Positions 1-64,000 of a DNA stretch of 64,000 nt are shown here, piece after piece (the first letter of the stretch is position 1; every line of letters begins with the position of its first letter). The stretch is taken from NCBI RefSeq assembly GCF_000626715.1, contig NZ_AQRA01000006.1, positions 310,001 through 374,000 on the forward strand. Reading direction: 5' to 3'. The stretch comes from Aquimarina atlantica. Its GTDB lineage: Bacteria > Bacteroidota > Bacteroidia > Flavobacteriales > Flavobacteriaceae. The position numbers and the translations under genes are program-made. The notes under the pieces were generated by a model. The model was not told where the DNA came from, did not search any database, and saw only the letters and a program-made list of their open reading frames with translations.

Positions 1-2
1 TT

Positions 3-80
3 ATGGATCTAAATACAAGAACCAGCTATTCAAAAGGATTAGCAAATGATTGTGACTACGGAAAACAACTAAAAAGCTAA
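3..80 (+). CDS. possible C-terminal end of an upstream gene (partial)
   Basis: The third plus-strand frame is open from the window edge to a TAA at 78-80 and reads about 25 residues, including SYSKGLANDCDYGKQLKS. The other two plus frames stop earlier. The stretch is too short to assign a family. It may be the tail of a gene that begins before the window, or a chance open frame. Confidence 0.22.
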   Translation: MDLNTRTSYSKGLANDCDYGKQLKS

Positions 81-104
81 GAAGCGAGGATATAACCCAT
101 AACC

Positions 105-134
105 TTCTCTCAACAACATCTATTTCTCGATGAA
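105..134 (+). repeat. 30-bp direct repeat element, copy 1
   Basis: The pattern TTCTCTCAACAACA-N7-CTCGATGAA occurs here and again at 5824-5853 with the same 7-nt spacing and the same orientation. This copy lies about 200 bp before the start of the secreted three-gene operon. A shared regulator site, possibly for the LytTR response regulator encoded at 3986-4705, is an inference. Confidence 0.5.
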
Positions 135-138
135 ATAC

Positions 139-220
139 AAATATTTAACTTTCGACAGAATGTCGAAACAGATATTTAATATAGAGGTGTGATCTTACCG
201 TTCAGCAAAAATATTTAACT
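139..220. promoter_or_regulatory. dyad and direct repeats upstream of the first operon
   Basis: A perfect dyad TTTCGACA-GAA-TGTCGAAA lies at 150-168. The 12-mer AAATATTTAACT occurs at 139-150 and again at 209-220. Together with the element at 105-134 this makes the 332-nt leader before the first complete gene look regulatory. The binding protein is not known. Confidence 0.4.
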
Positions 221-332
221 GCAAGAGTATGATTGTGTTACCTTGGTTCATAGAACAGAATTAATGACTGTTAATAGTAACCATGAGATAGCATAAGGTA
301 TTTTACTTTTTATCAGTTAAAAATCAAAAATA

Positions 333-1244
333 ATGAACAGGAAGATCTTGCTTATAATTAGTTTTTTATCTATTAACCATATATTTTCTCAACAAATACC
401 AGATACGACCTATAGTCCAGAGATAACCACAAAAATGTATCCTAAAAAATCGGGTACTACGATTTATATAGATCAGGGACATCGTAATTTTCATACAAAA
501 AACAATAGGTTTTTACCTTTTGCAAAATTAGTGTTAGAAGATGGCTATAAAGTCGATGGTTTTGACGGGAAATTTGAAAAAGATAAGCTAAAAGACCTAA
601 AGATATTAGTGATCTCTAATGCGTTATCAGAAAATAGCAGACCTCCTTTTGTTGCTCCCACAGAGAGTGCTTTTTCAACAAATGAAATAAATACTATAAA
701 AGAATGGGTTAAAAATGGAGGCTCTCTTTTTTTGATCGCAGATCATATGCCTTTTGCTGGTGCTTCTGCAAATCTAGCAAAAGCTTTTGGTTTTACATTT
801 TATGACAGCTTTGTAATGGACGCAGATGACAAAGGAATTTTTGACTTTTCCCGAAAAAATAAAATGCTCGGCAATCATGTAATAACAAATGGTAGAAATC
901 ATCAGGAACGCGTACACAAAATAAGAACCTTTACCGGGCAAGGGTTTAAGATACCTAAAAAAGCCTATTCTATTTTAAATTTAAAAAAAGAATATACTGT
1001 CTTCATTACAGATACAATGTGGGTTTTTAATGAGAAAACTCCAAGAATCTCTGCAGAGAATTTATCTCAGGGTGCTGTTTTAGAATACGGAAAAGGCAGA
1101 ATAGCTGTATTTGGAGAAGCAGCCATGTTTACTGCTCAACTTGCAGGTAGAGATAGGGTTAAGGTTGGGATGAATGCTGCAGAAGCTACCGAAAATTATC
1201 AGTTGTTGCTTAATCTAATACATTGGTTAGATAGGAAGTATTAA
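333..1244 (+). CDS. secreted DUF4350/glutamine-amidotransferase-like protein
   Basis: A 303-residue protein with an N-terminal signal peptide ending near FSQ (about residue 19), so it should be exported. The body resembles the class I glutamine-amidotransferase-like fold of DUF4350-type proteins: a strand reading DLKILVISNAL, then an EWVKNGGSLFLIADHMPF segment, and a late GKGRIAVFGEAAMF strand. These proteins usually lack a proven enzymatic role; some resemble ThuA-like sugar-related proteins. It is the first gene of a likely operon, followed after 52 nt by an NTF2-like protein and then an S41 protease, all secreted. The family call is moderately secure; the function is unknown. Confidence 0.6.
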   Translation: MNRKILLIISFLSINHIFSQQIPDTTYSPEITTKMYPKKSGTTIYIDQGHRNFHTKNNRFLPFAKLVLEDGYKVDGFDGKFEKDKLKDLKILVISNALSENSRPPFVAPTESAFSTNEINTIKEWVKNGGSLFLIADHMPFAGASANLAKAFGFTFYDSFVMDADDKGIFDFSRKNKMLGNHVITNGRNHQERVHKIRTFTGQGFKIPKKAYSILNLKKEYTVFITDTMWVFNEKTPRISAENLSQGAVLEYGKGRIAVFGEAAMFTAQLAGRDRVKVGMNAAEATENYQLLLNLIHWLDRKY

Positions 1245-1296
1245 TCTAACCACATGAAATATCACTATGTAAAAAACACTAAAAAAAGATGTACTC

Positions 1297-2589
1297 ATGA
1301 AAAACACACAGCAAAACAACCTGTTTTTGATAACTTCATTTTTGTTACTAGCAGTGTTGCATTTTCCTAAATCCAGCGCTCAGCACACTACAACAGAACA
1401 ATATTTTAGGCACATGAGATATAATCATGTATCACCACATGTAAGAATTCACGGAATCCATGAAATAAATCAGCAAGAAGCTCAACGTACTTCTCATTAT
1501 GTTTTTAAATACAATGAAAAAAAACAATTGATAGAGATTATTAACTATCATTATCACGATCAAAGAAAACACCCCTTAGCAACAATTGGGGCGCATAAAA
1601 CGGTTTTTGAATACACTAATAGTGAAGAGACTCGCATTTTTTTTGATAAAAAAGGAAATCGAATGACTAATGATCGCGAAGTCTATAAAGAAGTATATCA
1701 ATATGATAAAAATGGATTTATAAATGCACTTGATTTTTATGATTTGAACGATGATCCTATGGAGTCTAATTGGAAGATTGCGAATTATCGATGGTCGAAA
1801 AACAAAAAAATGGTTGTAGAAAAGCGGTATGATCTACAAAGTAAGCCAGTTAATATTTCACCATACTTTGAATTTGGGATAACAGGAATTTTATATAGAA
1901 AAGACGGATCTCCAAAAGCTAATTATAACCTTAATGAGAAGTTAGAAGTTCAAGAAAACTCGATAGGAATAGCGTCTTACGAAGATACTTATGATGAATA
2001 TGGAAATCATGTTCGGTATTCTTATCACAATGCAAAAGGAGAATTAACTAAAAACCAATGGAATTTTGCTGCAAACAACCAAGAGTTTGATGATAAAGGG
2101 TATCTCATAAAAGGAGCGATGTTTGACGAAAATAACGAATTGATACACAAGCGAAATTTCCCTTCTGTAACCCGTATAAGAATGGCTAGTCCGGTAAGTA
2201 AAAAAGATAGTATAGAAATCAGTGAAAAAGCTTTAGGGTATTTAATAGCACTACAGGAATTAAAACCTGATCTTATGAAAGAGGTGTTTCATAAAGATTT
2301 AGCCAAGAGGACCATGGGGTTTGATCGTGAAAAACAAAAAGAAGTGATTAGAGAAACCAGTTACGAACAGATGATAGAGTTTGCAAAATCATGGAACAAA
2401 TCTGGAACTAAGTTTCCGCCTAAACCCAGTAATAAAATAAAGATATTAGATATCTATAATCGCATAGCTACGGTTAAATTGATTTCAGACAATTGGGTAG
2501 AATATTTGCATTTGGTAAAAACAAATGACCAATGGCAGATCATAAATTTACTTTGGCAACATAAGAATGTAGATCGATATCCAAACTAA
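1297..2589 (+). CDS. secreted YD-repeat-like protein with C-terminal NTF2/lumazine-binding-like domain
   Basis: A 430-residue protein with a signal peptide ending at about SSAQ (residue 29). The N-terminal two thirds contains irregular tyrosine/glycine units such as YDKNGFINALDFYDLND and YDEYGNHVRYSYHNAKGE, which resemble the WG/YD-type beta repeats of Bacteroidota surface proteins. Residues of about 310-425 look like a putative lumazine-binding (NTF2-like) domain, with ALGYLIALQELKPDLMKEVFHKDLAKR at its start and WQIINLLW at its end. Middle gene of the three-gene secreted operon. No catalytic residues can be assigned. Confidence 0.55.
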   Translation: MKNTQQNNLFLITSFLLLAVLHFPKSSAQHTTTEQYFRHMRYNHVSPHVRIHGIHEINQQEAQRTSHYVFKYNEKKQLIEIINYHYHDQRKHPLATIGAHKTVFEYTNSEETRIFFDKKGNRMTNDREVYKEVYQYDKNGFINALDFYDLNDDPMESNWKIANYRWSKNKKMVVEKRYDLQSKPVNISPYFEFGITGILYRKDGSPKANYNLNEKLEVQENSIGIASYEDTYDEYGNHVRYSYHNAKGELTKNQWNFAANNQEFDDKGYLIKGAMFDENNELIHKRNFPSVTRIRMASPVSKKDSIEISEKALGYLIALQELKPDLMKEVFHKDLAKRTMGFDREKQKEVIRETSYEQMIEFAKSWNKSGTKFPPKPSNKIKILDIYNRIATVKLISDNWVEYLHLVKTNDQWQIINLLWQHKNVDRYPN

Positions 2590-2637
2590 AATAAATAAAA
2601 ATAATACTTAAGATACATTATAATACAAATTAAAATA

Positions 2638-3960
2638 ATGAAAAATAAAATATCAATATTCGTTCTGATTACTTTAACTCCAATACTTCTTTTGGCTCAA
2701 TCAAATACCGATGTTATTAAAAGAATACAAAAGTTAATGACAGAGAACTATGTTTTTCTGGATAAAGCAAAAGAAGTAAATCAACGTCTGGATAAATTGA
2801 TGCAGGAAAAATATTTCGATACTTTTAAAAAACCAGGAGAGTTTGCAAAGGCATTGACAAAAGAGATGCAAAAAATCACAAATGATAAACATCTCAATAT
2901 TGCTCCTCCAAGACCCCGAAATAGTAGACCAAGTAATCCTTTAGGTTTTATTCCCATGCATCTGCAAAATATAGAACGTTTTCGAAGAGGAGGATTTGGA
3001 GAAGTCAATTTTTTTGAAGGAAATGTAGGTTATGTTCATTTAAAAGGATTCAGAGTAGAAGATACTATAAAAGTAGATCCTCTAATGAAATACTTATCAA
3101 CTGCTGATGCTATAATTATCGATTTAAGAGGAAATGGAGGTGGTAATGGTCCTGTTGGTGTTAATTTAAGTAGTTATTTTCTTCCCGAAAATCTACCCCT
3201 AACAGGCGTGTATACTCGAAGAACAGATACTATGGAAAATTATAGTACCGTTCCTGTAAAAGGTATGCAAAGGTTAGAAGTTCCTTTATTTATATTAACT
3301 AGTAGTAGAACTTTTTCTGCATCTGAAGCTTTTGCATATGATCTGCAGGCAAGAAAAAGAGCCACAGTTATAGGAGAGAACACTGGTGGTGGTGCACATC
3401 CTGTAAATTTTATGAGATTACCGAAAGGGTATAGGCTTATTGTCCCAATTGCTCGCTCGATCAACCCGGTAACAAATACAAATTGGGAAGGTGTCGGAGT
3501 GATCCCAGATGTTAAATCTGCTGCCGATGATGCACTAGAAAAAGCTAAAGAAATAGCTAAATCAAGTGCAGCAAAATATAGAGAAAAACCCTTTAAGCAA
3601 CTTGAAAAGATTTTAGAAAAAAATGAGTTTACAAAACAAGATGAAGAAACTGTGTGTGAACTTCTACAATTGATATTAAAAAGAGGTCATATGGAAAGTT
3701 TTATGGTTAACGATATGGGATATAATTACCTGCGGGAAAAAAATATAAAAGCTGCTCTGGCAATTTTAAGGGCAGGATCAATCCTTTTTCCTGATTCTCC
3801 TAATGCCCAGGATAGCTATGCTGAGGTTTTAGCACAAAATGGACAAAATAAATTAGCATTAAAACATTATGAAGCAGCAGTAACTATTGCAAAACGTAGA
3901 AAAGATAAACAAACAGAATTATACGAGAAAAACTTAACTAATTTTAAAGCTAAGATGTGA
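2638..3960 (+). CDS. S41 family peptidase with C-terminal TPR-like region
   Basis: A 440-residue exported serine peptidase of the S41 (tail-specific/IRBP-like) family. A signal peptide ends near LLAQ. It is followed by the helical N-terminal domain (MTENYVFLDKAKEVNQRL), and then the protease core: GFIPMHLQN, VGYVHLKGFR, IIDLRGNGGGNGPVG, and the nucleophile region LTSSRTFSASEAFAYD, where the Ser of SASEAF is the expected nucleophile. From about residue 350 there is an alpha-helical TPR-like tail (ALAILRAGSILFPDSPNAQDSYAEVLA), common in flavobacterial members. No PDZ domain is evident. It ends the secreted operon and converges on the LytTR gene 25 nt away. Confidence 0.85.
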   Translation: MKNKISIFVLITLTPILLLAQSNTDVIKRIQKLMTENYVFLDKAKEVNQRLDKLMQEKYFDTFKKPGEFAKALTKEMQKITNDKHLNIAPPRPRNSRPSNPLGFIPMHLQNIERFRRGGFGEVNFFEGNVGYVHLKGFRVEDTIKVDPLMKYLSTADAIIIDLRGNGGGNGPVGVNLSSYFLPENLPLTGVYTRRTDTMENYSTVPVKGMQRLEVPLFILTSSRTFSASEAFAYDLQARKRATVIGENTGGGAHPVNFMRLPKGYRLIVPIARSINPVTNTNWEGVGVIPDVKSAADDALEKAKEIAKSSAAKYREKPFKQLEKILEKNEFTKQDEETVCELLQLILKRGHMESFMVNDMGYNYLREKNIKAALAILRAGSILFPDSPNAQDSYAEVLAQNGQNKLALKHYEAAVTIAKRRKDKQTELYEKNLTNFKAKM

Positions 3961-3985
3961 TTCATGTTATAGTAAATAACAGGGT

Positions 3986-4705
3986 TTATTTCCATACTTT
4001 TTTTCCGGTCTGGTATATTTTCTCTAGAGCATTATCTCTATAACTTCTTCCCATCGGGATGGTATGATCATTTATTTCCAGTACATTTCCTTGTATAACA
4101 CTTATATAGTGAAAGTTTACGATAAAAGACTTATGTACTTGTACAAACTGAGATGATGGTAATAGTTCTAACATTCCCGAAAGCGTTTGATAAGTGACAA
4201 AAAACCTGTCTTTTAGGACTACTTTAATATAATCTTTTAAGCTCTCAATAAAAAGAATATCGGTATAATATACTTTGATTTTTTTATTGTCTACCTTAAA
4301 AAAAGCTGCACCAGAAGGAGTTTCGGGAACTTTTACAGGTTGATCTGTATGTGTCCTTACTTTTTCAATGGCTTGTACAAATCGATAAAAAGGAATTGGT
4401 TTTATGAGATAGTCAACAGCATTAAGTTCAAATCCATCTACGGCATAATGGCGATGTGCCGTAGTAAAAATAACTTTAGGGGGAGAAGAGACTGCTTTTA
4501 GAAAATTGATCCCGTTCAACATAGGCATTTGTATATCTAAAAAAATGAGGTCGATAGTTTCAGAATTTAAAAATTCGATAGCCGATAAAGCATCATCAAA
4601 CTTTCCAACTTCGGATAAAAAATCTAACCTGCTGATATAATCAGAGATAACATCTTGAGCCAATGGCTCATCATCTATAATAATGCATTTTATAATATTC
4701 ATCAA
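3986..4705 (-). CDS. LytTR family response regulator
   Basis: A 239-residue two-component response regulator. The receiver domain covers residues 1-120, with acidic residues at IIDDEPLAQD, the phosphoacceptor Asp in LIFLDIQMP, and the conserved Lys in LIKPI. A LytTR DNA-binding domain fills the C-terminus (about 135-235), with IESLKDYIKV and QVHKSFIVNFHYI. Its ATG overlaps the stop of the sensor kinase gene by 4 nt, so the two are co-translated. The neighbouring convergent secreted operon and the repeated element at 105 and 5824 suggest possible targets; this is inference. Confidence 0.92.
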   Translation of the reverse strand: MMNIIKCIIIDDEPLAQDVISDYISRLDFLSEVGKFDDALSAIEFLNSETIDLIFLDIQMPMLNGINFLKAVSSPPKVIFTTAHRHYAVDGFELNAVDYLIKPIPFYRFVQAIEKVRTHTDQPVKVPETPSGAAFFKVDNKKIKVYYTDILFIESLKDYIKVVLKDRFFVTYQTLSGMLELLPSSQFVQVHKSFIVNFHYISVIQGNVLEINDHTIPMGRSYRDNALEKIYQTGKKVWK

Positions 4706-5739
4706 TTATCTAGTTGTATACTTAGGTCGACGTAAAATTTATGTGCACGTTCTTCTAACCTAAAGGTATGTTTTTGAGGATAAATAATCTGTAATCTTTT
4801 AGATAAATTTTGAACACCGATTCCGTTTTTGTTATCTTCTTTTACAGAGTTTCCAACAGGGTTAACGGTGCTAATGTGTAATTCACCATTAGTAACTGCT
4901 ATTTTTATTTGTATATCGACATCTCCTCTTTCATTTAAAGAACAATGTTTAAAAGCATTTTCGACTATAGGAATTAGAATAAGGGGAGTGATCATCACAC
5001 CACTAAAATTGCCCGTGATTTCCATCTGTAGGTTCAAACGATTTCCAAAACGCAACTTCTCTAATTCGATATAATCATGCAAGTGATGTATTTCCTTTTC
5101 TAAAGAAATTTTGTCTTCGCTACCTTCATATAGAGTATACGATAATAGGTTTGATAGTTGTAATAGAGCTTCTGGAGTTTTTTTTGAACCTTTTAATGAT
5201 AATGAATACAGATTGTTTAACGTATTAAAGAGAAAATGAGGATTCATCTGAGATCTCAGAAAATTCAATTCGCTAATCTTCTGTTCTTTTTTTATTTTTT
5301 CTAAGTTGATCTTATTTTCGTAGTGATCTTGTAAAATCTTGATAGCAGTAGGAGGGCCAAACCATAATAATATTGCTCTTGCAAAATCCAGTATTCTGGG
5401 AAAAGAAAAAAAATCAGAAGGAAGTTTTGGTATTTCTAATAAAACCGGATAGATAAAGTAATATTGAAAAAGTTTTACAAGTAATGAGTTTATAATAAGA
5501 AGAGGAATGAAAGCCAGAAAATAATATACATAACGTTTGGTGCTAATATACTTAGGCCACAAGTAATACATATGTATATAATAAAATGGGATTTCTAGTA
5601 AACAACCTAGGTACTTATAAGAAGCTTTTATCAAAGAAGCACCATACATTACATCCATTACTATCCAAATCAATAAATAAAGAATCCAAAAAACAATATG
5701 TTTTAAGGTTCGATTTTTAAAAAATAGAGAAGTTGTCAT
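4702..5739 (-). CDS. LytS-type sensor histidine kinase
   Basis: A 345-residue membrane sensor kinase. The N-terminal half has four hydrophobic segments (for example FWILYLLIWIVMDVMYG and YYFLAFIPLLIINSLLV). A helical linker leads to the His_kinase domain, with the phosphoacceptor motif QMNPHFLFNTLNNLYSL at about residue 165 and a degenerate HATPase region (LILIPIVENAFKHC, then NGIGVQNLSKRL). This is the family that pairs with LytTR regulators, as its 3' neighbour confirms. The signal sensed is unknown because there is no extracytoplasmic domain of note. Confidence 0.92.
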   Translation of the reverse strand: MTTSLFFKNRTLKHIVFWILYLLIWIVMDVMYGASLIKASYKYLGCLLEIPFYYIHMYYLWPKYISTKRYVYYFLAFIPLLIINSLLVKLFQYYFIYPVLLEIPKLPSDFFSFPRILDFARAILLWFGPPTAIKILQDHYENKINLEKIKKEQKISELNFLRSQMNPHFLFNTLNNLYSLSLKGSKKTPEALLQLSNLLSYTLYEGSEDKISLEKEIHHLHDYIELEKLRFGNRLNLQMEITGNFSGVMITPLILIPIVENAFKHCSLNERGDVDIQIKIAVTNGELHISTVNPVGNSVKEDNKNGIGVQNLSKRLQIIYPQKHTFRLEERAHKFYVDLSIQLDN

Positions 5740-6183
5740 AATAATGTAAGATGCTATTAATATATCTCAAACTGGGTAAAATAGATTGTAATATCGTTAA
5801 ATTATGAGTATTTGACTATTATTTTCTCTCAACAACACTTCCTGCTCGATGAATACTTGATTTTTACAGAAACTCTCAATACATATTATGGGGTAAATAG
5901 TAGATTTAGTAAAGTTTAAATCACTTCTATAAAATAAAAAAAACACTTGTGTCTCAATGTGTCTAGAAGGGGCAAAAGCATTACTAGAGAAGAGTTCAAT
6001 GCGGAACTCTATTTTCGATTCATTATTAACTGTTTTTTAACACTTCTGTGCTCCGTAGTTTCGAAAAATGAAACTGGCAAGCACTAATATTGTATAACAA
6101 TACAGAACAATAACAAACAAAATCCAACTTATAAAAACAAAACAGAATTTTTAATAATTCAATTTCTCATAAAACCTGATTTA
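5740..6183. other. 444-nt intergenic region between divergent units
   Basis: No gene is seen. The region holds the second copy of the 30-bp element (5824-5853) and AT-rich DNA that must carry the promoters of the sensor-kinase operon (leftward) and of the lipoprotein gene at 6184 (rightward). No convincing TTG-N19-TAnnTTTG promoter was found on the rightward strand. Confidence 0.6.
5824..5853 (+). repeat. 30-bp direct repeat element, copy 2
   Basis: TTCTCTCAACAACA-N7-CTCGATGAA, identical in the 23 defined positions and in spacing to copy 1 at 105-134. It lies 85 bp upstream of the sensor kinase start (leftward) and 330 bp upstream of the lipoprotein gene. A related 12-mer, AACAACACTTCC, recurs near 11972 without the second half. 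Confidence 0.5.
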
Positions 6184-6972
6184 ATGAAAAAAACATGTAT
6201 AATACTTAGTTTATTGATATTAGCTAGTTGTTCTAGTCAGCCCGAAATACCTTTAATACCAGAAAAAGGAAGTATACACTTTGAAAGAGTTATTCATATA
6301 ACCAATCAAAAATTAGTTGATTCTACATATAGTAAGAGTTTAAATACAATTCTTGAAAACACAAGAAACAGTTCGGTCGATATAATTAAAGAAATAGCAG
6401 TAAGCACAAGAGGCAAAAATCAGGCTATGCAAAAGGTCATGGATATGCAAAACATGGTTAAAGATGCTTTCAAAAAAACTTGCCACCCTAATTTTATGGA
6501 AAAAGATGTCAGGAATTCTTTTTGCTTCGAGAAAGGACTAATACTTTCAACATGCACTGCAAATGAAAAATCGCAAAACTATATTCTCGACCCAGAAAAT
6601 GTAACTATAACTCAAATTTATCTGGATAAAAAGCAGAACAGAATAAGAAGTCAGCCAACAAAGTATTATTATTTCAATGTTAATGACTTTCATATAAACG
6701 AATATCGAAATCAAACAAAAGTGATTAAAGGATACAAGTGTTTTAAGGTAGTGTTAGAAATTAATAAGCCTTTACCATTAAGTAGCAAACTTCCTGCAAT
6801 CAAAGAAAAATACATAATGTATGTCACAGAAGAAATTAAATTTAAGTACCATCCCCTTGTTCTATTAAAAGAGGTTTTAGAACAATATTATCCTTTAGAA
6901 ATTATTGAAACAACCGATTTAGTAGAAGGATATCAAAAAGTGTATACGGTTACAGAGATGAATTTGAAATAA
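6184..6972 (+). CDS. lipoprotein, possibly GLPGLI-like
   Basis: A 262-residue protein with a lipoprotein signal (SLLILASCSS; lipid-modified Cys at about residue 16). The central part (HINEYRNQTKVIKGYKCFKV followed by a YIMYVTEEI strand) resembles the Bacteroidota GLPGLI family, in which a GY-x-C motif is typical, but the match is by eye only. Two further cysteine pairs (HPNFM region and FCFEKG/STCTA) are present. Molecular role unknown. It stands alone, followed by the repeat tract at 7037. Confidence 0.45.
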   Translation: MKKTCIILSLLILASCSSQPEIPLIPEKGSIHFERVIHITNQKLVDSTYSKSLNTILENTRNSSVDIIKEIAVSTRGKNQAMQKVMDMQNMVKDAFKKTCHPNFMEKDVRNSFCFEKGLILSTCTANEKSQNYILDPENVTITQIYLDKKQNRIRSQPTKYYYFNVNDFHINEYRNQTKVIKGYKCFKVVLEINKPLPLSSKLPAIKEKYIMYVTEEIKFKYHPLVLLKEVLEQYYPLEIIETTDLVEGYQKVYTVTEMNLK

Positions 6973-7036
6973 TAGAATAACGTTAGATTGATACTATATT
7001 AAGTACAATACCCGGTATATAATAGCGTTACACATG

Positions 7037-7236
7037 CAAAAGTAACCTTGCAGAACGTATAAGTAACCATATAGAATGTAAAAGCAACCCCACAAAATGC
7101 ATGAGGAATCATAATCAATAAAAAAACAATCATGAGGAATACAAAAACAACGCTGAGGAACAGAAAAGTAATGGTGAGGAATGGATAAGTAATACAGAGT
7201 AGTTCAAAAGTAAAAGTGAAGAACATATAATTAACT
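7037..7236. repeat. 21-bp imperfect tandem repeats
   Basis: Nine consecutive 21-bp units run from 7037 to 7225 plus a partial tenth, with a loose consensus nAAAAGTAAnnnTGAGGAAnn. The unit length is kept exactly although the sequence has diverged. Because 21 is a multiple of three, the minus strand stays open over 6999-7247 and would encode degenerate hydrophobic heptads (ITYPFLT, ITFLFLS, VVFVFLM). The tract ends about 18 nt before the ATG at 7254, so it probably forms that gene's leader. Treated as a repeat, not as a gene. Confidence 0.75.
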
Positions 7237-7253
7237 TTTAAAACCATAATAAA

Positions 7254-7904
7254 ATGAATAATTCAAGAAAATCAGAAGCAGCACTACTAGAACAATACCG
7301 GGTAGCTCTGGAAAATGTAAAGAACCAACCCGAAATAGCTTCAGAGATGGAAGAACTCAATTACAACAAAGATAAAATATCAGAAGGAGAGCAATTACTC
7401 GCAGAAACCCGTGCAGCCTATGATTTCAAAAAGCAAGAAGATGATGAAACCACAGAGGCATCAACAGCATTTAAGAAAGAAAAAGAACAATTAGATATTC
7501 TATATAGAAAACATCGTAAAAAAGCAAAAGTAGTTTTTCGTAAACAACCTGAAACCTTAAAAAAAATAGGTGTCGTTGGTACAACACCACGAGCATATAC
7601 CAATTGGATAGAAACAACCCGTCGTTTTTATAATCAAACAGATCAAAATATTATTGATCAACTGGCTACAATAAAAATTACACCAAAAGATATCACCTCT
7701 GGTAATATGCAAATACAAGAAGTAGAGAATGCCCGTGCAAAATACCTAAAAGAAGTAGGAGAATCAGAAGATGCTACCAAGCAAAAAGATGCTGCTTTTG
7801 CCAAAATGGAAGATTGGATGCGGGATTTTTACGCCGTAGCAGATATAGCATTAGAAGATCAACCACAACTCATGGAAGCATTGGGTAGAAAAAGAAAAAG
7901 TTAA
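7254..7904 (+). CDS. hypothetical charged alpha-helical protein
   Basis: A 216-residue soluble protein without a signal peptide. It is rich in Glu, Lys and Gln and mostly predicted helical, with likely coiled-coil stretches (KDKISEGEQLLAETRAAYDF; KKEKEQLDILYRKHRKKAK). No catalytic motif is visible. The length and tone resemble conserved hypothetical proteins of flavobacteria, but no family name can be given. Directly preceded by the 21-bp tandem repeats and followed 130 nt later by a strong terminator, so it is probably monocistronic. Confidence 0.55.
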   Translation: MNNSRKSEAALLEQYRVALENVKNQPEIASEMEELNYNKDKISEGEQLLAETRAAYDFKKQEDDETTEASTAFKKEKEQLDILYRKHRKKAKVVFRKQPETLKKIGVVGTTPRAYTNWIETTRRFYNQTDQNIIDQLATIKITPKDITSGNMQIQEVENARAKYLKEVGESEDATKQKDAAFAKMEDWMRDFYAVADIALEDQPQLMEALGRKRKS

Positions 7905-8036
7905 GCCTCAATAAAAGCTAATTACACATGCTGCTTATTCCTTAAAATCGTATTTTTTATAAGATTTCCTGATAAAAAACTATATTTGCTGCTTAGTTAT
8001 AATTGCATTTTATATAACTAAACGTAAACCATTTTT

Positions 8037-8074
8037 GAAAACGGAGTAAGTTTATATACCTACTCCGTTTTTTG
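8037..8074 (+). terminator. rho-independent terminator
   Basis: The hairpin AAAACGGAGTA - 12-nt loop - TACTCCGTTTT is followed by a T-rich run. It closes the transcription unit of the gene ending at 7904. The rest of the 359-nt gap (7905-8263) shows no gene. Confidence 0.8.
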
Positions 8075-8263
8075 TTTTGAACTTATCCTGAAGTGGTTTT
8101 AAGTCGAAAAGTTTGGGTTTTTTGCCATGATGAAGTTAATTTTTTTCAGTATAGTTAGCTACGTTGAAAAAAATGACAAAATTTGGGTAGAAAATATAAA
8201 TTTATAAGCAAAAGTAGTATTCAAGATGAGTTCTTTATACAAAAGTATCAGTAAGAAGTAGTT

Positions 8264-8812
8264 ATGTCAATACAGAAAAATAAAAACAGAATTGAAAGTA
8301 CAAATTGTATTGTGGCCGAAGATCATATTTATTTTCCCAAAGGATATTATTTTAAGTATGGGTATTTAAAAGATCAAAAGAAACTACCGTTTTCGATCAT
8401 TAATGAAATACGAACCAATACAAGACCTGTTACTGCAAAAATCAATACTAACGAAATCATTTTTCTACAAGGCCTGGACGAGAAACAATGTATTGAGATT
8501 AAAGAAAAATCGAATATTAGTTTAACCACACCAGTTGATAATTGGTCATTATTATGTGATGAGTTTTTGGATACAGAATTTAGTGAGGCACAGAAAGAAA
8601 ATGTAATACAATTACTTAAAAAAAACGGAATCGATAAAGACGAAGTACATCAAATACGAAAACGTATTTCTTCAAGAATGCTACTTCGCACCTTTTTCTC
8701 ATGGGAATGGATATATTATGGCCAGTTTGATGTTCTTAAACAACTTTGGCCCCTGAGTTATAAAAAATACTGGTGGACCATGGAGATTGCTTTAAGAAAC
8801 AAAAAACAATAA
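8264..8812 (+). CDS. hypothetical protein
   Basis: A 182-residue soluble protein with no signal peptide. The N-terminal half is beta-rich (IYFPKGYYFKYGYL, NTNEIIFLQGL); the C-terminal half is helical and ends in a tryptophan-rich segment (SWEWIYYGQFDVLKQLWPL). No known domain is recognised. It converges on the T9SS gene with only 6 nt between the stops. The codon use and AT content match its neighbours, so it looks native. Confidence 0.5.
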   Translation: MSIQKNKNRIESTNCIVAEDHIYFPKGYYFKYGYLKDQKKLPFSIINEIRTNTRPVTAKINTNEIIFLQGLDEKQCIEIKEKSNISLTTPVDNWSLLCDEFLDTEFSEAQKENVIQLLKKNGIDKDEVHQIRKRISSRMLLRTFFSWEWIYYGQFDVLKQLWPLSYKKYWWTMEIALRNKKQ

Positions 8813-8818
8813 TCTGGT

Positions 8819-11656
8819 TTACTGTTTCACCATTTTAGTGATAATTTGTGAACCATCATTTCCTTCTAAAGTTACAAGATAAATACCAGATGTATAGCCA
8901 CTAATATTAATATCGAATTCCCCTCCAGATGTATAAGAAAATCTTTCTACCAGTCTGCCATCTATCGTAAAAATCTCTCCTTCGTATGCAACAACACTTT
9001 TTAATGTAGAGCTAATCGTAAATGTACTTTTGGCTGGATTAGGATAAATAGAAAAAACCTCTTTCTCTACAATAGGAGGATCGGTTGGATTGTCTTTTAC
9101 ATCTAGAGTAGCTTCAAACATTCCCCGACCATGAGTAGCTGCTACAATTTTTGCATCAGATTCTCGTATCGCGATCATATCTGTTCTTACATTGGCAAGG
9201 GTTTCATTTTTAGGAAACCATTCTACCCCACTTGATTTTATATCATCTGTAGCCCATACTCCAATTTCTGTAGCCAACAACACTTGTGATCGATTAAAAG
9301 GGTTAAATAATCCCCATCGTACTGGCATATCGGGTAGATTACTTTCTTTTTCTGCCCAAGAGCTTCCTCCATTATCACTATACCAAACCGAACTAATACC
9401 GTAATTAGAAAAAGTAATTAAAATCTCATCTTCTGTTTCACCAATATCAATACTGGATATAGTTGCAGGAGGGAATGAGTTACTACCAATTTCTGTAGCA
9501 GTAGGGGTATCATGCTGCGCATTTGTTACTTTAAATAATTTACCAGATTGAGTACCAATAAACAGTGTCGAAGTTCTTGTTTTGTCATATGGTGATACCT
9601 TTATACTAGAATAAGGTACCGTCGATCCTGTATTTAGTGGTATGAATTTTGACGTTATAGTATCCCATTTTATTTCTACTCGCAATAACTCATCAATATG
9701 TTGATTATCTGTAGAGGCTATTGCACCACCAAGTCCCATAGCATTTGCAAAAATGGTATTGGTTAGAGAGTTATAATCTGTAGCATTAATAAACGTACCA
9801 CTCAATGGACCAACATAAGTAACATTTTTGCCTGCATCCCTAGTTATAAAATATTGATTATGATATACCGTAGTGATCCTGATATGAGGTTCGTTTTTAT
9901 CAACAAATGCAAATACACCATCTCCGCCACTTACCATATCCGTAACATCAATAGGATTACCATCATATCGTAATGTACCATTATCCTGCGTTCCTCCATA
10001 ATAAGCATCAACTCCTTTTCCCGGATGAATACCAATGGTATAGTATTGAATAGTATTTAAGCCTTTATTTACTTCAACAAAGGAAGGGAATACATTTAAA
10101 AAGTTATCAAATTCGGCTACATTAGAAGTAGTCATATTATTTGAGTAAAATACGCCTCCATCTGTAGAAATAAGAACTTCATCAGAAGAACCTGGTCTAT
10201 ACAGAATAGTATGTTGATCTGCATGAACATATTCTGGGAATTTATGGCGATTTGCTACCCAGTAAGAAACCGATTGCCAGCGTAATGCACTAGCATCTGA
10301 AGTATCAGCAGTATCGGTTCCTGTTAATTTAAAACTATTAAGACCACCTATAATAATAGTATTTTCATCAACTGCATCTACTCCTATAGCCATGGCGTGC
10401 CAGGTAAGAGAACCCCAGCCTCCCCAGCCCAAATCTCTACTTGGACCTGCAAATTCTGACCATGTATTGCCAGCATCAGAAGATTGCAAAAGGATACAAA
10501 AACTACTAGAGTCTCTAATAAACCCAGAAGGAAACTTGAATCCTCCGCTTATAATAGCATAAACTCTGTTTGGGTTAGAAGGAGCAACTGCAAATTTTAC
10601 CCTACCTGGGTAAAGATCACTAGATGGATCAAATCTACTTGTTGCAAAAGAATCATCAATAGTCCAATCGGTTCCGTTTAAAGAACTAAGTATTGTACCT
10701 GCTCCGTTTTCATCAATATTTCGCATAGTACCTACAAGAAGTTTCCCTCCACCAACTTCTTCTATATCTGAAGGAGCATATGGTGTAGTATCTCCTATTA
10801 TATTAGGAAGCACTTGTACCCAATTAGTACCACCGTCTATTGATCGATATAACCCATTGGTCCTATTGAATCCATGCGGAGCTCCTTTATAAGTACCCGA
10901 AGCAACTGCAGCATAGAGTACACTTGTGCCAGCTTCATTTCTTACCAGAATATCATTTACATAAGCAAAATCTGTGCTTGATGGTAAAAGCTGCCAGGTT
11001 TCACCATGATCTGTAGATTTCCATATACCGGTACCACGGCCAGAAGATTCTCTATAGATATTTACAGCTGTATAAGATTCTCCTGTTCCTACATACATAG
11101 TATTACTATTATCAGGATCAAAAGCAATAGCACCTACTGCTAGATTTTCGAAAAAACCAGATGCATTTTCCCAGGAGGAATCTGGGTTTGTAATATCATT
11201 ATTATACCATAATCCACCGGTAACAGATCCACCCCATATTTTCTTATGCGTTGCGTCTGAAGGATCAAAGACTATTTTTCGAATTCTACCCGATATGTTT
11301 GCAGGGATATTTTTCCATTGTATTTGATCACTACCGCTTTTCTTTAATAGTTTACTCTTAAGCGCTTGTGCTTTGGTAAATTGATATGATTTTAATAAAC
11401 GCTCTTTGGGGACATTTTTTGTTACTGGATCTAGAGTAGTAAGATATTCGTGAAGTGCAGCAAAATCTGGTCTGTCAGGCTTTTTGCTACTTAATTCTCC
11501 TTCTGTTACATATGCTTTTTGATAGGTGTTGTTTAAAAAGGCCTCATGTTCTTCTCTTATGTTAGAAGTTTCTAAATTATAATGTAAGGCCCATCCGCAT
11601 ATAATTATAGTTAACATAATTATGATTATGCGGTATTTTGTAGTTTGTGTTTTCAT
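8819..11656 (-). CDS. T9SS-secreted sortilin/BNR-type beta-propeller protein
   Basis: A 945-residue protein with an N-terminal hydrophobic export segment. Many sialidase-like Asp-box/BNR units follow (STDHGETWQLLP, SIDGGTNWVQVLP, SSDAGNTWSEFAG, YSDNGGSSWAEKE), giving a VPS10/sortilin-like or exo-sialidase-like propeller. The last 80 residues form a type A T9SS sorting domain (FSIYPNPAKSTFTISS ... GIYLVTLEGNDGSQIITKMVKQ), so the protein should be exported by the gliding/Por machinery and anchored or released at the surface. Ligand or substrate is unknown. A long perfect palindrome lies just upstream of its start. Confidence 0.88.
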   Translation of the reverse strand: MKTQTTKYRIIIIMLTIIICGWALHYNLETSNIREEHEAFLNNTYQKAYVTEGELSSKKPDRPDFAALHEYLTTLDPVTKNVPKERLLKSYQFTKAQALKSKLLKKSGSDQIQWKNIPANISGRIRKIVFDPSDATHKKIWGGSVTGGLWYNNDITNPDSSWENASGFFENLAVGAIAFDPDNSNTMYVGTGESYTAVNIYRESSGRGTGIWKSTDHGETWQLLPSSTDFAYVNDILVRNEAGTSVLYAAVASGTYKGAPHGFNRTNGLYRSIDGGTNWVQVLPNIIGDTTPYAPSDIEEVGGGKLLVGTMRNIDENGAGTILSSLNGTDWTIDDSFATSRFDPSSDLYPGRVKFAVAPSNPNRVYAIISGGFKFPSGFIRDSSSFCILLQSSDAGNTWSEFAGPSRDLGWGGWGSLTWHAMAIGVDAVDENTIIIGGLNSFKLTGTDTADTSDASALRWQSVSYWVANRHKFPEYVHADQHTILYRPGSSDEVLISTDGGVFYSNNMTTSNVAEFDNFLNVFPSFVEVNKGLNTIQYYTIGIHPGKGVDAYYGGTQDNGTLRYDGNPIDVTDMVSGGDGVFAFVDKNEPHIRITTVYHNQYFITRDAGKNVTYVGPLSGTFINATDYNSLTNTIFANAMGLGGAIASTDNQHIDELLRVEIKWDTITSKFIPLNTGSTVPYSSIKVSPYDKTRTSTLFIGTQSGKLFKVTNAQHDTPTATEIGSNSFPPATISSIDIGETEDEILITFSNYGISSVWYSDNGGSSWAEKESNLPDMPVRWGLFNPFNRSQVLLATEIGVWATDDIKSSGVEWFPKNETLANVRTDMIAIRESDAKIVAATHGRGMFEATLDVKDNPTDPPIVEKEVFSIYPNPAKSTFTISSTLKSVVAYEGEIFTIDGRLVERFSYTSGGEFDINISGYTSGIYLVTLEGNDGSQIITKMVKQ

Positions 11657-12109
11657 TCTACAGAGTGTAAGGTTTGGTTTTAGTTTACCATATCAATATT
11701 CTTAATGTAGTTTACATTAAGAATATTGATTGTGTGTTTTATAATATGCTAAACAACAAGGTGTTAAAATAATTCACTTTGATGTATTATCATTTATAAA
11801 CAAAAATCATTTTTGTAAATATAACCAATTGATTAAGAAGTTGTATTTCTAAACCTATATAGAGATCGATATATTAGTATATATACAGCACTTCTTTTTA
11901 GAAAAGAATCTAGTTTGTTTCTAGAAAAAAATATCCAAAAGACCTGAAAAATAGTAGATTCCATTTAATTTAACAACACTTCCACTGTCACCAGATTGCG
12001 AACCAATTACATTCTTCACAATTTATATTTTTTAGAACTCTCATTTCTGGCTGGCCCATGTGTTAATCGAGAGTAATGGTACTTTGTTGTTTTTCAGATC
12101 TTTTGGGTA
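11657..12109. other. 453-nt intergenic region
   Basis: It contains the palindrome at 11692-11730 and AT-rich sequence that must include the promoter of the T9SS gene (leftward). A 12-mer AACAACACTTCC near 11972 matches part of the element at 5824. No gene is seen. Confidence 0.55.
11692..11730. promoter_or_regulatory. perfect 39-nt palindrome in the leader of the T9SS gene
   Basis: Two 18-nt arms, ATCAATATTCTTAATGTA and its exact reverse complement, are separated by GTT. The element begins 36 nt upstream of the ATG of the T9SS protein on the minus strand. It has no adjacent T-run on the minus strand, so it is either an operator for a dimeric regulator or a stable hairpin in the 5' leader. 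Confidence 0.6.
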
Positions 12110-12445
12110 CTATGCAGCAAGCTCCCCATTTCCCACTGTTTCTTTGCCTGTTTCGATTGATCCCCATTTAGAACTTGTATTAAGTTTAATTGATACAGGA
12201 CTTTCGCTTCTAAGGGTTTCAAGAATGGATTGTAATTCTGTTTCATGAAAATAGAGTATGATAGCTCCATTGCTATGTTGTTTGTTTTCTGGCAATGTCT
12301 TTTCGTCTTTAATAATAGCTAAATGCCCAATGTATTCCTGACTTTGACCATATAGATATACAAACCCCATTTGGTAACCGCCACCACCAGCATAATTACT
12401 AACAATTTGAAGACTATAACTTTCTACTTTGTGTGAAACAATCAT
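12110..12445 (-). CDS. small hypothetical protein
   Basis: A 111-residue protein without an export signal. It begins MIVSHKVESYSLQIVSNYAGGGG and contains YQMGFVYLYGQSQEYIGHLAII, suggesting a small beta-rich fold. No known family is recognised. It stands alone between long intergenic stretches. The reading frame shares codon style with nearby genes, which supports it as real, but the function is unknown. Confidence 0.45.
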   Translation of the reverse strand: MIVSHKVESYSLQIVSNYAGGGGYQMGFVYLYGQSQEYIGHLAIIKDEKTLPENKQHSNGAIILYFHETELQSILETLRSESPVSIKLNTSSKWGSIETGKETVGNGELAA

Positions 12446-12709
12446 TTTTATAAATTTTGAAATATGAGTTAGACTGTTTTTGTTTATTCAAAAGTAGGGT
12501 ATTAGGTGTTATCAAAGTAGAGGGAAAACACGGATTTTGAGTAGGGGATATTGCCCCTTGTTGAATGGATCCTCCGTAATTGTATGATATGATACTATAG
12601 TTAAAATATATACAAAAGATACATTTTGTATACTAATTTGGCGTGTTAGAACAATATAGAAATTGATTTTTTGAAATCTTTATAAATTTTATAAAAAACT
12701 TCTATTATC

Positions 12710-13477
12710 TTAGAAAGTTCTGGAAAGATAAAATCCGACGGATTTTTCACTGAATTGCGGGGCAAAAGCTATTCCATTTAATTTTTTGAATGGATTCCAG
12801 GAGATAAGATGATTAAAATGGTATACCAGCTTTACAGATAATATTCCTATACCAGCTCCAACCAAAACATCAGAGAGGTAATGCATATTATTAAGCATTC
12901 TTAAACTTCCTGTAGTAATAGCAAAAAAGTAACCACTATACGCCAAAAGAGCATTAGTATCTTTAAACTCTTCATACAGTACTGTCGCTGTAGTAAATGC
13001 TGTAGTCGTATGTCCCGATGGAAAAGAATTAGCATTAGTAGAACCTCCTGGTCTGTATTTGTGAACCTCTCTTTTTAATAACGAAGAAGCACCATTACTT
13101 ATGATAGATGAAAGAACGAGATTTTTGGTCTGATCAAACCAATGACTTTTTGATTTCGCCCCTAAAATATCTGCAGCATACATTTCTACAACAGGAGCAT
13201 ATCTAGTATAATCATCCATACCAAAATAAAAATCATCGCCAACCATATTCCTAAGATCTTTTTGAAGTGATTTCTCAAAACTACTTGTAGATAAAAGAAT
13301 TCCGGTAGCAATCAACGCTACAGGTATAATTCTTTTACTAAACAAAGTTTTTTTTGGTTTAAATTCTATCTGACTAGAATTCGTAAATGTAGAATTGGTA
13401 AGTGGTGCATCGGTAAATTGAGCATTGGCAATATTGATATATAAAAATATCAATACCAGGGTTAGCATAGTTTTCAT
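12710..13477 (-). CDS. PAP2 family phosphatase
   Basis: A 255-residue protein with a signal peptide (MLTLVLIFLYINIANAQ). It carries the phosphatidic-acid-phosphatase motifs: KREVHKYRPGG (motif 1), the central FPSGHTTTAF (motif 2), and RMLNNMHYLSDVLVG with His and Asp (motif 3). These enzymes dephosphorylate lipid phosphates such as undecaprenyl pyrophosphate or phosphatidylglycerophosphate in the envelope. A second hydrophobic stretch (VALIATGILLSTS) sits near residue 55. Monocistronic; the substrate cannot be told from sequence. Confidence 0.85.
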   Translation of the reverse strand: MKTMLTLVLIFLYINIANAQFTDAPLTNSTFTNSSQIEFKPKKTLFSKRIIPVALIATGILLSTSSFEKSLQKDLRNMVGDDFYFGMDDYTRYAPVVEMYAADILGAKSKSHWFDQTKNLVLSSIISNGASSLLKREVHKYRPGGSTNANSFPSGHTTTAFTTATVLYEEFKDTNALLAYSGYFFAITTGSLRMLNNMHYLSDVLVGAGIGILSVKLVYHFNHLISWNPFKKLNGIAFAPQFSEKSVGFYLSRTF

Positions 13478-13771
13478 ACAATATTTTTTTTGGGGCCGCA
13501 GATCATTTTGATAAATTTAATACCAAAAAATACTGACAAACTAAATATACTGTATAATTATTAAAATAATGTTAATAAAGTTTGTTTTGTTAATAAATAA
13601 TTAACAAATATTAAGAAAACATAGGTATTTTAACATTTTGTCGATAATTTTATATGCGGCATATCAAAATAAACCGATAATACAAGTGGTCTGATTATCA
13701 AAATAAAAAGGTATAGGTATAATATTCCTTAAAAAAGGCGTATATTTGCACGCAATTAAATTTTAATTGCA

Positions 13772-15247
13772 ATGACAGCACATGAATCCAAAATCGTTGG
13801 AGAAGGTTTAACCTATGACGATGTTCTTCTAGTTCCTGCTTTTTCTGAAGTCCTACCAAGAGAAGTAAGTATCAGAACTAAGTTTACAAAAAATATTATA
13901 CTTAATGTTCCTATCGTTTCTGCAGCAATGGATACTGTTACAGAAAGTCGTATGGCTATTGCTATGGCTCAAGAAGGTGGAATAGGAGTGTTGCATAAAA
14001 ACATGACTATCGAAGAACAGGCAATTAAAGTACGCAAGGTAAAACGTGCAGAAAGCGGTATGATTATCGACCCGGTAACATTACCTCTTGATGCTAAAGT
14101 AATTGATGCCAAAAATAATATGCGAGAGCATAGCATTGGTGGGATTCCGATTGTAGACGATCATCATAAATTGATTGGTATTGTTACTAACAGAGATCTT
14201 CGTTTTGAGAAAAATGATCAACGACCTATATCCGAAGTAATGACCAGTAAAAATCTGGTTACGGTAGGAGAAGGAACATCATTGCAGCAAGCCGAAGTAA
14301 TTTTGCAGGATAATAAGATCGAAAAACTACCAGTAGTAGATAAAGAAAATACTCTGGTGGGCCTAATTACTTTTAGAGATATCACTAAACTAACATTGAA
14401 ACCTATGGCCAATAAGGATAAGCTTGGGCGTCTTAGGGTTGCAGCTGCTATTGGAGTTACTGGTGATGCCGTAGAGAGGGCAGAGGCCTTAGTGAAGTCT
14501 GGAGTAGATGCTGTAGTTATTGATACGGCACATGGGCATACCAAAGGTGTGGTTGCTGTATTAAAAGAAGTAAAAGCAAAATTTCCAGAATTAGAAGTAG
14601 TCGTGGGAAATATTGCAACTGGCGAAGCTGCGAAATATCTGGTTGAAGCAGGTGCTGATGCCGTAAAAGTAGGAATTGGCCCGGGATCTATATGTACTAC
14701 AAGAGTAGTAGCAGGTGTAGGGTTTCCTCAGTTTTCTGCAGTATTAGAAGTAGCAAATGCAATAAAAGGATCTGGAGTTCCTGTAATTGCAGATGGAGGT
14801 ATTAGATATACCGGTGATATCCCAAAAGCTATAGCAGCAGGAGCAGATACAGTGATGTTAGGCTCACTTCTGGCAGGAACCAAAGAGTCTCCGGGAGAGA
14901 CAGTGATCTACGAAGGAAGAAAGTTTAAGACCTATAGAGGTATGGGGTCTGTAGAAGCGATGAAAAAAGGTTCTAAAGATCGATACTTTCAGGATGTTGA
15001 AGATGATATCAAAAAACTGGTTCCAGAAGGTATAGTAGGTAGGGTAGCTTATAAAGGAGATCTTGTAGAGAGTATACATCAGTTTATAGGAGGGTTGCGT
15101 GCCGGTATGGGATATTGTGGAGCAAAAGATATTTCTACATTACAAGAAAATGGTCGTTTTGTGAAGATCACTGCTAGTGGTATTAATGAAAGCCACCCGC
15201 ATGATGTAACTATTACCAAAGAAGCACCTAATTATAGTAGAAGATAA
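13772..15247 (+). CDS. guaB: IMP dehydrogenase
   Basis: A 491-residue IMP dehydrogenase, catalysing NAD+-dependent oxidation of IMP to XMP, the first committed step of GMP synthesis. The N-terminal barrel segment [15 protein letters not shown], two CBS domains (about 95-215), the catalytic loop [15 protein letters not shown] with the active Cys, [10 protein letters not shown], and the flap [10 protein letters not shown] are all present. Length is typical. A possible -7 element TATATTTG lies at 13741-13748, 24 nt upstream. A strong terminator follows. Confidence 0.97.
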
Positions 15248-15275
15248 ACTAAAAGAAATTACGAGTAATACATTA

Positions 15276-15307
15276 TAAAAAACGCATCAATCGATGCGTT
15301 TTTTTTA
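15276..15307. terminator. bidirectional terminator between guaB and the OmpH gene
   Basis: AAAACGCATC-AATC-GATGCGTTTT followed by T residues on the plus strand and flanked by A residues on the other side, so it can serve both converging genes. Confidence 0.85.
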
Positions 15308-15331
15308 TAATTATGGTATTGTACTGTACTT

Positions 15332-15853
15332 TTATTTTTTAGGAGCTTCTTTTATAGTGATTCCTAATTTTGTCATTACCGTTTTAGTTATGTCATATGC
15401 AGGATCTATATACGCCAAACCACTTGTGGTAATCGTAAATACTTGGGTGTATTTTTCGGCTTTAGCAACTTCCTCCAGCGCTTTTCCGATTTTTTCATAT
15501 AGTGGTTGTAGCAATCTGTTTTGTTCTATTTGTATTAATTTACTACCGTTTTGGCGAAATTTTGCAATATCATTTTCTAAAGCAATAATTTCTTCTTGCT
15601 TTGTTTTTTTTAAAGGTTCGGTAAAAGAAGCTACTTTGTCTTGGTATTCCTTCACTTTAACCTGGTATGCATCTACTTTTACTTTTAAATCAGCTTCCAT
15701 TTTGGCATTATAAGCCTTTAAATCTTCCTGTACCTTAGTAAGTTCTGGCATTTGAGAAAGAATATACTCAGAATCTATGGTTCCGGTTTTAGATTGAGCA
15801 TTTAATTGAAAACTAACGATCAATACTAAGATTGATAATATTATTTTTTTCAT
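15332..15853 (-). CDS. OmpH/Skp family periplasmic chaperone
   Basis: A 173-residue exported protein with a signal peptide (ILVLIVSFQLNAQ). The OmpH/Skp pattern follows: a short strand GTIDSEYILSQMPE, then two long helices forming tentacles (KAYNAKMEADLKVKVDAYQV ... KLIQIEQNRLLQPLYEKIGK), and a final strand YTQVFTITTSGLAYIDPAYD. Skp-like proteins hold unfolded outer-membrane proteins during their transit of the periplasm. The three SurA/PpiC-type foldases at 16847-21316 are functional neighbours, although not in the same operon. Confidence 0.88.
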   Translation of the reverse strand: MKKIILSILVLIVSFQLNAQSKTGTIDSEYILSQMPELTKVQEDLKAYNAKMEADLKVKVDAYQVKVKEYQDKVASFTEPLKKTKQEEIIALENDIAKFRQNGSKLIQIEQNRLLQPLYEKIGKALEEVAKAEKYTQVFTITTSGLAYIDPAYDITKTVMTKLGITIKEAPKK

Positions 15854-15942
15854 TTTACTTTTTTGTTTTTTTATTTTCTAATTTTTGCAAATATATAAGG
15901 TCTTAGACAATATACGTGCCACGAATTATTTTTTTTAAAAAT

Positions 15943-16209
15943 CTATCCTTCATAGAGTTGACCACGGTGTGGTTTTAAAGCATCACGTACTGTTTTCATT
16001 TCAGAATCAGTAACAACCATATAAGCCAGACTATGTAGATCATTTAATTCATGATACCCAGTGATGTTAAGAGATAATTTTTCTGAAGTAATATATTCTT
16101 TAAGATGAATTTCGTGATGTTGCGCTGTTTTACTTGCTGTAGAACCTCTAAAATCCCAAATTAGTTTTATTTTTCGTTCCAAAATAGTTTTCAATTTTAT
16201 AGACGTCAA
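15943..16209 (-). CDS. small conserved-looking hypothetical protein
   Basis: An 88-residue cytosolic protein (LERKIKLIWDFRGSTASKTA near the start, ending MKTVRDALKPHRGQLYEG). No domain is recognised. It lies 15 nt downstream of the SRPBCC gene in the same direction, so the two are probably co-transcribed. The compact size and basic character give no clear role. Confidence 0.5.
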   Translation of the reverse strand: MTSIKLKTILERKIKLIWDFRGSTASKTAQHHEIHLKEYITSEKLSLNITGYHELNDLHSLAYMVVTDSEMKTVRDALKPHRGQLYEG

Positions 16210-16224
16210 AAATGTTTTTATAAA

Positions 16225-16677
16225 TTAATTATCTAATACACTTTTTCCTTCTTCTGCAAAAGCTTTAAAATCTTCCATGTATGTATACGATTGCTTTTTG
16301 AAGGCTCCAGGCATAAGAAATCCCATAAGTTTCATGAAGCCACTAAATTTAAATTCGTTTTTAGAGATCCATTTGGTATTTCCGTTAGACAATTCTTCAA
16401 AATAATTTTCCTGAATATTATATACATTTTTTGCATCAAAAGTAAGGTGAAACGATTCTGGGAGATCAAGTAAAGTAATAGTTTCAATCATTTCAATTTC
16501 TCGTTTCCCCATTTTGTAGATAAGTTTTGAAATCGCTCCGGTTTTTCCTTTTGTACCACTTATGTGTTCCATACTCACAAAACCCTTTTGCCAGTGTTTC
16601 ATGTTTTCTTCATTGTTAAACTTTTCAACCACCTGATTTCTAGGTATTTTTATTTCGATGTTGAGTGTATATTCCAT
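16225..16677 (-). CDS. SRPBCC family protein
   Basis: A 150-residue START/SRPBCC-like protein. The helix-grip pattern is visible: MEYTLNIEIKIPRNQVVEKF, ENMKHWQKGFVSMEHISGT, an EMIETITLLDLPESFHLTFD strand pair, and the C-terminal helix MKLMGFLMPGAFKKQSYTYM. Such proteins bind hydrophobic ligands or act in polyketide or stress pathways; the ligand is unknown here. The frame is open up to 16797, but the ATG at 16677 fits the family N-terminus, and the extra 40 residues would be atypical. Confidence 0.75.
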   Translation of the reverse strand: MEYTLNIEIKIPRNQVVEKFNNEENMKHWQKGFVSMEHISGTKGKTGAISKLIYKMGKREIEMIETITLLDLPESFHLTFDAKNVYNIQENYFEELSNGNTKWISKNEFKFSGFMKLMGFLMPGAFKKQSYTYMEDFKAFAEEGKSVLDN

Positions 16678-16846
16678 GACGAGATTGTTGTTAGTTAGTT
16701 TTGTAATGTGGTCACAATATACATAGATCATAAAAATTTTAAAAGTTAATACTATAGGGGGCATTTGCTTCGTTAGAACAAGGAACTTGTAAAACATTTT
16801 AATATTATTATTTTTGTTCGATTTCGGACTTTATCATATAGAAATT

Positions 16847-18802
16847 ATGTATAAAAAGGGGCTATTATTTTTTTTAGGAAGTATTTTATTTACACTTGTA
16901 AATGCACAACAATCAAAGGATGTGTTGTTTACTATTGACGAATCTCCTGTGTATATATCAGAATTTAAGAGAGTGTATCTTAAAAATATAGATTTAGTAA
17001 AAGACAAATCACAAAAGAATATAGACGAGTATCTTAATTTGTTTATTAACTATAAATTAAAGTTAAAAGAAGCAAAACACCTTGGATTAGATAAAAAGCA
17101 AGCTTATTTAGAAGAGCTAGAAGGATACAGAAAACAACTGGCAAAAGGATATCTTACAGATACCAGAACTTCTGACGCATTAATACGGCAAGCATATGAT
17201 CGTTCTCTTGAGCAAGTAAATGCCAGTCATATTTTGATTATGGTTAAACCTAATGCTTCAGCAAAGGATACGATTGCGGCATATCAAAAAATTATAGAAG
17301 CAAGAAATAAAGTTGTAAATGGAGAACCTTTTGATGTCGTTGCCAAAGCTTATAGCCAAGACCCTTCTGTTGCCAAAAATAACGGAAATTTAGGCTGGTT
17401 TTCTGCATTTAGGATGGTATATCCGTTTGAAGAAGCAGCATACGAAACCAAAGTAGGAGAGATCTCAGAACCATTTAGAACACAATTTGGTTACCATGTT
17501 GTAAAAGTTAATGGTAGAGAGAAAAAGTTGGGAGAAGTAACCGTTGCTCATATTATGGTAGCTATTAACGATAATAGAACTTCAGAAGAGGCAAAAAAGA
17601 GAATAAAAGAAATCAATCAACAACTTCAGCAAGGAGTTTCTTTTGCTTCTTTGGCAAAACAATATAGTGATGATCCAAGTACTGCAATAGAAGGTGGTAA
17701 AATTAGACGTTTTGGGCAAGGGGCATTAAATTCTGAGAAATTCGAAAAAACAGCTTTTGCTCTAGAAAAAAAAGGAGAAATCTCTGCACCAATACAGACT
17801 AAGTATGGCTGGCATATTATTCAACTTATAGAAAAACACCCTCTCAAGAGTTTTGAAGAACAAAAAAACGAACTTACCAAAAAAGTAAAAAGAGATAGCA
17901 GATCAAAGTTAGTAACTACTTCGTTTCTTAATTCATTAAAGAAAAAATATACGATTACCAAGAATGAAAAGGCAGTTGCATATTTTAAAGAGATACTACC
18001 GGCTACGTTTTCTAAAGAAGAATGGAATGTGCCTGAAGATAAAAATCTAAAAAAGGAACTTTTTAGTCTTAAAAAAGAGAAGTACTCCTATAAAGATTTT
18101 GCAGAATTTTTAAAGAGTAATCAAATGAGAATAGAAGGATATTCAGATATCTCTGCCTTTGTTGAAGAAATGTATACTCGATTCGAATCACAAACCTTAC
18201 TTCGATATTATGAAGAACATCTTGAAGAAGATAATAAGGATTTTGCAAATGTAATAGGAGAGTATCGTGATGGGCTTTTACTCTTTGACCTTATGGAGTC
18301 TAAAATATGGAATGTCTCTAAGACAGATTCTATCGGGCTTAAAAAATATTATGAGGTTCAAAAAGATAAGTATACACAAAATGAGGCGTACAAAGTTCTT
18401 AAGGCTTCTTCATCAAAACAAGAAGCAATTAGTAAGGTTGAAAAATTATTGAAGAAGAAAAAGTCGATTAAAGAAATAAAAAATGAAGTTAATAAGGGAG
18501 ATATAGCTTTAGTACTTTTTTCTGAAGAAGAATTAGCTAAAGGAGATGCAATATTGCCTAAGAATTTTTCTGCAGAAAAAGGGAAAATTGTATTCCTCGA
18601 AGAAGAAAATTTTAAGACTTTGATTATGGTCAAAGAAATCTTACCTTCAAGAATTAAAACTTTTGAAGAAACTAAGGGCGAGGTGATTAATGATTTTCAG
18701 GAAAGTATAGAAAATAAATGGTTAGATCATTTAAGAGTAAAATACCCGGTAAAAGTTAATGAGAAAACCTTGAAAAAAGCTAAAAAAGAATTATCAATTT
18801 AA
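16847..18802 (+). CDS. peptidyl-prolyl cis-trans isomerase with two PpiC domains
   Basis: A 651-residue periplasmic foldase. The start at 16847 places a signal peptide (GLLFFLGSILFTLVNAQ) at the N-terminus; an upstream in-frame ATG at 16814 would add 11 residues before it. Two parvulin (rotamase) domains follow at about 120-220 (ASHILIMVKP ... GEISEPFRTQFGYHVVKV) and 225-330 (VAHIMVAIND ... GEISAPIQTKYGWHIIQL). The lysine-rich C-terminal half has no assigned domain. First of three foldase genes in a row, suggesting a dedicated outer-membrane protein folding cluster. Confidence 0.88.
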   Translation: MYKKGLLFFLGSILFTLVNAQQSKDVLFTIDESPVYISEFKRVYLKNIDLVKDKSQKNIDEYLNLFINYKLKLKEAKHLGLDKKQAYLEELEGYRKQLAKGYLTDTRTSDALIRQAYDRSLEQVNASHILIMVKPNASAKDTIAAYQKIIEARNKVVNGEPFDVVAKAYSQDPSVAKNNGNLGWFSAFRMVYPFEEAAYETKVGEISEPFRTQFGYHVVKVNGREKKLGEVTVAHIMVAINDNRTSEEAKKRIKEINQQLQQGVSFASLAKQYSDDPSTAIEGGKIRRFGQGALNSEKFEKTAFALEKKGEISAPIQTKYGWHIIQLIEKHPLKSFEEQKNELTKKVKRDSRSKLVTTSFLNSLKKKYTITKNEKAVAYFKEILPATFSKEEWNVPEDKNLKKELFSLKKEKYSYKDFAEFLKSNQMRIEGYSDISAFVEEMYTRFESQTLLRYYEEHLEEDNKDFANVIGEYRDGLLLFDLMESKIWNVSKTDSIGLKKYYEVQKDKYTQNEAYKVLKASSSKQEAISKVEKLLKKKKSIKEIKNEVNKGDIALVLFSEEELAKGDAILPKNFSAEKGKIVFLEEENFKTLIMVKEILPSRIKTFEETKGEVINDFQESIENKWLDHLRVKYPVKVNEKTLKKAKKELSI

Positions 18803-19002
18803 AAATTAGTAACCCTTAAATTAGAGAGTAGTGAAATTGTAGTTGCTCCCTATATGTTGTTATTAATTTCTTTATGAATAATTAAAAAGGTGGGAATGTG
18901 CGATAAAATATGGTGATTATGACCTGTTAAGCTAAATAACTATTTCATGCATATCTACTTAGTATAGGTCTGATCGTCTAAGAGAATATTATATATAAAC
19001 AG

Positions 19003-19851
19003 ATGAAATATTATAAATTAATACTGCTATTGCTTACGATAGTTTCTTGTCAAAAATTTAAGAATCAAATAAAAAAAGAAGCTATTGCCAGAGTAAATGA
19101 TACCTACCTATATAAAGATGATATTAAAAAACTTGTCCCAAAAGATATGTCTGCAGGTGATAGCACTAATATTGTTAATAATTACATTAATACGTGGGCT
19201 ACCCGACAATTATTTATCGACAAGGCTAAATTAAATCTTACCCAGGAAGAACTCGAAGAATTTAATGATCTGGTAGAAAACTATCAAAGCACCTTATATA
19301 TCAATGCTTACAAGAATGCAGTGATCAATAAATCCATTAATATGGAGATCACAGAACAAGATCTTCAGTCGTATTATGATCAAAATTTGAAAAATTTTAA
19401 TCTTAATGAGGAGTTAGTAAAATTACGTTACTTACATTTGCCACCTGATTACGCTAATATTGTTGCAACGAAGCAACAATTTAATCGTTTTAATGAAGAG
19501 GATGTAGAAGAGTTGAGAGGAAAAAAAATAGAATACCTAAACTATTCTTTAAATGATTCTGCTTGGATCAAGTTAGATCAGGTGTTAAGTAAAATTCCAA
19601 TTCTCAAAAAACAAGATAGAACAAAACTCTTAAAAAGTGGAAAATATATGCAACTTAGAGATTCTACAGGAGTATATATGGTGAAAATAAAGGATGTATT
19701 AAAGCGTAATGAAATAGCACCAATAGAATATATTAAGCCCACAATAAGGCAGATTATATTAAATAAAAGAAAGTTGGAGCTAATTAAAAAAATAGAAAAA
19801 GACATTACAAGAGATGCAGTTGAGAACAAACAATTTGAAGTTTATGATTAA
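19003..19851 (+). CDS. SurA-N-like lipoprotein without a recognisable rotamase domain
   Basis: A 282-residue lipoprotein (lipobox TIVSC, Cys at about residue 17). The N-terminal half resembles the SurA/PpiC chaperone domain ([19 protein letters not shown] ... YINTWATRQLFIDKAKLNL), but the parvulin core normally found next is not recognisable; residues 130-250 keep only weak similarity (LQSYYDQNLKNFNLNEELVKL). It overlaps the downstream SurA-like gene by 8 nt, which indicates coupled translation. Probable role: a chaperone partner rather than an isomerase. Confidence 0.7.
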   Translation: MKYYKLILLLLTIVSCQKFKNQIKKEAIARVNDTYLYKDDIKKLVPKDMSAGDSTNIVNNYINTWATRQLFIDKAKLNLTQEELEEFNDLVENYQSTLYINAYKNAVINKSINMEITEQDLQSYYDQNLKNFNLNEELVKLRYLHLPPDYANIVATKQQFNRFNEEDVEELRGKKIEYLNYSLNDSAWIKLDQVLSKIPILKKQDRTKLLKSGKYMQLRDSTGVYMVKIKDVLKRNEIAPIEYIKPTIRQIILNKRKLELIKKIEKDITRDAVENKQFEVYD

Positions 19852-21316
19852 AACTACAGTACTTTGTGTTATACTTACTTTTAGTATACATACACAATTT
19901 TATGCACAAGAGATTATTGAAGAAGTAGCGCAGGATTCCATAGTAACACAGGATACCATTAATGGGCAGAACAGCCCAATGGTAAATGATACCATAAATA
20001 CCGCAGTAGAAACTGTAAAAGCTCCATTTCAAAAGACCAAAATAGATGGTGTAGCTGCAGTGATTGGAGAAAATGTAATTTTAGATAGTGATATAGATAT
20101 TGCGTATCGGCAATTGATGAGTGAAGGTACTTCGAATTCTGATGTAAGCCGTTGCCAACTTGCTGGTAGTTTATTTGAATCCAAATTGTATGCTCATCAT
20201 GCTGTCCAGGATAGTATAGTGGTTAGAGATGCAGAGGTTAATTCTATGGTTGACCAACAATTGGCATATATGACGAATGAACTGGGTACTGTAGAGAAAG
20301 TATTAAAGTTTTATAAAAAAGATAACCTGGTAGATTTCAGAAAAGAACTTTTTGAAATCAATAAGTCGAATAGGTTGTCAGAGCAGATGAGAACTAAGAT
20401 TATCGAGGATATCGAAATTACTCCAGAAGAAATAAGAGAATTTTTTGATGACATTCCAGAAGACGAAAGACCACTTTTTAGTACAGAACTTGAACTAGCT
20501 CAGATTGTAATAGAGCCAGAAATACCAGAAGAAGAAGAACAAAAAGTGATCGATAGATTAAATCAGTTTAGAGAAGATATTGTAGAAAACGGTAGTAGCT
20601 TTGCTACTAAAGCAGTATTGTATTCTCAGGATCCGGGCTCTAAATCTACTGGTGGGAAATACACGCTTGATCGCAAAACAAACTTTGCTAAAGAATTTAA
20701 AGATGTTGCTTTTAGTTTACAAGAAGGAGAAGTAAGCGAGCCGTTTAAAACAGATTTTGGGTGGCATATTGTAAAAGTTGATAAAATACGAGGAGAAGAA
20801 ATCGATGTAAGACACATATTACTTATTCCCGAAGTAACTAGAAAAACTGTTGATGAAGCCAAAAGATTAATAGATTCTATACGAACAAGTATTGTTTCGG
20901 GTTCTATCGAATTTAAAGAGGCAGCAAGAAAATTTAGTGATGAAAAAGAAACTCGCGAAGATGGAGGGCAACTACTTAATCCTACAACAGGAGATACTCG
21001 TTTTGAACTTACCAAAATTGACCCTATATTGTACGATCAAGTATCTAAACTAAAAATGAATGAAGTTTCTTTGGTAATTCCCGATCAGGATCGTCAAGGT
21101 CGAAAAAAGTATAAATTAATAACAGTACTTAATCGATATGATGAGCATATAGCAGATTACGCCAATGACTATCTTAAAATACAGGAATTAGCATTAAGGA
21201 AAAAGCAAATTGATGCAATTCGTAAGTGGCAGAGTGAAAAAATAATGGATACTTATATTAAAATAAACGGAGAGTACAGAAACTGTGAGTATAGTGGTAA
21301 CTGGTTAAAAAAATAA
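19844..21316 (+). CDS. SurA-like peptidyl-prolyl isomerase
   Basis: A 490-residue exported foldase. The chosen ATG at 19844 overlaps the previous stop and is directly followed by a signal peptide (TTVLCVILTFSIHTQFYAQ); the earlier in-frame start at 19814 would precede it awkwardly. The SurA N-domain (GVAAVIGENVILDSDIDIAY) is followed by two parvulin domains: about 210-310 (ELAQIVIEPE ... DFGWHIVKVDKIRGE) and 315-420 (VRHILLIPEV ...). Expected to escort outer-membrane beta-barrels to BAM. Last of the foldase trio, with moxR 6 nt downstream. Confidence 0.88.
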   Translation: MIKTTVLCVILTFSIHTQFYAQEIIEEVAQDSIVTQDTINGQNSPMVNDTINTAVETVKAPFQKTKIDGVAAVIGENVILDSDIDIAYRQLMSEGTSNSDVSRCQLAGSLFESKLYAHHAVQDSIVVRDAEVNSMVDQQLAYMTNELGTVEKVLKFYKKDNLVDFRKELFEINKSNRLSEQMRTKIIEDIEITPEEIREFFDDIPEDERPLFSTELELAQIVIEPEIPEEEEQKVIDRLNQFREDIVENGSSFATKAVLYSQDPGSKSTGGKYTLDRKTNFAKEFKDVAFSLQEGEVSEPFKTDFGWHIVKVDKIRGEEIDVRHILLIPEVTRKTVDEAKRLIDSIRTSIVSGSIEFKEAARKFSDEKETREDGGQLLNPTTGDTRFELTKIDPILYDQVSKLKMNEVSLVIPDQDRQGRKKYKLITVLNRYDEHIADYANDYLKIQELALRKKQIDAIRKWQSEKIMDTYIKINGEYRNCEYSGNWLKK

Positions 21317-21322
21317 AATAAT

Positions 21323-22279
21323 ATGTCAGACGACGTAGCGGCTATAGAAAAACTAGTAAAAAAACATTCAGAACTCAAAAAAGAAATATCCAAAGTCATT
21401 ATTGGGCAAGAGAAAGTTATCGATCAGATACTTATTTCTATTTTTTCTGGAGGCCATGCATTATTAATTGGTGTTCCTGGGCTAGCCAAAACCCTTATGG
21501 TAAATACCATTTCACAAGCCTTGGGATTAGATTTTAAAAGAATTCAGTTTACTCCCGATTTAATGCCTAGTGATATATTAGGAAGTGAGATACTAGATGA
21601 GACCAGACACTTTAAATTTATTAAAGGACCAATATTTTCTAATATTATTCTGGCAGATGAGATTAATCGTACTCCACCAAAAACCCAGGCGGCACTTCTT
21701 GAAGCAATGCAGGAAAGATCTGTAACCGTTGCTGGACACCATTATACCTTGGATTTGCCATATTTTGTTCTTGCTACTCAAAATCCGATTGAGCAAGAAG
21801 GGACATATCCATTACCAGAAGCACAACTGGATCGGTTTATGTTTGCTATAGAGCTTAAATACCCAAGTTTTCAGGAAGAAGTCGATGTAGTAAAAAGTAC
21901 TACAGGGGATACTACCACTACTGTTAATTCATTATTTACAGCTCAGGAGATTATTGATTTTCAGCATTTAATTCGCCGTATTCCGGTAGCTGATAATGTA
22001 ATTGAATATGCCGTAGGTATGGTTGGTAAAACACGACCAGATGAAGCAACAGCAACAGATTTGGTAAAAAATTATATAGATTGGGGAGCAGGACCACGAG
22101 CTTCTCAAAATCTAATCCTCGCAGCCAAAGCCAATGCAGCTATCAAAGGAAAATATTCTCCAGATATAGAAGATGTACAGGCTGTAGCCATGGGGATTCT
22201 TCGTCACCGTATTATCAAAAACTACAAAGCAGAAGCAGAAGGTATTAGTGTAGAAGATGTGATTCATAGCCTGTTTTAA
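21323..22279 (+). CDS. MoxR family AAA+ ATPase
   Basis: A 318-residue AAA+ protein. Walker A is GVPGLAKT, Walker B is NIILADEINRT, and the sensor region is ATQNPIEQEGTYPLPEAQLDRF, all typical of MoxR. MoxR proteins act as chaperones, usually with DUF58 and vWA partners that assemble periplasmic or respiratory complexes. Here no such partner follows; the gene instead lies 6 nt after the SurA-like gene, so it probably shares its transcript. That placement, rather than a classical bat-type operon, is the notable point. Confidence 0.93.
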   Translation: MSDDVAAIEKLVKKHSELKKEISKVIIGQEKVIDQILISIFSGGHALLIGVPGLAKTLMVNTISQALGLDFKRIQFTPDLMPSDILGSEILDETRHFKFIKGPIFSNIILADEINRTPPKTQAALLEAMQERSVTVAGHHYTLDLPYFVLATQNPIEQEGTYPLPEAQLDRFMFAIELKYPSFQEEVDVVKSTTGDTTTTVNSLFTAQEIIDFQHLIRRIPVADNVIEYAVGMVGKTRPDEATATDLVKNYIDWGAGPRASQNLILAAKANAAIKGKYSPDIEDVQAVAMGILRHRIIKNYKAEAEGISVEDVIHSLF

Positions 22280-22481
22280 ATAGCTATGGGATAAAAATTC
22301 TCAAAAAAATGTTGATTTCAGATACGGTCAGTCTTCAATATAGATGCGTATAATCAACACTGGTATTATTGTTAGAAATCATTTTTCTTTATTACTATTA
22401 AACCTTTTTCATATTTAATGGTCATAGTATTGAACGTTCAAAACAGTATTGTTTAATATTAAAAAATTGAAAAAGAAACAG

Positions 22482-22916
22482 ATGAAAAATAGTATAATAT
22501 GTATCATGGTTCTATTTATGGGAACAATTGCAATATCTGCCCAACCCGAGGATAATCATGAGGATCGCAGGGCATTAAGAAAAGAATTTTATGAAAGCCT
22601 GTCAGAAAGCCAGAAAAAGGAATTGGAAAACAAAAGAGAACTTAGAAAAGAGCAAAGAAAGACGATGCATGCTAGTTTTACCAAAGAACAATTAGCAATT
22701 ATAGAAAATGAAGACCTTTCTAGAAAAGGAAAAAGAAAGGCGTTAAAACTTACGCTTAGCGAGTCGCAAAAAGAGATGCATAAAAACCATAGAGCCATTA
22801 TGAAAGATAAAAATGAAAAATTTAAAGCATCACTCTCAGAAGCTCAATTAGAACAGTATGAGCAATTAAGAAAAAGAAAACATAGAAAAGAAAGGCATAG
22901 AAAAAGAAAGGATTAG
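22482..22916 (+). CDS. small charged exported protein, Spy/CpxP-like in character
   Basis: A 144-residue protein. The ATG at 22482 is followed by a signal peptide (IICIMVLFMGTIAISAQ); the frame extends 11 residues further but adds only lysines. The mature part is almost entirely charged helix (LRKEFYESLSESQKKELENK ... MKDKNEKFKASLSEAQLEQY), with repeated LS-E-Q units that recall LTxxQ motifs of Spy-type periplasmic chaperones. The family link is tentative. A terminator follows, so it is monocistronic. Confidence 0.55.
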   Translation: MKNSIICIMVLFMGTIAISAQPEDNHEDRRALRKEFYESLSESQKKELENKRELRKEQRKTMHASFTKEQLAIIENEDLSRKGKRKALKLTLSESQKEMHKNHRAIMKDKNEKFKASLSEAQLEQYEQLRKRKHRKERHRKRKD

Positions 22917-23240
22917 TATTAAAATTAGAAGTTTTAAATCAATAAAAAGTGAAGTTATATGGCTTCACTTTTTTTATTTTATATCGGTTTTTACCTTTTT
23001 TAGATTATTTTTTGAAAAATAACTATAACGTTTTCGTGAATTGAAGAAATGGCGAAGTATTTTCTTATCTTAATTTTTAGAGATATGGTAATTTTCGTAA
23101 TTCTAATTTATGAATTTCAATAAATGAAGCCTTATATTTTTTTAAAAATGCAAAAAGAAGGGATTAAATGTATTCATTTAAGAAAATCCTTTAAAATTCG
23201 TATTTTCGCAGGACTTTTCAATACTAAAAAATAATTAGAG
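22917..23240. other. 324-nt intergenic region before aconitase
   Basis: It contains the terminator at 22944-22980 and then AT-rich sequence. A TATTTTCG motif near 23201 resembles a -7 element for the aconitase gene but matches the consensus imperfectly. Nothing else is seen. Confidence 0.5.
22944..22980 (+). terminator. rho-independent terminator
   Basis: AAAAAGTGAAG - 8-nt loop - CTTCACTTTTTTT, following the charged exported protein gene. Confidence 0.85.
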
Positions 23241-25508
23241 ATGGCATTTGATATCAATATGATAAAAAAGGTATACAGTCAGGTAGCCGACCGTGTTAAT
23301 GCAGCACGCGAAGTTACAGGTAAACCTTTAACCTTGGCAGAGAAAATTTTGTATTCACACTTGTGGGACGTAAAAACAAAAAAAGCGTTTACAAGAGGTA
23401 AAGATTATGTTGATTTTGCACCAGATCGTATTGCTTGTCAGGATGCAACAGCTCAAATGGCATTATTGCAATTTATGCAAGCTGGTAAAAGTAAAGTAGC
23501 AGTACCAACAACAGTGCATTGTGATCACTTGATCCAGGCAAAAGAAGGTGCAGCAGCAGATTTAAAAAATGCTAATGATATTAGTAGTGAGGTGTTTAAC
23601 TTCTTAGAATCTGTATCCGATAAATATGGAATTGGATTCTGGAAACCGGGAGCAGGTATTATTCACCAGGTAGTATTAGAAAACTATGCTTTTCCTGGAG
23701 GTATGATGATCGGAACAGATTCACATACAGTAAATGCAGGAGGATTAGGAATGGTTGCAATTGGTGTAGGTGGAGCAGATGCAGTGGATGTTATGGCAGG
23801 TATGGCCTGGGAGTTAAAATTCCCTAAGTTAATTGGTGTAAAATTAACAGGTAAGTTATCGGGTTGGACAGCTCCTAAGGATGTAATTCTAAAAGTAGCA
23901 GAAATTCTTACGGTAAAAGGAGGAACTGGTGCCATAGTAGAATATTTTGGACCAGGAGCAACATCAATGTCATGTACAGGAAAAGGTACTATTTGTAATA
24001 TGGGTGCCGAAATTGGTGCTACAACATCTACCTTTGGTTATGACGAGTCTATGGAGCGTTACTTGAGAGCAACAGACAGAGCAGATGTAGCAGATGCAGC
24101 AAACGAAGTGAAAGAACACTTAACTGCAGATCCAGAGGTATATGCAAATCCAGAACAATATTTTGATCAGGTAATCGAAATTAATTTATCTGAACTGGGG
24201 CCATTGTTAAATGGGCCTTTTACCCCAGATTTATCAACAGCAGTTGGTAGTACTATGACAGAAAAAGCCAAAGCTAACGATTGGCCAATTCAAGTAGAAT
24301 GGGGATTAATAGGATCCTGTACGAACTCTTCTTATGAAGACCTATCTCGTGCTTCTTCAATAGCACAACAAGCGTTGGACAAAGGTTTAAAAATGAAAGC
24401 AGAATTAGGAATCAACCCAGGTTCTGAACAAGTAAGATATACGGCAGATAGAGATGGTATTCTTGGGATATTTGAAAAACTAGATGCAAAAATATTTACC
24501 AATGCTTGTGGACCCTGTATTGGACAATGGGCACGATATAACGATCCGAAAAACGCTCCCAAGAATAGTATTGTACACTCTTTTAATAGAAACTTTGCTA
24601 AGCGTGCAGATGGTAACCCTAATACACATGCTTTTGTTGCATCACCAGAATTAACGGCTGCAATTGCGGTCGCAGGGCGATTAGATTTTAACCCATTAAC
24701 CGATAAGTTAATTAACGAAAACGGTGAAGAGGTAATGTTTGATGAGCCAACAGGATGGGAGTTACCACCAAAAGGATTTGAAGTAAAAGATAATGGATAT
24801 TTAGCTCCGGTTGAAGATGGTAGTAATGTAGAAGTTAAAGTAAGTCCAACTTCAGAAAGATTGCAGTTGTTAACACCGTTTGTACCTATAGGTAATGAAA
24901 TTAAAGGAGCTAAATTGCTTATAAAAGCCTTTGGTAAATGTACAACAGATCATATTTCTATGGCAGGGCCATGGCTACGTTTCAGAGGTCATTTAGATAA
25001 TATTTCTAATAACTGTTTGATTGGAGCCGTAAATGCATTTGGTAAAAAAACAAACTTTGTTAAAAATCAATTAACAGGAGAGTTTGGTGGTGTACCAGAT
25101 ACGGCAAGAGCATATAAAGCTGCAGGAGTACCTACTATTGTTGTGGGAGATCATAACTACGGAGAAGGATCTTCACGAGAACATGCTGCAATGGAACCAA
25201 GACATCTGGGTGTTGCTGCGGTAATTGTAAAATCATTTGCCCGTATTCACGAAACCAACCTTAAAAAACAAGGAATGCTTGGATTAACATTCGCAAATGA
25301 AAGTGATTACGATTTGATTCAGGAAGATGATACGTTTAACTTTACAGATCTTGATCAATTTGCTGCAGGAAAACAATTGACATTAGAGATTGTTCATGCC
25401 GATGGATCTAAAGATACTGTTATGTTAAATCATACGTATAATGATTCTCAGATAGAATGGTTTCAAGAAGGTTCTGCATTAAACTTAATTAAAAAGCAGA
25501 ATGCTTAA
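23241..25508 (+). CDS. aconitate hydratase (mitochondrial-type)
   Basis: A 755-residue aconitase, interconverting citrate and isocitrate through cis-aconitate in the TCA cycle. Cluster-binding and active-site segments are intact: [52 protein letters not shown] with two cluster cysteines, and the swivel domain with [19 protein letters not shown]. The length suits the mitochondrial-like group usual in Bacteroidota rather than the roughly 890-residue AcnA type. Monocistronic, with a strong terminator. Confidence 0.96.
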
Positions 25509-25534
25509 CTAATGTAATAGAGCAATTAATATAT

Positions 25535-25570
25535 AAAAACTCCCAAGGATTATTCTTTGGGAGTTTTTTT
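25535..25570. terminator. bidirectional terminator after aconitase
   Basis: AAAACTCCCAA ... TTGGGAGTTTT with flanking A and T runs, between the converging aconitase and leader-peptide genes. Confidence 0.88.
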
Positions 25571-25590
25571 CTGTCTGAATTAAAAATAGA

Positions 25591-25773
25591 TTAGTGAGGA
25601 AAACAGTCTACACTAACCCTAACACAAATTTGGTATTGAGGAGGAACTTGTTCGTATTGGCTACAAGTAACTATTGTAGGACCGTTGTAACCATCACATG
25701 GACCGCCACCATTAATTTGTTTTTGTTCTGTTCTAGATAAGCTTTTCCCTAAATTTAAAAGTGTATTTTTCAT
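25591..25773 (-). CDS. double-glycine leader peptide (RiPP/bacteriocin-type precursor)
   Basis: A 60-residue peptide. Residues 1-23 form a GG-type leader (LGKSLSRTEQKQINGG; compare the usual LS-x-x-E-x-x-x-I-x-GG), with cleavage expected after Gly23. The remaining core of about 37 residues holds four cysteines (positions 26, 37, 50, 57), three of them in GPC, VTC and VDC contexts, and ends FPH. Such peptides are exported by C39-peptidase ABC transporters and occur as orphan precursors in flavobacteria. No transporter or modifying enzyme lies within the window. Mature function is unknown. Confidence 0.7.
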   Translation of the reverse strand: MKNTLLNLGKSLSRTEQKQINGGGPCDGYNGPTIVTCSQYEQVPPQYQICVRVSVDCFPH

Positions 25774-25999
25774 AATTTTTTGTGTAATAATCCTGAACTG
25801 TATAGCTCTCAGGATATGAGCTTATCTATAAAAATACTATTTTTTTATATTCAATAAGTATATTGGATATTACCATAATACTAATTCTGAAGAAAAATCT
25901 ATACCCTTTAGAATTAAGAAAAACAAATTGGTATGGGAGCAGTATATCTCTTAAATATAAATTGATAAGTTTTTTTATTCCAAAACAGAAATATGTAAA

Positions 26000-26021
26000 T
26001 TTGCGTATATGGTACGCCAAA
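26000..26021. promoter_or_regulatory. candidate NrtR operator overlapping the nrtR start codon
   Basis: TTTGCGTA-TATGG-TACGCCAAA is an imperfect dyad that covers the ATG at 26009. A -7-like TAAATTTG precedes and overlaps it (25996-26003), but no good -33 box was found. It shares the TTTGCGT half with the sites at 26794 and 32152. Autorepression is the inference. Confidence 0.5.
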
Positions 26022-26689
26022 ATATAAAAGTAGCTGTCGATGCTGTAGTCTTTGGATATAAAGACAAGGCGCTTAATGTCTTGTTAATAAAAAGGAATAT
26101 AGATCCTTTTAAAGATTCCTGGGCTTTGCCGGGAGGTTTGGTTTTAGAAAACGAAAGTTTAGAACAAGCTGTTGTTAGGGAGCTTAAAGAAGAAACCAAT
26201 GTAACTATAGATTATTTAGAGCAATTATATTCTTTTGGTGACCCTGATAGAGATCCTAGAAACAGGGTAGTAAGCGTTACTTATTTTGCATTGGTTAAAC
26301 CAGAACATCATGCAATTAAAGCAGATACCGATGCACAAGATGTCGCCTGGTTTGATGTAACAGAACTTCCGGATTTGGCATTTGACCACATTCAAATTTT
26401 AGAAACTGCAAAAAAAAGATTGCAAAATAAACTCACATACGAACCTGTGGGATTTGATCTGCTTGCCGATAAGTTTTTGTTTTCGGATCTCGAAAAGTTG
26501 TATATGACTATCCTTCAAAAGGTAATTGACCGCCGAAATTTTAGAAAAAAAATACTGAGTTTCGGAATCCTTGAAGAGTTAGATGAAAAGATTTCAGAAG
26601 GAAGAGGTCGGCCGGCAAATCTATTTAAATTTAATAAAAAGCAATACTTCAAACTTAAAGAAGAAGGTTTTCTCTTCGATATCAAATAA
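26009..26689 (+). CDS. nrtR: NrtR family Nudix-related transcriptional regulator
   Basis: A 226-residue protein with a Nudix domain at 1-145 (VAVDAVVFGYKDKALNVLLI; Nudix box GGLVLENE ... VVRELKEETNV) and a C-terminal winged helix at about 150-226 (LEKLYMTILQKVIDRRNFRK, ISEGRGRPANLFKFN). This layout is that of NrtR, which represses NAD-metabolism genes and is released by ADP-ribose. The box keeps the REL-x-EE residues but has TNV in place of the canonical x-G-U, so hydrolytic activity is uncertain. It heads the NAD/ADP-ribose island, and its start lies inside an operator-like dyad. Confidence 0.85.
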   Translation: MVRQNIKVAVDAVVFGYKDKALNVLLIKRNIDPFKDSWALPGGLVLENESLEQAVVRELKEETNVTIDYLEQLYSFGDPDRDPRNRVVSVTYFALVKPEHHAIKADTDAQDVAWFDVTELPDLAFDHIQILETAKKRLQNKLTYEPVGFDLLADKFLFSDLEKLYMTILQKVIDRRNFRKKILSFGILEELDEKISEGRGRPANLFKFNKKQYFKLKEEGFLFDIK

Positions 26690-26765
26690 TAGTACCATTG
26701 TTTTAATACTATTGATCTTCAGAAAGATATATTTTATCATAATAATGTAGTTTTTACGCAAAATA

Positions 26766-26814
26766 TTTTGTCATATCATATTTCTATTATAAATTTGCGT
26801 AAAAATAACACAAT
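26766..26814 (+). promoter_or_regulatory. promoter and candidate NrtR operator of the prs-like gene
   Basis: TTG at 26768-26770, a 19-nt spacer, and -7 TAAATTTG at 26790-26797. The operator-like TTTGCGT-N7-ACACAAT at 26794-26814 overlaps the -7 box and ends 1 nt before the ATG. An inverted half-site TTTACGCAAA lies 41 bp upstream at 26753-26762, four helical turns away, which would allow cooperative binding. Confidence 0.6.
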
Positions 26815-26815
26815 T

Positions 26816-27643
26816 ATGAGATATTTACATTTGGACCCATCGTTTACACCTTTTGAAAAATCTATTGATTTTAAATCATTTGTTTTTAATGGGGGAGAAC
26901 CACATATAAATATTTTAGACAAGAATATAGGGAGTAGTATAACGATTACACAGCGAATCAATTCGTTTAATGATTTAGGATTGTTGTTGATTGCTACCGA
27001 TGCGTTACGCAGAATGAATGTAAAGGAGATTAATGTGTTTATTCCATATTTTCCTGCTGCCAGGCAAGATAGAGTGATGGTTGCAGGAGAATCACTTAGT
27101 GTTAAGGTATATGCCGATAGTATTAATGCACAACACTATAATCAGGTAACAATCTTTGATCCACATTCTGAGGTGACTCCAGCATTATTAGATCGGGTAC
27201 ATGTAGTTCAGAATTATGAATTTGTCAAACAATGTTTAGATAGCATTAAAGAAGAAGTAGTACTAATTTCTCCTGATGGTGGAGCGTTAAAAAAAATCTA
27301 TAAAGTATCTGAGTTTCTGGGAGGAGTAGAAGTGGTAGAATGTTCTAAAAAAAGAAATGTAAAAACAGGAGCTTTGTCTGGTTTTAGAGTTTATGAAAAT
27401 GATTTAAAAGGAAAACATTGTGTAATTGTTGATGATATTTGTGATGGAGGAGGAACTTTTCTAGGGCTGGCAACAGCACTAAAAGAAAAGAATGCAGGTA
27501 AACTAAGTTTGATTATCAGTCATGGGATTTTTAGCAAGGGATTTACTGAACTTACAAAACAATTTGATACCATTTTTACAACAAATTCCTTTAGAGATGT
27601 AGATGAAGAAAAAGTAGTGCAGATTCCTGTAATCCAAGAGTAA
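26816..27643 (+). CDS. prs: short Prs-like pyrophosphokinase (PRPP synthetase homologue; ADP-ribose kinase possible)
   Basis: A 275-residue member of the ribose-phosphate pyrophosphokinase family. The promoter at 26768-26797 forces the ATG at 26816 rather than 26768. Motifs: PYFPAARQDR with the catalytic Arg, the metal/PRPP site HCVIVDDICDGGGTF, and an ISPDGGALKKIYKV loop. It is about 40 residues shorter than housekeeping Prs (around 315). A canonical Prs makes PRPP from ribose 5-phosphate and ATP. Homologues paired with NadV in phages make ADP-ribose pyrophosphate instead (NARP1 Adps). Which substrate is used here is not decidable by eye. Confidence 0.8.
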   Translation: MRYLHLDPSFTPFEKSIDFKSFVFNGGEPHINILDKNIGSSITITQRINSFNDLGLLLIATDALRRMNVKEINVFIPYFPAARQDRVMVAGESLSVKVYADSINAQHYNQVTIFDPHSEVTPALLDRVHVVQNYEFVKQCLDSIKEEVVLISPDGGALKKIYKVSEFLGGVEVVECSKKRNVKTGALSGFRVYENDLKGKHCVIVDDICDGGGTFLGLATALKEKNAGKLSLIISHGIFSKGFTELTKQFDTIFTTNSFRDVDEEKVVQIPVIQE

Positions 27644-27678
27644 ATAAGAATCTATTTTGTGACAATAAATACTAAAAT

Positions 27679-28137
27679 ATGAATCTAGTAGTGCCGCCAA
27701 TTACTCCGGAATTGAATAAAGACCTAAGTGTTTTTTTAGCAGGAAGCATTGAATCAGGTGTTGCCCAAAAATGGCAGGATAAGGTAATAGAAGAGCTATC
27801 AGAAGAAAATGTTACACTACTAAACCCCAGAAGATTGAGTTGGGATGCTAGCTGGGAACAAAAGATAGATAACCCTGTTTTTAAAGAACAGGTGCTTTGG
27901 GAGTTAGAAGCTTTAGAAAAAGCAGATATGATCATTATGTATTTTGATAAAAACACAACATCTCCTATAACACTATTAGAATTAGGATTATATGCACGGA
28001 GTAATAAATTGGTAGTATGCTGCCCTGATGGATTTTGGAGAAAAGGAAATGTAGATATTGTCTGTGAACAGTATGGCCTACAAAAAGTGAATAGTTTAGA
28101 AGAATTGATTAATGAAGTAAAGAAGAAATTAGAATGA
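27679..28137 (+). CDS. nucleoside 2-deoxyribosyltransferase-like protein
   Basis: A 152-residue protein of the nucleoside deoxyribosyltransferase/YtoQ-like fold: SVFLAGSIESGVAQKWQDKV at the start, NPRRLSWDASWEQ, then ALEKADMIIMYFDKNTTSPI and LLELGLYARSNKLVVCCPDG, with the Asp and Glu expected to handle the N-glycosidic bond. In ADP-ribose operons this fold is proposed to cleave or exchange a nucleoside-type bond. The stop overlaps the NADAR start by 4 nt. Substrate unknown. Confidence 0.8.
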   Translation: MNLVVPPITPELNKDLSVFLAGSIESGVAQKWQDKVIEELSEENVTLLNPRRLSWDASWEQKIDNPVFKEQVLWELEALEKADMIIMYFDKNTTSPITLLELGLYARSNKLVVCCPDGFWRKGNVDIVCEQYGLQKVNSLEELINEVKKKLE

Positions 28138-28688
28138 AATACAATCTACAAAACATACAAGAGCAATTTAATAAAGGCAAAAAATTAAAGTACTTATTCT
28201 TTTGGGGGCATACTCCAAATAAAGATGGGAGTATAGGAAAAAGTTGCTTTAGCCAATGGTGGGAGTCTTCTTTTAAAGTTGATAATGTCAATTATAAAAC
28301 TGCAGAACATTGGATGATGGCAGAAAAAGCAAGATTGTTTAATGATATCGAAATAATAGAAGAAATCATCAAATCTTCGCATCCAATGGAAGCTAAACAA
28401 CTAGGAAGAAAAGTAAAAAACTTTGATCCAAAGGTTTGGGATGAACATAAATTTGAGATTGTAAAACAAGGAAACATTTATAAATTTTCTCAAAAAAATG
28501 AACTGAAGGATTTTTTACTAAATACCGGTAAAAGAATTATTGTTGAAGCTAGTCCCAGAGATCGTATCTGGGGAATAGGGATGAGTGAGAATAATGAAAA
28601 AGCAGAAAACCCTAATTTATGGAGAGGACAAAACCTGTTGGGGTTTGCTTTGATGGAAGTGAGAGATGAGTTAAAACAAGAGTTATAA
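28134..28688 (+). CDS. NADAR (YbiA/RibX-like) family protein
   Basis: A 184-residue NADAR-domain protein. Signature segments: LFFWGHTPN, CFSQWWESSFKVDNVNYKTA, EHWMMAEKARLF, HPMEAKQLGRKVKNFDP, IIVEASPRDRIWGIGMS and WRGQNLLGFALMEVRD. Family members hydrolyse N-glycosidic bonds, including removal of ADP-ribose from guanine in DNA (the DarT1 antitoxin role) or of damaged riboflavin intermediates. The genetic context of ADP-ribose enzymes favours the first. It starts inside the preceding gene and is followed by the macro-domain gene after 3 nt. Confidence 0.9.
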   Translation: MKYNLQNIQEQFNKGKKLKYLFFWGHTPNKDGSIGKSCFSQWWESSFKVDNVNYKTAEHWMMAEKARLFNDIEIIEEIIKSSHPMEAKQLGRKVKNFDPKVWDEHKFEIVKQGNIYKFSQKNELKDFLLNTGKRIIVEASPRDRIWGIGMSENNEKAENPNLWRGQNLLGFALMEVRDELKQEL

Positions 28689-28691
28689 AAA

Positions 28692-29168
28692 ATGAAAACA
28701 ATAACATATTTAAAAGGAGATGCGACTATCCCTCAAGCAAAAGGAATTAAGATTATAGTACATATTTGTAATGATTTAGGAGGTTGGGGAAAAGGTTTTG
28801 TGTTGGCGATTTCTAAAAAATGGACAGAACCGGAGAAAGCGTACAGAAAGTGGTATCGTGATCGAGCAAATAATGATTTTGAGTTAGGTGCAGTTCAACT
28901 AATTCAAGTTTCGGAAGAACTGTATGTAGGTAATATGATCGGGCAACAAGGAATAAAAATAAAGAAAAACGAAGTTCCGATTCGTTATGAAGCAGTTAAA
29001 CAATGTTTAGAACAAATTGCAATTAAAGCAAAACAACTTAATGCAAGTATACACATGCCTAGAATTGGTTGCGGATTAGCAGGAGGAAAGTGGAAAATGA
29101 TAGAGCCCATTATTACAAATACACTATTAGAAAAACAATTAGACGTTTATGTCTATGATTTTAAATGA
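28692..29168 (+). CDS. macro domain protein (TARG1/ALC1-type)
   Basis: A 158-residue stand-alone macro domain. The ADP-ribose binding loops are YLKGDATIPQAKGIKIIVHI, CNDLGGWGKGFVLAISKKW and HMPRIGCGLAGGKW. The short form and the PRIGCGLAGGKW loop are most like the TARG1/OARD1 or ADP-ribose 1''-phosphate phosphatase-like group, which remove ADP-ribose from acidic residues or DNA bases, or process ADP-ribose phosphate. It follows NADAR by 3 nt and precedes kptA by 3 nt, so translation is likely coupled. Confidence 0.88.
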   Translation: MKTITYLKGDATIPQAKGIKIIVHICNDLGGWGKGFVLAISKKWTEPEKAYRKWYRDRANNDFELGAVQLIQVSEELYVGNMIGQQGIKIKKNEVPIRYEAVKQCLEQIAIKAKQLNASIHMPRIGCGLAGGKWKMIEPIITNTLLEKQLDVYVYDFK

Positions 29169-29171
29169 AAA

Positions 29172-29713
29172 ATGAAAACAAACAATAAACATATAAGTAA
29201 ATTTTTAAGCCTTATTCTAAGGCATAACCCTGATAAAGTAGGAGTGCAACTCGATGAAAATGGTTAGATGTACAGGAGTTACTGCAAAAAGTAAATAGAT
29301 ACCGACCAGGATTAGATATGGATGTATTAGAAGAAGTTGTAGCATCTTGTGATAAACAGCGCTTTGCTTTTAATGAAGATCATACCAGGATTAGAGCCAA
29401 TCAAGGCCACTCGATACAGGTAGATTTAGAGTATCAACCCAAGCAGCCGCCAGAATTCTTGTATCATGGTACTGTAGCCAAATTTATGGGTGCCATTAGA
29501 GAAAAAGGATTGCTAAAAATGAACAGGCATCATGTGCATCTTAGTGAAGAAAGAGAAACAGCTATAAAAGTAGGATCCAGAAGAGGAAAACCTATTATTC
29601 TAACTGTAAGATCAGGCGAAATGTATGCCAGGGGCATTAAGTTCTATCAATCGGAGAATAAAGTATGGCTAACCGATATAGTAGCTCCAGAATATATTGA
29701 GTTTAAATCATAA
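29172..29713 (+). pseudogene. kptA: RNA 2'-phosphotransferase (Tpt1/KptA), frameshifted
   Basis: KptA moves a 2'-phosphate from RNA to NAD+, releasing nicotinamide and ADP-ribose 1'',2''-cyclic phosphate. The first frame (29172-29267) encodes SKFLSLILRHNPDKVGVQL with the RH catalytic pair, then hits TAG. The second frame resumes at 29261 with WLDVQELLQKVNRYRPGLD and keeps FAFNEDHTRIRANQGHS, PPEFLYHGT and VHLSEERETAIKVGSRRG. Family alignment expects ...DENGWLD; a 4-bp loss of one copy of an ATGGATGG tandem explains the shift. A protein made from the internal ATG at 29318 would lack the RH motif. Real mutation, programmed -1 shift or sequencing error are all open. Confidence 0.85.
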
Positions 29714-29720
29714 TATATCC

Positions 29721-29753
29721 AGACCTCACAGGTTTTTAAAACCTGTGAGGTCT
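29721..29753. repeat. REP-like perfect palindrome
   Basis: The arms AGACCTCACAGGTTTT and its reverse complement flank a single T. It sits in the 66-nt gap between kptA and the oxygenase gene, inside the operon. It resembles short interspersed palindromes of flavobacteria; only one copy was seen in the window. It could also act as an intra-operonic attenuator or an mRNA-stabilising hairpin. Confidence 0.65.
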
Positions 29754-29779
29754 TAGTCAATTATAAAGAATAATCTAAA

Positions 29780-30328
29780 ATGAAAAGGAAAGAATTACAT
29801 CCAGAAATATTTCTTATTGAAAATTTTCTCTCTAAAGAAATGTGCGATCAATTTATTGAAAAAGGAGAACAGGTTTCATTTGAAGAAGCTAAGGTTAATA
29901 TTGACGGTAGGCAGGTAATGGTAAAGGGTATTCGTAATAACCAAAGAATCCTTTTTAAAGATGAAGAACTGGCACAATCGATTTGGTTAAAAATAGAACC
30001 CTTTATAGTTGAGACTTTTGGAAATTACAAAGCAGTTGGCCTTAATGAAATGTTTAGGATATATAAATACGAAGAAGGACAACGTTTTAAGATGCATAGA
30101 GATGGGAGTTATAAACGAAATGAATATGAATGTAGTTTTTTCTCATTCTTAATATATCTAAATGAAGATTTTAATGGAGGGGAAACTTATTTTGATGAAG
30201 GGATTACAATTGTCCCAAAAATTGGGGATGCTCTGGTGTTTTACCATCCGTTACGCCATGAAGGAAAACCAATATTATCTGGAACAAAATATGTGTTAAG
30301 AACAGATATTATGTATAGACGATTGTAA
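29780..30328 (+). CDS. 2OG-Fe(II) oxygenase (prolyl 4-hydroxylase-like)
   Basis: A 182-residue P4Hc-type dioxygenase. The iron ligands are seen in FKMHRDGSY (His, Asp) and FYHPLRHEGKPI (distal His), and the 2-oxoglutarate Arg lies in KYVLRTDIMYRR. FFSFLIYLNEDFNGGETYF is the usual double-stranded beta-helix strand pair. It has no signal peptide. The substrate is unknown; within an ADP-ribose cluster it may hydroxylate a protein, nucleic acid or nucleotide. It lies downstream of the palindrome and 34 nt before the ADP-ribosylglycohydrolase gene. Confidence 0.88.
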   Translation: MKRKELHPEIFLIENFLSKEMCDQFIEKGEQVSFEEAKVNIDGRQVMVKGIRNNQRILFKDEELAQSIWLKIEPFIVETFGNYKAVGLNEMFRIYKYEEGQRFKMHRDGSYKRNEYECSFFSFLIYLNEDFNGGETYFDEGITIVPKIGDALVFYHPLRHEGKPILSGTKYVLRTDIMYRRL

Positions 30329-30362
30329 CAATAAGGTTTAAGTTGTATAACAAAAAAGTAAA

Positions 30363-31271
30363 ATGATTACTAAAAAAGAAAGATTTCTTGGTTCTATGTT
30401 TTTAGGAGCTATTGGTGATGCTATAGGAAGTGGATATGAAAATGTAGAACAAGCCGAAGAGAATATCTTTTATCCTTTTGGAAAACCAGAGGAGAAAATA
30501 CCGGATTGGAATATTACAGATGATACGCAATTAACATTAGCGACTTGTGAAGCATTGATTGAAGATCCTTTTTTGGATCCACAAACACTATCTAGTTATT
30601 TTATATCTTATTTTACTAATGGAATGATTAGGGGAATTGGAGCCTCGACGTTAAAAGCTTTTAGGGAACTCCAAATCGGTTTAGATTGGAGTCAGACTGG
30701 TAGAAGAGGAGAATATTCTGCAGGTAATGGAGCAGCAATGCGCATCGCTCCAATAGCTTTTTTTAAAAATATTTCAAGAGAACGAATAGAACAAATATGC
30801 TCCATAACGCATTATAATTCTGAGGCATATGTTGGGGCTCTAGCAGTAATTCTTGCAATTAAAACCATTATAGAAGAGAATTGGATAAATGAAATAAGTT
30901 TAATGGAATTAATTACTTCGGATTTACCAGATTCAAAAGTAAAAGATAGGTTACTAGAATTAGATATTTTGTCTAAAACAAAATCAATAACAGAAATTGC
31001 TAGTTTAGGGAATGATGGATATGTTGTTAATTCAGTTCCTTTTTCGATTTTTTCTGCAAATATGATAAAAGAAAAACCTATTGATGTTATTTTCGATGAA
31101 ATTATAAATAGCGGTGGAGATACCGATACGAATTGTTCAATAACCGGACAAATAGTGGGAACTTATATTGGTTATAATGGTATACCTGAATATTTGAAAG
31201 ATAATTTAAAGAAATTGTCTGAATATTCATTGATGAATAATATTATTAATAGGTTAAGTGAAGAAGTGTAA
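30363..31271 (+). CDS. ADP-ribosylglycohydrolase family protein
   Basis: A 302-residue ARH/DraG-type hydrolase. Metal and ADP-ribose sites are present: GSMFLGAIGDAIGSGYE, NITDDTQLTLATCEAL, RGEYSAGNGAAMRIAPIAFF, and INSGGDTDTNCSITGQIVG, whose Asp residues bind Mg2+. Members release ADP-ribose from arginine or serine, or split ADP-ribosylated small molecules. It is followed 2 nt later by the metallophosphoesterase, so the pair is translationally coupled. Confidence 0.93.
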   Translation: MITKKERFLGSMFLGAIGDAIGSGYENVEQAEENIFYPFGKPEEKIPDWNITDDTQLTLATCEALIEDPFLDPQTLSSYFISYFTNGMIRGIGASTLKAFRELQIGLDWSQTGRRGEYSAGNGAAMRIAPIAFFKNISRERIEQICSITHYNSEAYVGALAVILAIKTIIEENWINEISLMELITSDLPDSKVKDRLLELDILSKTKSITEIASLGNDGYVVNSVPFSIFSANMIKEKPIDVIFDEIINSGGDTDTNCSITGQIVGTYIGYNGIPEYLKDNLKKLSEYSLMNNIINRLSEEV

Positions 31272-31273
31272 TT

Positions 31274-32002
31274 ATGCGAACCCTGGTAATCGGTGATATA
31301 CATGGTGGTTATAAGGCACTACTTCAGGTTTTAGAACGAGCAAATGTAACCTCAGAAGATATACTCATTTTTTTAGGAGATTATGTAGATGGCTGGAGCG
31401 AATCGGCTAAGGTAATACAAGAACTTATACATCTTTCTGCATCTAATACTTGTATTTTTATACGAGGAAATCATGACTTATGGTGTGGGTTATGGTTAGA
31501 AAAGGGCGTAACGAATCCTGTATGGTTAGCACATGGAGGAAAAGAAACGATCAATAGCTATATTCAATCCGGATTACTTACCAAAGAAACGCATAAGGAG
31601 TTTTTTAATACACTCAAGGATTATTACCTCGACGAAGAACATAGACTTTTTGTACATGCAGGATTCACATCCATGCATGGAGTCGGGAGGGAGGAGTATA
31701 ACTCTAATTATTATTGGGACCGAACGTTATGGGAGTCAGCATTGCTAGCTGATAAAGTTGAGAAAATAGCTTTAAAAGATGATCCTCCAAAACGATTTAG
31801 TCATTATTCTGAGATCTATATCGGGCATACTCCTACTATCGAATACGGCAAGGACACGCCCATAAATGCCTATAACCTATGGAATATGGATACAGGAGCA
31901 GGTTTCAGAGGAAAGCTAACCATTATGGATATTGATACCAAAGAATATTGGCAAAGTGATCCGCTTCCATCATTATATCCTAATGAACAAGGAAGAAACT
32001 AG
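31274..32002 (+). CDS. calcineurin-like metallophosphoesterase
   Basis: A 242-residue phosphoesterase with the five metal motifs: LVIGDIHGGYKA, FLGDYVDGWSESA, IRGNHDLWCGLW, LFVHAGFTSMHG and YIGHTPTIEYG. This resembles the PrpE/ApaH-like and serine/threonine phosphatase group. In this operon a plausible substrate is an ADP-ribose phosphate, a cyclic phosphate or a dinucleotide. It ends the first operon segment; 181 nt later nadV begins under its own promoter. Confidence 0.9.
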   Translation: MRTLVIGDIHGGYKALLQVLERANVTSEDILIFLGDYVDGWSESAKVIQELIHLSASNTCIFIRGNHDLWCGLWLEKGVTNPVWLAHGGKETINSYIQSGLLTKETHKEFFNTLKDYYLDEEHRLFVHAGFTSMHGVGREEYNSNYYWDRTLWESALLADKVEKIALKDDPPKRFSHYSEIYIGHTPTIEYGKDTPINAYNLWNMDTGAGFRGKLTIMDIDTKEYWQSDPLPSLYPNEQGRN

Positions 32003-32125
32003 TCGTAATATTTCACTAGAAACAGTGTAGTCATTAGATTTAATATTCTCGACTTTTGTACTGCCTATACCATACAAATTAACAGGTCTTTTTAAACAAA
32101 TAGAATAGAAAAATCGCAAATAGCT

Positions 32126-32172
32126 TTGGTGATAATTAAAAATGATTTATATTTGCGTATAAATAACGCAAA
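32126..32172 (+). promoter_or_regulatory. promoter and candidate NrtR operator of nadV
   Basis: TTG at 32126-32128, a 19-nt spacer, and -7 TATATTTG at 32148-32155. A perfect 7-nt dyad TTTGCGT-ATAAATA-ACGCAAA at 32152-32172 overlaps the -7 box and ends 11 nt before the ATG. It is the most symmetrical of the three sites in the island. Confidence 0.7.
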
Positions 32173-32183
32173 ATAAAATAAAG

Positions 32184-33629
32184 ATGAATCCATTACTGTT
32201 AACAGACGGTTATAAATTAGGGCATAAAGAGCAATATCCAAACGGAACCACTTTTGTGTATTCTAACTGGACACCTAGAAAAAGTAGAATAGCGGGAATT
32301 GATAATGTAGTATTTTTTGGATTGCAGTATTTTATTAAAGAATATCTAATCAAACAATTTAACGAACACTTTTTTAATCTTCCCAAAGAAGAAGTGGTTG
32401 TAGAATATAAAAAATATGTAGATCATTATCTAGGTACAGATTATGATGTTACCCATATCGAAGAGTTACACGATTTAGGATATCTTCCTATCGAGATCAA
32501 AGCTCTACCAGAAGGAACAGAAGTTCCTATTCGAGTACCGATGTTTACAGTTATGAATACTAAACCAGAATTTTTTTGGCTTACCAATTATCTAGAAACT
32601 TTATTGTCTAATATCATCTGGCAACCTTGTACTTCTGCTACTATTGCAAAACAATATCAAAGCATTTTATCCTCTTTTGCATTAGATACAGATCGTGATA
32701 ATATAGAGTTTATTACCTGGCAAGGTCATGATTTCTCGATGCGAGGAATGTCGGGTACAGAATCTTCGATTCTTAGTGGTATGGGGCATGCATTATCATT
32801 TTCTGGGAGTGATACATTACCTGTGGCAAAAGCTTTTGAAACATACTATAATGCAGATGTTACCAAAGAATTAGTGATTGGTAGTGTAAATGCTACAGAG
32901 CATAGTGTAATGTGCGCAGGAAGTAAAGATGATGAAATAGGAACTTTTAGAAGATTACTAGAAACATACCCAACGGGAATATTATCAGTAGTATCTGATA
33001 CCTGGGATCTTTGGAAAGTGCTAACAGAATATTTGCCTAAACTAAAAAATGAAATTCTCGAAAGAGAAGGTAAACTTGTTATTAGGCCAGATTCTGGCGA
33101 TCCCGTAGATATTATTTGTGGTTGTGATCACAAGAATCCAATAGTTGCAAAAGGTGTTATAGAACTGCTTTGGGATGAATTTGGAGGAACCATAAATGAT
33201 CAGGGATACAAAGTGTTGAATCCAAAGATTGGAGCTATCTATGGAGATAGTATCACAATAGAAAGAGCTACCCTGATTTGCGAAAAATTAAAAGCTAAAG
33301 GCTTTGCTTCTACCAATGTAGTTCTGGGAATAGGAAGTTTTACATATCAATATAATACCAGGGATACTTTTGGATTTGCAATGAAAGCTACTTATGTCGA
33401 AGTGCAAGGCGAGGGAAGAGAAATTTTTAAAGACCCAATAACAGATGACGGAACTAAAAAATCTGCAAAAGGACGCATTCAATTATACGAAGAACAAGGA
33501 AAAATAGCGTACAAAGATCAGGTTTCTGAACAAGAAGAAAACCAAGGGCTATTAAAAACTGTTTTTAAAGATGGAGAATTACTAATAGAAGATAACTTGT
33601 TTACGATTCGTAAAAGAATTGCTCAATAA
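32184..33629 (+). CDS. nadV: nicotinamide phosphoribosyltransferase (or nicotinamide ADPR transferase)
   Basis: A 481-residue NAMPT/NadV family enzyme. Active-site landmarks are KLGHKEQYPNGTTFVYSNW, EFITWQGHDFSMRGMSG, RPDSGDPVDIICGCD, AIYGDSITIERATLICEKL and GIGSFTYQYNTRDTFGFAMK. NadV joins nicotinamide to PRPP, giving NMN. Phage homologues that partner with an Adps instead use ADP-ribose pyrophosphate and produce NAD+ directly (Namat). No NMN adenylyltransferase is encoded nearby, so either reaction is compatible. The gene has its own operator-embedded promoter. Confidence 0.9.
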   Translation: MNPLLLTDGYKLGHKEQYPNGTTFVYSNWTPRKSRIAGIDNVVFFGLQYFIKEYLIKQFNEHFFNLPKEEVVVEYKKYVDHYLGTDYDVTHIEELHDLGYLPIEIKALPEGTEVPIRVPMFTVMNTKPEFFWLTNYLETLLSNIIWQPCTSATIAKQYQSILSSFALDTDRDNIEFITWQGHDFSMRGMSGTESSILSGMGHALSFSGSDTLPVAKAFETYYNADVTKELVIGSVNATEHSVMCAGSKDDEIGTFRRLLETYPTGILSVVSDTWDLWKVLTEYLPKLKNEILEREGKLVIRPDSGDPVDIICGCDHKNPIVAKGVIELLWDEFGGTINDQGYKVLNPKIGAIYGDSITIERATLICEKLKAKGFASTNVVLGIGSFTYQYNTRDTFGFAMKATYVEVQGEGREIFKDPITDDGTKKSAKGRIQLYEEQGKIAYKDQVSEQEENQGLLKTVFKDGELLIEDNLFTIRKRIAQ

Positions 33630-33655
33630 ATCAAGTTTATTTCATAAAATTCGCA

Positions 33656-33688
33656 AAACTCCTTGAAAATTACCTTTTTAAGGAGTTT
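33656..33688 (+). terminator. possible terminator after nadV
   Basis: AAACTCCTT ... AAGGAGTTT hairpin with a weak T tail, 26 nt after the nadV stop. Confidence 0.5.
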
Positions 33689-33763
33689 CTGATACAATAA
33701 TGTAAGGGATTTGAGTGTTTTACGACATAAGTAGATAAACTAACATCATAAAACATAATCATC

Positions 33764-34432
33764 ATGAGTGCAATCTGGTTTTTTGAGGATTCAGATCTCT
33801 TTAAGATATTATGCCCTCATAAGTTCAAAAGGTATAAAAAAGACCACGATTTTGATGCTTACCGAAAGAACGACTATATTTATTTTGAAGAAGATTCTGC
33901 AAACAAAGTATACCTTATAGAAAAAGGAAAAGTAAAAATTGGATATTATGCAGAAGATGGGTACGAGGTAATAAAAGCTATCCTTACCCGTGGAGAGATT
34001 TTTGGAGAAAAAGCAATTCTTGGAGAAAATAAAAGAACAGAGTTTGCGCAATCTGTCGATAATACAACTTCTATCTGTCCTATTGGTGTAGAAACCATGC
34101 ATGGGCTCATGCGCGAGAATCAATCTTTTAGTCTCAGAATCTATAAGTTTATTGGTATGCGGTTTAAACGCTTAGAAAGAAGGTTACAGTTGTTACTTTT
34201 TAAAGATACCAAAACAAGATTGTTAGAATTCCTAAATGAACTTAAAGAAGACTACGGGCACTGTTGCCCAGATACAGGAGATATGGTAATAGAACATCCG
34301 TATACCCAAAAAGACATAGCTCATCTTATCGGAACATCGAGACCAACCCTAAATATTATTCTAAACGAACTAAAGGAATCTAACGTCATAGATTTTAATA
34401 GAAAAGAGATTCGATTAAAAAATGTTGCTTAA
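33764..34432 (+). CDS. Crp/Fnr family transcriptional regulator
   Basis: A 222-residue regulator with a cyclic-nucleotide-binding-like jelly roll (DYIYFEEDSANKVYLIEKGK, GEIFGEKAILGE) and a Crp-type helix-turn-helix at the C-terminus (YTQKDIAHLIGTSRPTLNII). The phosphate-binding cassette of true cAMP receptors is not clear, and no cysteine cluster typical of Fnr is seen, so the effector is unknown. It lies between nadV and a lipoprotein gene and is probably independent of both. Confidence 0.9.
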   Translation: MSAIWFFEDSDLFKILCPHKFKRYKKDHDFDAYRKNDYIYFEEDSANKVYLIEKGKVKIGYYAEDGYEVIKAILTRGEIFGEKAILGENKRTEFAQSVDNTTSICPIGVETMHGLMRENQSFSLRIYKFIGMRFKRLERRLQLLLFKDTKTRLLEFLNELKEDYGHCCPDTGDMVIEHPYTQKDIAHLIGTSRPTLNIILNELKESNVIDFNRKEIRLKNVA

Positions 34433-34504
34433 TGTTAGGTGGCTAACATTTTAAAAACTTCAATGTCAATAATTTTATGATCTAATAATCATAAAAAAAA
34501 AGCG

Positions 34505-35413
34505 ATGTTTAAAAAAGCAATTATAGGTACTCTGGTTATCGGATGTATTTTTTCTTCCTGTAATAATGACGATGATTCTGGTAATGTACCTACAGAATCG
34601 AATTTAACCCTTAATCTTAGTGGATTAGAAGACTTAGGAAGCGATTACCTTTATGAAGGATGGATTATAGTTAATAATGCCCCGGTTTCTACAGGAACAT
34701 TTTCTGTAAATAGCGCAGGAGAATTATCTAGTACTTCTTTCATGGTAAATACAGAATCACTTAAAGCGGCAGCAGCTTTTGTATTAACAATAGAACCTAA
34801 TCCAGATCCAAATCCGGCACCATCGGATACAAAACTATTAAAAGGTGATTTTGGAACCGGTAATACAGCGACAGTAGGATTAGGACCTGTAGGAGAAGGA
34901 GATTTTTCAGCTTCGGCAGGAGGATTTTTCTTAAGAACCCCAACAGATGAAGCTTCGGGAACAGCTAATAATGGGAATGATCAGTATGGAGTATGGTTTG
35001 GTACACCAGGGATGCCACCAGCAGCAAATTTAACCTTACCAGTTCTTGATGCAGGGTGGAAATATGAAGGATGGGTAGTAGCAGATGGAGTACCACTTTC
35101 TACAGGAACATTTACAATGAATAATACCGCAGATGATAATGCAGGAGACCTTAACGGGTTTAGTGAAACCGCTTCTAATGGTCCACAATTACCAGGAGAA
35201 GACTTTTTTAGAAATGCTCCAGACGGAGTAACATTTCCATTAGATGTTAGAGGAAAAACAGTTGTGATTTCTGTAGAACCATTTCCAGACAATTCGGCAG
35301 CACCATTTTTGTTAAAACCTTTGGTAGGTACCGCTGGTACAGATACCGCACCTGCTAGTTATACCTTTGAGCTTAATAGTGCTTCATTTCCTTCGGGAAG
35401 TGTAACAAGATAA
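34505..35413 (+). CDS. lipoprotein with two anti-sigma-K-like repeats
   Basis: A 302-residue lipoprotein (IFSSCNNDDDSG; lipid Cys near residue 19). It holds two copies of one beta domain: about 35-150 (YLYEGWIIVNNAPVSTGTFS ... FVLTIEPNPDPNPAP) and 170-300 (WKYEGWVVADGVPLSTGTFT ... VVISVEPFPDNSAAP). The YEGW ... STGTF ... I-x-VEP pattern recalls the C-terminal domain of RskA-like anti-sigma factors. Here it lacks a helical sigma-binding part, so it is probably a surface-exposed structural or binding module. Function unknown; terminated by a hairpin. Confidence 0.6.
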   Translation: MFKKAIIGTLVIGCIFSSCNNDDDSGNVPTESNLTLNLSGLEDLGSDYLYEGWIIVNNAPVSTGTFSVNSAGELSSTSFMVNTESLKAAAAFVLTIEPNPDPNPAPSDTKLLKGDFGTGNTATVGLGPVGEGDFSASAGGFFLRTPTDEASGTANNGNDQYGVWFGTPGMPPAANLTLPVLDAGWKYEGWVVADGVPLSTGTFTMNNTADDNAGDLNGFSETASNGPQLPGEDFFRNAPDGVTFPLDVRGKTVVISVEPFPDNSAAPFLLKPLVGTAGTDTAPASYTFELNSASFPSGSVTR

Positions 35414-35441
35414 TAGTTCATTGTTATTTTTTGTTAGTTTT

Positions 35442-35466
35442 AAAGCGCAATCTTTGATTGCGCTTT
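35442..35466 (+). terminator. rho-independent terminator
   Basis: AAAGCGCAATC-TTT-GATTGCGCTTT, 29 nt after the lipoprotein stop; its T tail is short. Confidence 0.7.
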
Positions 35467-35653
35467 ATTAATTTAAAAAAGCCTGTGTTTTAAAAAATAA
35501 AGTCTGTATTATAGCTTAGATGTAGTGCTATTAATTTATATAACTTTGTAAGGTGATTAAGGACTTTGGTACTAACCAAAATATTGATCATAATAGACAA
35601 AAAAATCAGATAAACTCATCATATGAGTTCTGATAAACAAAAGATCTAAATAG

Positions 35654-36214
35654 ATGAAATTTAATAAAAAGAACATTTCGAATGTGATTTTTGCAATCAT
35701 ACTGGTATTATTTTTTATTCCTAATACCAGAGGAATGATGCAGATATTTTTAACCAGAATTTTTTCCTTCAGCCCGGGGATAGTAAAAGTAGAAGAAAGA
35801 ACGCAGGTAGCATCATATGATTGGAAATTGCACGGAGTAAATACAGAGTCTACTAATTTTAATATAGCTAAAGGTAAAGTCGTTTTAATCAATTATTGGG
35901 CTACATGGTGCCCTCCTTGTATCGCAGAAATGCCTTCTCTGCAAAAATTATATAATGACTATAAAGATAAAGTAGTATTTCTCTTTGTAACTACAGATGA
36001 TGATCCCGAATTAAATAAGTTTATGAAGAATAAAAACTATAGCTATCCCATCTATAGATCATTATCAGAACACCCAAAACCTTTTGTAAGTAAAACAATA
36101 CCTGCAACATATCTATTAGACAAAAAAGGAAATATCATTATTGATAAAGTAGGCGCAGCAGACTGGAATAGCACCAAAGTAAGAGAAACTATAGATAATC
36201 TATTAGCAGAATAA
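35654..36214 (+). CDS. TlpA/ResA-type membrane-anchored thioredoxin
   Basis: A 186-residue protein with an N-terminal membrane anchor (VIFAIILVLFFIPNTRG). A thioredoxin fold follows, with the redox motif WCPPC (VVLINYWATWCPPCIAEMPS), a FLFVTTDDDPELNKFM strand-helix, and the cis-Pro loop TIPATYLLDKKGNIII. It should act as a periplasmic disulfide reductase, typically in cytochrome c maturation, although no ccm gene is adjacent. The gene converges on crtZ with only 3 nt between stops. Confidence 0.9.
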   Translation: MKFNKKNISNVIFAIILVLFFIPNTRGMMQIFLTRIFSFSPGIVKVEERTQVASYDWKLHGVNTESTNFNIAKGKVVLINYWATWCPPCIAEMPSLQKLYNDYKDKVVFLFVTTDDDPELNKFMKNKNYSYPIYRSLSEHPKPFVSKTIPATYLLDKKGNIIIDKVGAADWNSTKVRETIDNLLAE

Positions 36215-36217
36215 GAT

Positions 36218-36685
36218 CTATTTTTTAAAATATTTAAAAGGAACCACCAACATACCAAAGCATTCTCCCTTTTCCTTTTTTATATTTTTATGGTGCATTT
36301 TATGAGCTCTTCTTACTCCTTTAGCATACCAATTGCTCGTATTTCTAAATAGTTTGAAACGTTGATGTATAAAAATATCATGTACTACAAAATAAGCAAT
36401 ACCATAAGCTAGAATACCTAGGCCTATTGCTCTACCTACCCAAAATGTCTCGGCGTCGTGAAATAAAATACAAGACATACTAACAATAGCATAGAATACA
36501 AAGAATAAATCATTACGTTCCCACCAACTATCGTGGTCTTTATGGTGATGATCCTTATGTAACGACCATAAAAAACCATGCATTACATATTTGTGAGTAA
36601 ACCAGGCCATAAACTCCATAATAGAGAAGGCAGCAAGAAAAACTAATATTTGAACAAAAATTTTCACAACATAGGTTTTATACAA
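36218..36685 (-). CDS. crtZ: beta-carotene hydroxylase
   Basis: A 155-residue membrane di-iron hydroxylase of the fatty acid hydroxylase superfamily. The histidine boxes are HKYVMHG, HKDHHHKDH, HDIFIHQRF and RRAHKMHH. CrtZ converts beta-carotene to zeaxanthin through cryptoxanthin. Four hydrophobic segments are visible. It is the last gene of the crt operon, 8 nt after crtB. A lycopene cyclase needed to supply beta-carotene is not in the window. Confidence 0.92.
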   Translation of the reverse strand: MYKTYVVKIFVQILVFLAAFSIMEFMAWFTHKYVMHGFLWSLHKDHHHKDHDSWWERNDLFFVFYAIVSMSCILFHDAETFWVGRAIGLGILAYGIAYFVVHDIFIHQRFKLFRNTSNWYAKGVRRAHKMHHKNIKKEKGECFGMLVVPFKYFKK

Positions 36686-36693
36686 AAATACGG

Positions 36694-37533
36694 CTAAATT
36701 AAGTTTAATCTATAGTCAAAATAGGATTTTGCTAATAACCCAAATTTTTGATAATTCGACACTCGTATACGTGTGTTTTTTATCTCTAAAGAAGGAGTTT
36801 TTTTAAGCTTATTTAGTAATTTTTTATAATAAATAAATGCAGTATATACACCAAATTTTGCCTCAACAGGAAGTTTCAGGATACCTTGTAATGCTTTACT
36901 AAAATCGCCTTCTATTTCTTTAATAATTTTAAGCTTAGAATCTTCATCGAGTTCGTTTAAATTTAGATTCGGAAAATAGGTTCTATTAAGATCTTCAAAA
37001 TCTGCTTTTAGATCCCGTAAAAAATTAACTTTCTGAAAAGCAGACCCCAAATGCATCGCGCTTTCCTTTAAATTATCATATTTTTCGGGATTTCCATTCA
37101 CAAAAACCTTTAAACACATTAACCCAACTACATCAGCAGATCCATAGATATAATCCTTGTATTCCTGATCTGTTAGATATTTGGTTTTATGCAAATCTAA
37201 TCGCATACTTTTCATAAATGCTTCATATAACTCTGGACTAATGTTATATTGATGAACTGTCTTTTGAAAAGAATTAAGAATAGGATTTAAACTAATCTTA
37301 TTTTCGATTGCTTTGTACATTTCTTCTTCAAAATCATTAAATAATTTCTCTTTATCATACTCGTGAAATGTATCTACAATTTCATCTGCAAACCTTACAA
37401 AACCATAAATATTATATATATCCTGTCGTATAGAGCCTGATAACATTTTTGAAACAAGCGAAAATGATGTACTATACGAATTCGTAACAATTTTGCTACA
37501 ACTTTGTGATACAGTATCAAAAATAGACTTCAT
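36694..37533 (-). CDS. crtB: phytoene synthase
   Basis: A 279-residue squalene/phytoene synthase that condenses two geranylgeranyl pyrophosphates. The aspartate-rich motifs are FVRFADEIVDTF and VNFLRDLKADFEDLNRTYFP. YNIYGFVRFADE aligns with the usual R/VxxxDE region. It lies 30 nt downstream of crtI and 8 nt before crtZ, all in one operon. Confidence 0.94.
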   Translation of the reverse strand: MKSIFDTVSQSCSKIVTNSYSTSFSLVSKMLSGSIRQDIYNIYGFVRFADEIVDTFHEYDKEKLFNDFEEEMYKAIENKISLNPILNSFQKTVHQYNISPELYEAFMKSMRLDLHKTKYLTDQEYKDYIYGSADVVGLMCLKVFVNGNPEKYDNLKESAMHLGSAFQKVNFLRDLKADFEDLNRTYFPNLNLNELDEDSKLKIIKEIEGDFSKALQGILKLPVEAKFGVYTAFIYYKKLLNKLKKTPSLEIKNTRIRVSNYQKFGLLAKSYFDYRLNLI

Positions 37534-37563
37534 AAGATAGAGTTTAAGGTTTAATTGAGTTTG

Positions 37564-39060
37564 TTATGTTGGTATACTATGTTTTAACTTTTCATCATAT
37601 CGATAATGATTCTGGATTAATCCTGCTGCTAGTTTTCCCGAAATCAAAGATGGGGGGACACCCGGACCAGGAACAGTAAGTTGCCCTGTAAAAAACAGAT
37701 CTTGTACTTTTTTACTTTTTAACTTAGGCCTAAGAAAAGCAGTTTGTAAAAGTGTATTGGCCATTCCGTAGGCATTTCCTTTGTAAGAATTATATTCTTT
37801 TATAAAGTCTTTAATACAAAAGGACTCTTTAAAGATAATGTTATTTCTAATATTTTGATTTGTAAGTGATTCAAAACGAGTTATGATTTTATCAAAATAA
37901 TGTTCTCGTAATTCGTTGGTATCTTCTATCCCAGGAGCCAATGGGATAAGGAAAAATCCATTTTCGTAACCTTCAGGAGCCGATTTAGGATCTGTTACAG
38001 AAGTGAAATTAGCATAAAACAAAGGATCTTCTGTCCACTTAGGAGTGTCATAAATATCTTTGGTATGTTGTTCAAAATCAGTATCAAAAAATAGATTATG
38101 ATGATTAATATTTTGTAATTTTTTATCAAACCCTACATAAAAAAGCAGAGAAGAAGGAGCAAAAGTTTTACGCTCCCAATATTTTTCAGAATATTGGCGA
38201 TATTCTGGTGGCAGTAATGTTTCTCCATGGTGATAATCCGCTCCGCACAATACAATATCGGCATCTATTTTTGTAGAATTTACTATAATACCTTTAGCAC
38301 AACCATTTTTAACTATTATTTTTTCGACAGTTGCATGGGTATGAATGGTTACACCTAGCGATTCGGCTAATTCTTTAATTCCTGTGATTACACTATACAT
38401 TCCTCCTCTGGGATGCCAGGTTCCTAACCCAAAATCAGCATAGTTCATAAAACTATAAAAAGCAGGGGTGTCACTAGGTTTAGCACCTAAGAATAATACA
38501 GGAAATTCAAGAATTTGGATTAACTTTTTACTTTTAAAATCTTTACGAATCTCTTTAGAAATGGTACTAAAAAATTGACCTACTCTTAAAATCGTTTCTT
38601 TTGTAACAAGTTCTAATACAGAAACTCCTGGTCGATACACCAAATCCTTAATAGCAATCTCATAATTATTCTGGGCAGTCTTGATAAATTTTTTCAGTTT
38701 AATAGAACTTCCTTTTTCTTCTGCTTCAAAGGTTTCGTATATTTTTTCTAAAGAATCACCAATCGTAATGCTTTCATTGTTTTTAAAAAAAACTTTGTAA
38801 GCAGGATGTAACTTATCCAGTGTGTAATAATCAGAGGCAGATTTATCAAAATCCTTAAAAAAGCGTTCAAATACATCAGGCATCCAGTACCACGAGGGAC
38901 CAGTATCGAATGTAAACCCTTCTTTTTTTAATTGCCCGGCTCTACCACCAATCGTTGCATTTTTTTCAAAAATAGTTACATCGTATCCTAATTTAGCCAG
39001 ATAGCACGATGCAGAAAGCGATGAAAACCCAGAACCGATGATTACTATCTTTTTAGACAT
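37564..39060 (-). CDS. crtI: phytoene desaturase
   Basis: A 498-residue CrtI-type FAD enzyme converting phytoene to lycopene by successive desaturations. The dinucleotide-binding motif is IIGSGFSSLSASCYLAKLG, followed by ATIGGRAGQ. The C-terminal signature FFTGQLTVPGPGVPPSLISG is typical of bacterial carotenoid desaturases. Starts 19 nt after the MerR regulator gene and precedes crtB. Confidence 0.95.
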   Translation of the reverse strand: MSKKIVIIGSGFSSLSASCYLAKLGYDVTIFEKNATIGGRAGQLKKEGFTFDTGPSWYWMPDVFERFFKDFDKSASDYYTLDKLHPAYKVFFKNNESITIGDSLEKIYETFEAEEKGSSIKLKKFIKTAQNNYEIAIKDLVYRPGVSVLELVTKETILRVGQFFSTISKEIRKDFKSKKLIQILEFPVLFLGAKPSDTPAFYSFMNYADFGLGTWHPRGGMYSVITGIKELAESLGVTIHTHATVEKIIVKNGCAKGIIVNSTKIDADIVLCGADYHHGETLLPPEYRQYSEKYWERKTFAPSSLLFYVGFDKKLQNINHHNLFFDTDFEQHTKDIYDTPKWTEDPLFYANFTSVTDPKSAPEGYENGFFLIPLAPGIEDTNELREHYFDKIITRFESLTNQNIRNNIIFKESFCIKDFIKEYNSYKGNAYGMANTLLQTAFLRPKLKSKKVQDLFFTGQLTVPGPGVPPSLISGKLAAGLIQNHYRYDEKLKHSIPT

Positions 39061-39079
39061 AACTAAAATAATTATAAAA

Positions 39080-39976
39080 TTATAGCTCAGAAATTAGCGA
39101 GCTAATCGACTCAAAATAACGATGGTTGTGTCCTGTATGATTAGAAACATACATAGCTTGTTTGCCTAACATCCATAGCTCATTGACTCTATTGGTGCAT
39201 ACAATTGTATTAAAATCTTCGAGGTATTTTTTGATATTGTCTTTTTCTGGTCTAATCGTAAAATAAGATATGAACACAACGTCATCATGAAGAGAAAGCA
39301 TGTTAGGTAAGCTATCTAAAGGAATGCTCGGACCTAGATAAATAGCTTTGTACCCATGTAATAGTATCTCGTAATTAATATATAATAAACCTAATTCATG
39401 TATTTCATTTTCTGGAAGAAACAAAATAAAAGCCCTATCGGTTTTGGTAGGTTTAGAATATTGAAGCTTTTCGATATTTAATAATAGTTTTTGCTTTATT
39501 AGATTAGAAATAAAATGCTCATGTGCAGGGCTAATGGTATCTGTTTGCCATAATAACCCTATTTCTTTTAATAAAGGAATGAAAACATCAACAAATATTT
39601 CTTTAAAATTTCTTTTACTTTCTAGTTGAGAATATGTCTCTAAAAATAACTCGAGATCATAATTTAACATTGCAATTTTAAAGGAGTTTATAGCTTGGTT
39701 TTTGGCGCTATTGTCAGATACAATACTTCTTACATATTCATTAATTTCTTCAGTACCTAATTTAGAAATTCTGGATATTTTATAACCACTGTTTACCAAA
39801 TAAGTAACATTAAGCAGCTTTTGAAGATTTTTTAAATTGTATGTTCTTATATTGGTATTAGTACGATCCGGAGAAAGTAGATTATATCTTTTTTCCCATA
39901 TTCTTATAGTGTGTGCTTTTACACCACAAAGATTCTCTAAATCTTTAATACTGAATGTTTGCTTAATATTGTTCAC
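39080..39976 (-). CDS. MerR family regulator with B12-binding-like domain (CarH/CarA type)
   Basis: A 298-residue regulator. The MerR helix-turn-helix is at 1-70 (FSIKDLENLCGVKAHTIRIW, EKRYNLLSPDRTN). A four-helix cap (SPAHEHFISNLIKQKLLLNI) and a Rossmann-like domain follow, with an ExHxxG motif (NEIHELGLLYINYE) and AIYLGPSIPLDSLP. In CarH the His of the matching motif coordinates cobalamin, and light releases repression of carotenoid genes. It heads the crtI-crtB-crtZ operon and is probably its regulator. Cobalamin binding is inferred from the motif, not shown. Confidence 0.8.
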   Translation of the reverse strand: MNNIKQTFSIKDLENLCGVKAHTIRIWEKRYNLLSPDRTNTNIRTYNLKNLQKLLNVTYLVNSGYKISRISKLGTEEINEYVRSIVSDNSAKNQAINSFKIAMLNYDLELFLETYSQLESKRNFKEIFVDVFIPLLKEIGLLWQTDTISPAHEHFISNLIKQKLLLNIEKLQYSKPTKTDRAFILFLPENEIHELGLLYINYEILLHGYKAIYLGPSIPLDSLPNMLSLHDDVVFISYFTIRPEKDNIKKYLEDFNTIVCTNRVNELWMLGKQAMYVSNHTGHNHRYFESISSLISEL

Positions 39977-39984
39977 CTTTTTTT

Positions 39985-40100
39985 AAAAATTGTTAAACAA
40001 AACTAAGCAAAAGAAAACACTTTTTTTTCCAAAAATTGTTAAAATAGCACCTTATCTTGTTAAAAAACGAACAATTTTTGGTGATTCGTTAATAATTGTT
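39985..40100. promoter_or_regulatory. operator array upstream of the merR-crt operon
   Basis: Four copies of an AATTGTT core lie in about 115 bp: AAAAATTGTTAAA at 39985-39997, CCAAAAATTGTT at 40029-40040, the inverted AACAATTTTTGG at 40070-40081, and AATAATTGTT at 40091-40100. The second and third form a 12-nt perfect inverted pair spaced by 29 nt. This suits cooperative binding by a tetrameric CarH-like repressor. Inference from pattern only. Confidence 0.55.
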
Positions 40101-40195
40101 AGAAGCTAATAGTTTTGTACTAAGATAGTTTGTGGTACTTAATTTATAGTAAACCTTAGAAATATCACTTGATTGTATATACTATAAAAGAAGGT

Positions 40196-40753
40196 CTAGA
40201 AGAAAAAAAAAGAAACATTAGCTTTTAAGAAACGTAAAGCTTTAGTGATATGAATTTCGACCGTTTTAGTAGAAATACCTAAGATATCTGCTATTTCTTT
40301 GTGCTTTTTTTGCTCTAAACGACTAAGTTTAAATACTTCTCTGCATTTTTTAGGAAGCTGTTCGATAGCCTTTTCGAGTTTTAGCCAATCAGAGTCTAAT
40401 TGGCTTTCTTCTTCACTAGTATACATTTCAAATATAGCTTCCCATTTTAGAGAATCTAAAGCATCGTATTCTTTTTTTTGCTGGCGTAAATGCATTAGAA
40501 ATTCATTATGACAAGCTCTAAAAAGATAATTCTTTAAGGATGTTGTAATTCGTAAAGTTGATTTTTTTTCCCAAAGTCTAAGTAAAACATTTTGCACCAA
40601 ATCCTCGGACAATGATGAATTATTAGAAAGTTTATAAACGTAATTATACAACCAGGAATAATATTGGTTAAATACTATTTTGTAGCTGTCTTGATTTCCG
40701 TCTGTAAGCCCCTGGATCAGTAATTTTTCTATGTTTTGACTATCTTTTTTCAT
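40196..40753 (-). CDS. RNA polymerase ECF sigma-70 factor
   Basis: A 185-residue ECF sigma factor. Region 2 is YSWLYNYVYKLSNNSSLSED, LVQNVLLRLWEKKS, and region 4 is QLPKKCREVFKLSRLEQKKH, EIADILGISTKTVEIHITKA. The ATG at 40753 is preferred over one four codons upstream. Diverges from a FecR anti-sigma gene 88 nt away; together with the TonB receptor these form a cell-surface signalling locus. Confidence 0.92.
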   Translation of the reverse strand: MKKDSQNIEKLLIQGLTDGNQDSYKIVFNQYYSWLYNYVYKLSNNSSLSEDLVQNVLLRLWEKKSTLRITTSLKNYLFRACHNEFLMHLRQQKKEYDALDSLKWEAIFEMYTSEEESQLDSDWLKLEKAIEQLPKKCREVFKLSRLEQKKHKEIADILGISTKTVEIHITKALRFLKANVSFFFF

Positions 40754-40841
40754 TATAAAAATCACCGACTAAATTAAAAAAAATAAAATAAAGTAGGGGA
40801 TTTATAGTTTTTCTGCATCTTTTAAATAGAAAAAATGAAGA

Positions 40842-42008
40842 ATGGATAATTATTTAACAGTAATTAAAAAATACCTTGAAGGAGATATTTCGCCATCAGA
40901 TAGAGAAGCATTGCAACAATGGCTAACTCAAGACCCTGAACATGAAATACTTTTTAAGCAAGAAATAAAGAATTGGTATGCGGCAAACGAAGAGCTACCA
41001 AAAGATCCCAATTATGCGTATAATCGTTTTTTACACGCTATCGATAAAAAAGAAGTTAAAGTAATTAAACCGAAATCATGGTCTGGGATAATAAAATACG
41101 CAGCAGTTATAGGAGGGATGCTTTTGGGAGGGTATTATTATACCACCCAAAGTGTTTCTAAGGTTAAAACAAGCCATGATGTTGTTGAGACTAACTCTAT
41201 ACCTGTAGATAAAATCAAAATTGTTCAGGCAGATGGTACCGTAACGTATACCGATTTTAATGATAAAGCAGATATTATAAATGCTAATGGTAATTTGATT
41301 GGTAAAAAAGATCAGGATCAATTTATTGTTCAGCCCGAGAGCGAGGTAACCGAAACCAGGTATCTTGAAATCTCTATCCCCAAAGGAAAATTGTTTCAAC
41401 TCACATTATCCGACGGAACCAAAGTATGGTTAAATGCAGCTAGTAGTCTAAAATTTCCACAACATTTTACACCTACAAAAGAAAACAGAATGGTATATCT
41501 AAAAGGAGAAGCTTTTTTTGATGTTACCAAAAATAAAGCACAACCGTTTATCGTAAAAACAGAAACTGTAGATGTCGAAGTTTTAGGAACCCAGTTTAAT
41601 GTATCGTCTTATGCCGAAGATGCTACGGTAAAAACAACCCTGGTAGAAGGAGCTGTGGTTGTTAATGTTCAAAATGAGAATACAAACTCATTACAGCTTA
41701 TACCTAACGATCAGGCAATTTTTAGTAAGGATAAAAAAGCTATGCATAAACAAAAGGTAAATACATCATTATATACTTCCTGGATGGATAAAAAGATTAT
41801 ACTGCAAAACGAATCTTTTATAGATGCATTTAAAAGGATAGAGCGTAGCTATGATGTCACGATAACAAGTCATAACAAAAGATTAAACAATACACGTTTT
41901 ACAGGAGAATTTGATGTAGAAAATATCGAAGAAATCCTGAAAACATTTTCAGAAACTTTAAAATTTACATATGAAATAAAAGGTAAGGATATTACAATCA
42001 ATCCGTAA
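40842..42008 (+). CDS. FecR family anti-sigma factor
   Basis: A 388-residue anti-sigma regulator. A cytoplasmic N-domain (VIKKYLEGDISPSDREALQQ) precedes one transmembrane helix (IIKYAAVIGGMLLGGYYY). The periplasmic FecR domain is at about 180-290 (ISIPKGKLFQLTLSDGTKVW, LNAASSLKFPQHF, GEAFFDVTKNKAQPFIVKT), and a DUF4974 domain ends the protein (FTGEFDVENIEEILKTFSET). It is expected to hold the divergent sigma factor inactive until signalled by the receptor. Confidence 0.93.
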   Translation: MDNYLTVIKKYLEGDISPSDREALQQWLTQDPEHEILFKQEIKNWYAANEELPKDPNYAYNRFLHAIDKKEVKVIKPKSWSGIIKYAAVIGGMLLGGYYYTTQSVSKVKTSHDVVETNSIPVDKIKIVQADGTVTYTDFNDKADIINANGNLIGKKDQDQFIVQPESEVTETRYLEISIPKGKLFQLTLSDGTKVWLNAASSLKFPQHFTPTKENRMVYLKGEAFFDVTKNKAQPFIVKTETVDVEVLGTQFNVSSYAEDATVKTTLVEGAVVVNVQNENTNSLQLIPNDQAIFSKDKKAMHKQKVNTSLYTSWMDKKIILQNESFIDAFKRIERSYDVTITSHNKRLNNTRFTGEFDVENIEEILKTFSETLKFTYEIKGKDITINP

Positions 42009-42014
42009 AAAAAA

Positions 42015-42034
42015 GGAAGTGCTGCTACACTTCC
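42015..42034 (+). terminator. weak hairpin between fecR and the receptor gene
   Basis: GGAAGTG-CTGCTA-CACTTCC just after the FecR stop, without a T run. It could attenuate read-through into the TonB receptor gene, or only stabilise the mRNA end. Confidence 0.35.
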
Positions 42035-42090
42035 CTTACTGATTCGATTATTATTTAACTGAGTACTTAACAATCAAACTTTTCAAAAAT

Positions 42091-45000
42091 ATGAAAAAAA
42101 AGGGTAATCGTACGCTATTTTCACACCTAGCGTGCCAATCAATTGTATTAAAAATGAAACTCACACTAGTTCTGTTTAGTTTTTCCATCTTTCAGATGAT
42201 GGCAACTTCTGGCTTTTCACAAGGCAAAATAGAACTTGATTTCGAAGAAACACCATTATTAGAGGTTCTCGAAGAAATTAAAAGTCAAACATCATATAAG
42301 TTTTTTTACATTAATGATGAGGTAAATTTAAATCAAAAGACCACAATTCAGGTCAATAAAGAAACTTTGGGTAAAGTTCTGGAGCTTTTGTTTGATAATA
42401 CAGATATCTCATATTCTATTATCGGAAAACAAGTAATACTGAAAAAAGCTCATGTGCTTAATGAGCAGATAAAGTTACAACGCGAAATTAGAGGAAATGT
42501 CAAAGATGCTAATGGTAATCCATTACCAGGAGCAAATGTATTGGTAAAAGGAACCACAATCGGAGCCCAAACAGATTTTGACGGTAATTTTGCAATTAAT
42601 GTATCTGGAGAAAACAATACTTTGATTGTTTCTTACATTGGTTTTGAAACTACAGAGGTAGATGTAACAGCTAAAGATTTTATAGAGATCGTATTAAAAG
42701 ATGCAGCTGCACAATTAGATGATGTAATTCTTGTAGGATCCAGAAATCCTAGTCGTACCGCTATAGAGACTGCTGTGCCAATCGATGTTATTGATATCAC
42801 TCAGGTGGCTACCCAGGGACCGCAAACGACGATTAATGAAATTTTAAATTATGCAGCTCCTTCATTTACATCCCAAGCCCAAACTGTTTCTGATGGGACA
42901 GATCATATCGATCCGGCTTCTCTTCGTGGTTTAGGACCCGACCAGGTTTTGGTATTAATTAATGGGAAAAGAAGACATAATACTTCATTGGTAAATGTAA
43001 ATGGTACCGTTGGAGCGGGTAGTGTAGGTACAGATATGAATGCAATCCCTACCGCTGCTATTCAAAGAATCGAAGTTTTGCGAGATGGAGCTGCAGCTCA
43101 ATATGGTTCTGATGCGATTGCTGGTGTGATTAATATTGTACTGAAAAAAGCAACTGGAAAATTAGATGTAACTCTTACCACCGGAGCTAATTTTAGTGAA
43201 AACTCTAACCAGTTTGATGGAGGTAGTGATGGAGAGAAAGTAAAACTGGAAGCAAATTACGGATTGGCATTAGGAGAAAACGGAGGATTTATCAATTTTA
43301 CTGGATCACTTTCTACCAGAGAACCAGCATTACGTAATCGTGATTATCAAGGAGATATTTTTAAAGGATTTCATGGCGCAGAACGCGTCTTTGCAGCAGG
43401 AGGAGGAAATGTAGCAGAAATGACACTTGCAGATTATCAAACTGCTGCTCAGGGAATCTCATACCTGGATCAGAGTGTTAAAGATCAGATTGCCGCTTTA
43501 GATGTAAATAACCCAGCAGATGTAGATACTTTCAGAGAACTATTAGATGTCGATGTCGATGAAGCAGAATTGACAGCTCGTGGATTAACGCGTTCAGATT
43601 TTAGATTTAAAGTAGGTACAGCTAAATTAAGAGAGGGTAAATTCTTTGCCAATATGTCTATTCCTCTAAGTGATGATGCCGAAATTTATAGTTTTGGTGG
43701 GATTAGCTACCGACAAGGATTGGCATCTGGATTTTACAGAAGACCGGCACAAGGAGACGGTAGAGCTAATACTCCAGCATTTCCGAATGGATTTTTACCC
43801 AATATAGGAACAGATATTGTAGACAAATCTATCGCCTTGGGAATTAAAGGGAAAATTAAAGATTGGAGTGTAGATTTCTCGAATACATATGGGATCAATA
43901 CTTTTGATATCACTGTTGGTAATTCTAGTAATGGAACCTTGGGTGTTGCAACACCCAGAACCTTTGATGCAGGAGCATTAAGTTTTATGCAGAATACAAC
44001 TAATCTGGATATTACTAAGTTTCATGAAGATATTTTTGAAGGATTTAATGTGGCAATGGGAGCAGAGTATAAAGTAGAAAACTACTCGATTACCGCAGGA
44101 GAAGAAGCTTCATATACAAGCTATGATATTAACGGAAACCCCGTAACCAGTACTACTCCCGATGATCAATTAGTTCGAAATAATTTCACGGGAGCTGTAC
44201 TTGGTGGAGGCTCACAAGTGTTTAGAGGATATGACCCAAACAACGAAACCGATAAATATAGAAATAGTATTGCCGGCTATATTGATCTCGAAGTCGATTT
44301 TACAAAGCAATGGCTAGTTAGCTTAGCAGGGAGATATGAGAATTACTCTGATTTTGGAGATACATTTAACTATAAACTAGCTACCCGATACAAGATTTCT
44401 GATAATTTTTCGGTTCGTGGAGCTAATAGTACAGGGTTTAGAGCACCGTCGTTACATCAGCAATTTTTTAGTAGAACCAGTACAGTATTTGTAGATAATC
44501 AACCTTTTGAACAAGGTACATTTACCAATGATAGTAGGGCAGCTGCTTTAATTGGGATTGCAAAATTGAAAGAAGAAACCTCTGATAGTTATAGTATTGG
44601 ACTTACGGCAAAAATCCAGAATTTTACCATTACTGCAGATGCCTATCTAATTAATATAGATGATAGAATTGTATATAGCGGTAGTTTTGGAAATGGAGGA
44701 GATGCAGAGCTTACCCAGATATTTGAAGATGCAGGAGCTACAAGTGCACGTTTCTTTGTGAATGCAATTGATACCAAATCTCAAGGTATAGATGTTGTAA
44801 TTTCTCATAAAGCTACTTTTGGCGAAAATACAACGCTGAAAAGTGATCTATCGGGAACCTTTGCAGAAACCGAAGTAGAAGAGATTAGAGTCCCTGCTAG
44901 AATCGCTAATGCGGGTCAGGGAGGAAACTTCTTTGATGCACAGGAAGAAGCTTTTTTAACCTTGGCGCAGCCCAGAACAAAGGTGAGCCTTACCAATGCA

Positions 45001-45333
45001 CTATCTATCGGAAGATATAATGTGTTATTGAGAAACGTATTCTTTGGAGAAGTAACAGATCCAGATGACTTTAACGGAGACCCAAGAGTTGAAGGAACCG
45101 TGGTTAGTGATGATGCTGTTTATGGAGGAAAAGTTGTAACCGATCTTTCTGTTTCTGCAAAGATTTTTGAAAACCTTAATATCACCATAGGAGCCAATAA
45201 TTTATTAGATGTGTATCCCGATGAAAATAGAGCAGGAGGAACTGCTGGGGATCAGTTTGTATATTCTCGAAGAACATCGCAATTTGGATATTCAGGAAGG
45301 TTCTTATTTGCAAGAATTAATTTTAGCCTATAG
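42091..45333 (+). CDS. TonB-dependent receptor with STN and carboxypeptidase-like domains
   Basis: A 1080-residue outer-membrane receptor. In order: a long signal region to about residue 45 (SIFQMMATSGFSQ), an STN domain (LDFEETPLLEVLEEIKSQTS), a carboxypeptidase-regulatory-like domain (IRGNVKDANGNPLPGANVLV), the plug (AQYGSDAIAGVINIVLKKAT), and a 22-strand barrel ending in an aromatic FARINFSL. The STN domain fits regulation through the adjacent FecR. No SusD-type partner follows, so transport of a siderophore or another small ligand is more likely than of glycans. Ligand unknown. Confidence 0.92.
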   Translation: MKKKGNRTLFSHLACQSIVLKMKLTLVLFSFSIFQMMATSGFSQGKIELDFEETPLLEVLEEIKSQTSYKFFYINDEVNLNQKTTIQVNKETLGKVLELLFDNTDISYSIIGKQVILKKAHVLNEQIKLQREIRGNVKDANGNPLPGANVLVKGTTIGAQTDFDGNFAINVSGENNTLIVSYIGFETTEVDVTAKDFIEIVLKDAAAQLDDVILVGSRNPSRTAIETAVPIDVIDITQVATQGPQTTINEILNYAAPSFTSQAQTVSDGTDHIDPASLRGLGPDQVLVLINGKRRHNTSLVNVNGTVGAGSVGTDMNAIPTAAIQRIEVLRDGAAAQYGSDAIAGVINIVLKKATGKLDVTLTTGANFSENSNQFDGGSDGEKVKLEANYGLALGENGGFINFTGSLSTREPALRNRDYQGDIFKGFHGAERVFAAGGGNVAEMTLADYQTAAQGISYLDQSVKDQIAALDVNNPADVDTFRELLDVDVDEAELTARGLTRSDFRFKVGTAKLREGKFFANMSIPLSDDAEIYSFGGISYRQGLASGFYRRPAQGDGRANTPAFPNGFLPNIGTDIVDKSIALGIKGKIKDWSVDFSNTYGINTFDITVGNSSNGTLGVATPRTFDAGALSFMQNTTNLDITKFHEDIFEGFNVAMGAEYKVENYSITAGEEASYTSYDINGNPVTSTTPDDQLVRNNFTGAVLGGGSQVFRGYDPNNETDKYRNSIAGYIDLEVDFTKQWLVSLAGRYENYSDFGDTFNYKLATRYKISDNFSVRGANSTGFRAPSLHQQFFSRTSTVFVDNQPFEQGTFTNDSRAAALIGIAKLKEETSDSYSIGLTAKIQNFTITADAYLINIDDRIVYSGSFGNGGDAELTQIFEDAGATSARFFVNAIDTKSQGIDVVISHKATFGENTTLKSDLSGTFAETEVEEIRVPARIANAGQGGNFFDAQEEAFLTLAQPRTKVSLTNALSIGRYNVLLRNVFFGEVTDPDDFNGDPRVEGTVVSDDAVYGGKVVTDLSVSAKIFENLNITIGANNLLDVYPDENRAGGTAGDQFVYSRRTSQFGYSGRFLFARINFSL

Positions 45334-45363
45334 TTGAGTTTGTATTATTAGTTTAGTACAACA

Positions 45364-45393
45364 ATAGACAGGGATACACGTATCCCTGTCTAT
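45364..45393. terminator. bidirectional hairpin terminator
   Basis: ATAGACAGGGATA-CACG-TATCCCTGTCTAT, with perfect 13-nt arms, between the converging TonB receptor and M56/M23 genes. Confidence 0.78.
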
Positions 45394-45421
45394 CTTTTAA
45401 GCAATCTGGTATATTGATGTC

Positions 45422-46768
45422 TTATTTTTTAAAGTAATCCATAGGGTTTACTCTTTCTTTGTTTAACCGTACTTCATAATGAAGATGGTACCCTGTTGAT
45501 TTACCAGTACTTCCTACATACCCGATAATCTGACCTTTTTTAACGTTTTCACCATTTTTAATGTTGAAACCTTGTAAGTGAGCATACCAGGTTTCATAAC
45601 CATCTGCATGAGATATCACTATTAAATTACCCCAATCATCTTCTGATGAGATATTTACAATCGTGCCATCTGCTGTTGCTAAAACAGGAACACCTTCTTT
45701 TGCTCTAATGTCAATACCACCGTGAACTATTTTTTTCTTATCAATAGGATGTGTAAAACTTTTGCCAAAAGATGCAGTGATATCTTTAGTAGAACCATTT
45801 TTTACAGGAAAAATAGAAGGAGGGTCTTTTTTGTTTACTTCTGTATGTATAGACGGTATATTAGTATAATCAAATTTGTCTTCTAATTCGTGCGTAGGTT
45901 TTGTGAAAGCCATTAGAAGAAAAAGAAGAACAGGAATTAATACTGCATATCGTATAATGTTTGTTTTAGTAGAATGGTTTTTTGTGATCATGTCTATTCG
46001 TTTTTTAATAATTGATTGATTGAAATAACTATATAATTTGATAGATTGCTTTGCAGTTATGTTTTTAAATAAGAGTTCTAGATAATATGATTTTTTAATT
46101 TGTGTATTGATTACAGCCCGATCTGCCTGAAATTCGTGAACAGCTATAATTGATTTTTTGAAAAAATATACAAAAGGATTAAACCAGTATAAAGCGATAT
46201 AAATTTCAGTAAAAATTAAATCTATTGTATGTAGAGATTTACTATGAATTTTTTCATGATCAATGATGGGTTGTTCATAATCATTTATTTTGCCCATTGG
46301 AATAAAGATCCAATTAAAAAAAGAAAATATTGAGGGGATATCTGCAATGACAAAATGATAACCTTCTTTGGTATAAGTTTTTGATTTTCTCTTTATAGTA
46401 TATAATTGTACTATAGGCACCAACAATCGAATAATATATATAATAAAACCAATACAGTATAATATCGATATATAATCAATAATATTCCTGTTGCTCTCGG
46501 GAGTTATCATCTTGTCTTTTTGGTTCGTTACGGTTAGATGACCAATTGATATAAATTCATCAAAACCAGAGATGTTAATAGGATCTTTTCTAAAAGGTAG
46601 CTCTACTTCGTTTAACACAGGAAGAATCAAGGAAAGAGGTAATAAAATTAATAGTATAACCCTATTGATTTTATGAAAAGTTAGTTTCCGTAAAAATAAA
46701 TAAAATACAATGTATAAAACCGAAAAACAAAAGCTTACTTCTAATAAGTATATTAAGTAATTATTCAT
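45422..46768 (-). CDS. BlaR1-like M56 protease fused to M23 endopeptidase
   Basis: A 448-residue fusion. Residues 1-290 form a membrane M56/BlaR1 sensor protease with four hydrophobic segments and the zinc motif HEKIH at about 171-175. A linker leads to a C-terminal M23 LytM domain at about 330-445 (HPIDKKKIVHGGIDIRAKEG, VPVLATADGTIV, THADGY-like loop, GYHLHYEVRL), with HGGID and HLH zinc ligands. BlaR1-type proteins relay envelope signals by cleaving BlaI, whose homologue is encoded upstream with an 8-nt overlap. The M23 part would cut peptide cross-links of peptidoglycan. Confidence 0.88.
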   Translation of the reverse strand: MNNYLIYLLEVSFCFSVLYIVFYLFLRKLTFHKINRVILLILLPLSLILPVLNEVELPFRKDPINISGFDEFISIGHLTVTNQKDKMITPESNRNIIDYISILYCIGFIIYIIRLLVPIVQLYTIKRKSKTYTKEGYHFVIADIPSIFSFFNWIFIPMGKINDYEQPIIDHEKIHSKSLHTIDLIFTEIYIALYWFNPFVYFFKKSIIAVHEFQADRAVINTQIKKSYYLELLFKNITAKQSIKLYSYFNQSIIKKRIDMITKNHSTKTNIIRYAVLIPVLLFLLMAFTKPTHELEDKFDYTNIPSIHTEVNKKDPPSIFPVKNGSTKDITASFGKSFTHPIDKKKIVHGGIDIRAKEGVPVLATADGTIVNISSEDDWGNLIVISHADGYETWYAHLQGFNIKNGENVKKGQIIGYVGSTGKSTGYHLHYEVRLNKERVNPMDYFKK

Positions 46769-47144
46769 TTTCTTTTTTTAGTTTGTCTATTTTTTCTTCA
46801 ATTAATGACTTCATTTTTTCCAGTTCGGATAAGTTTAAATCTTCATCATTAGCAAAATGAAGCGCAAATTTGCTTATAGAGCCACTAAAAAAGTTACCAA
46901 CTACATGTTTAAAATGATTTTTAAAATATACCTCTTTCGATATCAGAGGGAAATATTCACGAACTCTGCCATATGAATTATAGTTTATAAATTTTTTTGT
47001 AACCAGAGTTCTTATAACTGTCGATATTGTTGTGTAAGCTGGTTTAGGTTCGGGAAACTCATCAACTATATCTTTTAAGAATGCTTTTTCCAGTTTCCAG
47101 AGGTATTGCATTATTTGCTCTTCTGCTTTTGTTAAATCTCTCAT
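46761..47144 (-). CDS. BlaI/MecI/CopY family repressor
   Basis: A 127-residue winged-helix repressor: LTKAEEQIMQYLWKLEKAFL, VDEFPEPKPAYTTISTVIRT, LVTKKFINYNSYGRVREYFP, and a C-terminal dimerisation helix (LSELEKMKSLIEEKIDKLKK). These repressors are cleaved by partner M56 proteases. Three dyad operators lie 12-66 nt upstream of the start, so autoregulation is probable. Confidence 0.93.
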   Translation of the reverse strand: MRDLTKAEEQIMQYLWKLEKAFLKDIVDEFPEPKPAYTTISTVIRTLVTKKFINYNSYGRVREYFPLISKEVYFKNHFKHVVGNFFSGSISKFALHFANDEDLNLSELEKMKSLIEEKIDKLKKENE

Positions 47145-47156
47145 ATAGCAAATGTA

Positions 47157-47210
47157 ACTATAATTTTAGTAATATTACTATAAATATAGTTTTATTACTA
47201 TTTTTATAGT
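47157..47210. promoter_or_regulatory. three tandem BlaI-type operators
   Basis: ACTA-N6-TAGT dyads occur at 47157-47170, 47177-47190 and 47197-47210, spaced by exactly 20 bp. The middle one, ACTATAAATATAGT, is perfectly symmetrical. Bla boxes of BlaI/MecI repressors share a TACA/TGTA or similar short-arm design. The position directly upstream of the repressor start supports autorepression. Confidence 0.72.
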
Positions 47211-47955
47211 AATAAAGCTTCGAAATCCTTGTATAACAAGAGAAAGAGCTAGGTGTTATAAGAGAATTAGAAAACTTATTACACTAGTAGTACGATAGGA
47301 ATTCGTAATTCATCAGAAATCAATAGGTGTATTTTTGAAAAATATTATAATTAGAATGTACAGTTGAGTTTGTATTATAATCTATTTAAAATTGTTGAAG
47401 ACTTATTTGTTCCTACTTATTTTTCTAAATCATCATTATAACTGCAAGAAGTGAAGCTGCACTAAACAATAAGCAGAGTTTTGCAAAAAAATAATCATTG
47501 ATTTTTATGTTAGTTCTCATGGTTGATGGGTTTTAAGGGTTGTACAAGTGAAATGTGAAAAAACTATTTTTTATAAGCGTAACATTTTTACCTATGAATA
47601 GCATGACTACAGGCTCCGGGAAGGCTTGATAAAAAATTAAGAATTACTTTGATGTTAAGTCTGATTTTGGTTTTAAAAGGATTCATAATATATTTTTTTA
47701 GTGTTGAATAGATATTAATTAAATCATAACATTATGAATCAAAGGTAATTAGAGTTGTTGTCTTTACAAATACGTGGAAATACGTAATTTTATTTTAAAG
47801 CATATAAACCAAAGAAAAAGGTTTTTTATGATCGGGTATTTTAAATAGATAGAAAGAAACTTTTGTTGAGCTTAAAAGAATGTTATTATTTAAGAAAGGA
47901 AAAAGTAGTGTGAATTTGTTATTCTTAAGGATACCTTATTCTAGTATATATATTG
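47211..47955. other. long intergenic stretch between the blaI operators and tRNA genes
   Basis: About 745 nt. Apart from one possible 31-codon minus-strand gene (47425-47520) no coding region is convincing. The open frame at 47880-48065 runs into the tRNA-Leu gene and is not real. The area is AT-rich and has no clear repeats. Confidence 0.55.
47425..47520 (-). CDS. possible 31-residue single-span membrane peptide
   Basis: ATG at 47520 and TAG at 47425-47427 encode 31 residues: a polar start MRTNIKINDYFFAK and then a hydrophobic helix (LCLLFSAASLLAVIMMI). The layout is that of small membrane proteins. No promoter, ribosome site or homologue can be shown, so it may be chance. Confidence 0.3.
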   Translation of the reverse strand: MRTNIKINDYFFAKLCLLFSAASLLAVIMMI

Positions 47956-48039
47956 TGCCCAGAGCGGGAGTCGAACCCGCACGCCCTAATGGACACATGG
48001 CCCTCAACCATGCCTGTCTACCAGTTCCAGCACCTGGGC
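47956..48039 (-). tRNA. tRNA-Leu(GAG)
   Basis: A class II tRNA of 84 nt. Acceptor stem GCCCAGG/TCTGGGC with A73; anticodon stem CATGG-TTGAGGG-CCATG with anticodon GAG; long variable arm; T arm with GGTTCGACTCC. The 3' CCA is not encoded (the genome continues with other bases). Confidence 0.95.
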
Positions 48040-48070
48040 AGTATGAATACTACAATATAACATAAAACTA

Positions 48071-48101
48071 AAAAAGTATCGTAAAAATTACGATACTTTT
48101 T
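48071..48101 (-). terminator. terminator of the tRNA-Lys unit
   Basis: AAAAAGTATCGTAA-AAA-TTACGATACTTTTT, with 14-nt arms. Read leftward it ends in a T run, directly after tRNA-Lys. Confidence 0.85.
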
Positions 48102-48103
48102 AG

Positions 48104-48176
48104 TGACCGGGCTGGGGCTCGAACCCAGGACCCTCTCCTTAAAAGGGAGATGCTCTACCAACTGAGCTACCCGGTC
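48104..48176 (-). tRNA. tRNA-Lys(TTT), copy 1
   Basis: A 73-nt tRNA with acceptor GACCGGG/CCCGGTC, anticodon loop CTTTTAA (anticodon TTT) and T arm GGTTCGAGCCC. Identical to the copy at 48243-48315. Confidence 0.97.
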
Positions 48177-48242
48177 ATTGATAATTTTATTATCAGATAT
48201 TTTAAAGAACTAATTAAATAATAATTTACTATTATTTATTTG

Positions 48243-48315
48243 TGACCGGGCTGGGGCTCGAACCCAGGACCCTCTCCTTAAAAGGGAGATGCTCTACCAA
48301 CTGAGCTACCCGGTC
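48243..48315 (-). tRNA. tRNA-Lys(TTT), copy 2
   Basis: Identical in all 73 nt to the neighbouring copy, 66 bp away in the same direction. A recent tandem duplication, or gene conversion, keeps the pair the same. Confidence 0.97.
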
Positions 48316-48448
48316 ATACATTCTTTTTCCTTGAATGCGGGTGCAAATATACTATCATTAATTTATTTTTCAAGAAGAAATTCATATAAATTTGCGTTTT
48401 GTTTAAAATGATGTTTTTTTTGAGCAATATCTATTTAATTTTTACGGT

Positions 48449-48970
48449 ATGAATATAGTTTTAATGGGGTATATGGGGAGCGGAAAATCCCTGGTAGGCA
48501 GAGACTTGGCTGCTAAAATAAAATTGAATTATCTGGATTTGGATGATTTTATAGAAAATCAAGAAAAAAAATCAATTAGAAAGATTTTTGACGATAAAGG
48601 CGAAATATATTTTAGAAAAAAAGAATCTTTATACCTTAAAGAAGTATTAGAGACTTATAAAAACACCATTATTTCTCTTGGGGGAGGTACACCTTGTTTT
48701 GCAGGTAATCTGCAAACTATAGCAAATAATGAAAATGCAAAAAGTATATATTTGCAAACCTCATTAGACGAATTAACAAAAAGGTTATTTGCAGAACGAG
48801 ACAAACGACCATTGATTTCTCATATTACCACATCAGACGAACTTAAGGACTTTGTTCGTAAACATTTGTTCGAGCGATCGTTTTATTATAATCAAGCAGA
48901 TTATAAAGTAATCACTGATCAAAAAAGTGAAGATCAAATAAGTAAAGAAATTAAAGCCTTTTTATTTTAG
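48449..48970 (+). CDS. aroK: shikimate kinase
   Basis: A 173-residue shikimate kinase phosphorylating shikimate at O3 in the chorismate pathway. P-loop MGYMGSGKSLVG; shikimate-binding DLDDFIE and FRKKESLYLKEV; GGGTPC; lid region RDKRPLI. Length is typical. A -7 element TAAATTTG is seen at 48387-48394. The 3' end overlaps that of the convergent phosphoribosyltransferase gene by 9 nt. Confidence 0.96.
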   Translation: MNIVLMGYMGSGKSLVGRDLAAKIKLNYLDLDDFIENQEKKSIRKIFDDKGEIYFRKKESLYLKEVLETYKNTIISLGGGTPCFAGNLQTIANNENAKSIYLQTSLDELTKRLFAERDKRPLISHITTSDELKDFVRKHLFERSFYYNQADYKVITDQKSEDQISKEIKAFLF

Positions 48971-49462
48971 AATAGCAAGATCCTCATCTCCAAACTTAAC
49001 AATGATATGCTCATGTAAAGAAGTCGATAGAGAAATTCCTTTAAAATCAGCTTTAATTGGGTATTTCTTATGGTTTCGATTAACCAAAACAGCAGTCTTA
49101 AACCTGGTAAGAGGAACATCAAGAAAATGTTTTACACCATAAATAAGAGCAGTACCCGAATTAAGTACATCATCTGCAAGAATTATTGGCTTATTTTGAT
49201 ACTCAGTTGCTTCTATCGAAGTTTTAACAGTATTGTGAGGGGATTTTTTATTCATGGTTACCTCACATAGTGTCACTTTTAAGTCAGAGATGCTTTCTAG
49301 TATAACTTTTAACCGTTGAGCAAATATATATCCGTTTTCTGCTATCCCAGCAATTACAATCTCTTTTTCATCAACATTAGTTTCATAAATCTGATAAGCA
49401 ATACGTTTTATTTTGTGCTGTATTTGTTCGTGAGTAAGAATTATATTGTTATCGGTTTGCAT
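48962..49462 (-). CDS. phosphoribosyltransferase family protein (PyrR-like)
   Basis: A 166-residue type I phosphoribosyltransferase. PRPP-binding motif IILADDVLNSGTALIYG; N-terminal region ILTHEQIQHKIKRIAYQIYE resembles PyrR; a short hood (IVIAGIAENGYIFAQRL) precedes the core. It may act as a uracil/hypoxanthine-type transferase or as a PyrR-like regulator. The base substrate cannot be inferred. Overlaps aroK at the 3' ends. Confidence 0.85.
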   Translation of the reverse strand: MQTDNNIILTHEQIQHKIKRIAYQIYETNVDEKEIVIAGIAENGYIFAQRLKVILESISDLKVTLCEVTMNKKSPHNTVKTSIEATEYQNKPIILADDVLNSGTALIYGVKHFLDVPLTRFKTAVLVNRNHKKYPIKADFKGISLSTSLHEHIIVKFGDEDLAILK

Positions 49463-49550
49463 ACTTCAGAATTATTGATTGCTATTTATAATGGTATAAA
49501 TAAACTATTACTAATGATTGTTTTAATTATAAATAGAGTTTTATAAAAAT

Positions 49551-50135
49551 TTATAAAGGATTTTCAAATATAAAAAAGAGTTCGTTACCCATACGCGGTT
49601 CTATAGAATTATAACAATTTTCTAATGTTTTTATCATAAAAGATTGAGAAAACAGGAGTTCATACTCTTCTTTACTCCCTCCGAAGGGAGGACCATCATG
49701 TTCAAATTCTTTATTAAATAAGAGTCCTACAAGTTTTCCTTTTTTAGAAAGAAGGTTTGAGACCTTGTTAATATAGTCTCGGCGTCGTTCTGGCGGTAAT
49801 GCGCAAAAAAAAGTTTGTTCTATAATCAAATCAAATTTGTTCTGATAACTAAAAAAATCATCACATATTAATTTTTCTGAAGGAAACTCGGGTAATCGTC
49901 GTTTAAAATTTTGTAATACATCTTCTACCAAATCTAATATATATATGTTTTTAAATCCTTGATTAAATAAGTATTCTGCTTCGTAGGCATTGCCACAGCC
50001 CGGAATAAGGATTTTAAGATCACGATCTGTTAACTGATCAAAATAATTGATGATAGGAGGAGATGCATAACCAATATCCCATCCTGTTTGCTTATTTTGA
50101 TAACGATATTTCCAGTATTCTTTGTCAGGGATCAT
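49551..50135 (-). CDS. TPMT family SAM-dependent methyltransferase
   Basis: A 194-residue thiopurine-methyltransferase-like enzyme. The N-terminal WKYRYQNKQTGWDIGYASPP, motif I ILIPGCGNAYEAEYLFNQGF, acidic IYILDLVEDVL, FDLIIEQTFFCALPPERRRD and LFNKEFEHDGPPFGGS are characteristic. Bacterial members methylate chalcogens, halides or thiols. Its start overlaps the stop of the S4 protein gene by 4 nt. Confidence 0.9.
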   Translation of the reverse strand: MIPDKEYWKYRYQNKQTGWDIGYASPPIINYFDQLTDRDLKILIPGCGNAYEAEYLFNQGFKNIYILDLVEDVLQNFKRRLPEFPSEKLICDDFFSYQNKFDLIIEQTFFCALPPERRRDYINKVSNLLSKKGKLVGLLFNKEFEHDGPPFGGSKEEYELLFSQSFMIKTLENCYNSIEPRMGNELFFIFENPL

Positions 50136-50521
50136 TCTTCACTATCGTTTGTTTCGCTATCAGAATACCAATCATCGATATCCCTTCGGTCTTTTTTGGT
50201 AGGCCTTCCGGTACCTTTTTTCCGGTAATAATCTTTAGAATATTTTAAAAGATCTAATTTTTGCAACGCTTCCTTTGGAGTGGTGTCTTTACGATAGATG
50301 TCGACGAGTTTAGCTCCAATTCGACTATCGGGTGTATCGAGTACCACAAGTTCATAATTAATTTGATTTTTACGAACAGTGATTTTATCCATAGGATAGA
50401 CATCTCTAGAAGGTTTGATGATATCTCCGTTAACACGAATTTTACCATCTTTACACGCTTTTGTAGCAATACTTCGAGTTTTAAAGTATCGAATACACCA
50501 TAAATATTTGTCAACTCGCAT
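50132..50521 (-). CDS. S4-domain RNA-binding protein (Hsp15/HslR-like)
   Basis: A 129-residue protein beginning with the S4 motif MRVDKYLWCIRYFKTRSIAT, KACKDGKIRVNGDIIKPSRD, followed by a basic tail (YYRKKGTGRPTKKDRRDIDD). HslR binds free 50S subunits that carry nascent chains and recycles them. First gene of a two-gene operon with the methyltransferase. Confidence 0.9.
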   Translation of the reverse strand: MRVDKYLWCIRYFKTRSIATKACKDGKIRVNGDIIKPSRDVYPMDKITVRKNQINYELVVLDTPDSRIGAKLVDIYRKDTTPKEALQKLDLLKYSKDYYRKKGTGRPTKKDRRDIDDWYSDSETNDSEE

Positions 50522-50611
50522 AAAAAATAATTAAAATGCGTTTTTATATTAAATAATTGTGAAACAAAAGTACAAGAAAATCGTATCTTGCGCCTTCAAA
50601 AAAGTAAATAC

Positions 50612-51583
50612 ATGAATGTAATAAAATATAGCTGTGCCATTGTGCTGGCTTTGGTGGTTTTATATGCTTGTAAAAAAGACGATGATGATGGTGGTGCAAC
50701 TGCCGTTCCTCCAAGAGATAGAGGAGAACAACAAATAACCGATGATGCAGCGCTTCAGGACTATTTAAGAACACATTTTTATACGCTAGAAGATGTGTTT
50801 GTAAATAATGATGCTATTGCAGAATATCAAATTGCAAAGTTAGATACAATAGCAGATGCTAATATAGGAGAACAATCAATTTTAGATTCCCCTCTTTTAA
50901 TAACTAAAAAAATTACGAGGAACGATGTTGAATACACATTATACATCCTAAATTTAAATCAAGGAGGAGGTGCACACCAACCTACTTTTGCAGATTCTAC
51001 TCTAGTGACGTACCAGGGGGAATTACTGTATAAGCCAAAGAGTTCTAATAAAATATTTGATAGTGCTGTAAATCCTGTGTGGTTTGATTTAGTATCTGTT
51101 GTAGAAGGTTTTAGAGAGTCCTTGGTAGATTTTAAAGGAGCCTCAAGCTTTGTTGAGAATAGCGATGGTACGGTTACGCATACAGGTCAAGGAAATTTGG
51201 TTGTGTTTATGCCTTCTGGTTTGGCTTATTTTAATGAAGCTCGCCCAAGTATCCCAGCATATTCTCCTTTAATTTTTAATATTCAATTGTATAAAGTGAA
51301 CCAGGCTGATCATGATAGAGATGGTTTGCCATCTTATTTAGAGGATATAGATGGTGATCGTTTGGTATTAGACGTAAATGATGATACCGATCAAGATGGT
51401 ACACCAGATTATATAGATAATGATGATGATAGAGATGGTACATTAACCAAAGATGAGATAACTATTAATGATAGTAATAATGATGGATTTATTACTCCGG
51501 ATGAAATTACATTTTATGATGATGATGGTGATGGCATAAAAAATCATCTGGATGCCGATGATAGGGATTTAAAAAACGAATAA
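50612..51583 (+). CDS. FKBP-like lipoprotein with Asp-rich calcium-binding-type tail
   Basis: A 323-residue lipoprotein. The start at 50612 gives a lipobox (VVLYACKKDDDDG); the frame extends 8 residues upstream. Residues of about 60-230 resemble an FKBP-type peptidyl-prolyl isomerase (VTYQGELLYKPKSSNKIFDS, LVVFMPSGLAYFNEARPSIP, PLIFNIQLYKV). The last 90 residues contain DxDxDG-like units (DHDRDGLPSYLEDIDGDRLV, DQDGTPDYIDNDDDRDG) as in thrombospondin type 3 repeats. Similar proteins are associated with gliding (GldI), which is not proven here. Confidence 0.75.
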   Translation: MNVIKYSCAIVLALVVLYACKKDDDDGGATAVPPRDRGEQQITDDAALQDYLRTHFYTLEDVFVNNDAIAEYQIAKLDTIADANIGEQSILDSPLLITKKITRNDVEYTLYILNLNQGGGAHQPTFADSTLVTYQGELLYKPKSSNKIFDSAVNPVWFDLVSVVEGFRESLVDFKGASSFVENSDGTVTHTGQGNLVVFMPSGLAYFNEARPSIPAYSPLIFNIQLYKVNQADHDRDGLPSYLEDIDGDRLVLDVNDDTDQDGTPDYIDNDDDRDGTLTKDEITINDSNNDGFITPDEITFYDDDGDGIKNHLDADDRDLKNE

Positions 51584-51618
51584 AAAAAAACTCCGATTGA
51601 AAAATCGGAGTTTTTTTT
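51584..51618. terminator. bidirectional terminator
   Basis: AAAACTCCGATT-GAAA-AATCGGAGTTTT with A and T runs on both sides, between the converging FKBP-like and outer-membrane protein genes. Confidence 0.9.
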
Positions 51619-51622
51619 ATCC

Positions 51623-52207
51623 TTATAAGTCCAGAGAAAGACCGATTATGAGTTGATTTGGTCTAGAGTCTACTCGTATACTCTCGTCTATTGATTTTGC
51701 AGTGTTTTTACTAAGCCCACGTTCATAACGTATATCTGCATTAAATCTACCAAATTGTACACCTGCTCCAAATTGTAACCCAACGGTAAACTCATTTTTA
51801 ACATCGCCAAGTCGTACATCCTCTAGGTCTGTTTCTACAATATACTGTAATGCCGGACCTCCAAAAACATGTATTGGTCCCAAAACAGAAATCCCTAAAA
51901 GAATAGGTAAATCTAATTTTTTTATCGTGTAATCGAGTTCGCTATTAGCAAGCTTATAGGAACTATTGTTCACAGTGTATTGTAATTCTGGTTTGAGATA
52001 AATATTATCAGTTAGTTTTCCTCTTAAAAACACTCCTAAGTGATATCCAACACGATCATCTGCTGTTGTTCTTGTAACATCGGTAATTTCAATTTTACCA
52101 TTATCCCCATAATTAAGTCCTGCTTTTACTCCAAAAGTTACCCTTTTTTCCTGGGCAAGTATGGTACAAGAAGTAAATAGCATAAAAAAAATAAACACAT
52201 TTTTCAT
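51623..52207 (-). CDS. outer-membrane beta-barrel (porin family) protein
   Basis: A 194-residue exported protein with a signal peptide (IFFMLFTSCTILAQ). An eight-strand barrel follows: VTFGVKAGLNYGDN, VGYHLGVFLRGKLTDNIYLK, PELQYTVNNSSYKL, GIQFGAGVQFGRFNADIRYE-like strands, and a C-terminal LIIGLSLDL. It matches the PorT/OMP_b-brl_2 type common in Bacteroidota. Function unspecific. Confidence 0.85.
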   Translation of the reverse strand: MKNVFIFFMLFTSCTILAQEKRVTFGVKAGLNYGDNGKIEITDVTRTTADDRVGYHLGVFLRGKLTDNIYLKPELQYTVNNSSYKLANSELDYTIKKLDLPILLGISVLGPIHVFGGPALQYIVETDLEDVRLGDVKNEFTVGLQFGAGVQFGRFNADIRYERGLSKNTAKSIDESIRVDSRPNQLIIGLSLDL

Positions 52208-52522
52208 TATAAAATAATTTTTGCTTCAACCAGGATTATCGAATAGAGTTTCATTACGAAGATTGAAAAAGCAATAGAACCTGATATTTTTTAGTTTTTA
52301 CTAAAAAAATATAGCATTACGTCATCAGGATTTGAAAGCTACTTCAAACTATAATAGATGATCTATTATGTAATCCAGATTTAAAGATTAATAAATAATT
52401 TGAGTGATTTTGGTATAAAGGCTAGTCTATCAAGAACGAATGTCTTTGTGTTTTATTTTTTGTAGAAACAAAAAACCTTCTGAAATAAATCAGAAGGTTT
52501 TCTTAATATTTTAAAAAGATGA
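52208..52522. other. 315-nt intergenic region
   Basis: It contains the transketolase terminator (52470-52503) and AT-rich sequence that should carry the leftward promoter of the beta-barrel gene. No gene seen. Confidence 0.55.
52470..52503 (-). terminator. terminator of the transketolase operon
   Basis: AAAACCTTCTGA-AATAAA-TCAGAAGGTTTT; read leftward the T run follows the transketolase C-terminal subunit. Confidence 0.88.
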
Positions 52523-53476
52523 TTATTTTCTTTTTACAACTTTTAATACGGCTTTACTTATAGCTTCTGCATTTAAACCATATTTTTCCATTAACTGATC
52601 TGGTGTTCCACTTTCTCCAAAAGTATCATTTGTTGCAATAAATTCTTGAGGAACAGGATTGTGTTGAGTTAAAACTCTTGAAACACTTTCTCCTAAGCCT
52701 CCTAAAAAGTTATGCTCTTCTGCAGTAACAATACATCCTGTTTTCTTTACCGAATTTAGAATTGCTTCATCATCAAGTGGTTTTATAGTATGTATATTAA
52801 TTACTTCTGCACTTATCCCTTGTTCATGTAAAGATTCTGCTGCTTGTAAAGCTTCCCATACCAAATGACCAGTAGCTACTATAGTAACATCAGTTCCTTC
52901 TTGTAATAATACTGCTTTTCCGATTTCGAAGTTTTGATCTTCGGGAGTGAAATTGGCAACTTTTGGTCTTCCAAATCTTAAATAAACTGGGCCTTGATAC
53001 TCTGCTATAGCTATGGTAGCAGCTTTAGTCTGATTGTAATCACATGTGTTAATTACTGTCATTCCTGGTAGCATTTTCATAAGACCAATATCTTCCAGGA
53101 TTTGGTGTGTTGCTCCATCTTCTCCTAACGTTAAACCAGCATGCGAAGCACAAATTTTCACATTTTTATCACTATATGCTATAGATTGACGAATTTGATC
53201 ATAAACACGTCCTGTAGAGAAATTAGCAAACGTTCCTGTAAAAGGGATTTTACCACCTATAGTTAATCCTGCAGCGATTCCCATCATATTTGCTTCAGCA
53301 ATACCAATCTGGAAAAAACGCTCTGGATGATTTGCAATAAAAGCATCCATTTTTAAAGAACCGATCAAATCAGCACATAATGCCACTACATTTTCATTAG
53401 TCTTACCTAATTCTTCTAAACCGGCTCCAAAACCAGAACGAGTATCTTTTTTTCCTGTGTCTATATATTTTTTCAT
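52523..53476 (-). CDS. transketolase, C-terminal subunit
   Basis: A 317-residue second half of transketolase (pyrimidine-binding plus C-terminal domains). FFQIGIAEANMMGIAAGLTI contains the TPP-activating Glu; VKICASHAGLTLGEDGATHQ; and the C-domain VTIVATGHLVWEALQAAESL. It pairs with the N-terminal subunit encoded at 54188. It overlaps the intervening secreted gene by 4 nt, so all three genes are on one transcript. Confidence 0.95.
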   Translation of the reverse strand: MKKYIDTGKKDTRSGFGAGLEELGKTNENVVALCADLIGSLKMDAFIANHPERFFQIGIAEANMMGIAAGLTIGGKIPFTGTFANFSTGRVYDQIRQSIAYSDKNVKICASHAGLTLGEDGATHQILEDIGLMKMLPGMTVINTCDYNQTKAATIAIAEYQGPVYLRFGRPKVANFTPEDQNFEIGKAVLLQEGTDVTIVATGHLVWEALQAAESLHEQGISAEVINIHTIKPLDDEAILNSVKKTGCIVTAEEHNFLGGLGESVSRVLTQHNPVPQEFIATNDTFGESGTPDQLMEKYGLNAEAISKAVLKVVKRK

Positions 53477-54177
53477 TCTGTTATTTTATAACTAAAGTTA
53501 ATATCTAAAGTTTTGGGATTACTATTTGTTTTTATTGCCTTGAGTATAGTTTTGTTTTTACTGGCAAGATATAATATAACCCCATTTATTTTTGGTATTT
53601 TAATATCTTCTGATGTATTAGAACCCGACATCATTTTGTAAATTGAATTCAAAAGTATAGAATTGTTAAATTTCATCTCTTTAGAATAAGCAATTTTTAT
53701 TTTTTCTTCAGGCTCACTATCAGGATATAATTGGTGAATGTTGTAATCTTTATTTTCAATTAGAATGTTGTCTTCTGTTTTTTCAAAAATAAACTTTGTT
53801 ATCCCGTCAAATGGAGATTTGTCTTTTGCAGAAGGAATAAAATCATTAACATTCATTTTCATAAAGAATTCATTTTTATCAAAAGTCATTAGAAAATAGA
53901 CAAACTGTTTTTTGATATCAAAAACAATATGCATTTCAGAATTTTTAAAACTGGTATTTCGTCTTTTAAATACTGATCTTTGAAAACTTTTTACCAGGGC
54001 ATCAGAATCGGTGTACAAATAATCACCATTTTTACTAAATCCTATAGTAATAGTATCTTTCTTGTTTTTAGTTTCAATTTCATAATCAACAAAATAATCA
54101 ATTATTATTTTTTGACTAAAAGAAGAAACAGATGTCAATAAAAAGAATACAAAGAATACTAGTTTAGCTATTTTCAT
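53473..54177 (-). CDS. hypothetical secreted protein inside the transketolase operon
   Basis: A 234-residue protein with a signal peptide (LVFFVFFLLTSVSSFSQ). The mature part is beta-rich with charged loops (DYFVDYEIETKNKKDTITIG, FSKNGDYLYTDSDALVKSFQ) and ends ILKAIKTNSNPKTLDINFSY. No family is recognised with certainty; a GLPGLI-type fold is possible. It is placed between the two transketolase subunits, 10 nt after the first and overlapping the second. It is most likely an insertion into the pair, not a metabolic partner. Confidence 0.6.
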   Translation of the reverse strand: MKIAKLVFFVFFLLTSVSSFSQKIIIDYFVDYEIETKNKKDTITIGFSKNGDYLYTDSDALVKSFQRSVFKRRNTSFKNSEMHIVFDIKKQFVYFLMTFDKNEFFMKMNVNDFIPSAKDKSPFDGITKFIFEKTEDNILIENKDYNIHQLYPDSEPEEKIKIAYSKEMKFNNSILLNSIYKMMSGSNTSEDIKIPKINGVILYLASKNKTILKAIKTNSNPKTLDINFSYKITE

Positions 54178-54187
54178 TGTATGATCT

Positions 54188-55033
54188 TTAATAATCTCCT
54201 AGAGTTTCAGGATTTTGTGCTAATCCAATTTCTAGTTGTTCATCATTAGGGGCTTTACCGTGCCATGCATGTGTATGCATCATAAAATCGACTCCATTAC
54301 CCATTACAGTATGCATTAATATACATACAGGTTTTCCTTTACCTGTTCTACTTTTTGCTTCTTTTAAGCCTTCAATAACTGCAGAAATATTGTTACCTTC
54401 TTTAATTTCCATAACATCCCATCCAAAAGCTTCAAATTTTGCTTTTAGATCTCCTAACGGAAGAACATCATCTGTAGCACCATCTATTTGTTTACCATTA
54501 TAATCGATGGTAGCAATAAGATTATCTACTTTTTTTCCTGAAGCATACATAGCAGCCTCCCAAATTTGCCCTTCCTGAAGCTCTCCATCACCATGAAGAC
54601 TGTATACCAGGTGAGAATCATTATTTAACTTTTTTGCTTGTGCAGCACCCAGGGCTACAGACATCCCTTGTCCCAATGATCCAGAAGCAATACGAATACC
54701 AGGAAGCCCTTCATGAGTTGTTGGATGTCCTTGCAATCTACTGTTAATTAGCCTAAACGTGTTTAGCTCTTCTACAGGGAAATACCCACTTCGAGCTAAT
54801 ACACTATAATAGACTGGCGAAATATGACCATTAGATAAGAAAAAGATATCTTCATCGATACCATCCATATCAAAATCGTCTTTTCGATCTAAAACTTCTT
54901 GAAACAGGGCAACAAAAAATTCTGTACAGCCCAAAGATCCTCCCGGATGACCAGAATTTACTTTGTGTACTTGTCGTAAAATATCTCTACGTACTTGTGT
55001 TGCAAAATCCTCTAATTGTTTTGTTTTTGGCAT
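54188..55033 (-). CDS. transketolase, N-terminal subunit
   Basis: A 281-residue thiamine-diphosphate-binding half. VNSGHPGGSLGCTEFFVALF, IRIASGSLGQGMSVALGAAQ, and the TPP/Mg motif HGDGELQEGQIWEAAMYASG with NLIATIDYNG. Transketolase moves two-carbon units in the non-oxidative pentose phosphate pathway; the split form is frequent in Bacteroidota. Confidence 0.95.
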   Translation of the reverse strand: MPKTKQLEDFATQVRRDILRQVHKVNSGHPGGSLGCTEFFVALFQEVLDRKDDFDMDGIDEDIFFLSNGHISPVYYSVLARSGYFPVEELNTFRLINSRLQGHPTTHEGLPGIRIASGSLGQGMSVALGAAQAKKLNNDSHLVYSLHGDGELQEGQIWEAAMYASGKKVDNLIATIDYNGKQIDGATDDVLPLGDLKAKFEAFGWDVMEIKEGNNISAVIEGLKEAKSRTGKGKPVCILMHTVMGNGVDFMMHTHAWHGKAPNDEQLEIGLAQNPETLGDY

Positions 55034-55182
55034 TATATTGCTGATTTCTTTGATAATAAAGCTCCAAAAGTACAGGTTTTGTATACGGTGACAAAATGTA
55101 TAGACTGCTTTTAATTAAGAAACTAATGTTAATAACAAAAAGTTTTAGAAAACCTAAATTGAGCAATGTGATTTTAGTTAGT

Positions 55183-55190
55183 TATCTTTG
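55183..55190 (+). promoter_or_regulatory. -7 promoter element of tgt
   Basis: TATCTTTG matches TAnnTTTG and lies 20 nt before the tgt ATG; a TTG lies 21 nt further upstream at 55159-55161. Confidence 0.5.
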
Positions 55191-55210
55191 CGCTCCACCA
55201 AACAGGAATT

Positions 55211-56341
55211 ATGCAATTTGACCTTTTATCCAAAGACTCTCTAAGTAAAGCGAGAGCAGGAAAAATAAGTACAGATCACGGTGTTATAGAAACTCCGATT
55301 TTTATGCCGGTAGGAACAGTCGCTACCGTAAAAGGAGTACATCAAAGAGAATTAAAAAATGATATTAATCCCGATATTATTTTAGGAAATACCTACCATT
55401 TATATCTAAGACCTCAAACTCCTATTTTAGAAAAAGCCGGAGGGTTACATAAATTTATGAACTGGGACCGAAATATCCTTACAGATAGTGGAGGTTACCA
55501 GGTGTATTCTTTATCTGCTAATCGTAAAATAAAAGAAGAAGGAGTAAAGTTTAAATCTCATATCGATGGATCGTATCATATTTTTACGCCAGAGAATGTG
55601 ATGGAAATCCAACGAACGATTGGAGCCGATATCATAATGGCATTTGATGAGTGTACACCTTACCCATGTGATTATCGATATGCAAAAAGAAGTATGCATA
55701 TGACTCACAGGTGGTTAGATCGTTGTATGCAACATTTAGAAAAAATTCCGGTTAAATATGGATATGACCAGGCTTTTTTTCCAATAGTACAAGGAAGTAC
55801 GTATAAGGATCTTAGAAAGCAATCGGCAGAATATATTGCCAATGCCGGAGCTGTTGGTAATGCAATTGGAGGATTGTCTGTAGGAGAACCGGCAGAAGAA
55901 ATGTATGCAATGACAGAAGTAGTAACCGATATTTTGCCAGAAGATAAACCCAGATATTTAATGGGAGTAGGAACACCTATTAATATCTTAGAAAATATAG
56001 CTCTTGGTGTAGATATGTTTGATTGTGTAATGCCTACACGTAATGCACGTAACGGGATGTTGTTTACAGCGCATGGGACTATTAATATAAAAAATAAGAA
56101 ATGGGAAGATGATTTTTCGGCAATAGATGAAATGGGTATCACTTTTGTAGATACAGAGTATTCTAAAGCGTATTTAAGACATCTTTTTTCGGTAAATGAG
56201 TTATTGGGAAAACAAATAGCAACCATACATAATTTAGGTTTTTATTTGTGGTTGGTTCGCGAAGCTAGAAAGCATATCTTAGCTGGTGATTTTAATTCCT
56301 GGAAAAATATGATGGTTAAACAAATGGATAAAAGATTATAG
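55211..56341 (+). CDS. tgt: queuine/preQ1 tRNA-ribosyltransferase
   Basis: A 376-residue tRNA-guanine transglycosylase exchanging G34 for preQ1 in tRNAs for Tyr, His, Asn and Asp. Motifs: TPIFMPVGTVATVKG, GNTYHLYLRPQ, LTDSGGYQVYSL, MAFDECTPYP (catalytic Asp region), FFPIVQGSTYKDL, GGLSVGEPAEEMY and DCVMPTRNARNG. The C-terminal zinc-binding part is less canonical, lacking the usual CxCxxC, but the length is normal for the phylum. First gene of a three-gene run with the permease and transporter. Confidence 0.96.
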   Translation: MQFDLLSKDSLSKARAGKISTDHGVIETPIFMPVGTVATVKGVHQRELKNDINPDIILGNTYHLYLRPQTPILEKAGGLHKFMNWDRNILTDSGGYQVYSLSANRKIKEEGVKFKSHIDGSYHIFTPENVMEIQRTIGADIIMAFDECTPYPCDYRYAKRSMHMTHRWLDRCMQHLEKIPVKYGYDQAFFPIVQGSTYKDLRKQSAEYIANAGAVGNAIGGLSVGEPAEEMYAMTEVVTDILPEDKPRYLMGVGTPINILENIALGVDMFDCVMPTRNARNGMLFTAHGTINIKNKKWEDDFSAIDEMGITFVDTEYSKAYLRHLFSVNELLGKQIATIHNLGFYLWLVREARKHILAGDFNSWKNMMVKQMDKRL

Positions 56342-56342
56342 A

Positions 56343-57413
56343 TTGAAAATACTAGACTGGTACATACTTAAAAGATATCTGGGGACATTTTTTACAATGA
56401 TTCTGCTTTTTATCCCTATAGGAATAATAGTAGACCTTTCAGAAAAAATTGATAATATGTTAGAGCATCAGGTTCCTCTTGATGCTGTTATAGGGTATTA
56501 CCTCGATTTTACCGTTTATTTTGCCAATTTGTTATTTCCTCTTTTTGTATTCTTATCTGTAATTTGGTTTACTTCTAAGCTTGCTAATAAAACAGAAATT
56601 ATAGCTTTTTTAAGCTCTGGAGTTTCATTTTGGAGATTTCTTAGGCCCTATATGATCGGTGCGATTATTATTTGTTTGGGTGCATTAGCTATGGGGCTGT
56701 TTTTGGCTCCAAAAGCCAGTCAGGGGTTTAATGAATTTAAATACTCTTATCTTAAAAAAGGGAAAAAAGTACAGGAAACTAAAAACGTATATCGACAACT
56801 TAATGATAGTATGTTTTTATATGCAAATAACTTTAAACCTCTAGAAAAATCTGCTACTAATTTTACAATAGAATATTTTGACGGTAATAGATTAAAGATA
56901 AAAATATCAGCAAGAAGAATTGTTTTTAAAGATAGTATTTATGAATTGAGAGATTATGTAAAACGAACTGTATTAGAAAATAAAGATATTATTGAAAAAG
57001 CTAAAACTAAGGATACTGTCTTGCCGTTTAATATAGATGAATTTACACCGGTTACCTATGTGGCAGAAACTCTTAATTATACAGAGTTAAGTAAGTTTAT
57101 CGAAAAAGAAAGTAAGAGAGGGTCATCAGATATCAATAGATATAAAGTTGTAGCTTATAAAAGGTGGAGTATACCAGTATCTGCATTTATTCTTACCATT
57201 ATTGGTGTAGCCGTTTCTTCTATGAAAAGAAGAGGAGGGATGGGAGTTAATCTGGCTGTTGGTATCTCATTAGCATTTGTTTTTATCTTTTTTGATAAAG
57301 TATTAGGTACATTAGCTAATCAATCTGATTTTCCACCAATCGTTGCTGTATGGTTTCCTAATATATCTTTTGGAATCTTAGCTATTTATCTTTTATATAA
57401 TGCCAAACGCTAA
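56343..57413 (+). CDS. LptF/LptG family permease
   Basis: A 356-residue inner-membrane permease of the YjgP/YjgQ family, part of the LptBFG lipopolysaccharide exporter. It starts with TTG, one nucleotide after the tgt stop; the N-terminus MKILDWYILKRYLGTFFTMI is the family signature, so a later ATG would remove the first helix. Six hydrophobic segments and a central periplasmic beta-jellyroll are visible. Overlaps the next gene by 14 nt. Confidence 0.93.
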   Translation: MKILDWYILKRYLGTFFTMILLFIPIGIIVDLSEKIDNMLEHQVPLDAVIGYYLDFTVYFANLLFPLFVFLSVIWFTSKLANKTEIIAFLSSGVSFWRFLRPYMIGAIIICLGALAMGLFLAPKASQGFNEFKYSYLKKGKKVQETKNVYRQLNDSMFLYANNFKPLEKSATNFTIEYFDGNRLKIKISARRIVFKDSIYELRDYVKRTVLENKDIIEKAKTKDTVLPFNIDEFTPVTYVAETLNYTELSKFIEKESKRGSSDINRYKVVAYKRWSIPVSAFILTIIGVAVSSMKRRGGMGVNLAVGISLAFVFIFFDKVLGTLANQSDFPPIVAVWFPNISFGILAIYLLYNAKR

Positions 57414-58332
57414 ACTTTTTAATTACCTGCATTTACATTTTATAGTGTTTATATGGGGGTTTACGGCTATTCTTGGAGAATTAATATCTATCGAAGCATT
57501 ACCATTAGTATGGTATAGAATGCTTCTGGCTTCGATGTTTATTTATGTATATATTTATTTCAAAAAATTATCATTAGCGGTTACCAGGAAATTATTTTTC
57601 ACACTTTTTTTAGCAGGAATTGTCATAGCATTACACTGGATTACTTTTTTTGCAGCAATCAAAGTTTCTAATATATCTATTACCCTGTCGATGTTATCTA
57701 CAGGAGCTTTCTTTACTTCAATTTTAGAGCCTATTTTTTATAAAAGAAAAGTAATATGGTATGAAATTCTTTTCGGACTTTTAGTCATTACAGGATTGTA
57801 TATTATTTTTAAAGTTGAAGGAGATTACTTTACAGGTATTGTTTACGCATTGTGTTCTGCTTTTTTATCTTCGGTTTTTTCTTTAATAAATGGAAAAGTA
57901 GCACAGCAATATAACCCATCGGTGATTTCTTTTTATGAACTATTAAGTGGTGTTGGGATTGTAACCATATATTTATTAGGAGTAACAATATTTGGTACAA
58001 CAACTGAAGGATTTACAGTTTCGTTTTTTCAATTATCAACCTCGGATTGGATGTTTATGTTGTTATTAGCATCGGTATGTACAGCTTATGCTTTTATAGG
58101 TTCTGTACAGGTAATGAAATATTTAACTCCGTATACAGTAATGTTAACAACCAACTTAGAACCTGTGTATGGAATACTATTAGCTTTCTTAATTTTTGGA
58201 GAAGCAGAAAAGATGAATCCCCAATTTTACTACGGTGCAGCGATTATTCTGGGCACAGTTGTATTAAACGGAATATTTAAAAATGCTAAAAAAAGAAAAA
58301 GAGAGGAAACTTTAGGTAACATTACGAAGTAA
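57400..58332 (+). CDS. EamA family (DMT superfamily) transporter
   Basis: A 310-residue drug/metabolite transporter with ten predicted membrane spans in two EamA halves (HFIVFIWGFTAILGELISIE ... and LLASVCTAYAFIGSVQVMKY, LTPYTVMLTTNLEPVYGILL). Substrate unknown. Start overlaps the permease gene, so translation is coupled; the operon is tgt-permease-eamA. Confidence 0.9.
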   Translation: MPNAKLFNYLHLHFIVFIWGFTAILGELISIEALPLVWYRMLLASMFIYVYIYFKKLSLAVTRKLFFTLFLAGIVIALHWITFFAAIKVSNISITLSMLSTGAFFTSILEPIFYKRKVIWYEILFGLLVITGLYIIFKVEGDYFTGIVYALCSAFLSSVFSLINGKVAQQYNPSVISFYELLSGVGIVTIYLLGVTIFGTTTEGFTVSFFQLSTSDWMFMLLLASVCTAYAFIGSVQVMKYLTPYTVMLTTNLEPVYGILLAFLIFGEAEKMNPQFYYGAAIILGTVVLNGIFKNAKKRKREETLGNITK

Positions 58333-58338
58333 AGTTTT

Positions 58339-58346
58339 TATATTTG
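58339..58346 (+). promoter_or_regulatory. -7 promoter element of accA
   Basis: TATATTTG matches TAnnTTTG 37 nt upstream of the accA ATG. No clear TTG at the usual distance. Confidence 0.45.
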
Positions 58347-58383
58347 TCCGCTAACCCTAGTTAATATAAAATATATTCTTGAT

Positions 58384-59337
58384 ATGGAATATTTAGAATT
58401 TGAACTCCCCATTAAGGAACTCGAAGAACAATTTGAGAAGGCTTGCGCCATCGGTGAAGAGAGCGAAGTTGATGTTACTGATACGTGTAAGCAAATTGAA
58501 AAAAAGCTAAAAGAAACTAAAAAAGAAATATATAAAAACCTCACGCCGTGGCAACGAGTTCAGCTGTCAAGGCATCCTTCTAGACCATATACATTAGATT
58601 ATATAGATGCTATATGTGGTGAATCCTTTTTGGAACTACATGGTGATCGAAATGTAAAGGATGATAAGGCCATGATCGGCGGTTTAGGAAAAATTGGAGA
58701 TCAGAGCTTTATGTTTGTTGGTCAACAAAAAGGATACAATACCAAGACCCGACAATACCGTAATTTTGGAATGGCAAACCCAGAAGGGTATCGTAAAGCA
58801 CTTCGTTTAATGAAAAGTGCAGAAAAATTTAATATTCCGGTGGTTACTTTTATCGATACTCCTGGTGCTTATCCTGGATTAGAAGCAGAAGAACGTGGCC
58901 AAGGAGAGGCAATTGCTCGTAATATATTAGAAATGACTCGTCTTAAAATACCAGTTATTGTAGTGATTATAGGAGAAGGAGCCAGTGGAGGAGCATTAGG
59001 AATAGGAGTAGGGAATAAAGTGTTAATGCTCGAAAACGCATGGTACTCTGTAATTTCTCCAGAAAATTGCTCTTCTATTTTATGGAGAAGTTGGGATCAG
59101 AAAGAAAAAGCTGCAGAAGCATTGAAGCTTACAGCCAAAGACAGTGTTAAACTTAAGGTGGTTGATGAAATCGTTAAAGAACCGCTTGGAGGCGCACATA
59201 GTGATCGAGAAACAACCTTTAAAACAGTACGGGATAAAATATTAGCATCTTTTGAAGAATTAAAAAACTTATCACCAGAAGAATTGGTCGAAAAGCGAAT
59301 GGAAAAATATGCAAATATGGGAGTCTTTAAAGACTAA
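58384..59337 (+). CDS. accA: acetyl-CoA carboxylase carboxyltransferase subunit alpha
   Basis: A 317-residue AccA subunit transferring carboxyl from biotin to acetyl-CoA in fatty acid synthesis. [74 protein letters not shown] and [13 protein letters not shown] are characteristic. A terminator follows 26 nt later. Confidence 0.97.
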
Positions 59338-59363
59338 TCCCTAAAGGAATCACTTACTACCTG

Positions 59364-59394
59364 AATCTGAAGTTGTAAGCTTCAGATTTTTTTA
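59364..59394 (+). terminator. rho-independent terminator after accA
   Basis: AATCTGAAG-TTGTAAG-CTTCAGATT followed by T residues. Confidence 0.88.
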
Positions 59395-59435
59395 TGCTTA
59401 TTAACAATAATTTTAAGTTATTAACAGTTCATTTG

Positions 59436-59464
59436 TTGAAGACTAGTGGACATTCGTACCTTTG
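59436..59464 (+). promoter_or_regulatory. dnaB promoter
   Basis: TTG at 59436-59438, 18-nt spacer, TACCTTTG at 59457-59464. Transcription would start near 59470, which rules out the open-frame ATG at 59462 and supports the dnaB start at 59507. Confidence 0.68.
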
Positions 59465-59506
59465 TATTTAGGTACATCTTTTTACAATTTTTTTACATTC
59501 GTAGTC

Positions 59507-61054
59507 ATGGAAAAAGTACAGCAAGCTAAGCAAATAAATTACGATCGGGGGAACGTAATTTCGCTTGAAAAAGGGAAAATACCTCCTCAAGCACTTGATT
59601 TAGAGGAAGTTGTGCTTGGGGCAATGATGATTGATAAGAAAGGGGTCGACGAAATTATAGATATACTAAATCCCGATGTTTTTTATAAAGAAGCACATCA
59701 ATACATCTTTGAAGCAATATACAAGCTATTCGAAAACTCTGAGCCAATAGACTTATTAACGGTTTCTAGCCAATTAAAAAAGGATTCGAAATTAGAATTG
59801 GCCGGGGGGGATTATTATTTGGTACAATTAACCCAAAAAGTAGCCTCCTCTGCACATATAGAGTTTCACGCCAGAATCATTCTTCAGAAATATATACAGC
59901 GAAGTTTGATTAAAATTTCGAATGAAATTATTGAAGAGTCTTACGATGAGACTACAGACGTTTTTGATCTTCTCGATATGGCAGAATCCAGATTGTATGA
60001 AGTCACACAAGGAAATATAAAACGATCTACAGAGAGTGCACAAAGTTTGGTGATACAGGCAAAGAAAAAAATACAGGAAATTTCAAACAAAGAAGGATTA
60101 AGTGGAATCCCGTCTGGCTTTGATAAGCTAGACAAATTAACTTCGGGTTGGCAGCCAAGTGATTTAATCATCGTGGCTGCCCGTCCGGGTATGGGAAAAA
60201 CAGCATTAACCCTTTCTATGGCCAGAAACATGGCAGTAGGACAGAATATTCCTGTAGCATTCTTCTCTTTAGAGATGTCTTCAGTACAGCTTATTACACG
60301 TTTAATATCTTCTGAAACTGGCCTCTCTTCAGAAAAATTACGTACCGGTAAGTTAGAAAAACATGAATGGGAACAGCTTAACGTAAAAGTTAAAGATCTG
60401 GAAAAAGCACCATTGTTTATCGATGATACTCCTTCTCTTTCAATTTTTGACCTTAGAGCAAAAGCACGTCGTCTTTCATCTCAGCACGGTATACGAATGA
60501 TCGTTATTGATTACTTGCAGTTAATGACAGCAGGAGGTACGGGAAAAAATGGAAATAGGGAACAAGAGATTTCTACAATTTCTCGTAACCTCAAAGCTTT
60601 GGCAAAAGAATTAAATGTACCTGTAATAGCATTATCACAGCTATCAAGAGCTGTAGAAACCCGTGGAGGAAGTAAAAGACCGTTACTTAGTGACCTTCGT
60701 GAATCTGGAGCAATAGAACAGGATGCAGATATTGTATCTTTTATTTATAGACCAGAATATTATAAGATTGATGAGTGGGATGATGAAGAAAGATCACCTA
60801 CTCAAGGGCAAGGAGAATTCATAGTTGCAAAGCACCGTAACGGTGGTTTAGAAAATATTAGGTTAAAATTTATTGGTCACTTAGGTAAATTTGATAACTT
60901 AGATGATTTTAGTACTCCTTTTGAATTTCATTCTAAAATGAATGATGGTAGCGAAGATGAACCATTTAGTACAAGTCATCTTCCTAGTGCAGATGAAGCC
61001 TTTGGGAGTAGCATAAATGACTCTAGCGATGATGACGATGAAGTACCTTTCTAA
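59507..61054 (+). CDS. dnaB: replicative DNA helicase
   Basis: A 515-residue DnaB helicase. N-terminal domain at 20-125 (PPQALDLEEVVLGAMMIDKK); linker; RecA-like motor with Walker A AARPGMGKTALTLS, FFSLEMSSVQLITRL, IRMIVIDYLQLM and ALSQLSRAVETR, LLSDLRESGAIEQDADIV. No intein. The acidic tail (DDSSDDDDEVPF-like) is usual. The 3' end overlaps the following gene if its earliest starts are used. Confidence 0.96.
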   Translation: MEKVQQAKQINYDRGNVISLEKGKIPPQALDLEEVVLGAMMIDKKGVDEIIDILNPDVFYKEAHQYIFEAIYKLFENSEPIDLLTVSSQLKKDSKLELAGGDYYLVQLTQKVASSAHIEFHARIILQKYIQRSLIKISNEIIEESYDETTDVFDLLDMAESRLYEVTQGNIKRSTESAQSLVIQAKKKIQEISNKEGLSGIPSGFDKLDKLTSGWQPSDLIIVAARPGMGKTALTLSMARNMAVGQNIPVAFFSLEMSSVQLITRLISSETGLSSEKLRTGKLEKHEWEQLNVKVKDLEKAPLFIDDTPSLSIFDLRAKARRLSSQHGIRMIVIDYLQLMTAGGTGKNGNREQEISTISRNLKALAKELNVPVIALSQLSRAVETRGGSKRPLLSDLRESGAIEQDADIVSFIYRPEYYKIDEWDDEERSPTQGQGEFIVAKHRNGGLENIRLKFIGHLGKFDNLDDFSTPFEFHSKMNDGSEDEPFSTSHLPSADEAFGSSINDSSDDDDEVPF

Positions 61055-62354
61055 AATAATAGAGATATTGAAATCTTTTTTACTACACCAAAGATGGTTT
61101 CGATCAGGTGTAGTTATGTTAATTTTTTTCTTTGCATTTCAATCTTATGCATCTTATGTGTTAATTCCGATGGATGCCGATGGCCAGCAAAATCACCTGA
61201 AAGCCTATGGGATTACATACTGGACATTAAGCAAAGATCTAAAAGTAAAATGGTTGTTAAACTATAGAGGAGGATCTTTTTTATTACCAGATACAGAATA
61301 TATTAGAAAAGAATGCACCATTAGAGGCGTTTCGTACGAAGTACTTAGTGATGCAAAAACTAATGAGATTTTAGAAGAAATTAGTAGCCCTTCACAGAAT
61401 ATGGAAGCCGTGGTGTTAGAAAAAGCACCAAAAATAGCAGTATATTCTCCCAAAGGAAATCAACCTTGGGATGATGCAGTTACAATGGTATTAACATTTG
61501 CAGAAATTCCTTACAAAACCATTTATGATAAAGAAGTTCTTGAAGATAACCTGATCTTATATGATTGGTTACATTTACATCACGAAGATTTTACAGGACA
61601 ATATGGTAAATTTTATGCTTCGTATAGAGCTGCTCCATGGTATATTAGAGAAAAAGCCGCTGCAGAAAAACTAGCTAATGAACTTGGGTACTCAAAAGTC
61701 TCGGAAGAGAAACTGGCAGTTGCTTTAAAAATTAGAGACTATGTTGTTGGTGGAGGATTTATGTTTGCTATGTGTAGTGCTACCGATAGTTTTGAGATTG
61801 CCATAGCAGCAGAAGGAGTTGATATTTGCGAACCTATGTTTGATGGAGACCCTAGTGAACCGGGATATCAGTCCAAAATAGATTATAATAAGACTTTTGC
61901 GTTTAAAAACTTTACATTAGAACGTAGTCCAAATGTATATGAGTTTTCTTCAATCGATATGACTAGAAAGCGTCGTATCCCTAAAACAACTGATTATTTT
62001 ACTTTGATGGATTTCTCTGCAAAATGGGATCCTATCCCAACTATGCTTTGTCAAAATCATACAGCTTTGGTTAAAGGGTTTATGGGGCAAACTACAGCTT
62101 ATAATCCTAATGAGATTAAGTCTAATGTATTAGTATTGGGTGAAAATAAGACCAACTCAGAAGCTCGCTATATACATGGGATTAAAGGAAAAGGATTCTT
62201 TACATTTTACGGAGGGCACGACCCCGAAGATTATACACATAGAGTCGGTGATCCAAAGACAGAGCTAGAATTACATCCTAACTCACCAGGATATAGACTA
62301 ATTCTAAACAACGTACTCTTTCCTGCTGCAAAAAAGAAAAAGCAAAAAACCTGA
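61038..62354 (+). CDS. exported asparagine-synthetase-B-like protein
   Basis: A 438-residue protein conserved in flavobacteria under the name asparagine synthetase B, although the ATP-pyrophosphatase and class II amidotransferase motifs of true AsnB are not visible. The N-terminus has a basic stretch and a hydrophobic segment (SGVVMLIFFFAFQSYAS), so it is exported. The body contains VLIPMDADGQQNHLKAYGIT, YDWLHLHHEDFTGQYGKFYA, VGGGFMFAMCSATDSFEIAI and GFFTFYGGHDPEDYTH, resembling a class I amidotransferase-like fold. The start is uncertain: 61017, 61038 and 61116 are possible. True activity unknown. Confidence 0.7.
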   Translation: MKYLSKIIEILKSFLLHQRWFRSGVVMLIFFFAFQSYASYVLIPMDADGQQNHLKAYGITYWTLSKDLKVKWLLNYRGGSFLLPDTEYIRKECTIRGVSYEVLSDAKTNEILEEISSPSQNMEAVVLEKAPKIAVYSPKGNQPWDDAVTMVLTFAEIPYKTIYDKEVLEDNLILYDWLHLHHEDFTGQYGKFYASYRAAPWYIREKAAAEKLANELGYSKVSEEKLAVALKIRDYVVGGGFMFAMCSATDSFEIAIAAEGVDICEPMFDGDPSEPGYQSKIDYNKTFAFKNFTLERSPNVYEFSSIDMTRKRRIPKTTDYFTLMDFSAKWDPIPTMLCQNHTALVKGFMGQTTAYNPNEIKSNVLVLGENKTNSEARYIHGIKGKGFFTFYGGHDPEDYTHRVGDPKTELELHPNSPGYRLILNNVLFPAAKKKKQKT

Positions 62355-62457
62355 TTGCAATTTCGTACTCCTAATCACGGTTTACAGGGATAAATTTACG
62401 TACTACATTTTATAATTTTGTTTTTAGATTCATGATAATGAAGCCTACATAAACAAA

Positions 62458-63465
62458 ATGATAAAAAAAGTATTAATGATATTAGCTGCGATTTTTCTAT
62501 TACTAACTACACTGGGTATTTATGGAGTGTATCGTTTTTTAAATCCATTTGGAGAATTGGTAAATAAGGAGAAATCTAATTCTTATTTCTATACACGGGA
62601 TGGAGATAAAATTGTACACAGTCCGATGGGAAATTGGTTTTCTTTAGGTAAGACCGAAATGAATGTTGATTTTGATACTTTTCAGGTTTTAGGAAGAGAG
62701 TATGCAAAAGATCAAAACCATGCATATTATGGTGCAAAACTTCTGGATTTTGATATTGATGTTTCTTCTTTTACTGTTAAGTTTGATTATAATATACCTA
62801 TGGATAAAAACCATGTATACATTTTGTATGATCGATATGATTTAGAAGATGGAGGAGGTTTTAAAATTTTAGAAGATGCAGACCCGGCCACATATGAACA
62901 GTTAAATTTTAGTTTTGCAAAAGACAAGAATTATATATTTAGGGATAATGAAAAACTAACAGAAGTAGACTATACATCTTTTGAAATACTTAATGAAGAG
63001 TTTTGCAAGGATAACAAAGGAGTATACTATTACTTATATCATGAACCCTTACGTAAGATTGAAACGAACCTATCAGAAGTAACTGTATTAAATCAATATT
63101 GTATTCGTGATGATAAATATGTATACCTTCATACCAGTAGAAGGAATGGAGAAAGCGTTGATGAAGTAGTTAGTATACCTTATAAGAATGCTGAAAAAAT
63201 AACGTTTTTTGAAAATAATAGAATAATAAAAATAGATGATACGATCTATTATGAAACAACACCCTTAAAAGAAGCAGATGCCGATACTTTTGAAGAAGTA
63301 GGATATGGATATACCAAAGATATCAATCATGTTTTTTTTCTTGGAGAAATTGTTGAAGGTGCAGATTCTAAAACTTTTAAATATAATAGTAGAAACTACA
63401 CTTTTTCAGACAAAAATTATATTTATGAATCGGGAGAAATTTTAAAGAAATCAAAAAGATGGTAA
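62458..63465 (+). CDS. DKNYY-repeat protein
   Basis: A 335-residue membrane-anchored or exported protein (MILAAIFLLLTTLGIYGVYR). The rest is made of DKNYY-type units: KDQNHAYYGAKLL, DKNHVYILYDRYD, KDKNYIFRDNEKL, KDNKGVYYYLYHE, DDKYVYLHT, KDINHVFFLGE, DKNYIYESGE. Such repeats are common in Bacteroidota and Fusobacteriota; their role is unknown. Monocistronic by spacing. Confidence 0.85.
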   Translation: MIKKVLMILAAIFLLLTTLGIYGVYRFLNPFGELVNKEKSNSYFYTRDGDKIVHSPMGNWFSLGKTEMNVDFDTFQVLGREYAKDQNHAYYGAKLLDFDIDVSSFTVKFDYNIPMDKNHVYILYDRYDLEDGGGFKILEDADPATYEQLNFSFAKDKNYIFRDNEKLTEVDYTSFEILNEEFCKDNKGVYYYLYHEPLRKIETNLSEVTVLNQYCIRDDKYVYLHTSRRNGESVDEVVSIPYKNAEKITFFENNRIIKIDDTIYYETTPLKEADADTFEEVGYGYTKDINHVFFLGEIVEGADSKTFKYNSRNYTFSDKNYIYESGEILKKSKRW

Positions 63466-63537
63466 TATAATGTTGTAAGGTAATTTAAGTACTACGACTA
63501 CATTGTCTAGAATTAACTTATTTAACAAATTGTACTC

Positions 63538-64000
63538 ATGAAAAATCTTATCCTAGTATCACTTTTGATTACAACTATTATTTCCTGTAAACAAGAAGTA
63601 AAACCAGAGAAAGAAATTAAGGTTCGCAAAGAACAAAAAGAAGAGATTATACCAGATAGATCAGGAGATTTTCCCGAAGATATTGCAACTGTTTTTAAAG
63701 CTCATGGGGGCATTAACAAGTTTGATCAAATGAATAGTATGATTTTTGAGATAGCTAAGCCCGAAGGAAACGAAAAACATACTATAGATCTTAAAACTCG
63801 TTATGCACGAGTAGAAACAAACAAATTTGTTTTGGGGTTTGATGGTAAAGAAGCTTGGATAGAGCAGGATTCTACTTATTTTAAAGGAAACCCTCGTTTT
63901 TATCACAATCTGATGTTCTACTTTTATGCAATGCCTTTTGTTTTGGGTGATGATGGAATTTCATATCAAAAGGTTGATGATCTTAATGTAGATGATGTTT
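63538..64000 (+). CDS. lipoprotein, partial (cut by the window end)
   Basis: An open frame of 154 codons from ATG at 63538 runs off the window. It starts with a lipoprotein signal (LVSLLITTIISCKQE; Cys at residue 17). The visible part (VFKAHGGINKFDQMNSMIFE, KHTIDLKTRYARVETNKFVL, GFDGKEAWIEQD) resembles the DUF6503-type or LolA-like lipoproteins of flavobacteria. The family call is tentative because the C-terminus is missing. Confidence 0.65.
   Translation, partial: MKNLILVSLLITTIISCKQEVKPEKEIKVRKEQKEEIIPDRSGDFPEDIATVFKAHGGINKFDQMNSMIFEIAKPEGNEKHTIDLKTRYARVETNKFVLGFDGKEAWIEQDSTYFKGNPRFYHNLMFYFYAMPFVLGDDGISYQKVDDLNVDDV

Follow-up and report, generated by a model that had tools for sequence, protein, structure and literature searches.

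A Gly-Gly leader peptide of Aquimarina atlantica, encoded apart from its probable exporter, and the predicted RNA pseudoknot that precedes many peptides of its scattered family

Results

Genes and features at the locus

The window (the whole stretch of Aquimarina atlantica DNA analysed here, 64,000 nucleotides on contig C6) carries on its minus strand a gene for a small precursor peptide, which lies tail to tail with an aconitase gene (23241-25508, plus strand) and whose start faces an NrtR-type Nudix gene (26009-26689, plus strand). The features of the locus are these:

25591..25773, minus strand: precursor peptide gene, 60 aa, ATG start, stop codon 25591-25593
25705..25773, minus strand: Gly-Gly leader, 23 aa, MKNTLLNLGKSLSRTEQKQINGG, from leader profile A3
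25594..25704, minus strand: predicted mature core, 37 aa, cysteines at precursor positions 26, 37, 50 and 57
25536..25567: inverted repeat, a terminator-like hairpin common to aconitase (plus) and the peptide gene (minus), read from the sequence
25774..25837, minus strand: conserved upstream tract with the pseudoknot and an A/T-rich stretch before the ATG, from an alignment of 8 regions
25790..25822, minus strand: predicted H-type RNA pseudoknot; P1 pairs 25818-25822 with 25804-25808, P2 pairs 25809-25815 with 25790-25796

The original prediction, a Gly-Gly leader followed by a core of 37 residues with four cysteines, is confirmed by a 60-residue frame on the minus strand that is conserved in 10 homologues; neither the strand nor the conserved upstream element had formed part of it. 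Similar inverted repeats lie 3' of the stop codon in homologues. A Pfam search of the precursor found no family, and the NCBIfam model NF047798 (leader_Chryseo, 'bacteriocin-like protein'), whose leader end is weakly similar to that of the window leader, scores 14.9 bits (E 0.022) against a cut-off of 23.5, so that the precursor is not a member. AlphaFold2 gave a peptide model of mean pLDDT 75.3 and pTM 0.47, with block means of 72-90 over residues 21-60; we give no weight to the 13 Foldseek matches of this model to the PDB (best E 2.4), and a search of solved structures with the peptide profile reached only E 0.093 at best. When the surrounding ORFs were read, neither an immunity or receptor gene nor a lanthipeptide or graspetide modifying enzyme was recognised beside the peptide gene.

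The region 26009-31271, beside the peptide gene, is an NAD/ADP-ribose gene island comprising NrtR-Nudix, PRPP-synthetase-like, nucleoside deoxyribosyltransferase-like, NADAR, Macro, KptA and ADP-ribosylglycohydrolase genes. A functional tie between the peptide and these NAD-related neighbours was considered and dropped, because NrtR adjoins the gene in only six of 10 relatives of the genome set and six of 10 Aquimarina loci. Aconitase is adjacent in eight of 10 relatives of the genome set, as read from ORFs, and in nine of 10 full-length Aquimarina loci. One homologue (genome G040) stands beside a nicotinamide-phosphoribosyltransferase-like gene, so named by reading, and another (G010) lies elsewhere.

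Conservation and selection

Across 52 Aquimarina genomes the peptide has a match at E <= 0.001 in 28, and 11 sequences, itself included, align over residues 1-59 or more, with an identity of at least 56% in that search. The ten homologues are 55-83% identical to the window peptide, and M1, K2, G22, G23 and all four cysteines are invariant in 11 of 11. The ratio pN/pS is 0.31 over all pairs (0.37 in the leader, 0.28 in the core) and 0.20-0.42 for the window gene against each of the 10 homologues. The peptide gene is real and under purifying selection. Matches to its core profile, A4, occur in two other genera also.

A dispersed family of leaders

The search for related leaders and C39 transporters that the original prediction had suggested was made over the whole genome (5.69 Mb). 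It returned 22 matches at E <= 0.01 to a leader profile of 21 sequences, together with three C39 genes, to which we return below. The window peptide itself has 15 matches at E <= 10, the best of them to another leader of the genome at E 3.0e-5; the window leader scores E 2.1e-13 against profile A3, but is among the 21 rows of that profile. The other leader-bearing peptides of the genome differ in their cores, many of which contain four or six cysteines. The description of the gene as an orphan stands with respect to position only, and fails with respect to its leader, since the genome encodes many related ones.

The leader type has a narrow distribution: at E <= 1e-4 it was found in at least 7 of the 395 genomes searched in the order. 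This and the other genome-search counts are lower bounds, because the large searches did not score every candidate (3 per genome for the fusion gene described below, at most 22 for the leader and 123 for the pseudoknot).

Two further groups of loci were observed. Contig C1 of the same genome carries a tandem array of six-cysteine peptides (G000:C1:912900-914700, L068) with leaders like MKNILELTGVQKLSKQQQRNIKG, beside which no exporter was recognised. The core type of the window peptide is encoded in three Chryseobacterium loci (L106, L107 and L112), there behind a different leader, and in 34 genomes of genus g35 (loci L119-L147); the Chryseobacterium core arrays lie between threonine-pathway and quinolinate-synthase-like genes, both named by reading.

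A predicted pseudoknot upstream of the peptides

In eight aligned homologous upstream regions the mean column identity is 87%, and the homologues resemble one another more closely just before the ATG than in the spacer further upstream. Different peptides of the family have upstream regions with a common order, P1a - loop - P2a - P1b - loop - P2b, in which P1 would pair the first segment with the third and P2 the second with the fourth, the arrangement of an H-type pseudoknot; AGACACAAACCTTGAGTGTCTTTAAATGTTCAAGG is a typical element. In the window, P1 is AGCTC/GAGCT and P2 is ATCCTGA/TCAGGAT, and the element ends 16 bases 5' of the start codon, outside the frame at 25591-25773 with which the original prediction dealt. 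Two homologues that also lie beside aconitase (L041 and L093) have AGACAC/GTGTTT for P1 and TCCCTGA/TCGGGGA for P2. A covariance model finds the pseudoknot in nine of the 11 homologues, with none in the homologues of G040 (L042) and G010 (L043). No Rfam 15 family matches the element, whether up to E 5 at 14 loci or up to E 10.

Bacteroidetes-type promoter motifs were sought just before the pseudoknot, and because TAnnTTTG matched in only 1 of 57 cases and TTG-N15-22-TAnnTTT in 3 of 57, no promoter is claimed.

A fixed-geometry scan gave scores of at least 26 in 40 of 117 upstream regions of the peptides, against 9 of 489 regions before ORFs of at least 150 aa; many peptides must therefore lack the element or carry it further upstream. 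The covariance model (R1), which knows only P2 and uses no annotation, was run over the 52 Aquimarina genomes and matched at E <= 0.01 in at least 43. The genomes without a match (G004, G006, G020, G021, G030, G034, G035, G039 and G049) are those without the leader, except that G012 has a match and no leader, and G021 a leader and no match. The window element, itself a seed of R1, scores 27.5 bits (E 0.0049) against the model; it is not among the matches listed by the genus-wide search, and judged by the bits of those matches it would probably miss the limit of E <= 0.01 used there.

We opened 70 hits, 30 at loci given by the search and 40 picked by hand from the lower part of the list. In 67 of them the next 60 bases contain the start of an ORF (35-120 aa) that encodes a Gly-Gly-like leader and two or more cysteines. 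For 66 of these 67 the ATG follows the end of the match by 18-28 bases; the median is 22. With the seven elements identical to seeds left out, 60 of 63 pass, representing 58 distinct peptides, and the same peptide test applied at random positions is passed by 171 of 20,000. The three failures comprise two lipoprotein-like ORFs (L166 and L214) and one hit without an ORF (L215). Of 72 distinct matches in 47 sources, 67 pass the test, the failures being the lipoprotein-like ORFs of L166 and L150 and three matches without a passing ORF. The cysteine number is even in 57 of the 67 peptides. Several leader types stand behind pseudoknot matches, some of them LanC-cluster-like to the eye. The three Chryseobacterium loci and the g35 loci that carry the core type gave no pseudoknot match at E <= 0.1.

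The lipoprotein-like ORFs that follow a pseudoknot are at L166:1568-2377, at L150:10664-11470 and in L214. Those of L166 and L150 are complete; they match no Pfam family over its cut-off and are not similar to each other. A role in immunity or as a receptor would be a guess. Separately, a further palindrome of the type TTCTCTCGCGAAGAA, allowing up to 2 mismatches, lies directly 5' of the pseudoknot in nine of the 70 opened hits (L155, L166, L167, L168, L178, L181, L193, L214 and L221), and also in the arrays L148-L150.

Pairing was assessed in three sets of elements. Among 38 hand-picked elements 92.7% of cells pair and 63 are changed on both sides, compared with 18.1 (s.d. 3.4) in shuffles, and sliding the register brings pairing down to 26-49%. 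In two less biased sets, in which 6 rows out of 40 and 2 out of 43 are copies of seeds, the paired proportions are 97.8% and 96.0%. Changes on both sides, G-U pairs included, affect five of the six P2 pairs in each of the three sets; for P1 they affect all six pairs in the hand-picked set and one of six in each less biased set. Two whole-structure measures in one less biased set, the pairs with a change on both sides (64/500) and the further pair types (73/500), were not beyond shuffles. Judged from these alignments, P2 is well supported by covariation, and the prediction of P1 rests on pairing of 95-98% in three sets together with covariation in the hand-picked set, which includes homologues of the window.

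The same alignments bear on the possibility that the element acts as DNA, its two overlapping inverted repeats serving as a regulator-binding site or as a recombination site that shuffles peptide genes. That the peptide genes occur both in arrays and scattered would suit such a role, as would the further palindrome beside nine of 70 elements. A DNA operator should conserve its sequence, however, while P2 changes sequence and keeps its pairing in all three alignments; further points against it are that P1 and P2 interleave and that the distance to the ATG is so nearly fixed. We consider a DNA element improbable, and the element is treated in what follows as a putative RNA pseudoknot.

Exporters and a C39-like/VKOR fusion protein

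As the original prediction stated, neither a C39 transporter nor a modifying enzyme lies near the gene, C39 genes and full C39-like/VKOR genes being found on other contigs. The three C39 genes over cut-off are on contigs C1, C2 and C9, with none on C6; the C1 exporter is accompanied by LanC, the C2 exporter by a lantibiotic dehydratase and the C9 exporter by an ATP-grasp gene, which scores 224.8 against a cut-off of 230 with the grasp-with-spasm maturase model. The genome thus has three RiPP-like clusters (L063-L065), of LanC, lantibiotic dehydratase and grasp-with-spasm-like type. The C9 exporter, with HlyD alongside, has a C39 domain containing DCGPTC, an ABC membrane part and an ATPase part, all of which it shares with the C39-ABC exporters of TIGR01193, TIGR03796 and their relatives, and it falls below the cut-off of the 25 NCBIfam models examined out of 193 matched. 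It shares 30-32% identity with the exporters of C1 and C2.

A second class of weak C39 match in the genus consists of proteins of about 530 aa, membrane proteins in which C39-like, VKOR and thioredoxin (DsbA-like) domains are fused. Their first 130 residues contain no cysteine in six of six cases, and a CxxC occurs in both the VKOR part and the thioredoxin part. Two full copies of the fusion gene are present in the A. atlantica genome, on C16 and C2, neither being on C6; the alignment of the C2 copy continues past the stop at the gene's end. The VKOR domain of the genome's own fusion protein scores 49.1 bits against a Pfam cut-off of 27.5. For the C39-like domain, where the cut-off is 22, four relatives score 26.0, 28.1, 34.1 and 22.9 bits and the own copy 16.2. 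A search of solved structures with the own fusion protein gave no match at E 0.01. Against the eight clustered fusion proteins compared, the C16 protein reaches only 27-33% identity.

The C9 exporter is 73-92% identical to exporters in four other genomes, where these are clustered with peptides of the window leader type or directly adjoin the C39-like/VKOR gene. The clusters concerned, with one more distant, are:

L081 (Aquimarina G010): a single cluster of peptides, HlyD, the fusion gene and an exporter with 73% identity to C9
L084 (Aquimarina G005): fusion gene separated by 8 bases from an exporter that shares 92% identity with C9
L148 and L149 (both from one further genus of the family): fusion gene, HlyD and an exporter sharing 74% identity with C9
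L114 (a Sediminibacterium MAG): fusion gene, leader peptide, thioredoxin-like gene, C39-ABC gene (54% identical to C9) and HlyD, in that order

Loci L148 and L149 hold arrays of 17 and about 21 Gly-Gly peptides with very different cores, most of them with the window leader type (by eye) and some with the window core type. Pseudoknot elements lie there 3' of the fusion gene, exporter and HlyD and before the next peptides; from this position they may raise the output of peptides above that of the machinery.

The leader and the fusion gene occur together. Among 46 Aquimarina genomes at least 90% complete, 41 have both and five have neither, with no discordant genome; over all 52 genomes, 43 have both, one (G012) has the fusion gene only and eight have neither. 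A C39 domain as such is present in 45 of the 46 good genomes and does not track the leader. The Fisher value for leader and fusion gene in the 46 genomes is 7.3e-7, but it ignores relatedness and cannot be read as a probability, related genomes not being independent in such counts. At the level of the order (395 genomes), at least 37 genomes match the core profile, at least seven have the leader type and at least 66 the fusion gene, and the genomes with the core profile and those with the leader type are all among these 66. Physical linkage is found for a minority: of 150 leader rows, 23 have a fusion gene no more than 5 kb away, where 0.6 would be expected if every genome were taken as 5.5 Mb; nine of 74 fusion genes are involved. 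Most leaders, that of the window included, are more than 5 kb from any fusion gene.

Because its close relatives sit in clusters with the leader peptides or the fusion gene, while the C1 and C2 exporters are only 30-32% identical to it, the C9 protein is the likely exporter of the window peptide, although the assignment, cleavage after Gly-Gly and secretion are all inferred from sequence. The suggestion that the peptide is a distant substrate of a shared exporter is accordingly well supported by the clusters in other genomes. The C9 stretch does contain the grasp-with-spasm-like ATP-grasp gene and its own small peptides, and for this reason the natural load of the exporter may be these neighbouring peptides.

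These neighbours raise the question of whether the window peptide is instead the precursor for a RiPP enzyme set (LanC of C1, the lantibiotic dehydratase of C2 or the grasp-with-spasm-like enzyme of C9) and not a simple disulfide peptide. All three clusters hold Gly-Gly peptides and C39 exporters, and pseudoknots also precede other leader types, including those that look LanC-cluster-like. Yet in the 46 good genomes neither the leader nor the fusion gene is ever found without the other, LanB, LanC and ATP-grasp were not recognised, by reading only, in the relatives' clusters that carry the window leader, and the cysteine number is even in 57 of the 67 peptides, all of which makes a RiPP precursor unlikely in our judgement. 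The available part of a graspetide survey reports that a C39 peptidase is not typically encoded at ATP-grasp loci (PMC8939145).

On the window's own contig, a possible C-terminal remnant of the fusion gene (G000:C6:234515-234631; L087, L066) was noted, with 39 residues at 46% identity and E 0.003; it lies just before three leader peptides (C6:234.5-235.9 kb), about 101 kb from the window gene. Together with the absence of any machinery gene near the peptide gene, such a remnant could be taken to mean that the gene has lost its partners and that its product is no longer made or exported. We find a relic barely credible, given the pN/pS of 0.20-0.42 against each homologue, the four invariant cysteines, an upstream element kept in nine of 11 homologues, and a full exporter and full fusion gene elsewhere in the genome.

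Discussion

Our essential contention, to which we give a probability of roughly three in four, is that the window gene encodes a secreted disulfide peptide of a scattered family, which shares the C9 exporter and the C16 fusion protein with other members and is under the control of the upstream pseudoknot; secretion, disulfides and control by the pseudoknot are inferred. We envisage a short mRNA, the 5' part of which would fold into the pseudoknot just ahead of the A/T-rich start. That its distance to the ATG hardly varies points to an effect on how ribosomes reach the message or on how long the mRNA lasts, and the pseudoknot may in this way set the translation or stability of the message, so that dispersed peptides would be expressed together; a ligand or protein might be sensed by it. 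The C39-like part of the fusion protein would then bind the leader and present the core to the VKOR and thioredoxin parts, which would make two disulfides in it. Without a cysteine the C39-like domain should not cut, and it would be the true C39 domain of the C9 exporter that cuts after Gly-Gly, the core being exported.

Parts of this scheme have analogues elsewhere. HlyB-type transporters possess an N-terminal, cysteine-less C39-like domain that is presumed to bind substrate; there it is carried on an ABC transporter, whereas in the fusion protein it is joined to VKOR and thioredoxin. The preQ1-I riboswitch is likewise a small H-type pseudoknot, of about 35 nt and with two interleaved helices, situated just before a coding region. 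The window type is similar in size, helices and place, but the genes it serves encode Gly-Gly peptides, and the sequences of preQ1-I-like riboswitches are not known to be related to it.

The nearest working model, as far as the available part of the source allows, is that of the bacteroidetocins, class IIf bacteriocins of Bacteroidales with a Gly-Gly leader of 15-16 aa and four genes located together (PMC6671954). Bacteroidetocins A and B have four cysteines, and the system includes an exporter of the C39-ABC type and a thiol oxidoreductase, as well as a membrane protein, deletion of which reduces activity (PMC6671954). The window peptide resembles them in its Gly-Gly leader, in the four cysteines of the predicted mature peptide and in the C39-ABC exporter assigned to it. 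Its leader, however, is 23 aa long against the 15-16 aa given for bacteroidetocins (PMC6671954); their oxidase parts appear as separate proteins, whereas in Aquimarina the C39-like, VKOR and thioredoxin domains make up one; and their genes are together, while the window gene has neither exporter nor full C39-like/VKOR gene on contig C6. No upstream RNA element is mentioned in the part of that source available to us (PMC6671954), in contrast to the pseudoknot at the window gene. In the open-licence PMC literature, to which our search was restricted, we found no report of a C39-like/VKOR fusion or of a pseudoknot before Gly-Gly peptides.

As to the use of the mature peptide, for which there are no activity data, growth inhibition of competitors is the most likely and signalling comes second. 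A signal sensed by the producer's own kin would accord with the slow evolution of the precursor (55-83% identity in the genus), which is unlike an expected arms race, and with the failure to recognise an immunity gene beside the peptide gene. No receptor gene was recognised there either, though, and the two arrays of the other genus, whose 17 and about 21 cores differ greatly, better fit a mixture of inhibitors; a signal accordingly remains a doubtful, though not negligible, alternative to the inhibitor that we prefer.

A bolder extension, which we put forward tentatively and would not yet wager on, is that the pseudoknot represents a new class of cis-acting RNA, one that senses a ligand or protein and switches scattered peptide genes, up to two dozen or more in a genome, all together, alongside a VKOR fusion protein that reads the leader and makes the disulfides of these peptides. 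If this were true, an RNA knot and a common leader, and not gene order, would unite a regulon of secreted peptides.

Gly-Gly peptides without an adjoining exporter easily stay unexplained. Here one such peptide has led to a dispersed set, a probable exporter and an unusual disulfide-forming enzyme, which seemingly recognises the leader; it is the pseudoknot marking many of the set, together with the leader-linked VKOR fusion, that sets the finding apart from the peptide alone. The pseudoknot offers a DNA signature by which peptides of this kind may be found without knowledge of their leader, which is possible because its matches precede several leader types, and it raises the question of what an RNA knot standing before so many peptides responds to.
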